Positions 1-45,504 of a stretch of 45,504 bases of DNA are shown here, piece after piece. A program made the translations under genes and the position numbers. Numbering within the stretch: position 1 is the first letter of the stretch; the number at the start of each line of letters is the position of its first letter. The stretch comes from Flavobacteriia bacterium (GTDB lineage Bacteria; Bacteroidota; Bacteroidia; Flavobacteriales_D; Crocinitomicaceae). The DNA is taken from positions 1 through 45,504 of the forward strand of contig JAPLEV010000011.1 in NCBI GenBank assembly GCA_026391005.1, in the 5' to 3' direction. The notes below the pieces were generated by a model, which was given only the letters and a program-made list of their open reading frames with translations, did not search any database and was not told where the DNA came from.

Positions 1-91
1 TTCATCCTCTTCTGTTCTTCTAAGAGGTTAACCCCTTTTTTTAACCTTAATTTACAACCACATAAGAAACGCTTTCCTCAATTGCGGGGTG
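1..91 (-). other. 5' leader of a gene running off the left edge
   Basis: This stretch lies downstream of a good minus-strand promoter, so it is probably the 5' untranslated leader of a gene whose body is outside the window. An ATG on the minus strand at 5-3 could be its start codon. The leader can form two overlapping hairpins: positions 46-41 pair with 31-26 (GGTTAA/TTAACC), and 27-22 pair with 11-6 (CCTCTT/AAGAGG). The second would bury the purine-rich AAGAGG directly beside the ATG. The two stems share positions 26-27, so they exclude each other. The gene cannot be identified from this. Confidence 0.35.
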
Positions 92-121
92 CAAAGGTAA
101 CTACTTTTTTTATTCTAACAA
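92..121 (-). promoter_or_regulatory. Bacteroidota housekeeping promoter reading left
   Basis: On the minus strand a -33 TTG (121-119) is followed after 19 bases by TACCTTTG (99-92), an exact match to the TAnnTTTG -7 element with the usual spacing. Transcription would start near position 87 and leave the window. It is divergent from nothing nearby, since the next gene to the right also reads leftwards and ends at 342. Confidence 0.65.
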
Positions 122-341
122 TGTTTTATTAGAAAAATAAAGAAAATAAACCGGGTGTTCTTACTTATTATCCTTGAATATGTTTCAATATTGATTGTTA
201 TATTTAATGACTTTATGGATTAGGTCATCCTAACCATCCAAAATTCAGCACATTACAGAACATGGTTTTTTATGAGTGATGCGATGAATAATTTGAAAAT
301 AGCAATAATTTAAAAAAGATTGAAAGGAATTTATATTCTGA
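122..341. other. Intergenic region without recognisable gene
   Basis: AT-rich spacer between the left promoter and the stop codon of the phosphodiesterase gene. I see no ORF with a plausible start, no tRNA-like fold and no strong terminator hairpin in it. Confidence 0.5.
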
Positions 342-1262
342 TTAAAAGAACTTTACTCCATCTAAATCTGGAAAATTTCCCGTGTCAATTCCAAGCCAGG
401 AAAGCATAGTTGGTAATAAATCTACGCTATTTGCCTGAGCTTGTTGCATAGGACTAGCTAGGAAAGGGACTCGAACAATTGACCAAACCTTGCGCGTTTG
501 AATTAAACCATCCTGTCCACCATGCCCCGTTCCTTCTCCCCCATGATCTGTAGTAATTACTATCATCCACTCTTCTCCGAAGTTCAATTCACGATTATGA
601 ATAATTTCCATAAGGCCTAAAATGTAGTCATCCATAGTCTCAATCGTTTTAATATATTCTGTGCAATTCGGTGAAAAACCATAGGAATGTCCGGCATGAT
701 CCGGGTCATCAAAATGAAGCAGCATCATATCAGGGCAACAAGACATTAACTTATCTTTACTAGCTATAAACAAAGACAAATCAGTTTCGTAGCGCTGTGC
801 AAAATCCTCACTACTTGTTATTTTTAAAAAATCATCCCAATGGCTCAAGCTAGCAACACTCAAATCTGGTTTTATGCATTTAGCTCTTTTAAATAAATCC
901 GGGTAATTACCATATTGATTTTTTTTAAAGGAATTCTCTGTTAACCCATGCTTTTCTGGCCATACGCCATGAAGGATCGTAGACCAACCAGGCACACTCA
1001 CTGTATGAGGGCCGCGATCGGTATTCCAAGAAACGAAACTGTGCTGGATTAAACTATCAATAGCAGGTGTGTCAGACAACTGAAGCGCGTCAGTTCTCAC
1101 ACCGTCCAAGCCTATAAAAAGAACTTTTCGGACAGCCTCTGTCCCTGGCTTACAAGTAGTAATTATTTCTTTTCGGGGATTAAACCGATCTGCACACGAA
1201 GAAAAAAGCAATAATAATATTAATATCCCAAGTCTTTTTGAGCGTACAATGCAAGAGACCAT
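342..1262 (-). CDS. Lipoprotein of the alkaline phosphatase/nucleotide pyrophosphatase superfamily
   Basis: A 306-residue predicted lipoprotein: basic start, hydrophobic stretch about 10-20 and a lipobox-like FSSC ending at Cys23. The mature part has the metal-dependent hydrolase signature of type I phosphodiesterases/alkaline phosphatases: GLDG with Asp53, a nucleophile Ser89 in TVSVPGW, PDHAGHSYG (Asp188, His192), TTDHGG (Asp239, His240) and a last His247. These residues coordinate two zinc-like ions in the family, and the enzymes cleave phosphate mono- or diesters. At about 300 residues it is a compact catalytic domain with no accessory domain. The substrate cannot be read from sequence. 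It ends the minus-strand series, 22 bases after the haem-motif T9SS gene. No Shine-Dalgarno is visible; the start was chosen because it gives a complete lipoprotein signal. Confidence 0.85.
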   Translation of the reverse strand: MVSCIVRSKRLGILILLLLFSSCADRFNPRKEIITTCKPGTEAVRKVLFIGLDGVRTDALQLSDTPAIDSLIQHSFVSWNTDRGPHTVSVPGWSTILHGVWPEKHGLTENSFKKNQYGNYPDLFKRAKCIKPDLSVASLSHWDDFLKITSSEDFAQRYETDLSLFIASKDKLMSCCPDMMLLHFDDPDHAGHSYGFSPNCTEYIKTIETMDDYILGLMEIIHNRELNFGEEWMIVITTDHGGEGTGHGGQDGLIQTRKVWSIVRVPFLASPMQQAQANSVDLLPTMLSWLGIDTGNFPDLDGVKFF

Positions 1263-1284
1263 AAGATAAGAATTTTAACTAAAT

Positions 1285-2172
1285 TTAGTTTATGATAATA
1301 TTTTTCGTGAATGGTTTGCCATTAATGATGGCTTGTAGAATATAGGTTCCTTTTGGATAAGAACCTGACAAATCAACTGTAATTTTATTTTTACCAATTG
1401 TAACTTGCTCATTTTTCTTAATGCTCCATGTCTTTCCATTCATATCAACTAGCTTAAGATCAATTGAACCTTGTTGTAATGATTCAAATGTAATCGTTGC
1501 CAACTGAGTATCGGCAGCGTAAAACAGATTGAACGCTGAAACATTTTCATTTTCAGTTAATCCCGCACCTGATGCCTGGGCAGTAAATGTATGCTGTGAA
1601 AGATAAATTTGGTCTCCTTGGGGATTTCCGTTATTATTTGCCTTATTGGTTGCAATATAAAATTTCACGTCTCCAACACTTGTCGCCGGCGCTGTCCATG
1701 TCCATGTCCATGTTGGGGTTGAGCTCGTATTACTTGAAGCTCTATGCTCAGCATAATTCCGTTGTGCTCCTGAAATCACGGCATTAACTATTTGTGTTGT
1801 CAAATTAGCAGTAAAAGTTCCGGCCATAGCATTTGAGGGGGAAAGCGCAGTGGCTTGAAAACCTTTTTTAGCAGGATTTGACGCCATTACTAAATTCACT
1901 GTATATGCGCCACCAGGAACATAGGTTAAAGTAGGTTGATTATTCGCATCTAATAAAACAATTGTGTTTTCCGCAGAGCCATCTAACGTAGCTCCTGAAT
2001 GACAGGCAGTACAATTTTGCTCACCTGGAGCGCCAGAATTCCCTCCTGAAGGACCATTTGATTGGAATGGTGATCTGTGGTAGGAGTTCGTAATAAGATC
2101 CCCTTGATGGAAGGCAACTAATAAAGCACTGATACTTAAAAACAAAAATGGTAAAATAATGCTCTTTTTCAT
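1285..2172 (-). CDS. Choice-of-anchor V-like T9SS protein with a haem c motif
   Basis: A 295-residue secreted protein. Residues 1-21 are a signal peptide. A c-type haem motif CTACH sits at 54-58 in a Gly/Ser-rich segment, followed by a beta-rich domain ending in a tryptophan-rich WTWTWTAP stretch and TSVGDVKFYIATN, which I recognise as the Reeler-like 'choice-of-anchor V' type. The last 65 residues, ending GTYILQAIINGKPFTKNIIIN-like, have the pattern of a T9SS type A sorting domain, so the protein should cross the outer membrane and be surface anchored or released. A haem motif on a T9SS cargo implies haem attachment in the periplasm before export. It lies 66 bases downstream of a second haem c gene and probably belongs to the same redox cluster. 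Function is not known. Confidence 0.8.
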   Translation of the reverse strand: MKKSIILPFLFLSISALLVAFHQGDLITNSYHRSPFQSNGPSGGNSGAPGEQNCTACHSGATLDGSAENTIVLLDANNQPTLTYVPGGAYTVNLVMASNPAKKGFQATALSPSNAMAGTFTANLTTQIVNAVISGAQRNYAEHRASSNTSSTPTWTWTWTAPATSVGDVKFYIATNKANNNGNPQGDQIYLSQHTFTAQASGAGLTENENVSAFNLFYAADTQLATITFESLQQGSIDLKLVDMNGKTWSIKKNEQVTIGKNKITVDLSGSYPKGTYILQAIINGKPFTKNIIIN

Positions 2173-2238
2173 GGTTATACTATTTACTTATTTAGGACAA
2201 ATATAGAGGATTAAATAATTATTGAATTAAATACTTAT

Positions 2239-2598
2239 TTAATTATCCAACTTTCCTTGAACAATCCAGCATTTAATGGTTTGAATAGTGGAATCAGGAA
2301 GCTGCGGGCCACCTTTCGGCATTAGTTGAAACCCTTGATTTTGCATAGCCCCAATTATTGCATCAGATTGACTAGAAATATTTACATGATTTGAAAAAAC
2401 GAAGCCCGTTGTGTTGCCAACTCCGTGGCATGAAAAACAATTCTGTTGTAAAATAGGTAAAACCGAAGCTGAAAATGATACCGTATCGACACAATTTGGA
2501 TCAGCCAAATAAGGTGTTTTATCTTTTGTACAAGAAAATAATGATACAATTGAAGCAAGTATAAAAAAAAGCAAAAAATTTAGTTCAATTTTTTTCAT
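2239..2598 (-). CDS. c-type cytochrome lipoprotein
   Basis: A 119-residue lipoprotein with a lipobox LFSC ending at Cys23. The mature domain starts DPNCVDTVSFSASVLPIL and has one haem attachment site CFSCH at 54-58. Met93 in QLMPKGG is the likely distal haem ligand, the arrangement seen in small class I-like cytochromes with a 'MPxGG' loop. It should sit in the periplasm, anchored to a membrane, and carry electrons. Its ATG lies inside the 3' end of the upstream 4-TM gene (14-base overlap), which suggests translational coupling and a shared task with the YceI and 4-TM proteins. The electron donor and acceptor are not evident. Confidence 0.85.
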   Translation of the reverse strand: MKKIELNFLLFFILASIVSLFSCTKDKTPYLADPNCVDTVSFSASVLPILQQNCFSCHGVGNTTGFVFSNHVNISSQSDAIIGAMQNQGFQLMPKGGPQLPDSTIQTIKCWIVQGKLDN

Positions 2599-2971
2599 GA
2601 GAATTAATTAAGTTATAAAAAGCTAACCAAAACAGCGGTAAAATAAAGTGAAGTGGAATAGCAAAAATAGGGAAAAATTCTTCATCGCCATGAAACACCT
2701 CCGCCTGAATTGGTATTAGGATACTTGCAAAAGTGACAAGAATTAGCAATAAATTAAACACCCAATGTTGTTTTGTAAAAAATCGTTTGAATAGTAAAAA
2801 AAGAAAAGTTATTAAGAATGATAGAAAAAAATAAGTCGCAATCAATTTCCAAAATGGTATAATGGCGGAGTAATCAAACAAGAATTTTTTAAAGAGAAAA
2901 AAATAAAAAAGTCCAAGAATAGTAGAAATAATAGCTATAAATACAGCAAATAAAATTGAGTTTGCGCGCAT
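2585..2971 (-). CDS. Small four-helix membrane protein of unknown function
   Basis: A 128-residue protein made almost wholly of four hydrophobic segments (about 5-27, 42-62, 69-90 and 101-122) with short basic loops such as KRFFTKQHW. I do not recognise the family. The last loop contains EVFHGDEEFFPIF, whose His and acidic residues could bind metal or haem, but that is speculation. Its start codon shares one base with the stop of the upstream YceI gene (TAATG), and its end overlaps the cytochrome gene by 14 bases, so the three are almost certainly co-translated. A membrane partner or quinol-side subunit for the cytochrome is a reasonable guess only. Confidence 0.7.
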   Translation of the reverse strand: MRANSILFAVFIAIISTILGLFYFFLFKKFLFDYSAIIPFWKLIATYFFLSFLITFLFLLFKRFFTKQHWVFNLLLILVTFASILIPIQAEVFHGDEEFFPIFAIPLHFILPLFWLAFYNLINSHEKN

Positions 2972-3513
2972 TATTTTTTCGTGGCAGGAATCATGTAAGT
3001 GATTTTCATTTTATCAGGAACTACTGCACTTTTTTTACCCACATTGAACGCTATACGATCGACATTAAAAACACCACTGAATTTTATTATATTATCAGAA
3101 AGAATTTTGGTGGCTGGAATTGTATAACTTTTTGTTATGCCTTTGATGGTTAAATCACCTGTAATCGAATAGCCATCATTACTTTTTATTATTTTAGTAG
3201 AGATGAATTTTATCTTAGGATACGCTGCTGCATTAAACCATTCAGCGGTTTGTGCCTTCTTATTTTTCATGCCATTTCCTGTAGATATGGAAGATATATC
3301 TATCGCCAAATTGAATTTACTATTCGCTAGATCGGAATCACTAAAATAAATATCTCCCGACATACTAGAGAATGTTCCCGAAGGGTCTGCAGAGACAAAT
3401 CCAATAGAATATCCTGAAGATACCACATAATGATCAACAGGTAAAAAAGTGAAACTAGCAGAAATTAAAATTAAGACAACAAATAAATAAAATTCGTGTG
3501 GTTTATTTTTCAT
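2971..3513 (-). CDS. YceI family periplasmic protein
   Basis: About 180 residues from the ATG at 3513; an upstream in-frame ATG at 3537 would add eight residues before an already complete signal peptide, so the shorter start is preferred. After the signal (ending about SFTFLP) comes the YceI lipocalin-like fold: VDHYVVSSGYSIGF, a middle segment with AEWFNAAAYPKIKF, then GDLTIKGITKSYTIPA. These are hallmark positions of the family, which binds isoprenoid/polyprenyl-type lipids in a beta-barrel. The protein is expected in the periplasm. It is the first gene of a unit tightly coupled to the 4-TM protein and cytochrome c, which fits the frequent pairing of YceI with membrane b-type or c-type cytochromes. 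The ligand is unknown. Confidence 0.88.
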   Translation of the reverse strand: MKNKPHEFYLFVVLILISASFTFLPVDHYVVSSGYSIGFVSADPSGTFSSMSGDIYFSDSDLANSKFNLAIDISSISTGNGMKNKKAQTAEWFNAAAYPKIKFISTKIIKSNDGYSITGDLTIKGITKSYTIPATKILSDNIIKFSGVFNVDRIAFNVGKKSAVVPDKMKITYMIPATKK

Positions 3514-3563
3514 TTTTGGAATTTTTAATAAATACAAATATGTTCGATATAATGTTTAAATTG

Positions 3564-4457
3564 TTATTCGCTGGAGAATTTTCTTCCTATGCAAAAACCT
3601 AACCTAAATTGACCTAATGACCACTTCTCTGTGGTGTAAGGAATAAACTGAAGCTCACCAATCCCTGAGGTATTAGTTATGTTAATGGTAAAAGTATGTC
3701 CAAACGTGAACCATTCTAGGGCAACTCCAATGCTACTTTTGTAATTAGTACGCATATTGGGAGATGAAAATGCATGGTAATATTCCCCAATTAGTGCAAA
3801 ACGAGAACTTAAACGAAATCGTATTCCTGAACCTAAGGCCAATAATTCATTTTGATCGTCTGCGGCAACATAATTCCTATGAACAAATGTCGGCATAACA
3901 CAGATGCTTAGTCGGTCGTTAAATCTTCTCGCTATGTTTATCTGTGTAACATACGATAAGCGATGTGAAACTTTTGGAAAATTAGTTACTAAACTTTGAT
4001 CCGTGCTTGACTTCATGTAAGTAAATCCTGCGGATCCTAGTAAACTCATTGAAATAGGTGCCTTGCCTTTTTGCTGTTTAGTTATATTGTATTTTAAGAA
4101 ACCATCTAGAAGTGAACGATATGGATTTCCGGCTCCTTTACACCGCCCAAATCCAATCATTAAATTGTCCTGAATACCATATTCTAATGCAATTCGCATA
4201 TCAGATACATTATCAAACCCAAACATAGTTTGTGCACCACCATTTGTGCCGGCAATATCACCAAATTTATGTTCAATTCTGAATTCCATAATTCCCTTTG
4301 GTAACATATCAACAGAATGGCCATTGATGACCCTTGTGCCATTAAATGTATATTCCAACTCTTGAGGCGGCTCATCTCCTATTAACACCGGAAGATCTTG
4401 GGAGAACAAAGAACTTAAAAAAAGAACAAAAAATGCTGGAAGCAAACTATTTTTCAT
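3564..4457 (-). CDS. DUF5777-family outer-membrane beta-barrel protein
   Basis: About 297 residues from the ATG at 4457, which gives a standard signal peptide (KNSLLPAFFVLFLSSLFSQ); longer in-frame starts at 4478 and 4526 only add non-signal sequence. The mature protein is a run of amphipathic beta strands ending in an aromatic/hydrophobic strand, as in outer-membrane barrels. SDMRIALEYGIQDNLMIGFG and DGFLKYNITKQ are positions I associate with DUF5777. The gene leads the minus-strand redox cluster (then YceI, 4-TM, cytochrome c), 50 bases before YceI, consistent with a periplasmic/outer-membrane redox or lipid-handling unit. Biochemical role unknown; the family call rests on motif memory. Confidence 0.75.
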   Translation of the reverse strand: MKNSLLPAFFVLFLSSLFSQDLPVLIGDEPPQELEYTFNGTRVINGHSVDMLPKGIMEFRIEHKFGDIAGTNGGAQTMFGFDNVSDMRIALEYGIQDNLMIGFGRCKGAGNPYRSLLDGFLKYNITKQQKGKAPISMSLLGSAGFTYMKSSTDQSLVTNFPKVSHRLSYVTQINIARRFNDRLSICVMPTFVHRNYVAADDQNELLALGSGIRFRLSSRFALIGEYYHAFSSPNMRTNYKSSIGVALEWFTFGHTFTINITNTSGIGELQFIPYTTEKWSLGQFRLGFCIGRKFSSE

Positions 4458-4553
4458 AATATATTGGTAGTTATTCATTGGTAAAAATAATAAAAAAATG
4501 TGCTTGTTATATGTCAGTATCTTCAACTAAAAAAATAATTAACTTTACTTTTT

Positions 4554-5120
4554 ATGAAAAAAGATGAAATCCGGAAAATTTTTTACCAAAAGCGACTATT
4601 AGTCGGAGAATTTCAACGCAAAAAGTTAACCAAAAATATCCTGTTGGAGCTTAAAAAATATACCCTAAATAATAAGTATATTTCCATATATCTTCCTATT
4701 AAAAAAAACAATGAAATTGATACCTACCCCATTATTGAATTAATAGAAAAAATGGGCGGAAAAATCGTGGTGCCAAAAAGCAATTTTGAAAACTGCACAA
4801 TGATTCAATGCTTGTACAACAAAGGTGAGGACTTAAAACTAAATCGGTTTGGAATTCCCGAACTTTCAAATGCCCAGTCCATTAAAAATGAAGAAGTAGA
4901 TTTGGTGATTATTCCGCTGCTTGCATTTGATCAAGCCGGGCAACGTGTAGGTTATGGAAAAGGCTTTTATGACCGTTTTTTAAAAGACTGTAGGGTAGAT
5001 TCAGTAAAAATAGGGCTGTCTGATTTTCCACCTGTCGAGGATATTGATGATATCCAAGCATCAGACATTGCCTTGGATTTATGTATTACCCCAACAAAAA
5101 TATATCGCTTTAAGAGATGA
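4554..5120 (+). CDS. 5-formyltetrahydrofolate cyclo-ligase
   Basis: A 188-residue cytosolic enzyme of the 5-FTHF cyclo-ligase (MTHFS) family, which uses ATP to convert 5-formyl-THF to 5,10-methenyl-THF, salvaging folate that would otherwise inhibit one-carbon enzymes. The C-terminal signature [20 protein letters not shown] followed by KGFYDRFL (residues about 115-143) is the conserved nucleotide/substrate-binding block. The N-terminal half has the expected basic helix ([10 protein letters not shown]) and [15 protein letters not shown]. Length is normal. The stop overlaps the rnhB start by four bases (ATGA), so the two are an operon. It is divergent from the DUF5777 gene. A TAACTTTA motif at 4540-4547 sits just before the ATG but deviates from the -7 consensus at its last base. 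Confidence 0.9.
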
Positions 5121-5716
5121 GTGAACTCCTATTTTTACATACTCCAAATTGTGTTGAAGCAGGTTGTGATGAAGCCGGCAGAGGGTGTCTTGCCGGGCCA
5201 GTAGTTGCTGCCGCAGTGATTTTAAGGAGCCCTATCCTTGGGCTTAATGACTCTAAAAAACTCACAAAAAAAAACCGTGAGAAGTTGCGCATAATCATAC
5301 AAGAAAATGCTTTGGCTTATTCAGTTGGGATTGTTTCACCACAGCGTATTGATGCAATTAACATACTAAATGCGAGTATTGAAGCCATGAAGTTGGCACT
5401 TGACGGATTAAGTATTATTCCTGAACACATAATTGTTGACGGAAATGCGTTTTCTGCTTACAAGGGAATAAATTATAGAACAATTATTAAAGGAGATTCG
5501 AAGTTTCAATCTATTGCCGCAGCTTCTATTCTTGCAAAAACCTACCGTGATGATTTAATGGACACTTTGCACATCGAAAACACAAATTACAATTGGAGAA
5601 AAAATAAGGGCTACCCGACCAAAGAACATAGAGAAAGAATTGAAGTTCATGGAGTTTCGCCTCAGCACCGAATAACTTTTCGTTTATTGCCGAAAAAAGC
5701 TATTAGAACAAAATAG
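5117..5716 (+). CDS. rnhB: Ribonuclease HII
   Basis: A 199-residue type 2 RNase H that nicks the RNA strand of RNA-DNA hybrids and removes misincorporated ribonucleotides. The catalytic DEAGRG motif is at 18-23 (Asp18, Glu19). Further acidic residues are Asp108 (IVDGN) and Asp127 ([17 protein letters not shown]), giving the full DEDD-type site; the downstream tyrosine/arginine motif TYRD is also present. Length and motif spacing are normal for the family. The start ATG overlaps the folate-gene stop (ATGA), so translation is likely coupled. Confidence 0.96.
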
Positions 5717-5800
5717 ATTAAACATTTCTTTGTTCATTATAATTAAGAAGCAATATTTATTGTGTTTCATTCTTAGGTACTTTTATACCAAATTAGGCGC

Positions 5801-7963
5801 ATGGTAAAAAAAATTATTGGATTTGTTGTTCTTTTCATCTGCCTGATATGGATCGCTTATGTAATAAACGAAATTGCACCCAAAAAAAGCAAAAGTAATT
5901 TTCTATGTTATTTTAACAATGAAGATTCTTTGGTTTTAGTCATTCATCACACAAATGAATTTAGTTGGGACCTCATTGGATTTAATACCTTAGGGAAAAA
6001 CAAGGAGCTTTTTTACGAAATTACCCGCAAATTAGATAACGATCAAAGCGTTTTTATAAGTAAAGAGCGGCCTATCTTGGTTGTGGAAGTCAATCAAAAA
6101 TGGACGAAGTCTAAAGTAAGTCACTTACTAGCACATAGCCAGCGTAAATTTAAAATAACTGGCCTAAATTCATTTGAATATGGCTCTTATATTGGAGAGT
6201 ATAGTGGAAAGCAATTAATTATTTACCCCAAAGATTATGAACTTAAGTCGACTGGTGAGGCCCCATTTAAAATAGATAAACAGGCAAGTTATTCAATTGT
6301 GAATTTTATTAATAATGAAACGGTTATTCAAGATGTTTATCTAAAAGATGAATGTAAAGTGGTCTATGAAACAAAAGAAGATAAAAAATTCAAAACAAAT
6401 TTAGTCGATGATAGAGCAATATTTAGCGAAAACCTACCTTCAATCTTTTCATCTTACATTTTTTACGAAAAAAATTATTTAAAAGAGGTAGACCCTGTTT
6501 TTGCTAAAAGTTTGTTTCATAATTGGATAGAAAATGGTTTGATTGAATTAATTGTTGACGATCAAAAAATAATAGTCTTTGATTTCTTTGAGGGACAAAG
6601 CCCTATTCAAAATCTAAATGAAGCATTAAAAAAAGAAGAAGAAAACGAGGCAAATGGTTACTTTCAGGGTGTATCATTAAAAGGTGGGCCTGAGGATTAT
6701 AAAGGAAAGGGTTTTTTTATTACTGAAAAAAATGGATTTGCTTACCTGTCCATAAATAAAGACGTTATTGATAAAGTCTTAACAGAAATTGAAATGAACC
6801 ATACATTGTCTGTCGACAACAAACGATTTAACGCTTTAAATAATTATCTGCCACTTATCGTTTCGGGACGAACAGTAAGTAAAAACAGCCAAGAAAGTAT
6901 AAGTCGAATCGAAACAAAAGCGATAAAAACGATGGTCGATTTTTTTAGCAACAAATCAGAAATTAATGAGACGGAAACAAATGATTATTTCTCTATGAAT
7001 CCAGGAAGTAGGATAACTGATTTTTGTGCGCTAGCAGGTAGAGGGAATGCAATTGTATTTACTGAAAATCAAGAATTACATGGTTATAAAAATGGGACAA
7101 AGATCTGGTCTAAAAAAATGACAAGTCAATTATTATCTAATCCTATTATATTGTCTTTTTCACCTAATGAACGCGAATCTATTGCTTTGCGATTCTCGGA
7201 CAATATAGCGCTAATTGATCGAATGGGCCGTTCAGTTCAAAATATATCCGGAGAGTTCACCCTAGATCCTTTACGCTATTTAGTAAATGATAAATTTCAA
7301 CTTTTGTGTACTAGAAAAAGGAACCTTACTGCCTATAATGAACGAGGAAAAGTGACGTGTAATCTCAATTTTGCAGAAGATATAGAGGATGTCTCCGTTT
7401 TCTACGAAGGAAAAAAACCCTTCTGTACAATCTTAACCGCCAAACAAATTCAGCTTTTTGATTTAAGCAATAATAAACTAATTCGAAAAACAAATCTTCC
7501 GGAAAATACAATGAAGAAAAAACTTGTTGAAAATGGGGCTTGTATTTTTGTTGAAAATCAATCATATGTGATTATTGATTCTAAAGCAATTAAGAAAAAA
7601 ATGAGTGTAGATAATTCATGGGATTTGAGCACAAAGTTTACATTTAAAAATCAAGCTTACCTACTTTTCACTAAACTAAATCAATGCTTATTGATAAACA
7701 ATAATGGAAATACGATTTGGGTGAAAACTTTTCCAATTCGCGAGTTTACATCAATAACGGTTGCAAATATAAATGACGCTATTATTTTAACCGCTTTTGA
7801 TAATATTGAAAACAATGTCTACCTTTACGATAAAAATGGAGTTCTTTTGGATGAAATTTTAAGAAATGCAGAAAGTTCCTCTCAAACAACCGCTTTCGGA
7901 ACCTATGGTCAATCCATAACCACCCTTCTCGGTAATGTCTTAATTCAATACACAAAATATTAA
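5801..7963 (+). CDS. Membrane-anchored hypothetical protein with propeller-like C-terminal half
   Basis: A 720-residue protein with one N-terminal hydrophobic segment (about 5-23) and no cleavage site, so it is probably anchored in the inner membrane with the bulk in the periplasm. I do not recognise the N-terminal domain (about 30-380), which is mixed alpha/beta and rich in charged residues. From about 410 to the end there are repeated short strands with phrases such as NAIVFTENQELHGYKNGTKI, NIALIDRMGR, NLTAYNERGKV and NNVYLYDKNGVLLDEI, the look of a PQQ/WD-like beta-propeller. It ends two bases before the OmpA/TSP3 gene starts, so the pair is probably co-expressed and may connect inner membrane and outer membrane. 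Function unknown. Confidence 0.7.
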   Translation: MVKKIIGFVVLFICLIWIAYVINEIAPKKSKSNFLCYFNNEDSLVLVIHHTNEFSWDLIGFNTLGKNKELFYEITRKLDNDQSVFISKERPILVVEVNQKWTKSKVSHLLAHSQRKFKITGLNSFEYGSYIGEYSGKQLIIYPKDYELKSTGEAPFKIDKQASYSIVNFINNETVIQDVYLKDECKVVYETKEDKKFKTNLVDDRAIFSENLPSIFSSYIFYEKNYLKEVDPVFAKSLFHNWIENGLIELIVDDQKIIVFDFFEGQSPIQNLNEALKKEEENEANGYFQGVSLKGGPEDYKGKGFFITEKNGFAYLSINKDVIDKVLTEIEMNHTLSVDNKRFNALNNYLPLIVSGRTVSKNSQESISRIETKAIKTMVDFFSNKSEINETETNDYFSMNPGSRITDFCALAGRGNAIVFTENQELHGYKNGTKIWSKKMTSQLLSNPIILSFSPNERESIALRFSDNIALIDRMGRSVQNISGEFTLDPLRYLVNDKFQLLCTRKRNLTAYNERGKVTCNLNFAEDIEDVSVFYEGKKPFCTILTAKQIQLFDLSNNKLIRKTNLPENTMKKKLVENGACIFVENQSYVIIDSKAIKKKMSVDNSWDLSTKFTFKNQAYLLFTKLNQCLLINNNGNTIWVKTFPIREFTSITVANINDAIILTAFDNIENNVYLYDKNGVLLDEILRNAESSSQTTAFGTYGQSITTLLGNVLIQYTKY

Positions 7964-7965
7964 CT

Positions 7966-10518
7966 ATGAAAATATTAATTACTCTACTTCTAATTACCTC
8001 ATCCATTTATGTGACAGGGCAAGCTTATTTAGGAGTGCATAATAGCAATTATATTGGCGTTATGGGCACCCAAATTCAACCTGCGAGTTTTGTCGATGGA
8101 CGCTTTGCTTTTGACATGAACATTGCGAGTATGAATGTCAACACGTATCAGAACTTTGGTTATTTTGATGCTGACGCCATGCGTGATGCGCAAGGAAATG
8201 GTGGATTCTGGTGGGCGAAATCTTTTGATAGTGTGCAAAGTAATATTTGGCCAAATCCCGACTCTACTTTTATGGATCGATTTATAGGTCGCCGGTTTGA
8301 TGAAAACTCAAAAAAAACGCTTGGTTTTTATAATAATGTTCAAGTTGATCTGCTAAATTTTGCTTTTCATATATCTCCCAAAATAGCACTTGGTTTTTTT
8401 GTGCGGGGCAGAACTGTAACAAACATTGATAACATGGATCCAAAGCTTGCCGTATTAGCAGAGAATGGACTCGATTATCAACCACTGTGGAATCAAAAAT
8501 TAAATGAGTCATTATTAAATATAAGCCATTTGGCATGGTCTGAATATGGCTTCAACTACAGCCAAGTTGCTCTTGACAAAGGTGAACATTTCCTCAAAGT
8601 TGGTGGAAGTATTAAATATTTAGCGGGACTTACCGCAGCTTATTTCTACACTAGTAATTTTAATTACAATATAAAAAATACAGACACCTCTTATGTTTTG
8701 CAAGGTGATTTTAATTATGGTTACTCAAATAACTTAGATGAAATTACAGACCCAAATACTCAGATTGATGGTACAAACTGGCAGGAGTTTCTTAAAAAAT
8801 CTTCTTCTTTTGGTATGGGACTAGATTTAGGAGCAGTATACGAATGGAGAGAGAATTATAAAGATTATAAATACGATATGGATGGTGAAACTGATCTTTG
8901 GATGCGTAACAAAAATAAATATAAACTCCGCGTTGGCGCCTCTATTATTGATCTCGGTGGAATGAAATTCCAAAAAGGTGGTTTGAGTAGAAATTTTACA
9001 GTTAACTCAACCAATGAATTTGATTTAACAACTTTTGAATCCGCATCAAGTTTATTGGGATTTGACCAAGTTATCGATAGTTTAATTCAACAGCCAAACG
9101 ATGATAGCTGGACCGCAGCGCAGGATACCTCAAGTACTTTTTGGATGAAAACACCTGCCGCCTTGAGTTTTCAAGTAGATTACCATATTTGGAAAGGATT
9201 TTACGTGAACGCAAGTAGCATGATAAACTTAAGAGCCAATAGGAAAGATACGAAAATTAGAATTCCAAATCAATTTTCCATAACGCCGAGCTTCGATGTC
9301 GCAGGATTTGGTTTGTATTTACCCATCTCTATTAATACTTACAGCGGATTTAAAGCTGGAATTGCCACTAGACTTGGCCCCCTAACCCTAGGTATTACTG
9401 ACTTTAGAGTATTACTTGCAAAAGGAAAGGTAAGTGGAGCAGAATTTTATGCGGGTTTACGTCTACCTATTCTGTATGCAAAAGTGAAAGATGACGATTT
9501 AGATAAAGTCTCTAACAAAAAAGATGAGTGTCGCGATGCGCCGGGGGTTTGGGCATTTATGGGCTGCCCAGATACTGATGGTGATGGAATTCAAGACAGC
9601 AAAGATGATTGTCCAACGGTTGCCGGAATTGTAGAATTTAACGGTTGTCCTGATACTGACGGTGATAAAATCATGGATAAAAAAGATTCTTGTCCAGATG
9701 TTGCAGGACCTATTGAATATAATGGGTGCCCTGATACTGACGGTGACAAAATCATTGACAAGAAGGATAGCTGCCCTACTATTGCTGGGGTTCAATATTT
9801 ACAAGGATGTCCAGATCGTGACAAAGACAGCATCACTGATGCGGATGATTTATGTCCTGATAACTTTGGTCCACGTGAAAACAACGGCTGCCCTGACACT
9901 GACAAGGATGGTATTTTTGACTATTTAGACGACTGCCCATTAATTTTCGGCCCTAAGGAAAATAATGGTTGTCCATGGCCAGATACGGATGCGGATGGCT
10001 TACTTGATAAAGATGATGATTGTCCTCTTTTAGCTGGTCCAAAAGAAAACAAAGGTTGTCCATTTAAAGATACAGATGGAGATGGTTTGTTGGATAAAGA
10101 CGATGATTGTCCGAATACACCTGGACCTAAGTCTAACAAAGGCTGTCCAGTAATAGAAGTTGAGGTGGAAGAAATTTTAAAAACAGCCTTTGATGCCTTA
10201 GAATTTGAATTTGGAAAAGGAATTATTTTAGATATATCCAAACCATCTTTGATAGAATTAGCAGGAGTTCTAACCAAAAAACCTACTTGGAAACTTGAAA
10301 TAACAGGGCATACAGATAATGTGGGAGATGAACAAGCTAATTTAATCTTGTCAAAGAAACGGGCAGAAGCAATTCGTGAATTCCTAGTAGGACAAGGAAT
10401 AGATTTTACAAGACTAAACGTACTATATTTTGGAGAAACGAAGCCGATAGGAGACAATAATACATCGGAAGGTCGTCAAAAAAACAGACGAGTTGAAATG
10501 AAAATTATGTTTGATTAA
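7966..10518 (+). CDS. DUF5723-type outer-membrane protein with TSP3 repeats and OmpA domain
   Basis: An 850-residue outer-membrane protein. Signal peptide 1-18. Residues about 20-505 form a beta-barrel-like domain (repeated aromatic strands; I associate it with DUF5723). About 506-729 hold eight thrombospondin type 3-like repeats of the DTDGDGIxDxxDxCP type, which bind calcium through the Asp ladder. About 735-850 is an OmpA C-terminal domain: ITGHTDNVGDEQAN, LSKKRAEAIREFL and GRQKNRRVEMKI supply the peptidoglycan-binding site. It should tether the outer membrane to the cell wall through a rigid calcium-stiffened linker. It follows the propeller-like membrane protein after two bases. A structural or gliding/T9SS-accessory role is possible but unproven. 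Confidence 0.88.
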   Translation: MKILITLLLITSSIYVTGQAYLGVHNSNYIGVMGTQIQPASFVDGRFAFDMNIASMNVNTYQNFGYFDADAMRDAQGNGGFWWAKSFDSVQSNIWPNPDSTFMDRFIGRRFDENSKKTLGFYNNVQVDLLNFAFHISPKIALGFFVRGRTVTNIDNMDPKLAVLAENGLDYQPLWNQKLNESLLNISHLAWSEYGFNYSQVALDKGEHFLKVGGSIKYLAGLTAAYFYTSNFNYNIKNTDTSYVLQGDFNYGYSNNLDEITDPNTQIDGTNWQEFLKKSSSFGMGLDLGAVYEWRENYKDYKYDMDGETDLWMRNKNKYKLRVGASIIDLGGMKFQKGGLSRNFTVNSTNEFDLTTFESASSLLGFDQVIDSLIQQPNDDSWTAAQDTSSTFWMKTPAALSFQVDYHIWKGFYVNASSMINLRANRKDTKIRIPNQFSITPSFDVAGFGLYLPISINTYSGFKAGIATRLGPLTLGITDFRVLLAKGKVSGAEFYAGLRLPILYAKVKDDDLDKVSNKKDECRDAPGVWAFMGCPDTDGDGIQDSKDDCPTVAGIVEFNGCPDTDGDKIMDKKDSCPDVAGPIEYNGCPDTDGDKIIDKKDSCPTIAGVQYLQGCPDRDKDSITDADDLCPDNFGPRENNGCPDTDKDGIFDYLDDCPLIFGPKENNGCPWPDTDADGLLDKDDDCPLLAGPKENKGCPFKDTDGDGLLDKDDDCPNTPGPKSNKGCPVIEVEVEEILKTAFDALEFEFGKGIILDISKPSLIELAGVLTKKPTWKLEITGHTDNVGDEQANLILSKKRAEAIREFLVGQGIDFTRLNVLYFGETKPIGDNNTSEGRQKNRRVEMKIMFD
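9484..10152 (+). repeat. Eight tandem thrombospondin type 3 repeats (coding)
   Basis: Inside the OmpA-type gene there are eight units of about 75-90 bases. Each encodes an Asp-rich loop followed by a Cys-Pro and a Gly-Cys-Pro boundary. The neighbouring units near 9650 and 9740 are almost identical at protein level (DTDGDKIMDKKDSCP and DTDGDKIIDKKDSCP), which indicates fairly recent unit duplication. Confidence 0.85.
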
Positions 10519-10547
10519 CTAAAAATTTTCACTCGTTTGTTATCAAA

Positions 10548-10616
10548 TTGTCACGCTTAATTAACATTAAATTAACATTTTATTAATTCTTAAATTAAGC
10601 GCTTAAACTTACTTTG
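10548..10616 (+). promoter_or_regulatory. Putative Pho-box array and promoter of the TonB receptor
   Basis: TTAACA occurs at 10561 and 10572 and TTAATT at 10583, exactly 11 bases apart, with a preceding TGTCAC at 10549 in register (one unit earlier). Direct repeats of this hexamer on one DNA face are the layout bound by PhoB/PhoP-type OmpR-family regulators. A -7-like TTACTTTG at 10609-10616 follows, so the array would lie at the -35 region, as expected for an activator site. A PhoB-like regulator is encoded 6 kb downstream. The assignment is inference from pattern and context. Confidence 0.55.
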
Positions 10617-10633
10617 TTGACGAATTTAAAACT

Positions 10634-13522
10634 TTGTCTGTGAGAGTAATTCTACTTGTTTTTTTTAGTGTTTTTTTTATTAAAAATATTCATTCCCAAT
10701 CAGCTATCGAACAAGCATCGATTAATGGGAAAGTAACCGATGCCATAACAAATGAGGCGCTGTTTGGCACCAAAGTAATTGTTCAAGGCATAAGCAAAGG
10801 TGCTGTAGTAGACGCTGATGGTAAATACACTATCGAGGGATTAGCTGCCGGTAGATATACCTTAGAAATCAGAAGTCAAGGATATAACAATTTGTTACTC
10901 ACGGATGTCATTGTTAAGGCCACTGAAAAAAGAATCCTTGATATTAAGATGGAAAAAATAGTGACGGAATATGGTCCAGTAACTGTAGTTGCCAAAGTAA
11001 ACAGAGAATCTACAACAGAACTACTTCGAATGCAAAAAAATTCTGCCTCAGTTGTGGATGGTATTAATGCCGAAACTTTCAAAAAAACACCAGATTCGAA
11101 AGCAGCAGATATTTTAAAACGTATTACTGGTGCAAGTATTCAAGACAACAAGTTTTTAGTAATCCGAGGGCTTAGCGATCGTTATAATTTTGCCTTGCTA
11201 AATGGAGCTCCACTTCCAAGTACCGAAAGTGACAAGAAGGCTTTTTCATTTGACATTTTCCCATCAAATATGTTGGATAATTTGTTAATTATGAAAACTG
11301 CTACTCCCGACCTTCCTGGAGAATTCGCAGGCGGAGTTCTTGATATTAATACCGTAGAACCTAAAGAAACAAATTATCAATCTATACAATTAAGCTTGGG
11401 ATACAATACGCTTTCTACTTTTCAAAAGTTTATGGTTTCTAAGGATTCTAAAATTGATTTTCTTGGCCTTGGGGCAGCAGACAGAAGCCTCCCAGACAGA
11501 TTGCCATCGACACAAGAGTTTGCATCCCTTAGCATTGCAGATAAAGGAAGATTAGCGCAAAATATGGAGTGGAGTTGGACACCCACTTCGATGTTAGCAT
11601 TGCCAAATACATCCATTCAATACGCCCTTGGAAGAAATTATAAATTAAAAGATAGTGTAAGGTCAGTTGGGTTTTCTTTTGCTTATTCCTACTCAAATAC
11701 TTCCTCCTACAGTACCAATATTCGCCGTGAATTTGAGGGCGATACCGATCCTTCAGGTAACAATGCTGTAATTAACCCAGCGAACATAATTCAACGGATG
11801 GAATTAGTCGATTCAGTGTTTGCAAGATCCGTATTAAACTCTGCGATGTTTAATGTTAAATTTGTACTTGGTTCAAAAAGTAATATTCAATTTAAAAATA
11901 TATATTCTGTAAACTCCGAAGACAAAATTAGCATCAGAAATGGCATACGTGAAATGGATAATGACCCTCATCAATATGAGAAATCAACTAATTTTTTATA
12001 CAATCAAAACAATTTATACACTAGCCAACTCATTGGGAAGCACTCATTTGATAAATTTAAGGTGAATTGGAACGGTGGTTACAGCAAAGTTGCTCGAGAA
12101 ATCCCTTGTCAAAGAAGAATTGTCTACCGTAAAAATGCAATGGATGTTAATGATACTACGGAGCAATTTATTGCACTCATACAAAATGATGGAACGCTTC
12201 CAAGTGCAGCAGGAAACATGTTTTGGTCGAGCTCGGATGAAAGTGTTTACAGTTTAAAATATGACATCGCACTACCTTTTGAAGTTTCTATACTTAAAAA
12301 TGAATTAAAAGTAGGTGGTTTTCATCAATATAGATCACGCGAATTTACCGCTCGCAATTTGGGCTTTTCTAAATACTCACCATCTGGTAGTAGTTTCGAT
12401 GGCCAATTGCTTCTCGCTCCATCTGACGAACTATTTTCTGCTGAGCACCTTGGATTAATGTCTAATGGTTTAGGAGGGTTTAAGTTAGATGAGGCAACGA
12501 ATGTTGATGATAGTTACCAGGCATCAGCTTTTTTGAATGCTGGTTTCGTGAGCTTAGATTCCAAAATAGGTGAAAAAATTCGCCTAGTTGGTGGAGTAAG
12601 GCTAGAGTCCTATAATCAAGTTTTTAATTACATCGAGTTTGGATCTAATGCGGCTAAAAAAATTGATTCAACTGTTATTGATTTATTGCCATCAGTTAAC
12701 TTCATCTATTCTATTAACAAAAAGATGAATATACGAGCAAGTATCTATAAAACAGTATCAAGACCTGAGTTTAGAGAACTTGCACCATTTAGTTTTTATA
12801 ATTTCATGTTGGACAATATTATTTCCGGAAGTCCAAAATTAAAACGAGCCGTTATTACAAATTTAGATTTGCGTTATGAGTATTTTCCTGGTGAAGGTCA
12901 AATAATAAGTGTTTCAGGGTTTTATAAAGATTTTACAGATCCAATCGAGTTAATAAATAGAACCGGTACTTCAGGTGCCCCTGAATTATATTATACTAAT
13001 ATTCCTAAAGTAACTAACTATGGCGTTGAAGCTGAATGGCGAATGAAGCTTGGATTTTTATCTAAACAAGAAAACCATCCATTATGGAGCAATGTAACAC
13101 TTTACGCAAACGCTTCCATTATTCGTTCAAAGGTAGATCTTAGTAATACAATTGGATCGGGAATCGCAAGACCTTTACAAGGGCAATCACCTTATATTGC
13201 AAATGCTGGTTTATACTACGCTAAAAATGATTTTTCAATTAGTTGCTCTTATAACATTGTTGGTCAGAGAATATATATTGTAGGAAATATTCAAGAACCT
13301 AATGTTTGGGAAAACGGACGACATATAATTGACATTCAAGTAGCAAAAACATTTAACGAGAAGTTCGAACTGAAATTAAATGTTAAAGATTTACTAGCAC
13401 AGAAACTAATTTATTTCCAAGATCTGAACAACGACCGTAAATATACGGCGGAAGCTGATAATACTTGGCAAGAAAGTTCTTTTGGCCAGACAGTATCATT
13501 GTCCTTAAAATACAACTTTTAA
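10634..13522 (+). CDS. TonB-dependent outer-membrane receptor
   Basis: A 962-residue TonB-dependent transporter, importing a bulky or scarce nutrient across the outer membrane with TonB/ExbBD energy. Signal peptide to about residue 22. A carboxypeptidase-regulatory-like domain (about 29-110: INGKVTDAITNEALFGTKV) precedes the plug (about 140-240: DILKRITGASIQDNKFLVIRG, then PDLPGEFAGGVLDINT), and the rest is the 22-strand barrel ending in LSLKYNF with a terminal aromatic. No ATG is available: the frame is closed by TAA at 10604, so the start is TTG at 10634 or GTG at 10640 (the latter gives a clean MRVILLVFF signal). It is preceded by Pho-box-like repeats and followed by a T9SS surface protein and PhoB/PhoR-like genes, so phosphate or an organophosphate is a plausible substrate; this is inference. 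Confidence 0.92.
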   Translation: MSVRVILLVFFSVFFIKNIHSQSAIEQASINGKVTDAITNEALFGTKVIVQGISKGAVVDADGKYTIEGLAAGRYTLEIRSQGYNNLLLTDVIVKATEKRILDIKMEKIVTEYGPVTVVAKVNRESTTELLRMQKNSASVVDGINAETFKKTPDSKAADILKRITGASIQDNKFLVIRGLSDRYNFALLNGAPLPSTESDKKAFSFDIFPSNMLDNLLIMKTATPDLPGEFAGGVLDINTVEPKETNYQSIQLSLGYNTLSTFQKFMVSKDSKIDFLGLGAADRSLPDRLPSTQEFASLSIADKGRLAQNMEWSWTPTSMLALPNTSIQYALGRNYKLKDSVRSVGFSFAYSYSNTSSYSTNIRREFEGDTDPSGNNAVINPANIIQRMELVDSVFARSVLNSAMFNVKFVLGSKSNIQFKNIYSVNSEDKISIRNGIREMDNDPHQYEKSTNFLYNQNNLYTSQLIGKHSFDKFKVNWNGGYSKVAREIPCQRRIVYRKNAMDVNDTTEQFIALIQNDGTLPSAAGNMFWSSSDESVYSLKYDIALPFEVSILKNELKVGGFHQYRSREFTARNLGFSKYSPSGSSFDGQLLLAPSDELFSAEHLGLMSNGLGGFKLDEATNVDDSYQASAFLNAGFVSLDSKIGEKIRLVGGVRLESYNQVFNYIEFGSNAAKKIDSTVIDLLPSVNFIYSINKKMNIRASIYKTVSRPEFRELAPFSFYNFMLDNIISGSPKLKRAVITNLDLRYEYFPGEGQIISVSGFYKDFTDPIELINRTGTSGAPELYYTNIPKVTNYGVEAEWRMKLGFLSKQENHPLWSNVTLYANASIIRSKVDLSNTIGSGIARPLQGQSPYIANAGLYYAKNDFSISCSYNIVGQRIYIVGNIQEPNVWENGRHIIDIQVAKTFNEKFELKLNVKDLLAQKLIYFQDLNNDRKYTAEADNTWQESSFGQTVSLSLKYNF

Positions 13523-13562
13523 AAAGTCGCAATCACTCTCCTTTTAAGAAGATCTCCGTTTT

Positions 13563-13651
13563 GTTAAGCCGGGGTTACCAATCCTTAACAAATCCTTAAA
13601 GAAAACATAAGGCAACTTTAACATGACGATAGGATTATCACATGACCTTTG
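13563..13651 (+). promoter_or_regulatory. Putative Pho-box array and promoter of the surface protein
   Basis: TTAAGC (13564), TTACCA (13575), TTAACA (13585), TTAAAG (13596), ATAAGG (13607) and TTAACA (13618) recur every 10-11 bases. The three central units share the linker AATC(C). A -7-like GACCTTTG lies at 13644-13651. This is the same architecture as upstream of the TonB receptor, which makes a common regulator likely. The two copies of ACATGAC at 13622 and 13640 may be a second site. Confidence 0.5.
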
Positions 13652-13678
13652 TATCGTATAAATTTTAAAAAAGAAAAC

Positions 13679-16658
13679 ATGAAGAAAATCTATTTAAGCT
13701 TATTAGCTATTGCTATCGTAACTTCTTTCAATGCACAAGATGCATTTTGGAACGTTACTAATTACAGGGGAGCATTTCCCATAACGGATAATACGCCAGC
13801 AACAGATTGGACAGCTGGATGGTCTAACTTTGACCCACAAACTACCGTTTATCCTGCTATCGTAACGACAGTATCGACAGATGTATTAACCAACACGACA
13901 TGGAGTGGAGTTGTTAAATTACAGAACAAAATTTATGTAAAAAACAATGCAACACTTACCATCTTACCAGGCACTATCATTCGAGGTGATAAGTTAACTC
14001 AAGCGACATTAATTGTCACAAGAGGAGCTAAAATTTATGCCAATGGAACAGCCGCTAATCCGGTTATATTTACTTCTAATGAAGCTCCGGGCACAAGACT
14101 ACCAGGAGATTGGGGAGGACTTGTTCTTTTAGGACTTGCCAAAAACAACCAGCCAGGTGGTGTAGCAAATATAGAGGGTATTGTACCAACAACCGACACA
14201 CAATTCGGTGGAAATTTTGATAACGATAATTCTGGCTCGCTTACCTATGTTAGAATAGAATATGGAGGAATTGCTCTTGAACCAAATAAATGGTTTATCA
14301 ATACGTGACAAAGATTTATCAGATGCAATTGGTGATTCAAATTCCTTTGAATCAGATAACGACGCAGCAGGATCAACAGCTCAACCTAAAACAAGACCAA
14401 TTTTTTCTAACATGACTATCGTAGGACCAAAAGGAAACGGTACAATTGTATTGCCTGTTGGAGAGAAGTTTGAAAAAGCATTTAGATTAAGAAGAAACAC
14501 TTCTACTTCATGTTTAAATTCACTTGTAGTTGGTTGGGAAAAAGGATTGTCAATCGAAAGTGCAACCACCGCTGCTAACGCTACAGGTGATAGTTTAATG
14601 TTTGCTTCCAATACAATGACCAACTTTACTAATGGAACGAATGTAATTACATCTTCGGGAGTTTCTGGCGCATTTTACGCTAGTTTCTTTGGTGTAGATG
14701 GTAATGATTCTACAGTTACTCTACCTCTAGTAAATTGGGTGAATATTTTCACTGCTTTAGGTACTACACCTGATGCTCGTTTAAATGCTGGATCTACGGT
14801 TTCTACGACAGCAAACTTTACTAATCCTAAATTCTTTAGTGTACTTGCTCCAGTTGTAACAAACTCTGCTACTTACTGTCAAAACACGCTTGCAGCAGCA
14901 ATAAATGGAACTCCACTAGTTGGAAATACACTTTATTACTATACAACTGCAGTTGGTGGAACAGGAAGCATTACGCCTATCGTACCAAGTACTACAACCC
15001 CGGGTATTTACACTTATTATGTAAGTCAAAAAAATGCAGCTGGTGACGAAAGCCCACGCTCTATGATTACGGTAACCATTAATCCGGCACCAACAGTAAG
15101 CGGAGGAACTAATCAGTCAATATGTGCTGGAACCTCTGTTACATTAACAGGTTCAGGAGCTGTTTCATACACTTGGGACAACGGCGTAAACAACGGCGTA
15201 AGTTTTATACCTACGGCAACAACTACTTATTCAGTAATCGGAACAGCTGCAAACGGATGTACCAATAATAACCAAGTAACTGTTACAGTAAATTCATTGC
15301 CAACAATTAATGCAGGTATTAACCAAACAGTATGTGCAGGAACATCAGTAACACTGAATGCTTCTGGAGCATCTACTTATGCATGGAACAACGCTGTAAG
15401 CAATGGAGTAAGCTTTATTCCTGCAGCAACAACTACTTATACAGTAACTGGAACGGCAGTAAACGGATGTACTAATACCGCCTTAGTAACTGTAACGGTG
15501 AATGCCTTACCAGCAACTCCAGTTATTACTGCAAGTGGATCTACTTCTTTTTGTACAGGTAGTTCTATTAATTTAACATCCTCATACAACAATAATAATG
15601 TATGGTCTACAGGAGCTATCAGCCCAATTATTAATGTAGCTAATTCAGGCGTTATTACTGTCACCTATACGAATGCAAACGGCTGTAGTGCTACATCAGC
15701 TCCAACTAGCATAAATGTAAGTGCTGCTCCTCAACCTACTGTTCAAGTAAGTTCAAATCAAGTATGTACAGGTGATACAGTTGTTTTAACAGCATCTACC
15801 TCTGATAGCTATCTTTGGTCGACTGGTCAAACCACTCAATCCATTTTAATTACTGCTACTACGCCATCAATAACAGTAACAGTAACTAACGCTATCGCAT
15901 GTAATGGAACAGGAACATCACAACCCGTTACTGTTACCATTGTTACTACACTTCCTACTGTGTCTGCTAGTTCTTTAACAGCTTGTTCAGGTGATACAGT
16001 TACTTTAACCTCTTCGCCAGCCGATACTTATACTTGGTCTACAGGACAAACTACACAGTCAATTTCAATTTCAGCTACGACTACAGCTAGCGTAACGACG
16101 ACAAATTCTAATGCATGTAATGGTTATGGAATGTCTCAAGCAACTACGGTGACCTTTACTTCTACACCAACAGCTGCAGGAGCATTTACAACAAATGGTA
16201 ATGTTGTATCCTTTACTAATACATCAACAGGAGCAGCTTCATACTCTTGGGATTTTGGAGATCAATCTAACTCATCAGCAATTGCTCCTTCACATGCTTA
16301 TATTGGCAATGGAGTATATGTTGTAACATTAACCGCTATCAATGGGGCGTGTACAGATGTAATCACTTTTGATGTAATAATGTCGGTAGGTTTAGATGAG
16401 TTAACAGGTCTTTCAAATGTTACTATCTACCCTAATCCAGCGAATGATCTACTAAACATCGATTACAATAAAAATGGAGACGATGTAGTTGAAATTTCAA
16501 TTATTGATCAATTCGGAAGAGTTGTTACATCAATAAATGGCTTGTCTAACGGCTTTAACCATAACACTATTGACGTTAGCAACTTACAAAGTGCCGTTTA
16601 TTTTGTACGATTTACAACGAACGGATTTAGTAAATCTGAACGATTAGTAATACGTTAA
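13679..16658 (+). pseudogene. Broken T9SS surface protein: beta-helix, Ig-like repeats, PKD, sorting domain
   Basis: Read as one gene with a lesion near 14285-14305. The first frame (13679-14308) starts MKKIYLSL with a signal peptide and encodes the start of a right-handed beta-helix domain (WSGVVKLQNKIYVKNNATL, then IEYGGIALEPN). It then shifts. The other frame resumes with NQINGLS, the expected continuation of EPN-N(E/Q)INGL in this family, so about eight bases seem lost (CAAATAAA at 14283 looks like the remnant of a tandem repeat). Directly after GLS the text jumps to IRDKDLSD, skipping roughly 60 residues present in relatives. Downstream are five Ig-like repeats (about 15090-16165), a PKD domain (about 16170-16385) and a T9SS type A domain. 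The start was set at ATG 13679; an in-frame TTG at 13649 lies in the promoter. An ATG at 14262 could restart translation but would lack a signal. Confidence 0.75.
15090..15509 (+). repeat. Two near-identical 210-bp Ig-like coding repeats
   Basis: Units 15090-15299 and 15300-15509 are each 70 codons and share phrases such as CAGTSVTL, NGVSFIP, ATTTY, NGCTN and VTVTVN. Three more diverged copies follow to about 16165. The array forms the stalk of the surface protein and is a place where recombination could change length. Confidence 0.75.
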
Positions 16659-16678
16659 ATACTAATTAAGATAACCAT

Positions 16679-16713
16679 AAACGGGGAGTAATATTCTATT
16701 ATTCCCCGTTTTT
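16679..16713 (+). terminator. Rho-independent terminator after the surface-protein gene
   Basis: AAACGGGGA (16679-16687) pairs with TTCCCCGTTT (16702-16711) around an AT-rich loop and is followed by a T run. It ends transcription 21 bases after the T9SS gene stop and separates that gene from the response regulator, so the regulator pair needs its own promoter or read-through. Confidence 0.85.
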
Positions 16714-16728
16714 AATAATTAAAGTAAA

Positions 16729-17412
16729 ATGGACAACGCTAAAGGTTATACGATATTACTAGTTGATGATGAACCGGATATTTTAGATTTTCTTTCTTAT
16801 AACATAAGGAAAGAAGGGTATAAAGTATTTACGGCATCTAATGGTGAAGAAGGTGTAAAACTAACCCAACAAGTAAGTCCAGCACTTATATTAATGGATG
16901 TTATGATGCCTAGGATGGACGGGATAGAGGCTTGCCAAGTCATACGGAAAGATTTGAACATTACCCAGCCAATAATAGCATTTTTAACCTCTCGGGCTGA
17001 AGATTATGCTCAAATTGCAGGTTTTGAAGCTGGGGCAGATGATTATATTTCAAAGCCCATAAGGCCAAGATTATTAATTGCGAAAATAGAATCGCTATTA
17101 AAAAGATTAAATAATAAAATCGTACATGATACTAAGGTATCAAGCATAGAAATCGATCGAGAGAGATACCTAGTAACTACCGAAGGGAAAGAATTAATCC
17201 TGCCAAAAAAAGAATTCGAACTTCTAGAATTATTAGCAAGTCGTCCGGGAAAGGTGTACAATCGGGAACAAATATTAGCAATCGTTTGGGGGAATGAAAC
17301 CATCGTTGGAGAACGAACAATTGATGTTCACATAAGAAAACTTCGTGAAAAGCTTGGAGATGATTATATTCGTACCGTAAAAGGAATCGGATATACCTTC
17401 AATCAAAAGTGA
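16729..17412 (+). CDS. OmpR/PhoB-family response regulator
   Basis: A 227-residue DNA-binding response regulator. The receiver domain (about 6-122) has acidic pocket Asp13/Asp14, phosphoacceptor Asp57 (LILMDVMMP), Thr87 and Lys109 (DDYISKPI). The C-terminal winged helix (about 130-225) ends ERTIDVHIRKLREKL and RTVKGIGYTF, typical of the OmpR/PhoB group, which binds tandem direct repeats. Its stop overlaps the kinase start by four bases, so the two form a cognate pair. The kinase resembles PhoR in its short, loop-less membrane part, and 11-bp repeats precede the two genes upstream, so PhoB is a good candidate identity, though sequence alone cannot separate it from other OmpR members. Confidence 0.93.
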   Translation: MDNAKGYTILLVDDEPDILDFLSYNIRKEGYKVFTASNGEEGVKLTQQVSPALILMDVMMPRMDGIEACQVIRKDLNITQPIIAFLTSRAEDYAQIAGFEAGADDYISKPIRPRLLIAKIESLLKRLNNKIVHDTKVSSIEIDRERYLVTTEGKELILPKKEFELLELLASRPGKVYNREQILAIVWGNETIVGERTIDVHIRKLREKLGDDYIRTVKGIGYTFNQK

Positions 17413-18482
17413 AAAATTTAAGGCCTAGCATTTTAATCTTATTGGGAAGCATTCTATTTCTAATGCTTAGCGTTACTACCGCTATATTATTCCATCTATT
17501 TGTATTTGAACTTTCACTATGGGTTATTATCTTAATACCCTTTATCGCAGCACTTGTTGTGTTTGCATTGTTCTATGCTTTATTAAAGAAATTTATTCAA
17601 AACAGACTGCATTTAATTTATAAATCAATTCAAACTAATCAACAAATTGCACCATTTAAAGGCAGTGCAATAGACAAGTTAATAAGCACAGTAGAAATAG
17701 ACGTGCGTAACTGGAAGGAAAATAAAAATAAAGAAATAACAAAACTTAAAGATCAGGAACAATTCAGAAGGGAATTTTTAGGGAATTTAGCCCATGAACT
17801 TAAAACGCCAGTGTTTGCTGTTCAAGGTTATATTTTAACCCTTATTGAAGGAGGCATCGATGATAAGCAAGTTAACGTGCAGTTTCTAGAACGCGCCTCA
17901 CGTGCTACTGAAAGAATAGTAACTATTTTAGAAGATTTAGACCAAATTGCAAAATTGGAAGTTGATACCCTAAAAATCGAACTTCGTTCTTTCGAAATTA
18001 TAAATCTAATCAAAGAAATCATTGAAACTTTAGAATTAAAAGCAAAAGAAAAAAAGGTTTCTCTCAAATTTCATAATGAACTTTCATCCATTTATGTGAC
18101 CGCAGACCGAAATAAAATAGGCCAGGTATTAACCAACCTAATTAATAATGCAATCAGTTATGGAAAAATTGATGGAGAAGTAGTTATTTCAGCAGTGCCT
18201 GTTGATGACTTAGTAACAATTGAGGTAAAAGACAACGGTATTGGAATTGATGCAGTACATCTTCCACGTCTTTTTGAACGCTTTTACCGCGTAGAAAAAA
18301 GCAGAAATAGAAACGAAGGTGGTTCTGGTCTAGGTTTGGCGATTGTTAAACATATTGTTGAATCACACAAACAAAGCATAAATGTGCGAAGTTCCATTGG
18401 TATCGGAAGTACTTTCAGCTTTTGCCTCAAGAAAAGTGTCATCTCTGGCCCAGTAAGTTCAAGAGGAATACCATTAAAATAG
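17409..18482 (+). CDS. PhoR-like sensor histidine kinase
   Basis: A 357-residue membrane kinase starting at GTG 17409 inside the regulator's stop (GTGA). Two transmembrane helices (about 7-30 and 36-59) are separated by only a few residues, so there is no periplasmic sensor domain; input must come through the membrane or from a partner protein, as for PhoR with the Pst transporter and PhoU. The HisKA box is FLGNLAHELKTP with His129. The ATPase has the N box (QVLTNLINNAISYG), G1 (DNGIGID), F box (LFERFYRV) and G2 (GGSGLGLAIVKHI). It should autophosphorylate and pass phosphate to Asp57 of the adjacent regulator. No PAS or full HAMP domain is evident in the linker. Confidence 0.93.
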   Translation: MKNLRPSILILLGSILFLMLSVTTAILFHLFVFELSLWVIILIPFIAALVVFALFYALLKKFIQNRLHLIYKSIQTNQQIAPFKGSAIDKLISTVEIDVRNWKENKNKEITKLKDQEQFRREFLGNLAHELKTPVFAVQGYILTLIEGGIDDKQVNVQFLERASRATERIVTILEDLDQIAKLEVDTLKIELRSFEIINLIKEIIETLELKAKEKKVSLKFHNELSSIYVTADRNKIGQVLTNLINNAISYGKIDGEVVISAVPVDDLVTIEVKDNGIGIDAVHLPRLFERFYRVEKSRNRNEGGSGLGLAIVKHIVESHKQSINVRSSIGIGSTFSFCLKKSVISGPVSSRGIPLK

Positions 18483-18505
18483 TAAGCGCTTCTTTAATTT
18501 TTGGG

Positions 18506-18513
18506 TAATTTTG
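18506..18513 (+). promoter_or_regulatory. -7 element immediately upstream of the ABC exporter gene
   Basis: TAATTTTG matches TAnnTTTG and is followed by four bases and then the ATG at 18518. With the usual spacing the first transcribed base would be at or beside the A of ATG, giving a leaderless message. No clear -33 TTG is found at 19-21 bases upstream, so the call is tentative. Confidence 0.35.
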
Positions 18514-18517
18514 AGCT

Positions 18518-20287
18518 ATGGAATCCGGTCCCCAAAAAAAATATAATTTATTTGTCCGTTTACTAAGTATGGCTAAGCCATACAAGCGCTACTATTATAT
18601 TTCTTTCCTTTGTATCATAATCCTTTCGTTTTTAGGGCCATTAAGGCCCTATCTTATTGGCGAAATGGTTGATAATTATATCATCAATACACAAAATAAA
18701 CAGAAATTATTAGAATGGAGCCTTATTATTGCAGGGATCCTCATGATGGAGGGAGTATTTCAGTTAACAGCAACCTATTTTTCCAATTTATTAGCACAAT
18801 CCGTAATTAAGGATATACGAACGAAAACGTTCAATCATCTCCTTTCTTTTAAAATGCGTTATTTTGACAAAACACCTGTTGGCGCGCTGGTTACACGTGT
18901 CGTATCAGATGTAGAGGCAATAACCGAAGTCTTTTCCGCAGGATTAATGGAAATCTCTGGAGATTTAATTTCATTGTTTTTTATTCTGATTTTAATGTTC
19001 TCAACTAATTGGCAATTATCTCTGATGACTTTAATTCCACTGCCGGTATTAATCATTGCAACACGTATTTTCGCCAAAGCTATGAAATCATCTTTTCAGC
19101 TTGAAAGACAACAGGTAACAAAATTAAACACCTTTGTTCAAGAACATATTACAGGCATGAGTATCGTTCAATTATTTAGTAGACAAAAAATTGAATACGC
19201 CAAATTTAAAGAAATTAATAAAGGACACAGACAAGCACATATTAATGCCGTCTGGGCAAACTCAATCTTTTTTCCGGTTGTAGAATTATTAAGTTCGCTA
19301 TCGATTGCTTTTTTACTCGTATGGGGGGCACTCAAAGCTGGTGGAAAAACATCCCTTGAAATAAAATCAATGTATGGACAAATTATTGCTTTTACCCTTT
19401 GGATTAATCAATTGTATCGACCTATTCGGCAATTAGCAGATAAATTCAATATTTTGCAACGAGGAACTGTGCGAGCAGAACGTATTTTTGAAATTTTAGA
19501 CCAAGAGGAACATGTCCAAGAAGATGGAACGGTCACCGCTTGTGATTTCAATCAAGACATTCAAATTAAGCAGTTATCTTTCGCATATACAAAAGGACAA
19601 GAAGTACTAAAAAACATTAATCTTGTACTTGAAAAAGGTAAAACAATTGCCCTTGTTGGTGCAACTGGCTCAGGTAAGACAACGATAATCAATCTTCTAA
19701 GTCGCTTTTATGATTATGAAAAAGGAAGTATTCTTATTGGTGAAACGGAACTTAAGTCGATTCAATTAAAATATTTAAGAGCAAACATTGCGGTTGTATT
19801 ACAAGATGTGTTTTTATTTTCAGACAGTATACACAATAATATTACATTAGGCAACCAAGAAATTACCAGAGAGCAGGTTGTTTCAGCGGCTAAAGCGGTT
19901 GGAGCCCATGATTTTATTTCGCAACTACCTAGGGGATACGACTATGCTATTGGGGAGCGAGGTGGAGAACTAAGTGTTGGGCAAAGACAATTATTAGCAT
20001 TCATTCGTGCCTTTTTATATAACCCCATTGTCTTAATCCTTGATGAAGCGACCTCAAACCTTGATAACGAATCGGAAGAGATGATTCAAAAAGCGACAGA
20101 GAAGTTAACACTTAATAGGACATCAGTAATTATTGCTCACCGATTATCTACAATTCAAAAAGCTGATAAGATTGTTGTTTTAGAAAAAGGAGAAATCGTT
20201 GAGCAGGGTTCGCATCAGCAACTGCTTAAAAAAGCGGGGCACTATAAAAACCTTTTTGACAAACAATTTTTAGAGGATAACAGATGA
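18518..20287 (+). CDS. ABC transporter, fused permease and ATPase (exporter type)
   Basis: A 589-residue half transporter. The N-terminal region (about 20-310) holds six transmembrane helices of the type I exporter fold. The ATPase has Walker A GATGSGKTT (about 381-389), a Q loop (VLQDVFLFSD), signature LSVGQRQ, Walker B LILDEATSNLD and switch His in IIAHRLST. Length is typical for the MsbA/multidrug-like group; it should work as a homodimer in the inner membrane and export a lipid, peptide or drug. Its stop overlaps by four bases the gene for an unexported substrate-binding-fold protein, which is an unusual partner for an exporter. Substrate unknown. Confidence 0.92.
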   Translation: MESGPQKKYNLFVRLLSMAKPYKRYYYISFLCIIILSFLGPLRPYLIGEMVDNYIINTQNKQKLLEWSLIIAGILMMEGVFQLTATYFSNLLAQSVIKDIRTKTFNHLLSFKMRYFDKTPVGALVTRVVSDVEAITEVFSAGLMEISGDLISLFFILILMFSTNWQLSLMTLIPLPVLIIATRIFAKAMKSSFQLERQQVTKLNTFVQEHITGMSIVQLFSRQKIEYAKFKEINKGHRQAHINAVWANSIFFPVVELLSSLSIAFLLVWGALKAGGKTSLEIKSMYGQIIAFTLWINQLYRPIRQLADKFNILQRGTVRAERIFEILDQEEHVQEDGTVTACDFNQDIQIKQLSFAYTKGQEVLKNINLVLEKGKTIALVGATGSGKTTIINLLSRFYDYEKGSILIGETELKSIQLKYLRANIAVVLQDVFLFSDSIHNNITLGNQEITREQVVSAAKAVGAHDFISQLPRGYDYAIGERGGELSVGQRQLLAFIRAFLYNPIVLILDEATSNLDNESEEMIQKATEKLTLNRTSVIIAHRLSTIQKADKIVVLEKGEIVEQGSHQQLLKKAGHYKNLFDKQFLEDNR

Positions 20288-21138
20288 AACGATTTAAAAT
20301 AGGTGGTGTTCCTGAACATTTTAACCTTCCTTGGCGATTAGCCATTGAAGATGGCGATTTTCAAAAAAATGGAGTAGAATTACATTGGGCTGATATGAGC
20401 GGTGGAACCGGTCAAATGATCAAAGGATTACAAACAGGTTCTCTTGACATTGCTGTTTTACTAACTGAAGGTATCACAAAAGCTATTTTACAAGGCCTTG
20501 ATGCAACAATTGTCGCCGTTTATGTGCAATCACCACTTTCATGGGGAATTCATGTGCCTTATTCATCTTCTATTAACAGCGTAGAAGACTTAGAAAATAA
20601 AACATTCGCTATATCAAGAGAAGCATCTGGGTCTCATCTAATGGCCGTTGTAAACGCTTATCAAAAAAATTGGGATTTATCTAAGCTTACTTTTAATGTT
20701 GTAGGAGATATCTATGGTGGGCTGTGGTCCTTAAACCAAAATGAATCACAAGGATTTCTTTGGGAAAAATATACTACTCAACCCTATGTCGACCAAAATA
20801 AATGCAGACGCGTAGGCGAAGTAAAAACACCCTGGCCATGTTTTGTCATTGCGGCTAACAAAAAAATAGCCAGAGAAAACCCCGAGCTAATAAAAAGTAT
20901 TTGTGACATAGTACAACTTAAAGCAAGTGCATTGAAAAATAATACAGATGCCACTTCGATCATTTCCTGGCGCTATAATTTATCAGTCTCCCAAGTTTCA
21001 ATGTGGTTATCTGATACAGAGTGGAGTATTGATGGGCAAATCAAGCTATCCGATTTTGAATTGGTTGTTCAATATCTTAAACAAATGAAACTCATTAGCG
21101 AAGAAGAAGCTATTGAATGGGAACAGAAACTTTTTTAA
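20284..21138 (+). CDS. Substrate-binding-fold protein without signal peptide (Ca3427/THI5-like)
   Basis: A 284-residue protein with the type 2 periplasmic-binding fold: a start like KIGGVPEHFNLPWRLAIEDG, then SGGTGQMIKGLQTGSLDIAV and SVEDLENKTFAISREASGSH, typical of NMT1/THI5-like and Ca3427-like domains. There is no signal peptide or lipobox, so it should stay in the cytoplasm, unlike transporter binding proteins. Relatives of this cytosolic type occur in bacteria and fungi, with no settled function as far as I know. Its ATG overlaps the ABC exporter's stop and its own TAA overlaps the next ATG by one base, so all three are probably co-translated. It may bind a small cytosolic ligand as a sensor or buffer. 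Confidence 0.8.
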   Translation: MKRFKIGGVPEHFNLPWRLAIEDGDFQKNGVELHWADMSGGTGQMIKGLQTGSLDIAVLLTEGITKAILQGLDATIVAVYVQSPLSWGIHVPYSSSINSVEDLENKTFAISREASGSHLMAVVNAYQKNWDLSKLTFNVVGDIYGGLWSLNQNESQGFLWEKYTTQPYVDQNKCRRVGEVKTPWPCFVIAANKKIARENPELIKSICDIVQLKASALKNNTDATSIISWRYNLSVSQVSMWLSDTEWSIDGQIKLSDFELVVQYLKQMKLISEEEAIEWEQKLF

Positions 21139-22352
21139 TGAGGCAATTTACACTTCTTATTTCTATACTATTCAGCCCAATTATTTATGGACAGTTTGGT
21201 TGCACCGATTCCCAAGCAACGAATTTCAATGCTTCTGCCAGTATAAATGATGGGTCTTGCTTGTATAATCCAACAAATTATTCCCTGAACTTAGTCGCTA
21301 ATTTAAGCGATACATTAAGTGAAAATTCAGGACTTGTTTGGGCGGATGGAAAACTTTATACGTTTAATGATTCAGGTAGTGGAACCAAGGTATATGAAGT
21401 CATGGCGAATGGCGCAATAATTAGAACCATCCATATAGCGAATTCTACCAACGTAGATTGGGAAGCAATGACGTCAGACTCCACCTATTTTTACATTGGC
21501 GACTTTGGGAACAACAATGGAAACAGAACAGATTTATGTATTTATAGGCTGTTAAAGTCTGAGATAATCAATAATACCATCGACACTGTTATAGCTGAAA
21601 AAATGAACTTTAAGTGGGATGACCAACTCGATTTTACAAGTGCTTATAATGCGAATGATTTTGATTGTGAAGCATTTTATGCGACGGAAGATTCACTTTT
21701 CCTTTTTAGCAAAAACTGGGTTGATCTAGAAACGAAATGCTATGGATTACCCAACTATTGGACAGACACCTTAAATGCTGCAATTCTTTCTCAGTTTGAT
21801 GTGGATGGCTTACTAACGGATGCCTGCATAGACAAGGTAAATAACAGAACCTATTTGTTAGGGTATAAAAACAACGGTAATAATTTTTATACCAGCTTCA
21901 TTTGGTGTCTGTGGGACCACGCATCGAATTTTATTTTTTCAGGTAATAAAAGAAGAATTGAAATAGGAAATGTACTTACGGTTTCTCAAACAGAAGGAAT
22001 TACATTAAGCGATAATGGAACCGGATATGTGAGTGCGGAAAAAGTGGTAAACATTATTACCATTCCTGCCAAACTATTTACTTTCAATTTCACTACTTAT
22101 TTTGAAGAAACAAATGGATTAGAGCCTTTATCAAACGATTTTCCGTATCAATTGAGCAACTTATTAATCAATGAAGGGATTATTGAATTAGGGATTAATG
22201 TTCCGTTCAGAAAAGTCTTTATTGAAGATCTCCAAGGCAAGAGAATCATGGAAATTGAAAATAAAGTCTCCAGCTTACCAATTAATGATTTTCATGGACT
22301 CTATTTTTTACGAATCGATAACAACACTTACCCAATTCTATTTTCATATTGA
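21138..22352 (+). CDS. T9SS type A secreted protein with propeller-like domain
   Basis: About 404 residues from ATG 21138 (overlapping the previous stop as TAATG); the in-frame ATG at 21117 would put seven residues before a complete signal peptide. After the signal comes GCTDSQATNFNASASINDGS, the short 'GCTD..A.NYN' cysteine motif common at the N terminus of Bacteroidota surface proteins. The middle (about 45-310) is a beta-rich domain with ENSGLVWADGKLYTFNDSGS and YIGDFGNNNGNR, like a propeller or esterase-like fold. The C-terminal 70 residues are a weak T9SS type A domain. The 3' end overlaps the opposing SDR gene by nine bases. Function unknown. Confidence 0.82.
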   Translation: MRQFTLLISILFSPIIYGQFGCTDSQATNFNASASINDGSCLYNPTNYSLNLVANLSDTLSENSGLVWADGKLYTFNDSGSGTKVYEVMANGAIIRTIHIANSTNVDWEAMTSDSTYFYIGDFGNNNGNRTDLCIYRLLKSEIINNTIDTVIAEKMNFKWDDQLDFTSAYNANDFDCEAFYATEDSLFLFSKNWVDLETKCYGLPNYWTDTLNAAILSQFDVDGLLTDACIDKVNNRTYLLGYKNNGNNFYTSFIWCLWDHASNFIFSGNKRRIEIGNVLTVSQTEGITLSDNGTGYVSAEKVVNIITIPAKLFTFNFTTYFEETNGLEPLSNDFPYQLSNLLINEGIIELGINVPFRKVFIEDLQGKRIMEIENKVSSLPINDFHGLYFLRIDNNTYPILFSY

Positions 22353-23105
22353 TTTATGAATTACTGCCGCACTCGCTTGCGCACTAGGCATGATGGTTAT
22401 ATCATTTAAATTCACATGTGCAGGTCGGGTTGCCGCGAATACGATTACCTCAGCAATATCATCTGCCTTCAATGCCTCAAAACCATTATAAACAGCTTTT
22501 GCTTGCTCAGCATCACCTTTAAAACGCACGATTGAAAATTCGGTCTCGGTGGCTCCAGGAGCAACGTTGGTCACTTTAATATTATCCTGCACCAAATCAA
22601 TACGCATTGCTTTTGACAATGCATCTACCGCATGTTTCGTTGCGCAATATACATTTCCGCCTGCATAAACTTCTTTGCCAGCAATACTTGACACATTAAA
22701 AATGTGTCCCTGCTTATTTGATTGCATGATTGGAGCAACAAACCTGCTCACATACAACAAGCCTTTAATATTCGTGTCAATCATTCGCTCCCAATCGTCG
22801 ATAACACCTTCGGAAATCACCCCTCGACCAACTGCCAAACCAGCGTTATTTATTAAAACTTTTAAGTTCGATTTTACCGTGCTTGGCAAGGAGTTAATCG
22901 CACTAGACACCTGAGATTCATCTCGCACATCAACACTAAAAGTTAGCACGTTTATACCATCGTTCTCTAGTTCATTTTTCAACAATAAGAGCCTTTCTTC
23001 TCTGCGCGCAAATAAAATTAAGGAATATCCTAGTTTGGCAAATTGAAGAGCGCACGCTTCCCCAATTCCTGAAGTTGCGCCAGTTATAAGTGCGTATTTA
23101 TCCAT
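22344..23105 (-). CDS. Short-chain dehydrogenase (YdfG-like)
   Basis: A 253-residue classical SDR. The cofactor motif is TGATSGIG (about 8-15) with FARREERL after strand 2, suggesting NADP(H). NNAG (about 87-90) and the catalytic set Ser (NVSSIAG), Tyr and Lys (YCATKHAV) are all present. C-terminal PGATETEF is the usual substrate-loop segment. The closest group I recognise is YdfG, NADP-dependent 3-hydroxy acid/serine dehydrogenases. Its start lies 22 bases inside the end of the upstream membrane-protein gene, so the two are coupled, and its stop overlaps the converging T9SS gene. Confidence 0.9.
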   Translation of the reverse strand: MDKYALITGATSGIGEACALQFAKLGYSLILFARREERLLLLKNELENDGINVLTFSVDVRDESQVSSAINSLPSTVKSNLKVLINNAGLAVGRGVISEGVIDDWERMIDTNIKGLLYVSRFVAPIMQSNKQGHIFNVSSIAGKEVYAGGNVYCATKHAVDALSKAMRIDLVQDNIKVTNVAPGATETEFSIVRFKGDAEQAKAVYNGFEALKADDIAEVIVFAATRPAHVNLNDITIMPSAQASAAVIHKSI

Positions 23106-24415
23106 TTAATAAAGGTGTGATTATTGAGTTTTACGGAGATTGATTTTAGCTTGATAAAAGAAAGTAATACAAAAAACAAGAGGGGTAAGGCCGGCATTTT
23201 ATAACGAACTAAAGCTCCTATTACAGGAGTGGTAAGGCCAATTATCGTGAACAAAGTCAAAATAAAAAATAAAGAGAAAACAATAAATTTGACACTTGAT
23301 TTAGTCGGTTTCTCAAAGTAAAAAATCGACAACGTAATCAACGAGAAAAAAATTAAATTCTCAAAAATGGAGAATAAATACAACGGAGATTTCACATGAG
23401 AAAACCAAGGCAATGTAAAGACATGAAACAATGCGAGCGGAATAGCTTTTAGTATAGACCAACTGTTATTTCCCAAGTAGTCCATGTGAATAGCACTTCC
23501 TGCATGATACGTTTTAGCCAAATTAATAAAGTCGTGTTGCTTACCAACCAACAAGGAAATAAAATCAAGTTGTGGATGTAACAACGTTACCCCGAAATAT
23601 AAAACAACACCCGCAATAAGAAATGTAACTAATGATTTCCATAATAGTTGAAATTTCATCCAAATAAACCAAAATAGCAGAGCAGGCAATAAGGCAAAAA
23701 GGACATAGATTTTTAACGATGATAACAAGCAAAAACCAACGAATAATAAGCATAAAGTAGACCAACTAAAAGCTTTTGCTAATTTATATACCGCCCAACA
23801 AAATATTCCTAATGCAAAAATTAACAAGGCTTCTTTTAATACCCCTGACGACCAAAAAAACACAGAAGGAATTAAAAATGCGGCAACATAGGCCTTTAAT
23901 TTACTTTCTGAAATTTCAAAAAATAATTTTGCCATGAAAAACAAGCCTAGGAAAGATAAAAAAATGAAAGTCAAGGCATGGAGAAAATAATTACCGAAAC
24001 TTAGAATATGTAAAACCGCGTTTATTCGAATCACGATTCTATTATCATTTCGCAAGCCATGGTCATATGGCCTAAACCAATAATCCATTTTATTGAGGTA
24101 TTGATCCTTCAGATATTGATCCTCTACCCCAAGCATTATTTTTATAAAATCAATGGGGTGTTTTGTTGCGGCATTTCCTAAAATTTCCCCGTCATCATAG
24201 TACTTAAAAACATCAGCTGTTTGCCTATCCGTATAATAAAAGGTATAAATTAAAAATAATAAGATGCCAGCAAATACTTTTAATGAAAAAGCCACTTTTA
24301 ATGATGATGTACTAAAAGGCGAATTTTTAAAGATGGAAAGAGAGCTGATTAAGTGATAAATTCCCCACAAAAATAGCAAAGCAATAAAAAGCTTTAAACC
24401 TAAAATCATGCGCAA
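23084..24415 (-). CDS. Polytopic membrane protein of unknown function (GT-C-like topology)
   Basis: A 443-residue protein with about ten hydrophobic helices. After two helices there is a larger polar loop (about 63-130) with DVFKYYDDGEILGNAA and a FRPYDHGLRND stretch, then helices to the end. A long extracytoplasmic loop with acidic residues after the first helices, followed by many helices, resembles GT-C glycosyltransferases or O-antigen-ligase-like proteins, but I find no diagnostic motif. It overlaps the SDR gene by 22 bases and is divergent from htpG. A role in cell-envelope polysaccharide is possible only. Confidence 0.6.
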   Translation of the reverse strand: MRMILGLKLFIALLFLWGIYHLISSLSIFKNSPFSTSSLKVAFSLKVFAGILLFLIYTFYYTDRQTADVFKYYDDGEILGNAATKHPIDFIKIMLGVEDQYLKDQYLNKMDYWFRPYDHGLRNDNRIVIRINAVLHILSFGNYFLHALTFIFLSFLGLFFMAKLFFEISESKLKAYVAAFLIPSVFFWSSGVLKEALLIFALGIFCWAVYKLAKAFSWSTLCLLFVGFCLLSSLKIYVLFALLPALLFWFIWMKFQLLWKSLVTFLIAGVVLYFGVTLLHPQLDFISLLVGKQHDFINLAKTYHAGSAIHMDYLGNNSWSILKAIPLALFHVFTLPWFSHVKSPLYLFSIFENLIFFSLITLSIFYFEKPTKSSVKFIVFSLFFILTLFTIIGLTTPVIGALVRYKMPALPLLFFVLLSFIKLKSISVKLNNHTFIKWINTHL

Positions 24416-24442
24416 ATTTAGTGAAATTAATACCTAAGTATG

Positions 24443-24512
24443 GACAAAGCGTCAAAATATCCCTGCTTATGCGACAAGTTGTCAGAAATAGTCACTTGGC
24501 ACAACGATTGTC
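24443..24512 (+). promoter_or_regulatory. Sigma-54-like promoter with two upstream half-palindromes before htpG
   Basis: TTGGCAC (24496-24502), five bases, then TTGT (24508-24511) matches the -24/-12 sigma-54 consensus except T for C in TTGC; the GG-to-GT spacing is exact. Upstream lie GACAAGTTGTC (24473-24483, perfect palindrome) and a related GACAAAGCGTC (24443-24453), 30 bases apart centre to centre, as expected for activator sites on the same face. Predicted start of transcription is near 24523. Confidence 0.5.
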
Positions 24513-24536
24513 TAAGAGGAGAATAAATAATATAAA

Positions 24537-26429
24537 ATGAGAACAGGACAAATTAACGTACAAACGGAAAATATTTTTCCGATTATAAAGAAGTTTTTAT
24601 ATTCAGACCATGAGATATTCCTTCGTGAATTGGTTTCTAATGCAGTAGACGCATCACAAAAAATGAAGGTGCTCGCTGCGAATGGCGAATTTAAAGGCAC
24701 CATGGGTGAACTAAAAGTTGACGTCATCCTAGACCCAGTTGCAAAAACAATTACAATTCGCGACAATGGAATCGGGATGACTGCTGACGAAATTGATAAA
24801 TATATCAATCAAATTGCGTTCTCTGGAGCGGAAGAGTTCGTTCAAAAATACAGCGGAAAAGAAGGTGCAGAGCAAATAATTGGTCATTTTGGATTAGGAT
24901 TTTATTCCGCGTTCATGGTGTCAGAGAAAGTACAAATTATCACACTATCAAAAACAAAAGGTGCACAAGCAGTTCAATGGGAAAGTAACGGTTCGCCAGA
25001 ATATACCATTACTGACGTAAAAAAGAAAAGCCGTGGAACTGATATCGTCTTATACATAAATGAGGAATCAATCGAATTTATTGAAAAAGCTCGAATTGAA
25101 GGCGTCCTAAATAAGTATTGTAAATTTTTGCCGATTCCTGTCTTTTTTGGAATGAAAACCGAGTACATCGATTCACCAGAGGGAGAAAAAGATGATAAAG
25201 GGGCGATTAAGCGTGTAGCGATTGAGGTACCAAATCAACTAAATAATACGCAGCCCGCTTGGACAAAGGCGCCGGTTGATTTAACAGAAGACGATTATAA
25301 TACGTTTTATAGAGAATTATATCCCTCGACTTTCGAAAAACCTTTGTTTAATATCCATCTAAATGTGGATTATCCATTTAATTTGACAGGAATATTATAT
25401 TTTCCAAAAATTAAAGAAAATGTTGAAGTTCAGCGCAACAAAATCAATTTGTACAGCAATCAAGTTTTTATTACCGATAGTGTAGCGGAAATTGTACCTG
25501 AATTTTTAACCTTATTACATGGCGTTATTGATTCACCAGACATTCCATTAAACGTATCTCGGTCTTATTTACAAAGCGATAGTAATGTAAAAAAGATATC
25601 CTCTCACATTACCAAAAAAGTAGCAGATAAATTAGCAGAAATGTTTAAAAAAGATCGAAAAGATTTTGAGCAAAAATGGGATGATTTACAAGTGTTTGTG
25701 CAATATGGAATGTTGTCTGAAGATAAATTTGCGGAAAAAGCGAACGGATTTACCTTGCTAAAAAATACAGATGGTACCTACTTTACCATTGAAGAATATA
25801 AAGAGAAAATTACGACATTGCAAACCGATAAAGACGGCAAAACAATCGTTTTATATACTAATAATCCCGAGGACCAATTTAGCTATGTTAAAAATGCAAA
25901 AGACCGTGGATATGATGTTTTAAGCCTAGATGGCCCTTTGATTTCTCACTGGTTACCCAAGTTAGAGCAGAGCAATGAAAACCTTAGTTTTGTAAGAGTT
26001 GATGCGGACACTTTGGATAAATTAATTCGTAAAACGGATGAAATACCTTCTAAATTATCAAAAGAAGAAGAAGAAAAATTAAAAGGACTTTTTGAAAACT
26101 CCATTAACAAGGAAAAATATAATATACAATTTGAGAGCATGAGTGAAGAAAATGCGCCAATTGTTATTACGCAGCCAGAATTTATTCGAAGAATGATGGA
26201 ACAACAAAAACTTGGTGGTGGCGGTGGTTTTTATGGGGCATTTCCAGAAATGTTTACCATGACCATTAATTCTAATCATGCAGCAATAACCGGACTTGTT
26301 GGCAAACCCGATAAAAAGCAACAAGCTACAATTAAGCAGTTAACTGATTTAGCGCTTCTTGCTCAGGGATTACTTAAAGGAGAGGCACTAAGTAGCTTTA
26401 TAGATCGTAACTTAAAAGGTATTGCATAA
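24537..26429 (+). CDS. htpG: Molecular chaperone HtpG (Hsp90)
   Basis: A 630-residue cytosolic Hsp90, an ATP-driven dimeric chaperone for late folding steps. N-terminal GHKL ATPase: EIFLRELVSNAVDAS, DNGIGMT and GHFGLGFYSAFMV, the nucleotide-binding blocks. The middle domain has RGTDIVLYINEE and NKINLYSNQVFI with the catalytic-loop SRSYLQSD, and the C-terminal dimerisation domain runs to residue 630. Length is normal for Bacteroidota. A sigma-54-like element lies 25-41 bases upstream of the ATG, implying stress control by an activator. The downstream TerB-DnaJ gene is probably separately started. Confidence 0.97.
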   Translation: MRTGQINVQTENIFPIIKKFLYSDHEIFLRELVSNAVDASQKMKVLAANGEFKGTMGELKVDVILDPVAKTITIRDNGIGMTADEIDKYINQIAFSGAEEFVQKYSGKEGAEQIIGHFGLGFYSAFMVSEKVQIITLSKTKGAQAVQWESNGSPEYTITDVKKKSRGTDIVLYINEESIEFIEKARIEGVLNKYCKFLPIPVFFGMKTEYIDSPEGEKDDKGAIKRVAIEVPNQLNNTQPAWTKAPVDLTEDDYNTFYRELYPSTFEKPLFNIHLNVDYPFNLTGILYFPKIKENVEVQRNKINLYSNQVFITDSVAEIVPEFLTLLHGVIDSPDIPLNVSRSYLQSDSNVKKISSHITKKVADKLAEMFKKDRKDFEQKWDDLQVFVQYGMLSEDKFAEKANGFTLLKNTDGTYFTIEEYKEKITTLQTDKDGKTIVLYTNNPEDQFSYVKNAKDRGYDVLSLDGPLISHWLPKLEQSNENLSFVRVDADTLDKLIRKTDEIPSKLSKEEEEKLKGLFENSINKEKYNIQFESMSEENAPIVITQPEFIRRMMEQQKLGGGGGFYGAFPEMFTMTINSNHAAITGLVGKPDKKQQATIKQLTDLALLAQGLLKGEALSSFIDRNLKGIA

Positions 26430-26435
26430 TCTTAT

Positions 26436-26443
26436 TACTTTTG
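26436..26443 (+). promoter_or_regulatory. -7 element of the TerB-DnaJ gene
   Basis: TACTTTTG is an exact TAnnTTTG match in the 50-base gap after htpG. No good -33 is seen at the expected distance. A start near 26448 would leave a leader of about 32 bases. Confidence 0.4.
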
Positions 26444-26479
26444 TAAAAGAAACTTGCTCTATTTACTAATTTTCACGTC

Positions 26480-27226
26480 TTGTATAAATTTATCCTTGGT
26501 ATTGTCGCTTTTTACTTAACTAAGAGCATAGGCTTAGGTTTTCTTGGTTTTATTATTGGAGGATTTATAGATAAGACTCAATCAAATAACGGGAATTCCG
26601 GTGAAAATCAAGGGACTGGTTTTCAATATAGAGGTGCATCCTCAAAATTTGATTTTCAAACGATGCTCATGGCACTTTCAGCTGCAGTAATGAAAGCAGA
26701 TGGTAAAGTACTTAAAGCCGAGTTAGATTTTGTAAAAGCTTTTTTCACCAATCAGTTTGGAAACAAATTTACACCGGAGCACCTAAAATCTCTAAAGTCT
26801 TACATAGACTCAGGACAAATTCCAATGCAGGAAATTTGCTCAGAAATCCGTCTTAAATTACCGATTGAAATACGCGTTCAGCTATTGCATTATTTATTTG
26901 GTATTGCCAAATCAGATGGCAATGTTTCGCAAAGTGAAATGATTGTAATAGAGCGCATTGCTAGCCAACTTGGTGTTACAGCAGTTGAATTTGATAGTGT
27001 AAAAAATATGTTCTACCGAAATGTAGACTCTGATTACAAGATTTTAGGAATTGATGCCTCAGCAAGCGATGAAGAAGTTAAAAAAGCGTATCGCAAAATG
27101 GCCATTACATACCATCCAGATAAAGTAGCACAGATGGGTGAAGAATATCAAAAAGGGGCAAAGGAAAAGTTTCAAAAGATTCAGGATGCATATGAAACCC
27201 TGAAGAAAAGACGTGGTTTCAAGTAA
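26480..27226 (+). CDS. TerB-DnaJ co-chaperone (DjlA-like)
   Basis: A 248-residue protein starting at TTG 26480; there is no earlier in-frame ATG and the next Met is inside the TerB domain, so the conserved N-terminal glycine-rich membrane segment (LGFLGFIIGGFIDKT) would be lost with a later start. Residues about 62-180 are a TerB-like helical domain (SAAVMKADGKVLKAELDFVK; AKSDGNVSQSEMIVIERIA). Residues about 186-246 are a J domain with YKILGIDASASDEEVKKAYR and the HPD motif in TYHPDK, which stimulates Hsp70 ATPase. The order membrane segment, TerB, J domain matches DjlA. It should act at the inner membrane with DnaK. It follows htpG by 50 bases, a sensible chaperone neighbourhood. Confidence 0.92.
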   Translation: MYKFILGIVAFYLTKSIGLGFLGFIIGGFIDKTQSNNGNSGENQGTGFQYRGASSKFDFQTMLMALSAAVMKADGKVLKAELDFVKAFFTNQFGNKFTPEHLKSLKSYIDSGQIPMQEICSEIRLKLPIEIRVQLLHYLFGIAKSDGNVSQSEMIVIERIASQLGVTAVEFDSVKNMFYRNVDSDYKILGIDASASDEEVKKAYRKMAITYHPDKVAQMGEEYQKGAKEKFQKIQDAYETLKKRRGFK

Positions 27227-27249
27227 ATGCTAAAAGTATAAACGGTTAG

Positions 27250-28653
27250 TTATTTTGACCTAAGAAATCCCAAAATTCGTTCGATACTATCTTTGGCATC
27301 TCCATAAAGCATTTCAGCATTTGGCTTATAAAATAGTGGGTTTTCAACACCAGCATATCCCGCCGACATCGATCGCTTCATTATTATTACTTTTTCTGCC
27401 TTCCATGCTTTGATAACAGGCATACCATAAATCGGACTTGATGGATCATCTTCGGCGCCCGGGTTTACAATATCGTTTGCACCTACCACCATAACGACAT
27501 CTGTACTTGGCATATCGTCATTAATTTCATCCATTTCCATCACAATATCATAAGGTACATTTGCTTCTGCTAATAAAACATTCATGTGTCCTGGTAATCG
27601 ACCTGCGACAGGATGTATTGCAAAGCGTACCATGAGGCCTGCTTTTTGTAATTCTTTTACCATTTCATAAATGGGATACTGGGCTTTAGCTACGGCCATT
27701 CCATATCCAGGAACAATTACTACTGATTTAGCATCTTTTAATAATTCTGCTACTTCCTCGTGATTTAGTGCTGTTACCTCCCCTTCGATGGTAGAAGTTC
27801 CTGAAGACACCGCAACCGTTCCAAAACCACCAAGTATAACAGATATAAAAGATCTATTCATCGCTTTGCACATGATGATGGAGAGAATAGCACCTGAACT
27901 TCCGACTAAAGCACCCGTGATGATTAATAAATCATTGCCCAGCATAAATCCAGCAGCGGAGGCTGCCCAACCGGAGTAAGAATTTAACATAGAAACCACT
28001 ACTGGCATATCGGCACCACCAATTGACATTACTAATAAAAAACCAATTAGTCCTGCAATAGCTGTCATTACAATAAGGTAATTTATTCCATAAACATCTG
28101 CTGCCCTAACAAATAATACCCCTAAAACAATACAAATAATCGCCAAAGAAATATTCAATGCGTGACGTCCTTTAAATAACAAGGATTTACTCATAATCTT
28201 GCCTTCAAGTTTTCCCCAAGCCACTATTGACCCAGTAAAAGTTACTGCGCCAATAAAAACACCAATAAAGACCTCTGTTAAATGAATCGACTGCTCTGCG
28301 TTTATTAATGTTTTTGTTTCTGGATCAAGGTAAGACCCAATACCAACTAAAACTGCCGCCAAACCAACAAAACTGTGTAACATAGCAACTAGCTGTGGCA
28401 TCGCTTCCATTTTTACCCGTTTTGCTAATAGTATCCCCACTACAGAGGAAGAGGCGATGGCAACAACAATGTAGACATGTCCCTCGGCTTTTTCACCGAA
28501 TACAGTGGCAATAATTGCCACCAACATTCCAAGAATCCCGTATAGAACTCCACGCTTAGATGACTCAATGGATGATAATCCACCCAAACTTAAAATAAAT
28601 AAAATGCTCGCGAACACATATGCAGCGGTTTGTATTCCTGTTGTCATGATCAT
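27250..28653 (-). CDS. pntB: NAD(P) transhydrogenase subunit beta
   Basis: A 467-residue inner-membrane subunit of the proton-translocating transhydrogenase, which moves hydride from NADH to NADP+ driven by proton entry. The N-terminal two thirds contain about nine helices (TM domain II); the C-terminal about 180 residues are the NADP(H)-binding dIII domain with [35 protein letters not shown] and [10 protein letters not shown]. Length is normal. The ATG follows the pntA stop directly; a second in-frame ATG two codons on is also possible. It converges with the TerB-DnaJ gene after 23 bases. Confidence 0.97.
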
Positions 28654-30189
28654 TTACTTTTTAAACATTTTTAACATTCTATGTGTCACGAAAAATCCTC
28701 CTACAATATTGATGCAGGCAAAGAATATTGCGATAAAAGCCAATATATTACTTAGATTACCTAAGGTATCTTTTGTTTGGAGTAATCCCCCAACAATTAT
28801 AATTCCACTAATAGCGTTAGTCACCGCCATTAAGGGCGTATGCAAGGCATGAGAAACGTTCCATATAACTTGCCAACCAATAAAAACAGCTAATACAAAA
28901 ACAGTAAAATGCTGCATAAACTCACTTGGGGCAACTTGCCCTAAACCAAACAATAATAAACCGATACATGCCAACTTTATCAACATCGATTTTCCTATAC
29001 TTTTATTCCTCTGTTCGATTGCCTCTTTCGAATCTTCCAAATTCAGCTCTGGAGCCTTAGGTTTTGCTGGACTAACAGGAAGCGGAGCAGGGGGCCAATT
29101 TATCTTCCCTTGATGAGTTACCATAGCCCTTGAAACAATTGCATCATCCATATCAATTTTCCAATTTTCGGCTTTTCCCATATCCTCTAACAAATGGCAC
29201 AAATTATTGCCGTATAACTGCGAAGATTGGGCCGGTAACTGATTTAATTTACCGATAATAGTGACACCATTTTCTGTTTGAAAAATTTCGCCATTTCTAG
29301 TTAAAACACAATTCCCTCCCGAAGATGCTGCTAAATCTACGATTACAGAGCCCGATTTCATAACGGCAACATGATTAGCCAAAATTAATTTTGGTGCTTC
29401 ACGCCCAGGAATTTGGGCGGTGGTAATAATTATATCTACTTCTGCTGCTTGTGCCTCAAACAAAGCCATTTCAGCGTCAATAAATTCCTTGCTCATTTCT
29501 TTTGAATAACCAGAATCTGTTGCCCCATCCTCATTAATTTCTACAGTAAGAAATTGTGCTCCCATAGATTGTATTTGCTCAGCAACTTCTTTTCTAGTAT
29601 CAAAAGCCCTAACAATGGCACCTAATGAATTAGCCGCTCCAATTGCTGCTAATCCGGCAACGCCTGCGCCAATTACCAAAACTTTGGCTGGTTCGACTTT
29701 ACCCGCAGCGGTAATTTGCCCGTTCAAGAAACGTCCAAAATAAAATGCTGACTCTATTACTGCGCGGTATCCTGCGATATTGGCCATAGAAGATAGAACA
29801 TCCATCTTTTGGGCCCTAGAAATTCTAGGAATCGCATCCATAGCGATAGCGCTTATATTTTTATCGGCAAGTTTTTGAAGAAGTGGCTGGTTTTGGGCAG
29901 GCCATAAGTAACTTAACAAAACAGTTCCGCTAAGCATCATGTCAATTTCTTCAACCGATGGTTCTTTAACCTTTAAAATAATAGAAGATTTACTGAAAAC
30001 ATCACTAGCATCTTTAACAATTTGAGCACCAGCGTTTTGGAATTGAGCGTCAGAAAAATTCGCTTTCAATCCTGCGTTGCTTTGAATTATTACCTCGAAA
30101 CCTTGTTTTAGTAATCGCTTAACTGTTTGTGGGGTGGCCGCTACTCTTGCTTCATTAGCCGAAATTTCACTTGGAATACCTACTATCAT
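28654..30189 (-). CDS. pntA: NAD(P) transhydrogenase subunit alpha
   Basis: A 511-residue fused alpha subunit, same architecture as the E. coli form. Residues 1-380 are the NAD(H)-binding dI domain ([22 protein letters not shown] start; Rossmann motif [20 protein letters not shown] and [11 protein letters not shown]). A proline-rich linker (about 385-400) follows, then four transmembrane helices (about 415-511). Together with PntB it forms the proton-pumping transhydrogenase supplying NADPH. A -7-like GATATTTG lies upstream within the 131-base gap after sufD, so pntAB is probably separate from the suf operon. Confidence 0.97.
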
Positions 30190-30320
30190 TGTATTTAAAA
30201 AGCTTTATTATAAACAAATATCCTTGAGGTGAGTTAAAAAAAATAATTGTTTACTTGTTATTTAATATTTAATCTTCGCAAAAAACGAGCAAAGAATACA
30301 TTCAAAATTAAAGTGCTCTA

Positions 30321-31586
30321 TTAATGCTCTTCCTCATATTGCCAATTAAAACGCTTGGCTAATTTCGCGTAAATATACGTTTTTACCTCTTTAGAAACTA
30401 TTTTTGAAAAGACATCTTGCATAAAGGCAGCGACAACCATCTGTCGAGCGGCTGCATCTGATATCCCGCGACTACGAAGATAAAAGACAGCTTCCTCGTC
30501 CAATTGCCCTGTTGTTGAGCCATGCGAACATTTCACATCATCTGCATATATCTCTAACTCGGGTTTTGAATTAACAGTAGCGTCATTACTTAGCAAAACA
30601 TTCGCATTTGATTGAAAAGCATTAATTTTCTGAGCATTTGGTCGAACGAATACTTTCCCATTGAAAACAGCAGTCGATTTTTCATCCAAAACTCCTTTAT
30701 ACAATTCATAAGAATTACAATTCGGAAAAATATGATCAACCGTAGTATGGTTATCCACGTGTTGATTTTCCTTCATTATGTATGCGCCGTTAAGATGAGT
30801 TTCACAATTCTCTCCTTCCACATTAACCAACACGTCATTCCGAACAAATGCTCCATTAAGCGTAACGGTATTTAAGGTAAAATTAGAGTCCTTTAATTGG
30901 CTAATGTTTTCTGTTGAGAAATGAAAATTTGCCGCTTCATCATTTTGAATTTTCGTCATTATCAAGTGACTGTTTTCTTTTAAAAAAACACTCCAATGAA
31001 CATTTGAATAAGCTTCATGTGCATTGTTAGAAAAATAACCAACATGAACATTAGCATTCGCCCCTAAACCAAGCTGAATTTGATTCCTCCAAAAATTTGG
31101 TTGTTTTGGTCCGTCAGAAATAAATAGTAACTGAATCGGTTTATCAACCTGAATGCCCTCAGCGACATTTATTACACAGCCATTCTGAGCGTGAGCGACA
31201 TTTAATTTTGCAACATGGCCTTCATTAATTGATTCTAACCAATCCGTTGCCACGATTTGTGAGCCAATTTTAATAGAAAGTCCATTTGGCAAATTCGGAG
31301 AACAATAGATACTACTCTCATTTTGAAAAACAAGGGTGTAAGCATCTTTTACCATAGAATAAGATGACCAATCAATCAATTCGGATGAACTACTTTCTAG
31401 TTTAATTTTTGCCACACGATTTAAGCGTGTATATTTCCAAGCTTCTTGACGGGAATTCGGAAAATCCATTTCAACAAGCGCCTTTTCGTTGGCATCGATT
31501 AACAGTTTTGGCAGTAACAATTTAGCAGGAAGTAGATTCTTCCTAAATGACTGAAGATTTACTTTAGTAACTGACTCCATTTCCAT
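30321..31586 (-). CDS. sufD: Fe-S cluster assembly protein SufD
   Basis: About 421 residues from ATG 31586; a TTG at 31595 overlapping the sufC stop (TTGA) would add three residues. The C-terminal right-handed helix domain has the SufB/SufD core, including YADDVKCSHGSTTGQLDEEA with the conserved Cys and His, and RSRGISDAAARQMVVAAF. SufD pairs with SufB and the SufC ATPase as the scaffold on which Fe-S clusters are built in the cytosol. It is the last suf gene here. The cysteine desulfurase SufS and SufE usually follow in Bacteroidota but are absent; pntA comes next. Confidence 0.95.
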   Translation of the reverse strand: MEMESVTKVNLQSFRKNLLPAKLLLPKLLIDANEKALVEMDFPNSRQEAWKYTRLNRVAKIKLESSSSELIDWSSYSMVKDAYTLVFQNESSIYCSPNLPNGLSIKIGSQIVATDWLESINEGHVAKLNVAHAQNGCVINVAEGIQVDKPIQLLFISDGPKQPNFWRNQIQLGLGANANVHVGYFSNNAHEAYSNVHWSVFLKENSHLIMTKIQNDEAANFHFSTENISQLKDSNFTLNTVTLNGAFVRNDVLVNVEGENCETHLNGAYIMKENQHVDNHTTVDHIFPNCNSYELYKGVLDEKSTAVFNGKVFVRPNAQKINAFQSNANVLLSNDATVNSKPELEIYADDVKCSHGSTTGQLDEEAVFYLRSRGISDAAARQMVVAAFMQDVFSKIVSKEVKTYIYAKLAKRFNWQYEEEH

Positions 31587-31591
31587 AGTTT

Positions 31592-32344
31592 TCAATTAGC
31601 CGCATTATTTTTTATCCAGTCATACCCTTTTTCCTCCAATTCAAGAGCAAGTTCTTTTCTACCTGACTTTACAATTTTACCATCGTACAATACGTGAACA
31701 AAATCAGGTATAATATAGTCTAATAAACGTTGATAGTGGGTAATTATAATTGTCGCATTCTCATTGGTTTTTAATTGATTTACCCCATTTGCAACAATTC
31801 GTAAGGCATCGATATCTAAGCCAGAATCCGTTTCATCCAAAATGGCTAATTTGGGATTCAGCATGGCCATTTGAAAAATTTCATTTCGTTTTTTTTCACC
31901 ACCAGAGAAACCTTCATTCACAGATCGAGAGGCCAATTTACTATCCAATTCAACGAGAGCAGATTTATCCCTAACCAATGCCATAAATTCCTTTGCTGAC
32001 ATTGCTTTCTCGCCCTTATGGTCTCTTATTTCATTTATAGCGGTTCGAAGGAAATTAACATTCGAAACACCCGGAATTTCTACCGGATATTGAAAGGCCA
32101 AAAACAAACCTTCTCGTGCTCTTTCCTCAACAGATAAATCCAACAGATCTTCTCCATTAAAGTCAATTTCACCTGCTGTAATTTCATATTCTTCCCTTCC
32201 AGCTAATATAGATGCAAGCGTACTCTTTCCAGCACCATTTGGCCCCATAATCGCATGCACTTCGCCGGCATTCACATTTAGAGTAAGCCCTTTTAAAATG
32301 GCCTTTCCATTTATACTCGCATGCAAGTCCTTAATCGTAATCAT
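31592..32344 (-). CDS. sufC: Fe-S assembly ATPase SufC
   Basis: A 250-residue ABC-type ATPase that drives shape changes of the SufBCD scaffold. Walker A GPNGAGKST (about 34-42), Q loop (FLAFQYPVEIPGVSN), the SufC-type signature GFSGGEKKRNE and Walker B AILDETDSGLD are present. There are no transmembrane helices, which separates it from transporters. It lies 27 bases after sufB and overlaps or abuts sufD. Confidence 0.97.
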   Translation of the reverse strand: MITIKDLHASINGKAILKGLTLNVNAGEVHAIMGPNGAGKSTLASILAGREEYEITAGEIDFNGEDLLDLSVEERAREGLFLAFQYPVEIPGVSNVNFLRTAINEIRDHKGEKAMSAKEFMALVRDKSALVELDSKLASRSVNEGFSGGEKKRNEIFQMAMLNPKLAILDETDSGLDIDALRIVANGVNQLKTNENATIIITHYQRLLDYIIPDFVHVLYDGKIVKSGRKELALELEEKGYDWIKNNAAN

Positions 32345-32371
32345 ATCTTTCTTTTTTATTTTAAAGAGAAA

Positions 32372-33820
32372 TTAACCTACACTTCCCTCTAAACTAATGG
32401 TTAATAATTTTTGTGCTTCAACCGCAAATTCCATCGGTAATTGGTTCAATACTTCTTTACAATATCCATTAACAATTAAACCAATTGCTTTCTCTTCACT
32501 AATACCGCGTTGTTTACAATAAAATAGTTGATCCTCACCAATTTTCGAAGTCGTTGCCTCGTGCTCAATTTTTGCGCTGCTATTTTTACACTCAATATAA
32601 GGAAAGGTATGAGCACCGCATTCACTCGACATTAATAGGGAATCACATTGCGAAAAATTACGCGCATTGTGTGCGTTTTTGTGAATTTGAACCAATCCTC
32701 GATATGAATTTTGAGATTTCCCTGCAGAAATACCTTTCGAAATAATGGTCGATTTTGTGTTTTTACCAAGGTGAATCATTTTGGTGCCTGTATCTGCCTG
32801 CTGATAGTTGTTGGTAACGGCAACAGAGTAAAATTCACCAACTGAATTGTCTCCTTTTAATATACAAGAAGGATATTTCCACGTTACGGCTGATCCTGTT
32901 TCAACCTGTGTCCATGAGATTTTTGCGTTTTTTTCGCAGATCCCTCTTTTCGTGACGAAATTAAAAATGCCCCCAAGTCCATTCTTGTCACCTGGATACC
33001 AATTTTGAACGGTAGAATATTTTATTTCGGCATTATCCAATGCAATTAATTCTACAACGGCGGCATGAAGTTGATTTTCATCGCGTTGCGGAGCTGTACA
33101 TCCCTCTAAATAAGAAACATAGGAGCCTTCGTCAGCGATGACTAATGTCCGTTCAAATTGTCCTGTTCCCCCTGCATTAATTCTAAAATAAGTAGAAAGC
33201 TCCATAGGACAACGCACACCTTTTGGAATATAGCAAAATGAACCATCGGTAAAAACCGCCGCATTTAGCGCTGCATAATAATTATCTTGAGTTGGAATTA
33301 CAGATCCCATGTATTTTTTTACTAAGTCTGGATGGTTTTGAACTGCATCTGAAAAGGAGCAGAAGATAATGCCTAATTCGCCTAACTTTTCTTTAAATGA
33401 GGTTGCTACAGAAACAGAATCCATTACAAAATCAACCGCTACTCCAGTTAATCTTTGTTGCTCCAACATCGATATTCCTAACTTGGTCATCGTTGCTTTC
33501 ATCTCAGGATCCACATCATCCCATGACTCATATTTTTTAGTTTGTTTAGGAGCTGAGTAATAAGCAATCGCTTGAAAATCTGGTTTTTTGTATTTAACAT
33601 GGGCCCATGAGGGCTCTTTCATGGTTGACCATAGCGATAAGGCATTAAGTCGATAATCAAGCAGCCATTCTGGTTCTTCTTTTTTTGAGGATATCAATCT
33701 AACAATATCTTCATTAAGTCCAATAGGGATGGTATCTGTATCAATATCACTTACAAAACCAAATTTATATTCTTGATTTTTAAGTTCTTCTGCTAATTCG
33801 TCCTCGGTATAGTTTGCCAT
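32372..33820 (-). CDS. sufB: Fe-S cluster assembly protein SufB
   Basis: A 482-residue scaffold protein. Recognised by [20 protein letters not shown] and [20 protein letters not shown] near the C terminus, [20 protein letters not shown] in the core and the N-terminal [12 protein letters not shown]. The Cys in the C-terminal block is the proposed sulfur acceptor or cluster ligand. Length is normal. It sits 19 bases downstream of the A-type carrier gene, second in a sufABCD operon. Confidence 0.97.
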
Positions 33821-33839
33821 TAGTTCAGTTCAATTGTAT

Positions 33840-34163
33840 TTATACAGAGAAAGATTCTCCACAACCACAAGTACGATCAGCATTTGGATTTTTAAAAACA
33901 AATCCTTTTCCGTTTAATCCTCCGGAGAAATCTAGAACAGTGCCTATTAAGTATAAATAACTTTTCTTGTCCACAACAACCGTTACCCCATTGTCTTCAA
34001 TATTAGTATCACCTTCTTGATGTTGATTGTCAAAAGTAAGTTGATACATAAGACCCGAGCACCCTCCTCCTTGAACGCCTACACGAATAAAATACCCCGA
34101 CTTGCCATCATCTTCCATTAAACGTATAGCTTGGTTTTTTGCTTGATCTGTAACTGTTATCAT
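33840..34163 (-). CDS. sufA: A-type Fe-S carrier protein (SufA/IscA/HesB family)
   Basis: A 107-residue HesB-fold protein with the three ligand cysteines of A-type carriers: Cys35 in GGGCSGLMY and Cys99/Cys101 in the terminal CGCGESFSV. It receives clusters from the SufBCD scaffold and passes them to target enzymes. First gene of the operon, with a good promoter 45-75 bases upstream. Symbol given from operon context; the family alone does not separate SufA from IscA or ErpA. Confidence 0.93.
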   Translation of the reverse strand: MITVTDQAKNQAIRLMEDDGKSGYFIRVGVQGGGCSGLMYQLTFDNQHQEGDTNIEDNGVTVVVDKKSYLYLIGTVLDFSGGLNGKGFVFKNPNADRTCGCGESFSV

Positions 34164-34207
34164 TTCGTTCTATTTAGATTAATTATAAATAACAACTAAT
34201 TAAAGTA

Positions 34208-34238
34208 CAAAAATACCTTATTTAAAGGATTGACACAA
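34208..34238 (-). promoter_or_regulatory. Promoter of the suf operon
   Basis: On the minus strand TTG (34238-34236), 20 bases, then TATTTTTG (34215-34208), an exact TAnnTTTG with standard spacing. Transcription should start near 34203, about 40 bases before the sufA ATG. The -33 element lies inside the left arm of a 10-bp inverted repeat. Confidence 0.65.
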
Positions 34239-34270
34239 CTATTTTATAAACAAGTTAAGTAAATAGTTGT
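34235..34270. repeat. 10-bp perfect inverted repeat between suf and the SDR gene
   Basis: ACAACTATTT (34235-34244) and AAATAGTTGT (34261-34270) are exact reverse complements separated by 16 bases (arm centres 26 bases apart, about 2.5 helical turns). The left arm covers the -33 element of the suf promoter, a natural operator position. Terminator function is unlikely because the repeat is upstream of both divergent genes and has no T run. Confidence 0.6.
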
Positions 34271-34297
34271 TTAAAATACGAACTTAAAAAAAACAAA

Positions 34298-34960
34298 ATG
34301 AATCATTTAATAATTGGGGGCAACAGCGGAATTGGAAAAGCTGTTGTTGATTTACTTGGTGAATCTGACTGCGTTATATTTTCGAGAACTGGCGACGGGA
34401 GCAATTCTAACCATCATCAAATTAATGTTTTGACTGATAATCTTCCTGATTTGCCACAATTAAAAACAATCGTTTATTGCCCAGGGACAATACAGTTAAA
34501 ACCTTTTCATCGGTTTAGTGAAGAGGATTTTCTAAACGATTTACAGACTAACGTAATTGGTGCAATTAAGGTCTTGCAATTTTATCAAAAAACACTTAAA
34601 TCAAATAACGGCAATGTTGTATTATTTAGCACAATTGCTATAAGCCAAGGCATGGGTTTCCACTCTTCCATTGCGGTTTCAAAAGGAGCGATAGAAGGCC
34701 TTATGAAAAGTCTTGCTGCTGAGTGGGCGCCTTTTGTGAGAGTAAATTGTATTGCGCCATCTTTAACAGATACCCCTTTAGCCCAAGATCTATTAAATAC
34801 AGAACAAAAAAGGGAGGGTGCGAATAATCGTCACCCACTAAAGCGAATCGGAACGCCAATTGATATTGCTCAAGGCGTAAAATTTTTAATTGAAAACACT
34901 TGGATTACCGGCCAAATAATCCATATCGATGGGGGTCTTTCTTCGTTGAGAATGTTGTAA
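34298..34960 (+). CDS. SDR-family protein lacking the catalytic tyrosine
   Basis: A 220-residue short-chain dehydrogenase-like protein. The cofactor loop is GGNSGIG (about 7-13), there is a VYCPGT in place of NNAG, and the C-terminal segment APSLTDTPLAQDLL followed by WITGQIIHIDGGLS is typical of SDRs. The active-site stretch reads FSTIAISQGMGFHSSIAVSK: the Ser and Lys are there, but the position four before the Lys, normally Tyr, is Ile. The protein may therefore not catalyse ordinary dehydrogenation. I recall a group of bacterial relatives with HSS-x-AxSKGA here, so it is probably a family trait. It is divergent from sufA across the inverted repeat. Confidence 0.88.
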   Translation: MNHLIIGGNSGIGKAVVDLLGESDCVIFSRTGDGSNSNHHQINVLTDNLPDLPQLKTIVYCPGTIQLKPFHRFSEEDFLNDLQTNVIGAIKVLQFYQKTLKSNNGNVVLFSTIAISQGMGFHSSIAVSKGAIEGLMKSLAAEWAPFVRVNCIAPSLTDTPLAQDLLNTEQKREGANNRHPLKRIGTPIDIAQGVKFLIENTWITGQIIHIDGGLSSLRML

Positions 34961-34961
34961 A

Positions 34962-34990
34962 AAAAAAAAGAGGGATAAACCCTCTTCTTT
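34962..34990. terminator. Bidirectional terminator between converging genes
   Basis: AAGAGGG (34968-34974) and CCCTCTT (34980-34986) form a 7-bp stem with a 5-base loop. A run of A lies to its left, giving a long T tract for the minus strand, and a CTTTT follows on the plus strand. It would stop both the SDR transcript and the small secreted-protein transcript, which converge here. Confidence 0.8.
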
Positions 34991-35009
34991 TCATTCTTAC
35001 GCTTGGAGA

Positions 35010-35345
35010 TTATCGGTTAATTTCTATTGTTTTTGTGTAAAGAATTGCATCATTTGATTTGAAAACGATGGTATAAGTTCCATTTATCAGATCATTCAGA
35101 TGTAGCTCGGATGCCCCCATAACAGGAATCGTTGGCATAAACTGACCGTTTGAGGAAGTTATTTCAATAGTCTCAATACGATTGTCTTTCCAATTTATTC
35201 TAGCATTTCCGGTTTCAAAATTGGTTACAACTTGAATTAGATCATCATCTGAGATAGGATCTTTCATTTGCTTAGAAAATGTAGTGGACACCATCATTAT
35301 TGATATGATTAAGAGCAATGACTTGAAATTAAATAGTGTTTTCAT
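35010..35345 (-). CDS. Small secreted protein with T9SS-like C-terminal strands
   Basis: About 111 residues from ATG 35345, which gives a proper signal peptide (KTLFNFKSLLLIISIMMVST); the longer frame back to 35414 only adds non-signal sequence. The mature part, about 85 residues, ends with RIETIEITSSNGQFMPTIPV then LNGTYTIVFKSNDAILY-like strands, which look like an isolated T9SS type A sorting/beta-sandwich domain with almost no cargo. A -7-like element (CAACTTTG on the minus strand, 35377-35370) lies 25 bases upstream. Function unknown; it may be a small surface protein or the remainder of a larger one. Confidence 0.65.
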   Translation of the reverse strand: MKTLFNFKSLLLIISIMMVSTTFSKQMKDPISDDDLIQVVTNFETGNARINWKDNRIETIEITSSNGQFMPTIPVMGASELHLNDLINGTYTIVFKSNDAILYTKTIEINR

Positions 35346-35377
35346 GGTTTTAAGTTTAGTTTGTTCAATCAAAGTTG

Positions 35378-35769
35378 AGCTAATTATATTTTTTAAACTC
35401 ATCTTTTGTGGCATACGTGATTAAAATACAATTAGTTACATAGTCAATTATAAGTAGTAATACTTAGATAATAGATTATATGCTATTATTCGAAATAATA
35501 AATTGTTAATGAGGTTTACTCATTTGGCTAGCACAAAGAATCATTTGCTAAGGCCAAAAAATAATCTTTACCTTAATTTAACACTGAAATAATAAAAAGA
35601 GAAGGCAAGAAGCTTATTATTTTGGGAATTGATTTCTGCTTGGAGAGGCAGTTTTATAGTCATAGTAATTTAAATTGATTTCACTAAAACAAAATGATAA
35701 GCACCTTGTCCTTTTTATTTAAATCCAATTTATTTCTTTAAACAACAGAAAAACCAAATAGTTCTTAGT
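35378..35769. other. Intergenic region with one small stem-loop
   Basis: AT-rich gap with no convincing ORF. ATAATAG (35468-35474) and CTATTAT (35483-35489) form a 7-bp A/T stem with an 8-base loop, too weak to call a terminator. Nothing else stands out. Confidence 0.5.
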
Positions 35770-36516
35770 TTATTTATTTTGCACTATTTTATATAGAACA
35801 GGTCTACTTGGACTTGCATCATTTTCAAAAGCAGCCATTTGAAGCTCTAAGATGTATTCGCCATCAATAATAGATTCATCAACAAAAATTAATTCTGTTA
35901 TGGTTCTATCTATTCGATTTTTATGAGGAACTTCCCAAAAAGCGTGATGGAATGCTAATTCACCTCCATCTTTTTCTTTATCGACGGACGGCAAGTCTAA
36001 AAGAAGGTGCTTAATGTTCTTTTCGTTCAAAACCTTAATCCCTTCCAATGCTAAAAATGGCGGGTTAGTATCTGCATAATTGACTGCTTTTTTTATCGAG
36101 CTATTAGGCAAGGTTCTTATAATGAGGGCTTCGATACTTTTTTCATCAGGAAGAGTCGGAATGAAAATGACCCTATCTCCGTTTGCTTGCTCCTCTGGCA
36201 CTATAGAAATTAAAAGCGCACGAAAGAAAAACGTTTTAAGAACCTTATTAACGGATAAAACTTCCTCAGTAATATGACCACAGGACTCTGTATGGGTTCC
36301 ATGTCCATGCGGATTAAACCATATAGACCGAAAATTTACATCTCCTCCTTGCTGTACACTTCCAAGAAATCCATTTTCCCGCACAATTTCCATTTTGGGA
36401 GGCGGGACATACCATGCACTTAGCGTTTGGTTTTCTGCAATTCCAATAGATAAATCCAATGGAAAATCAGTGTCAATAAATTCATTTTCATTTAAATAAA
36501 AGCGCATAGCATCCAA
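35770..36516 (-). CDS. Cyclase-family (KynB-like) metal-dependent hydrolase
   Basis: A 248-residue cytosolic protein of the cyclase/kynurenine formamidase family. The metal site is NPHGHGTHTESCGHI (about 68-82), equivalent to HxGTHxDxPxH in KynB, with Glu replacing the Asp and Cys-Gly replacing the Ala-Pro region. LLLDLPSVDKEKDGG and a later AFHHAFWE supply further family positions. Members hydrolyse amides or lactone-like substrates with zinc or manganese; which one is unclear. The ATG at 36516 or the second ATG three codons later could be used. It stands alone, back to back with glyS. Confidence 0.82.
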   Translation of the reverse strand: MDAMRFYLNENEFIDTDFPLDLSIGIAENQTLSAWYVPPPKMEIVRENGFLGSVQQGGDVNFRSIWFNPHGHGTHTESCGHITEEVLSVNKVLKTFFFRALLISIVPEEQANGDRVIFIPTLPDEKSIEALIIRTLPNSSIKKAVNYADTNPPFLALEGIKVLNEKNIKHLLLDLPSVDKEKDGGELAFHHAFWEVPHKNRIDRTITELIFVDESIIDGEYILELQMAAFENDASPSRPVLYKIVQNK

Positions 36517-36599
36517 ATTTATTAATTATCATTCACTTAATTAAATATCCAATGTTGAAATTGTTAGGTAAGCATAACCTGCAGCAAAGATATTGCTTG

Positions 36600-36607
36600 T
36601 ATCTTTG
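36600..36607 (+). promoter_or_regulatory. -7 element immediately before glyS
   Basis: TATCTTTG matches TAnnTTTG exactly and is followed by four bases and the glyS ATG, the same spacing as before the ABC exporter. The predicted transcript would begin at or next to the start codon. No -33 TTG is found at the normal distance. Confidence 0.45.
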
Positions 36608-36611
36608 AAAC

Positions 36612-38156
36612 ATGGAACATCAGCAAGATTTATTAAAAGACATCATTGGCCATTCAAAAGAATACGGCTTCATCTTTCCATCATCCGAAATTTACGATGG
36701 TTTAGCTGCAACTTACGATTATGGCCAACTTGGCGTTGAATTAAAGAACAATATTAAAGCATATTGGTGGAAAGCAATGGTACAAATGCACAGCAATATT
36801 GTCGGAATTGATTCCGCTATCTTTATGCACCCTTCTATTTGGAAAGCCTCAGGCCATGTTGATGCCTTTAATGACCCACTAATTGATAACAAAGATTCAA
36901 AAAAACGTTACCGAGCAGACGTCTTAATAGAAGAACATGTAGAAAAGATAAAAGTAAAAATCGAAAAAGAAGTCGAGAAAGGTCGGCAAAAATTCGGTGA
37001 GTCCTTTAATGAAAAAACGTTTAGAGAAACAAATCCTAACATCCTTAGAAATGCCGAGAAAATTATTGAAATCGAAGCTCGATTTAAAACAACCCTATCA
37101 AATGATGATTTAGATGGTGTAAGGCAATTAATTATTGATCTTGAAATTGCTTGTCCAATTTCGGGAACAAAAAACTGGACGGAGGTAAGGCAATTTAATT
37201 TAATGTTCTCAACTGAAATGGGTTCTGTGGCGGGTGATGCATCCACTATTTATTTACGACCAGAAACAGCACAAGGTATTTTTGTTAATTTTTTAAACGT
37301 TCAAAAATCAGGTAGGATGAAAATCCCTTTTGGGATTGCCCAAATAGGAAAAGCATTTAGAAATGAAATAGTAGCAAGGCAATTTATTTTTCGAATGAGA
37401 GAATTTGAGCAAATGGAAATGCAGTTTTTTGTGAGGCCGGGAGAGGAAATTAAATGGTATGAGTACTGGAAAAGTGCTAGACAAAAGTGGCATTCAGCAT
37501 TGAATTTAGGCGATGAAAACTATCGATTCCATGACCACATCAAACTTGCGCATTATGCCAATGCGGCAAGTGATATAGAATTTAATTTTCCTATGGGATT
37601 CAAAGAAATGGAAGGTATTCATTCCCGGACTGATTTTGATTTGAAACAACACGAAACCTTCTCGGGCAAAAAACTACACTACTTTGATACGGCTACAAAC
37701 GAAAGTTATGTGCCGTATGTAGTAGAAACATCCGTTGGGTTAGACAGAATGTTTTTGTCCATTCTAAGCGCTTCCTACAAAAATGAAGCCCTTGAAGATG
37801 GAACGACTAGGGTTGTATTAACCATTCCTCCGGCTTTAGCACCGTTTAAGGTAGCGATTCTACCTTTGATAAAAAAAGATGGGCTTCCTGAAAAAGCAAG
37901 GGAAATTGTTAGCGAATTACAGTATGATTTTGCCGTACAATATGATGAAAAAGATTCTATTGGTAAGCGTTATAGAAGACAAGATGCCATCGGAACACCT
38001 TATGCAATTACCATTGATCACCAAAGCCTAGAAGACAACACGGTTACCATAAGAGATCGCGACACAATGAAACAAGAACGTATTGATTTATCAAGTATTA
38101 ATAATTTCCTTTCTGAAAAAACAGGTTGGAAAGAACTGCTTTTCAAGCTAAAGTAA
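36612..38156 (+). CDS. glyS: Glycine--tRNA ligase (dimeric type)
   Basis: A 514-residue class II glycyl-tRNA synthetase of the homodimeric type, charging tRNA-Gly with glycine. Class II motif 1 region, motif 2 (AQIGKAFRNEIVARQFIFRM) and motif 3 (ETSVGLDRMFL) are present, with glycine-specific SVAGDASTIYLRPETAQGIF and GIHSRTDFDL. The anticodon-binding domain occupies the last 120 residues (PPALAPFKVAILPL onwards). Length is typical. It is intact, in contrast to the damaged aspS next to it. Confidence 0.97.
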   Translation: MEHQQDLLKDIIGHSKEYGFIFPSSEIYDGLAATYDYGQLGVELKNNIKAYWWKAMVQMHSNIVGIDSAIFMHPSIWKASGHVDAFNDPLIDNKDSKKRYRADVLIEEHVEKIKVKIEKEVEKGRQKFGESFNEKTFRETNPNILRNAEKIIEIEARFKTTLSNDDLDGVRQLIIDLEIACPISGTKNWTEVRQFNLMFSTEMGSVAGDASTIYLRPETAQGIFVNFLNVQKSGRMKIPFGIAQIGKAFRNEIVARQFIFRMREFEQMEMQFFVRPGEEIKWYEYWKSARQKWHSALNLGDENYRFHDHIKLAHYANAASDIEFNFPMGFKEMEGIHSRTDFDLKQHETFSGKKLHYFDTATNESYVPYVVETSVGLDRMFLSILSASYKNEALEDGTTRVVLTIPPALAPFKVAILPLIKKDGLPEKAREIVSELQYDFAVQYDEKDSIGKRYRRQDAIGTPYAITIDHQSLEDNTVTIRDRDTMKQERIDLSSINNFLSEKTGWKELLFKLK

Positions 38157-38158
38157 GC

Positions 38159-38263
38159 TTGAAATACTTACTGTTACTTTTTTTGATTACTCCTCGGCTT
38201 TCTTTCAGCCAATTCTTGATTAATAAGGAGGGGAAAGTTTACTCAACGTTCTTTTTTAAATAA
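38159..38263 (+). pseudogene. Possible remnant of a secreted-protein gene
   Basis: Starting at TTG 38159, two bases after the glyS stop, the frame encodes 34 residues: KYLLLLFLITPRLSFSQ, a convincing signal peptide ending in the SFSQ typical of this genome's secreted proteins, then 16 residues and a stop. A signal with almost no mature part suggests the 5' remnant of a gene that was lost or truncated. It could also be chance in AT-rich DNA. Confidence 0.3.
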
Positions 38264-38353
38264 GTTTATCACAAAAATGATAATGACTAAGAGTATCAAA
38301 CTCCCAAAAAAATAAAAGAATACAGACATACTTGTATTTGCTAATGTATACAT
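38243..38353 (-). CDS. Possible 36-residue single-helix membrane peptide
   Basis: ATG at 38353 to TGA at 38243 encodes a 36-residue peptide: MYTLANTSMS, then a strongly hydrophobic helix (about 11-32) and a basic tail KKER, the positive-inside pattern of small membrane proteins. No ribosome-binding site or -7 element is clear. It overlaps the plus-strand remnant, so at most one of the two is likely to be real. Confidence 0.35.
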   Translation of the reverse strand: MYTLANTSMSVFFYFFGSLILLVIIIFVINLFKKER

Positions 38354-38515
38354 AACAGTATATTTTATTATCTAATGTATTGCTAATTAACTTATTGTTA
38401 ATTAAAAATGAACAAGTCGGTCATTTCAATTATTTGATAATAGTATTAATTGAATATTTTATATACAGAGTTGAAATAATCCAATTTTACGATTAGTCAA
38501 ACGGCGATAAATGTT

Positions 38516-38523
38516 TATTTTTG
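38516..38523 (+). promoter_or_regulatory. -7 element of aspS
   Basis: TATTTTTG matches TAnnTTTG and lies 11 bases before the aspS ATG, so the leader would be only about 6-7 bases. No -33 TTG at the standard distance. Confidence 0.4.
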
Positions 38524-38534
38524 CTTAAAAAAAA

Positions 38535-40193
38535 ATGTTTAGAACGCATACGTGTGGTGAATTAACGAGTAAAGAAATAGGCAATACCGTTGAATTATCT
38601 GGATGGGTCCAACGATCTAGGGATTTAGGAGGAATGACTTTTATTGACCTAAGAGATCGATACGGAATTACACAATTGACTTTTAATGCAGACCAAAATG
38701 CTGAATTAGCGGAACGGGCGAATAAATTGGGGCGGGAGTTTGTAATTCAGATAAGAGGAAAAGTAATTGAAAGAAGTAATAAAAATAAAAATATTCCAAC
38801 CGGGGAAATTGAAATTATGGTGGAGCTTTTAACCATATTAAATACGGCCAAACTCCCACCTTTTACGATTGAAGATGAAACGGATGGAGGAGATGAATTA
38901 AGGATGCAATACCGCTACTTAGACATAAGAAGAAATCCAGTCCGAGATAATTTAATGTTACGGAATAAAGTATCCTTGGAAATAAGAAATTACTTAGATA
39001 ACAAAGGCTTTCTAGATGTAGAGACACCTGTTCTAATCAAGTCGACGCCTGAAGGTGCAAGGGATTTCGTTGTTCCAAGCAGAATGAATCAAGGGCTTTT
39101 TTATGCCTTACCACAATCACCACAAACCTTCAAACAATTATTAATGGTAGCAGGTATTGACCGGTATTACCAAATTGTCAAGTGTTTCCGTGATGAAGAT
39201 TTAAGAGCCGATAGACAACCCGAATTTACGCAGATTGATTGTGAAATGTCCTTTGTAGAACAAAATGACATTCTTGAAACCTTTGAAGGCTTAATTAAAC
39301 ATGTTTTTAAAACTGTTAAAAACATTGACTTTCCAGCCGCTTTTCCAAGAATATCCTACCAAGAAGCGATGGAACGATTTGGTTCTGACAAACCAGACAT
39401 TCGTTTCGAAATGGAATTCGTGGATTTTACTTTAATGGCAAAGGGAAAGGGATTTCCGGTTTTTGACGACGCTAATTCAGTACTTGCCATTAATGTTGCT
39501 GGATGCGCCGATTATACAAGAAAACAACTTGACGAATTAACGGAATGGGTGAAGCGTCCTCAGATTGGTGCAAAAGGATTAATCTATGCCAAATATAATT
39601 TAGATGGAACCCTAAAATCGTCGGTTGATAAATTCTATGACGAAGCTGCATTAAAGGAATGGATGATGGCTGCAAATGCCAAGCCTGGTGACCTATTATT
39701 ATTACTTTGCGGGGAACTTGAAAAAACCCGTAAACAACTAAGTGAATTACGCTTATACCTTGGAAATAGCTTAGGTTTAAGAGACCCTTCTATTTTTAAA
39801 CCATTATGGGTAACCGATTTTCCATTGTTAGAATGGGATGAAGATAACAATCGTTTTCATGCGATGCATCATCCGTTTACGTCTCCAAAACCAGAAGATA
39901 TGGACTTAATCGATACCGATCCAGGAAAAGTGAGAGCTAACGCCTATGACTTAGCGATGAATGGGGTTGAATTAGGTGGAGGCTCCATTCGAATTCATGA
40001 CCGTGAATTGCAATCAAGAATGTTCGATTTATTAGGCTTCACAAAAGAAGAAGCACAAGCACAATTTGGCTTCCTAATGACGGCCTTTGAGTACGGCGCA
40101 CCAAAAAACAACAGTGGAAAAGATACCATGATTGATGCGCCTTCACCAATAAGTGCCGAACAATTAAAAGAATTAGGTGTTAAATTGACATGA
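38535..40193 (+). CDS. aspS: Aspartate--tRNA ligase with motif 3 missing
   Basis: A 552-residue bacterial-type aspartyl-tRNA synthetase; relatives are about 580-590. The N-terminal OB-fold anticodon domain (1-100: [20 protein letters not shown]), motif 1 region, motif 2 ([18 protein letters not shown]) and the GAD insertion are present. Near the C terminus the text runs FEYGAP directly into [14 protein letters not shown]. In the family these are separated by about 29 residues (PHGGxAFGxDRLV...IAFP) that contain class II motif 3, whose arginine binds ATP. The reading frame is preserved and CCA flanks the junction on both expected sides, near 40101-40106. Without motif 3 the enzyme should be inactive, so either another AspRS exists or the sequence is wrong. 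It overlaps the DUF3050 gene by four bases. Confidence 0.9.
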
Positions 40194-40963
40194 ATCCAGC
40201 TATAAAAAAACTTTCAGAATCGATTGCGCCACTGCGCCAAGAATTATTAAATCACCCTTTATATTTATCGCTCAATTCGAAAAAATCATTGCGCATATTT
40301 ATGGAGCAGCACGTCTATGCCGTGTGGGATTTTATGAGTTTATTAAAGTCATTACAACGATAATTAACCTGTGTTTCATTGCCTTGGATTCCAACGGGAA
40401 ACCCATCAACCAGACGATTTATTAATGAAATTGTTTTGGGGGAAGAAAGTGATGTTGATAATAATGGTGCTCCCGCAAGCCATTTTGAACTTTACATCCA
40501 ATCCATGAATGAATTGGGTGCGGATACGGAAACAGTGTTGCAGTTCATTGAAAAAATTAAAACAGGTCAACCTTTTCTGTCTTCTGCCGATTCTCAAAAA
40601 GTGAATCAAGAAACAATCAATTTCATGTCCTATACTTTTGAGATAATTCAGCGTGGAAATCCACATGAAATTGCAGCAGTATTCACCTTTGGAAGAGAAG
40701 ACTTAATTCCAGATATGTTTATTGAAATCGTAAAAGGACTGCAAGAAAAGGAAGGCGTATCCACTTCTCGCCTTTTGTATTACTTAGAGCGACATATCGA
40801 AATAGATGGTGGCGAACATGGTCCTTTGTCGCTCCAAATGATTGATGAATTATGTGGAGGTGACCCCATAAAATGGAATGACGCTTTACAAGTTTCCCTT
40901 AAGGCACTCCAAATGCGCATTGAATTATGGAATGGCATTCTAAAACAAATCGAGAAAAACTAA
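40190..40963 (+). pseudogene. DUF3050-family gene interrupted by one in-frame stop
   Basis: ATG 40190 (overlapping the aspS stop) opens a frame of 57 codons, ending [18 protein letters not shown] then SLQR, followed by TAA at 40361-40363. The same frame continues without a shift as LTCVSLPWIPTGNPSTRRFI and runs to 40963. Together they make a normal-length (about 257-residue) DUF3050 protein, a haem-oxygenase-like helical fold, with the motif LKxLQR-x-LTC split by the stop. One base change (for example AAA, GAA or CAA to TAA) explains it. The two halves are otherwise undamaged, so the change is recent or an error. The 3' end shares two bases with the opposing radical SAM gene's stop. Restart at the TTG at 40379 is possible for the distal 194 residues. 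Confidence 0.85.
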
Positions 40964-42855
40964 TTTTTCTTTCGTTTTTCTTCAAGCCAAGTAGGCACTT
41001 TGGAAGGTGACTTTTCAGGGGAATTTCCTAATAATTTTTCGATCAAATCAGGTCGTTTTGCTTTTTCTAATCGTTGTTTTATCCACCCTTGGTTTTCACG
41101 TTTATACCAAAAGAAAAAACGATTTTGATTGATTTTCTCTTCTTTTGTTTTTACAGTTTTGATTGGCTTTAAGGTATACGGGTGAACCCCTGTGTAATAA
41201 ATCACCTCAGCAACGGTCATTGGCGTTGGTGTAAAATCCTGCACTTGTTCCAATTGAAAACCCATGTCTTTCGTTTCAGCGGCTAGATTTGCCATATCTT
41301 CTTCTTCGCAGCCAGGATGAGAAGAAATAAAATAAGGAATAAGTTGCTGCTTAAGGCCATGCTTTTCGGAAATCTTATCGTATTTCTCCTTGAATTTATG
41401 GAAATACTTAAACGATGGTTTGCGCATTACCCGTAATGTAGCATCAGAGGTATGTTCTGGCGCGACCTTTAAACGTCCGCTTACATGCCGAGTAATTACT
41501 TGTTCAATGTACTCGTCGTGATTTCCATCCTCATTATTTTTATTGAAATCATCCACTAATAAATCGTAGCGAATTCCAGATCCCACAAATGCCTTTTTCA
41601 CCTTTGGATGTGCATCTACTTTTCGGTATAACTCGGTCATTGGTTTATGAGAGGTATCCAAATTATTACAAATTACAGGATGGATACAACTTGGTGAAGT
41701 ACAACGGGCACAAATTGCCTCGTCTTTCCCTTTCATTTTATACATGTTTGCAGAAGGACCACCTAAATCAGAAATGTATCCACGAAATTCTGGATGAGCG
41801 ACCACTTCTTCGACTTCCGCCAAAATAGATTTTTCACTTCTTGAAGCAATAAACTTTCCTTGATGCGCAGAAATGGTACAAAAACTACACCCACCAAAAC
41901 AGCCTCTATGCATATTAATAGAAAACTTAATCATGTCGTAGGCTGGAATTGGCCCACGCTTTTTATATTTTGGATGTGGTAAGCGCGTATAAGGCAAATC
42001 AAAAGAGCGATCTATTTCATTTTCCTCCATTGTTTTGTAAGGAGGATTAACGACTAAAATTTCTTCGCCGACCACCTGAGTAATTCGATTCGCTTCCCAT
42101 TTATTGGATTCAACTTCTACAATTTTAAAGTTTGCCGCATATCTTATTTTATCTTCAAGACATACTTCATGACTTGCTAATTCAACCGTTTCCCAATTTT
42201 TATTTTTCGGTAAGGAAAGGGATTTATCTTGAAGAAAGGCAACTTGTTTTAAGGTTTTTGCTTGCTCAAAAGGAACGCCTTTTTTCAGAAGACGCAACAA
42301 TTCTCGCAGGGGCTGATCCCCCATTCCATAAACCAATAAATCGGCTTTTGAATCAACTAAAATAGTAGGCATTAATTCATCTTTCCAATAATCATAATGG
42401 GTAACTCTGCGCAAGGAAGATTCGATTCCACCAAGAACAACAGGGACATCTGGATAAAGGTCTTTTAATATTTTTGAATAAACGATAGACGCGTAATCGG
42501 GCCGAAAACCCGCTTCACCGCCAGGCGTGTACGCATCCGTAGAGCGCAATCGCTTATTCGCAGTGTAGTGATTAACCATGGAATCCATGCAGCCAGCGGT
42601 AACGCCAAAAAACAAACGAGGCTTTCCTAATTTCTTAAAATCTCTTAGGTCATCTTTCCAATTTGGTTGAGCGACAATTCCAATACGCAACCCTTCATCT
42701 TCAATGATTCGACTCACCACCGCTGTTCCAAAAGCAGGATGATCCACGTAAGCATCGCCGGAAATTAAAATGACATCAAATTCTTCCCAAGCTCTTTTTT
42801 GAGCTTCTTTTAAAGACATTGGAATCCAATCGGAAATAGGTCGTTCAATTAACAT
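40960..42855 (-). CDS. YgiQ-family radical SAM protein
   Basis: A 631-residue protein of the YgiQ family (UPF0313). The N-terminal part (about 1-290) has a cobalamin-binding-like fold region and VVLGGIESSLRRVTHYDYW. The radical SAM cluster motif is Cys319, Cys323 and Cys326 in RGCFGGCSFC, with GSGIRYDLL and KVAPEHTSDATLRVMRKP further on. A second cysteine group ARCTSPSCIHPVICNN may bind an additional cluster. The C terminus is basic and disordered. The chemistry of this widely conserved family is not established as far as I know. Length is normal. Confidence 0.92.
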   Translation of the reverse strand: MLIERPISDWIPMSLKEAQKRAWEEFDVILISGDAYVDHPAFGTAVVSRIIEDEGLRIGIVAQPNWKDDLRDFKKLGKPRLFFGVTAGCMDSMVNHYTANKRLRSTDAYTPGGEAGFRPDYASIVYSKILKDLYPDVPVVLGGIESSLRRVTHYDYWKDELMPTILVDSKADLLVYGMGDQPLRELLRLLKKGVPFEQAKTLKQVAFLQDKSLSLPKNKNWETVELASHEVCLEDKIRYAANFKIVEVESNKWEANRITQVVGEEILVVNPPYKTMEENEIDRSFDLPYTRLPHPKYKKRGPIPAYDMIKFSINMHRGCFGGCSFCTISAHQGKFIASRSEKSILAEVEEVVAHPEFRGYISDLGGPSANMYKMKGKDEAICARCTSPSCIHPVICNNLDTSHKPMTELYRKVDAHPKVKKAFVGSGIRYDLLVDDFNKNNEDGNHDEYIEQVITRHVSGRLKVAPEHTSDATLRVMRKPSFKYFHKFKEKYDKISEKHGLKQQLIPYFISSHPGCEEEDMANLAAETKDMGFQLEQVQDFTPTPMTVAEVIYYTGVHPYTLKPIKTVKTKEEKINQNRFFFWYKRENQGWIKQRLEKAKRPDLIEKLLGNSPEKSPSKVPTWLEEKRKKN

Positions 42856-42898
42856 AGTGCAAAAATACGCAAAGAGAATTGTAAACTACTAAGAAGCG

Positions 42899-44242
42899 TT
42901 AATCTCCGATGGTCACATTGATAGTTTGCTGTTGCTTCCCTTCGCCAATTTGCATAATATATTGGCCGCTGTACAACGTACTTACATCAAAATAGGCTAT
43001 TGTACTTCCTTGAAAAATTGTTTTTGAATCGATCAATTTACCATTTAAATCAACTAGTTTCAAGGCAACATCTGTTTTGATTAAATCGCTAAGTTGCACC
43101 ATAAGTACATCATTGCTTGGATTTGGAAAAACCTTAACCTCGATAGCTGTGTTTTCAGAAAGTTCGTTACTTGGATTATACACCGTTACCGTTTCCGTAA
43201 TCGTGGTTACTTTGGCACCTGTTTTTGTGCCATAAAAAGTGGGGCCAACTACATAAGGATAGGCAGAGTTCCAATTTGCATCAACCGTTGCAAAGTAGCA
43301 ATAAATCCCATTTGGATATTCTGGCGTAACGCAAAAACGACCGTTGTGAACGTCTAAATAATCTTGCCCTGCGTTTGAAATGAACTCATAATCTTCTCGA
43401 AAATAACCCAACGGGTAGGTAACTGAAACAGGTGGGCCAGCAGTTACAGCTGTTCCGTTGGAATAGGTAGTTCTTGTGCTGATATTTCTCAATTGATAAC
43501 TCGATTTCATTCGTGTAATTCCACCTGTTCCGTCGGTATTTGAAAATCCATAAGCACCATAAATCGGGAAACCATCGTAAGAATAGCCAATTAATGGTGA
43601 ATGTTGCGTGGCATTGATTAAATACAAGCCATCAGCAGCATAAATATCACAAATATTAGAAATAACAGTAAGGTCTAAATTAAAAGCACTTGGATTTTGA
43701 TGGTGGTGGTAATTTCCCATAGCAGGGTGTCCTTTTGCACAATCGAATCCTGCTTTTTCTGCAGGAATAGCATCTCTATTCCATACACCGTCACCCATTC
43801 CGCCTAAAGGTCCACCAGCAAGTGCATTTGTTGAATTCTTCCAAGAAATACCATCTCGGTAATCAAATAAAGCGACACCATTAATGAAAATACCGATATT
43901 ACTAGGGGTTGTATTTGTTGGATTTCCGGTATTTTGAACTGGATTCAAAGAAATCTTAAAAATGGCATTTTGACTCGTTGCAAGCGAAGGATTTCCATCT
44001 AAAAATGGCCCTGTTATGTAAGAAGGGATTCCTTTTGTTGATACATAAACCCAATTAGTCGAATATTGAACCGTTTGGACATTTGCCGCAACCGCATCAA
44101 CAATAGGCGTCGGATTACCACTTACATAATGCCTCCCAGTTAAGCCAGAAGTGTTAATTAACCAAGCACTAATTGCAGGATTCGTTTGTGCAACGGCTGA
44201 TAGTGTTGCAGCTAAAAAGATTGATAAGGTAATTTTTTTCAT
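42899..44242 (-). CDS. YHYH-domain T9SS type A secreted protein
   Basis: A 447-residue secreted protein with signal peptide 1-19. The YHYH domain (about 110-340) includes its namesake motif as NYHHHQNPSAF (Tyr178-His181), GYSYDGFPIYGAYGF and YEFISNAGQDYLDVHNGRFC. The histidine cluster suggests metal binding. The last 75 residues (FPNPSNDVLMVQLSD onward) are a T9SS type A sorting domain. It lies 59 bases downstream of the di-haem peroxidase gene and in the same direction as the MbnP-like fragment. In Bacteroidota such YHYH proteins often sit beside haem peroxidases; a metal-handling surface role is inference. Confidence 0.9.
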   Translation of the reverse strand: MKKITLSIFLAATLSAVAQTNPAISAWLINTSGLTGRHYVSGNPTPIVDAVAANVQTVQYSTNWVYVSTKGIPSYITGPFLDGNPSLATSQNAIFKISLNPVQNTGNPTNTTPSNIGIFINGVALFDYRDGISWKNSTNALAGGPLGGMGDGVWNRDAIPAEKAGFDCAKGHPAMGNYHHHQNPSAFNLDLTVISNICDIYAADGLYLINATQHSPLIGYSYDGFPIYGAYGFSNTDGTGGITRMKSSYQLRNISTRTTYSNGTAVTAGPPVSVTYPLGYFREDYEFISNAGQDYLDVHNGRFCVTPEYPNGIYCYFATVDANWNSAYPYVVGPTFYGTKTGAKVTTITETVTVYNPSNELSENTAIEVKVFPNPSNDVLMVQLSDLIKTDVALKLVDLNGKLIDSKTIFQGSTIAYFDVSTLYSGQYIMQIGEGKQQQTINVTIGD

Positions 44243-44301
44243 GTTTAAACTTTTTGTTTGATAATTAGTCGTTACTATTTGAATTAACTTGCGGTATAAA
44301 A

Positions 44302-45334
44302 TTACTTAATTGTTGCATATTTAAATCTTTCATCAAATAAGAATGTTTTATCCGTTAGTGTTTTTAAAAATGCCAATAAATCTTTTTGTTCGTTATCTGA
44401 AAGTCTGACGGGATTTTTTCTTAATTCTTTACTTAATAATGGATTTGAATAATCTAAAAGCGTGTAATGTTTAATCACATCTTTCAGTTTTGAGATGCGT
44501 CCATCATGCATGTATGGGAAGCTATATTCAATGTTGCGAAGTGTTGGTACCATAAAAAGCAATGAATCTCGTTTGTTACCAGTTATTGTCATTCTTCCAA
44601 AATCCAATAATTCAGGATGAAGAATTTAAAATCATCCCCACCAAAAAACGGCGGCTTATGACATGAAGCACAGAATTTCGTAAACAAAACCATTCCTTTA
44701 GATTCCTGATCAGTAAAAACTTGATCATCTTCCGCCCTCATTACTTTATCGTATTTAGAATTAGCTGAAACAAGAGACACGGTAAATTGTGCCAATGCTT
44801 TTACCAGGTGAAAAGGTCGAATATCAGTGGTGCCAAAAGTGCGTTTAAATGCCGCCGAATAGATGGGAGAGCGATCCAAGCGATATAGCAAGGAGTCCAA
44901 GCGCATATCCATTTCGGCAACATGCGTGATGGGATTAATCGCCTGAGCATTTAAGTTTAACACGCCACCGTCCCAATGAAATAATGAAATAATTTTCGCC
45001 ATGCTAAATTCGCTAAACCGGGAGCGTTTCGTTTACCAATCCGCCCCTCAATGCCATGGCTTGTTGGGTGATCCACATGTGCAAAAGCAGTAAATTGCAA
45101 ATGACAAGAAGCACATGAAATGGTTGAATCTCTTGATAGAATTGGGTCATAAAACAAAGCCCTTCCTAGTTCAAATTTGTCTCCATCCAATGGGTTTCCT
45201 TTAAAATCATAACTGGGTTTCGGCCATGCTTTAGGCTGGTAAAAAGGGGAAGGAATAAGTTCTTTCAGCGTAAAGGAACATACACAACAACAAAAAAAAG
45301 CGAACAATAAGAAACGAGAACCCTTCATACCCAT
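44302..45334 (-). pseudogene. Di-haem cytochrome c peroxidase/MbnH-like gene with two frameshifts
   Basis: Three overlapping frames make one MauG/CcpA-family protein of about 340 residues. Frame 1 (45334 to about 44991): signal peptide, first haem site SCASCH and RNAPGLANLAWRKLFH. Frame 2 (about 44983 to 44630): WDGGVLNLNAQAINPITH and the second haem site CASCHKPPFFGG. Frame 3 (about 44622 to 44302): LLDFGRMTITG, FPYMHDGR and the end. The first shift is an exact tandem duplication, ATGAAATA at 44976-44983 and 44984-44991 on the plus strand; deleting one copy restores LAWRKLFHWDGGV. The second is near 44621-44630, where one base (or ten) appears lost between DDFK and LHPELLDFGR. The enzyme would be periplasmic, with two c-type haems. 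It follows the MbnP-like gene by two bases, which points to an MbnH-like role. Confidence 0.85.
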
Positions 45335-45336
45335 TT

Positions 45337-45504
45337 TTAATTAAAACATGCCGCTAGGCCCTGCAAAATTAAAAAGGCTTCTTTACCTGGCAACATTAAA
45401 TGATGTGTTTTTTTTAAAGAAATGACATCCGGAAAAAGCAAGCTCAATTCAAATTGGATATATGAATCAAGAAGATCTACTTGTACCTGTTGAGCACTTG
45501 CATA
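45337..45504 (-). CDS. 3' end of an MbnP-family-like gene (partial)
   Basis: The open frame from the right edge to TAA at 45339-45337 encodes 55 residues: YASAQQVQVDLLDSYIQFEL, then a segment with THHLMLPGKEAFLILQGLAA. The pattern H-x-x-M-x-PG-x-x-A near the C terminus resembles the tails of MbnP-family copper proteins, which are typically paired with a di-haem MbnH-type enzyme. Only the tail is visible, so the family is a guess supported mainly by the neighbour two bases downstream. Confidence 0.5.
   Translation of the reverse strand, partial: YASAQQVQVDLLDSYIQFELSLLFPDVISLKKTHHLMLPGKEAFLILQGLAACFN

What the first reader, a model, noticed from the sequence alone, without database searches (positions are those of the whole stretch)
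10548..18482. Candidate phosphate-scavenging surface locus: TonB receptor, T9SS protein and PhoBR with Pho-box-like repeats
Seen: tandem 11-bp repeats (TTAACA type) lie before both the TonB receptor (10561, 10572, 10583) and the beta-helix/Ig/PKD surface protein (13564, 13575, 13585, 13596, 13607, 13618), each followed by a Bacteroidota-style -7-like element. A PhoB-like regulator and a short PhoR-like kinase with no periplasmic sensor follow. Known: OmpR/PhoB regulators bind 11-bp direct repeats. Inference: the pair controls the receptor and surface protein, giving a dedicated outer-membrane phosphate or organophosphate uptake system.
Basis: partly seen in the sequence, partly recalled or inferred. 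Interest (0 to 1): 0.78.

Follow-up and report, generated by a model that had tools for sequence, protein, structure and literature searches.

The report
Precisely spaced phosphate-starvation promoter repeats
Two neighbouring cell-surface genes in this bacterium carry DNA repeats at a fixed distance from a predicted transcription start signal, the same layout that stands before phosphate genes in its relatives, so the PhoB-like regulator encoded beside them likely switches them on when phosphate is scarce.

Summary
The repeats are real, oriented and conserved in register. A strict rule read from 19 receptor promoters (three TTAAY units 11 bp apart, the last starting 30 bp before TTTG) gives 61 hits in 86 genomes of the genus, 3 for the reversed pattern; 52 precede the TonB receptor (17 of them training sequences) and 6 precede phoB. 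A four-unit form gives 40 hits against 0; 35 of 36 distinct sites precede the surface-protein gene. In 138 other genomes of the family the rule gives 30 hits against 3: receptor 19, phoB 2, pstS 1, related lipoprotein 1, other 7. A matrix from receptor repeats also marks the porin/pit intergenic region in 18 of 33 genomes. The array is very probably a Bacteroidota Pho box. Corrections: the surface-protein gene is frame-broken here; loose TTAACA scans show no enrichment; this genome has no further strict site. The gene layout is known from Flavobacterium (PUSIV). Not seen in the papers searched: the fixed promoter geometry, and a genus without detected PstB whose PhoU-type domains go with Pit or NptA. 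Phosphate response and substrate are untested.

The parts
7966..10518 (+). DUF5723/OmpA-family gene, conserved upstream neighbour of the cassette
   Evidence: Pfam; found before the receptor in 14 of 20 fetched regions
10561..10593 (+). Receptor-type Pho array: three 11-bp TTAAY units (10561, 10572, 10583)
   Evidence: 30-bp register to TTTG conserved
10609..10616 (+). -7-like element TTACTTTG, TTTG at 10613, 30 bp after the start of the last repeat
10634..13522 (+). TonB-dependent receptor, 962 aa (TTG start as listed)
   Evidence: PF00593, PF07715, PF13715, PF13620; TIGR01782 below cut-off
13564..13584 (+). Two upstream, weaker repeats (TTAAG 13564, TTACC 13575), one base out of register with the next four
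13585..13628 (+). Surface-protein-type Pho array: four units TTAAC, TTAAA, ATAAG, TTAAC
13644..13651 (+). -7-like element GACCTTTG, TTTG at 13648, 30 bp after the start of the last repeat
13679..14308 (+). First reading frame of the broken T9SS surface-protein gene
   Evidence: intact relative P0002
14262..16658 (+). Second reading frame: end of the N-terminal domain, Ig_7, PKD_4 and T9SS sorting tail
   Evidence: deletion junction 14290/14291
16679..16711 (+). Terminator-like hairpin between surface gene and phoB; predicted to make phoBR depend partly on read-through
   Evidence: -19.4 kcal/mol, z -4.9, 0 of 200 shuffles as good
16729..17412 (+). PhoB-like response regulator
   Evidence: PF00072 + PF00486; best NCBIfam hits are PhoB models, below cut-off
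17409..18482 (+). PhoR-like histidine kinase, N-terminal hydrophobic stretch, no PAS, HAMP or periplasmic domain matched
   Evidence: HisKA + HATPase_c; hydropathy

Best explanation
The locus holds a receptor and a surface-protein gene, each preceded by tandem 11-bp TTAA repeats that end 30 bp before the TTTG of a predicted -7 element, a layout that in relatives also stands before phoB and, in one genome, before pstS, and the adjacent PhoB-like regulator likely binds these repeats and switches both genes on when phosphate is scarce. Shown: the arrays, their fixed register, their conservation and the genes that follow them. Inferred: the kinase phosphorylates the regulator in low phosphate; regulator dimers stack on the 11-bp repeats and take the place of a -33 element, recruiting RNA polymerase to a weak -7; read-through of the terminator at 16679-16711 then raises phoBR. 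The receptor is predicted to import phosphate or an organophosphate together with a surface-exposed partner of the ElpS/FII kind, which here carries a type IX sorting tail instead of a lipid anchor and is broken in this assembly. [quoted passage not shown]
For: Register: last repeat 30 bp before TTTG; 53 of 76 receptor promoters score at least 11/12 at that register (72 score at least 10), against 2 of 76 for the best of 16 other registers. Four-unit form: 49 of 70 at least 14/16, the best of 14 other registers 0 of 70. Genome-wide: 61 hits against 3 control in 86 genomes, 58 of 61 before receptor or phoB; 40 against 0, 35 of 36 distinct sites before the surface gene, 1 not placed. Outside the genus: 30 hits in 138 genomes against 3 control, 23 of 30 at receptor, phoB, pstS or the lipoprotein; with TAnnTTTG demanded, 10 against 1 in 299 genomes: 5 before phoB, 1 before the receptor, 1 before pstS (PstS over cut-off). 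Trans placement. Porin/pit region: array in 18 of 33; 17 of those 18 genomes have a PF07396 match beside pit (one below cut-off), 0 of the 15 others has one. Literature, passages only: F. johnsoniae phoBR-operon receptor and lipoprotein induced by phosphate depletion (PMC8115612); R. anatipestifer PhoP motif TTTAACA (PMC9603813); ElpS and the neighbouring receptor in Caulobacter (PMC2996285); PitR and NptA control PhoPR in S. aureus (PMC13170248).
Against: No binding or expression data for this organism. The strict rules were read from promoters of this same locus, so hits at the receptor and surface gene inside the genus are partly circular (17 of the 52 receptor hits are training sequences); the phoB, pstS, porin and out-of-genus hits are the independent part. 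Looser scans are not enriched. In the window's own genome the only strict sites are these two, and its pit operon has no array. The regulator and kinase fall below the cut-off of every PhoB and PhoR model shown. Two of 61 and 7 of 30 strict hits precede genes with no recognised phosphate link (two of the 7 carry a choice-of-anchor-I domain). The pit operon carries TTAA-type units in another register. Relatives are not independent samples. The broken surface gene means the pair may not work in this strain.
Confidence: 0.8

Rival explanations
1. The arrays are sites of this OmpR/PhoB-family pair, but the pair answers to another signal (metal, envelope stress, carbon source) and the receptor imports something else.
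For: The regulator misses the PhoB equivalog cut-offs and the best kinase models include PnpS, PhoR and WalK alike; no Pst or PhoU partner in this genome; in R. anatipestifer many PhoP candidate targets are membrane or aerotolerance genes (PMC9603813 passages).
Against: The same register stands before pstS in one family member and an array of the same unit lies in the porin/pit region of 18 of 33 genomes; the F. johnsoniae receptors of this kind are reported as induced by phosphate depletion only (PMC8115612 passages).
Confidence: 0.15
2. The repeats are AT-rich promoter DNA with chance or structural periodicity (DNA bending) and no dedicated regulator.
For: TTAA is frequent in AT-rich DNA; one-mismatch scans are hardly richer than the reversed pattern (235 against 214).
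Against: Fixed 30-bp register, C or T at the fifth base in all 57 receptor repeats, 61 against 3 and 40 against 0 genome-wide hits at the same genes.
Confidence: 0.03
3. The arrays are real PhoB sites but repress rather than activate.
For: In the porin/pit region the array runs antiparallel to the porin and lies close to its start signal, which would suit repression there.
Against: At the receptor and surface-gene promoters the array lies upstream of a poor -7 with a constant gap, the layout of an activator; the F. johnsoniae counterparts are strongly induced (PMC8115612 passages).
Confidence: 0.07

Closest known systems
PUSIV / phoBR operon of Flavobacterium johnsoniae (Fjoh_0541-0549; PMC8115612, passages read)
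   Same: TonB receptor, FII-type hypothetical lipoprotein, PhoB and PhoR in one cluster; receptor and lipoprotein strongly induced by phosphate depletion
   Different: Here the partner carries Ig/PKD repeats and a T9SS tail and is broken; no Porin_O_P in this genome; 'Pho box' and 'binding site' do not occur in that paper; sequence homology of the individual proteins was not tested
ElpS (cc0170) and TonB receptor cc0171 of Caulobacter crescentus (PMC2996285, passages read)
   Same: Phosphate-starvation surface protein next to a TonB receptor
   Different: Lipoprotein released with the help of a T2SS, in an alphaproteobacterium with Pst; homology to the window protein not tested here
Bacillus PhoP / E. 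coli PhoB boxes (recalled, no call)
   Same: 11-bp direct repeats, TTAACA-like unit in Bacillus, activator in place of the upstream promoter element
   Different: Bacteroidota-type -7 with a constant 30-bp spacing; a four-unit form with TTAAY outer and (A/T)TAA(A/G) inner units
Riemerella anatipestifer PhoP motif TTTAACA (PMC9603813, passages read)
   Same: Same core in a Flavobacteriia regulator, with its own operon and a TonB receptor promoter among the tested sites
   Different: No repeat register or spacing in the passages read; the term 'direct repeat' does not occur in that paper
PitR/NptA accessory regulators of Staphylococcus aureus (PMC13170248, passages read)
   Same: PhoU-like partners of Pit and NptA control the phosphate two-component system
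   Different: S. aureus also has Pst-PhoU; in this genus no PstB was detected

Membership tests
PhoBR phosphate regulon | Receiver plus winged-helix regulator beside a HisKA/HATPase kinase | tested here: met
PhoBR phosphate regulon | Over the curated cut-off of a PhoB or PhoR equivalog model | tested here: not met
   PhoB 201 of 270 and 199.9 of 296.2 bits; PhoR 229.1 of 334.2 and 161.5 of 500 (best 25 models shown per protein); hence PhoBR-like, not filed as the named equivalog
PhoBR phosphate regulon | Shared operator at phoB and classic phosphate genes | tested here: met
   In relatives: phoB in several, pstS in one; not at pit of this genome
PhoBR phosphate regulon | PstSCAB-PhoU signalling partners | tested here: not met
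   PstB over cut-off in 0 of 61 genus genomes, 13 of 14 controls positive; PhoU in 9 of 61, not in this genome; the one checked is Na_Pi_cotrans + PhoU
PhoBR phosphate regulon | Induction by phosphate limitation | not testable with these tools
   no expression data for this organism
Receptor + ElpS/FII-type surface partner (PUSIV-like) | TonB receptor followed by the surface protein and phoBR | tested here: met
   this window; whole order in 12 of 20 fetched regions, most others cut by contig ends; intact relative of the surface protein matches a lipoprotein-like protein of the genus at 41% over 219 aa, E 1e-37
Receptor + ElpS/FII-type surface partner (PUSIV-like) | Sequence homology to ElpS or Fjoh_0546 themselves | not tested
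   those sequences were not fetched
Receptor + ElpS/FII-type surface partner (PUSIV-like) | Lipid anchor | tested here: not met
   T9SS sorting tail; no cysteine in the N-terminal signal stretch, by eye
SusCD/PusCD pair | SusD-like lipoprotein beside the receptor | tested here: not met
   no SusD family in the ten proteins scanned

The most novel reading that the evidence does not exclude
One PhoB array code, read in two directions, swaps the outer-membrane phosphate gate: placed 30 bp before the -7 it turns on a TonB-driven receptor and its surface partner, and laid antiparallel across the porin promoter it turns off the diffusive porin paired with Pit, all in a lineage that has discarded Pst and senses phosphate only through the PhoU-like partner of Pit or NptA.
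Probability: 0.3. Interest if true: 0.75.

Novelty: new variant of a known kind. Interest (0 to 1): 0.57.

Why it matters
It gives a predictive, directional rule for likely PhoB-controlled promoters in Bacteroidota (unit, spacing, distance to the -7), so phosphate regulons of uncultured members could be read from sequence. It also offers a natural case, a genus in which no PstB was detected, to test how PhoR senses phosphate when only Pit/PitR or NptA-PhoU is present.

Tried and rejected
Loose motifs: TTAACA N5 TTAACA with up to one mismatch (39 hits in this genome, reversed control 68; the exact hits outside the window include sites near a DegP-like and a DUF1573-like gene, names recalled from the translations) and the array with one mismatch in 61 genomes (235 against 214) do not separate signal from background; dropped for the strict oriented form.

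A conserved site before a T9SS surface protein (L111-L113) was first taken for a nuclease target; the translations, read by eye without a family search, did not support it and the idea was dropped.

The array near pit was first assigned to the DUF47-pit operon; in the genomes where it occurs a divergent porin starts beside it. The pit operon has its own two-unit element in another register, so it is not counted.

In one search I demanded TAnnTTTG, which excludes the genus sites themselves (their -7 is poorer); it was kept as a test outside the genus, and the family was searched without that demand.

Structure of the lipoprotein-like relative: mean pLDDT 49.5, not used, no fold search made.

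Rows dropped before counts: one search tests 76 of 80 loci (4 lack the start of the receptor); one search tests 70 of 80; one search tests 33 of 43 regions (no DUF47 start found in 10); L152 exceeds its shuffles too, but with a score of 4.1 on only 146 bp, and is not counted as an array; in L140 the reverse strand scored slightly higher; classifies 36 distinct strings of the 40 hits (4 are identical copies). Relatives are not phylogenetically independent, so counts are not probabilities.

Full report
OBSERVATION. The window is contig C35 of a 2.64-Mb, 95% complete genome. The claimed genes and repeats are at the stated places. TTAA in 11-bp register at the observed number is rare in shuffles of either region (3 and 0 of 500). 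One thing was missed: the surface-protein gene is in two overlapping frames. A relative that matches the second frame at 98%, P0002, is a single 1055-aa frame, and DNA comparison shows that the window lacks about 190 bp at 14290/14291 and leaves the frame there. Whether this is a real lesion or an assembly fault cannot be told here.

CONSERVATION OF THE LOCUS. A search of 60 related genomes found a receptor match in 59, paralogues included; 24 of 37 genus genomes have one of at least 41% identity. Of 20 fetched regions, 12 show the whole order receptor, surface protein, PhoB, PhoR; most others are cut by contig ends, and in one of another family PhoBR lies upstream and divergent. The DUF5723/OmpA gene precedes the receptor in 14 of 20.

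THE PROMOTER RULE. In 19 genus promoters of the receptor (the window included), TTAA pairs lie 11 bp apart 41 times and 9, 10, 12 or 13 bp apart 1-4 times each. The last unit starts 30 bp before TTTG in the receptor promoters, also in two genomes of another family of the order; in L066 the automatic pick was an upstream array, and the 30-bp one scored 12/12. In 14 of 16 genus surface-gene promoters the third unit is 41 bp from TTTG and a fourth unit occupies the 30-bp place (not in L077 and L078). The receptor unit is TTAAYNTW, with C or T at the fifth base in all 57 units. In the larger, partly overlapping set, 53 of 76 receptor promoters reach 11/12 at register 30 and 72 reach 10, against 2 of 76 for the best of 16 other registers. 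The four-unit form reaches 14/16 in 49 of 70, the best of 14 other registers in none.

GENOME-WIDE TESTS. The strict receptor form gives 61 hits in 59 of 86 genus genomes, reversed control 3. Of the 61, 52 precede the receptor, 6 precede phoB, 1 is cut by a contig end and 2 precede neither. Because the rule was read from 19 of these promoters, 17 of the 52 receptor hits are training sequences; the other 35, the phoB hits and the near-absence of other hits are not. The strict four-unit form gives 40 hits in 39 of 86 genomes, control 0, with the same caveat; of 36 distinct strings, 35 precede the surface-protein gene and 1 could not be placed. In 138 non-genus genomes of the family there are 30 hits, control 3: receptor 19 (three of them weak, 30-34% identity), phoB 2, pstS 1, related lipoprotein 1, other 7. 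With TAnnTTTG demanded, 299 order genomes give 10 hits, control 1: phoB 5, receptor 1, pstS 1, two choice-of-anchor-I proteins and one other; six of these ten are also in the family list. The PstS protein is over its curated cut-off (263.2 against 206.6 bits). In the window's own genome only the two sites of this locus satisfy the strict forms. Looser scans are not informative (39 against 68; 235 against 214).

TRANS CONTROL. In four genus genomes (G013, G024, G035, G083) the array stands directly before phoB, and a one-mismatch array stands before a lipoprotein-receptor operon elsewhere. In G034 and G101 the receptor (with its array) lies on one contig, with no surface gene in the 3.6 and 5.5 kb after it, and surface gene, phoB and phoR (with the four-unit array) lie on another contig. 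The lipoprotein-like protein and the surface protein share a domain (41% over 219 aa).

PHOSPHATE TRANSPORT SETTING. PstB over cut-off was found in 0 of 61 genus genomes, although 13 of 14 control genomes were positive. PitA was found in 47 of 61, including this genome. PhoU domains were found in 9 of 61, none of which has PitA (Fisher p 1.2e-7 on counts of related genomes); the one checked is a Na/Pi cotransporter with a PhoU domain, and the protein encoded before pit, checked in one genome, is PhoU_div/DUF47. Five genomes showed neither, some of them incomplete. In S. aureus PitR, encoded with pitA, and the NptA PhoU domain control PhoPR (PMC13170248, passages; that PitR is the DUF47 family is my reading). 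Hence the inference that PhoR here is read out through Pit or NptA.

PORIN/PIT REGION. A matrix trained only on receptor repeats marks an array in 18 of 33 regions upstream of DUF47-pit, each with 0 of 100 shuffles as good. Seventeen of the 18 genomes have a Porin_O_P match beside pit (one below the cut-off), none of the other 15 has one; in the 18th the divergent gene was not recognised. In 17 of the 18 the stronger strand reads towards pit, hence antiparallel to the porin (L140 is the exception). In five porin promoters the units picked lie 24 or 35 bp before TTTG, in three others 12, 25 or 36, in the rest elsewhere or with no TTTG; this nearness to the start would fit repression, but it is less regular than at the receptor. 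In F. johnsoniae the porin of the phoBR operon is not induced by phosphate depletion while receptor and lipoprotein are (PMC8115612, table passage). This genome has no such porin.

SENSOR AND AUTOREGULATION. The kinase has an N-terminal hydrophobic stretch and only HisKA and HATPase domains. A strong terminator-like hairpin separates the surface gene from phoB; read-through from the array promoter is the predicted source of autoregulation.

WHAT IS KNOWN. The gene layout and its phosphate response are known from F. johnsoniae (PMC8115612), the receptor/surface-protein pairing from Caulobacter (PMC2996285), and the TTTAACA core from R. anatipestifer (PMC9603813); all were read as passages only. 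A full-text search for Pho box, Bacteroidota, PhoB, phosphate and promoter together found no paper, and by title and abstract start searches listed none on a Bacteroidota Pho-box geometry; these searches cover open-licence papers only.

VERDICT.

Noticed in passing
window 14290/14291: Frame-breaking loss of about 190 bp in the surface-protein gene; intact copies exist in relatives. The part after it (14301-15076) is 91% identical to L213 while the part before is 80%, which suggests mosaic recombination in this gene.
   Followed up: partly
genus-wide, 61 genomes: PitA and PhoU-domain (NptA-type) proteins are mutually exclusive: 47 and 9 of 61 genomes, none with both, 5 with neither; no PstB over cut-off.
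   Followed up: partly
L167 and other DUF47-pit promoters: A conserved two-unit element like TTATGTTTACG|TTAACAAA precedes the pit operon, with TTTG 56-57 bp after the first unit in 24 of 33 regions; a different register from the Pho array, regulator unknown.
   Followed up: partly
L111-L113: A conserved one-mismatch array before T9SS-type surface-protein genes with unknown phosphate role in three genus genomes.
   Followed up: partly
L313, L315: The strict array precedes secreted proteins with a choice-of-anchor-I domain in two family members; possible further phosphate-scavenging proteins.
   Followed up: partly
L125: One genus member (G018) has the array before phoB with no phoR directly downstream.
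   Followed up: no
G000:C7:31357 (L001): An exact TTAACA N5 TTAACA pair precedes a DegP/HtrA-like protease gene, named by eye.
   Followed up: no
window 9565-9768: 81-bp tandem repeat (2.5 copies) inside the OmpA-family gene, which carries thrombospondin type 3 repeats.
   Followed up: no
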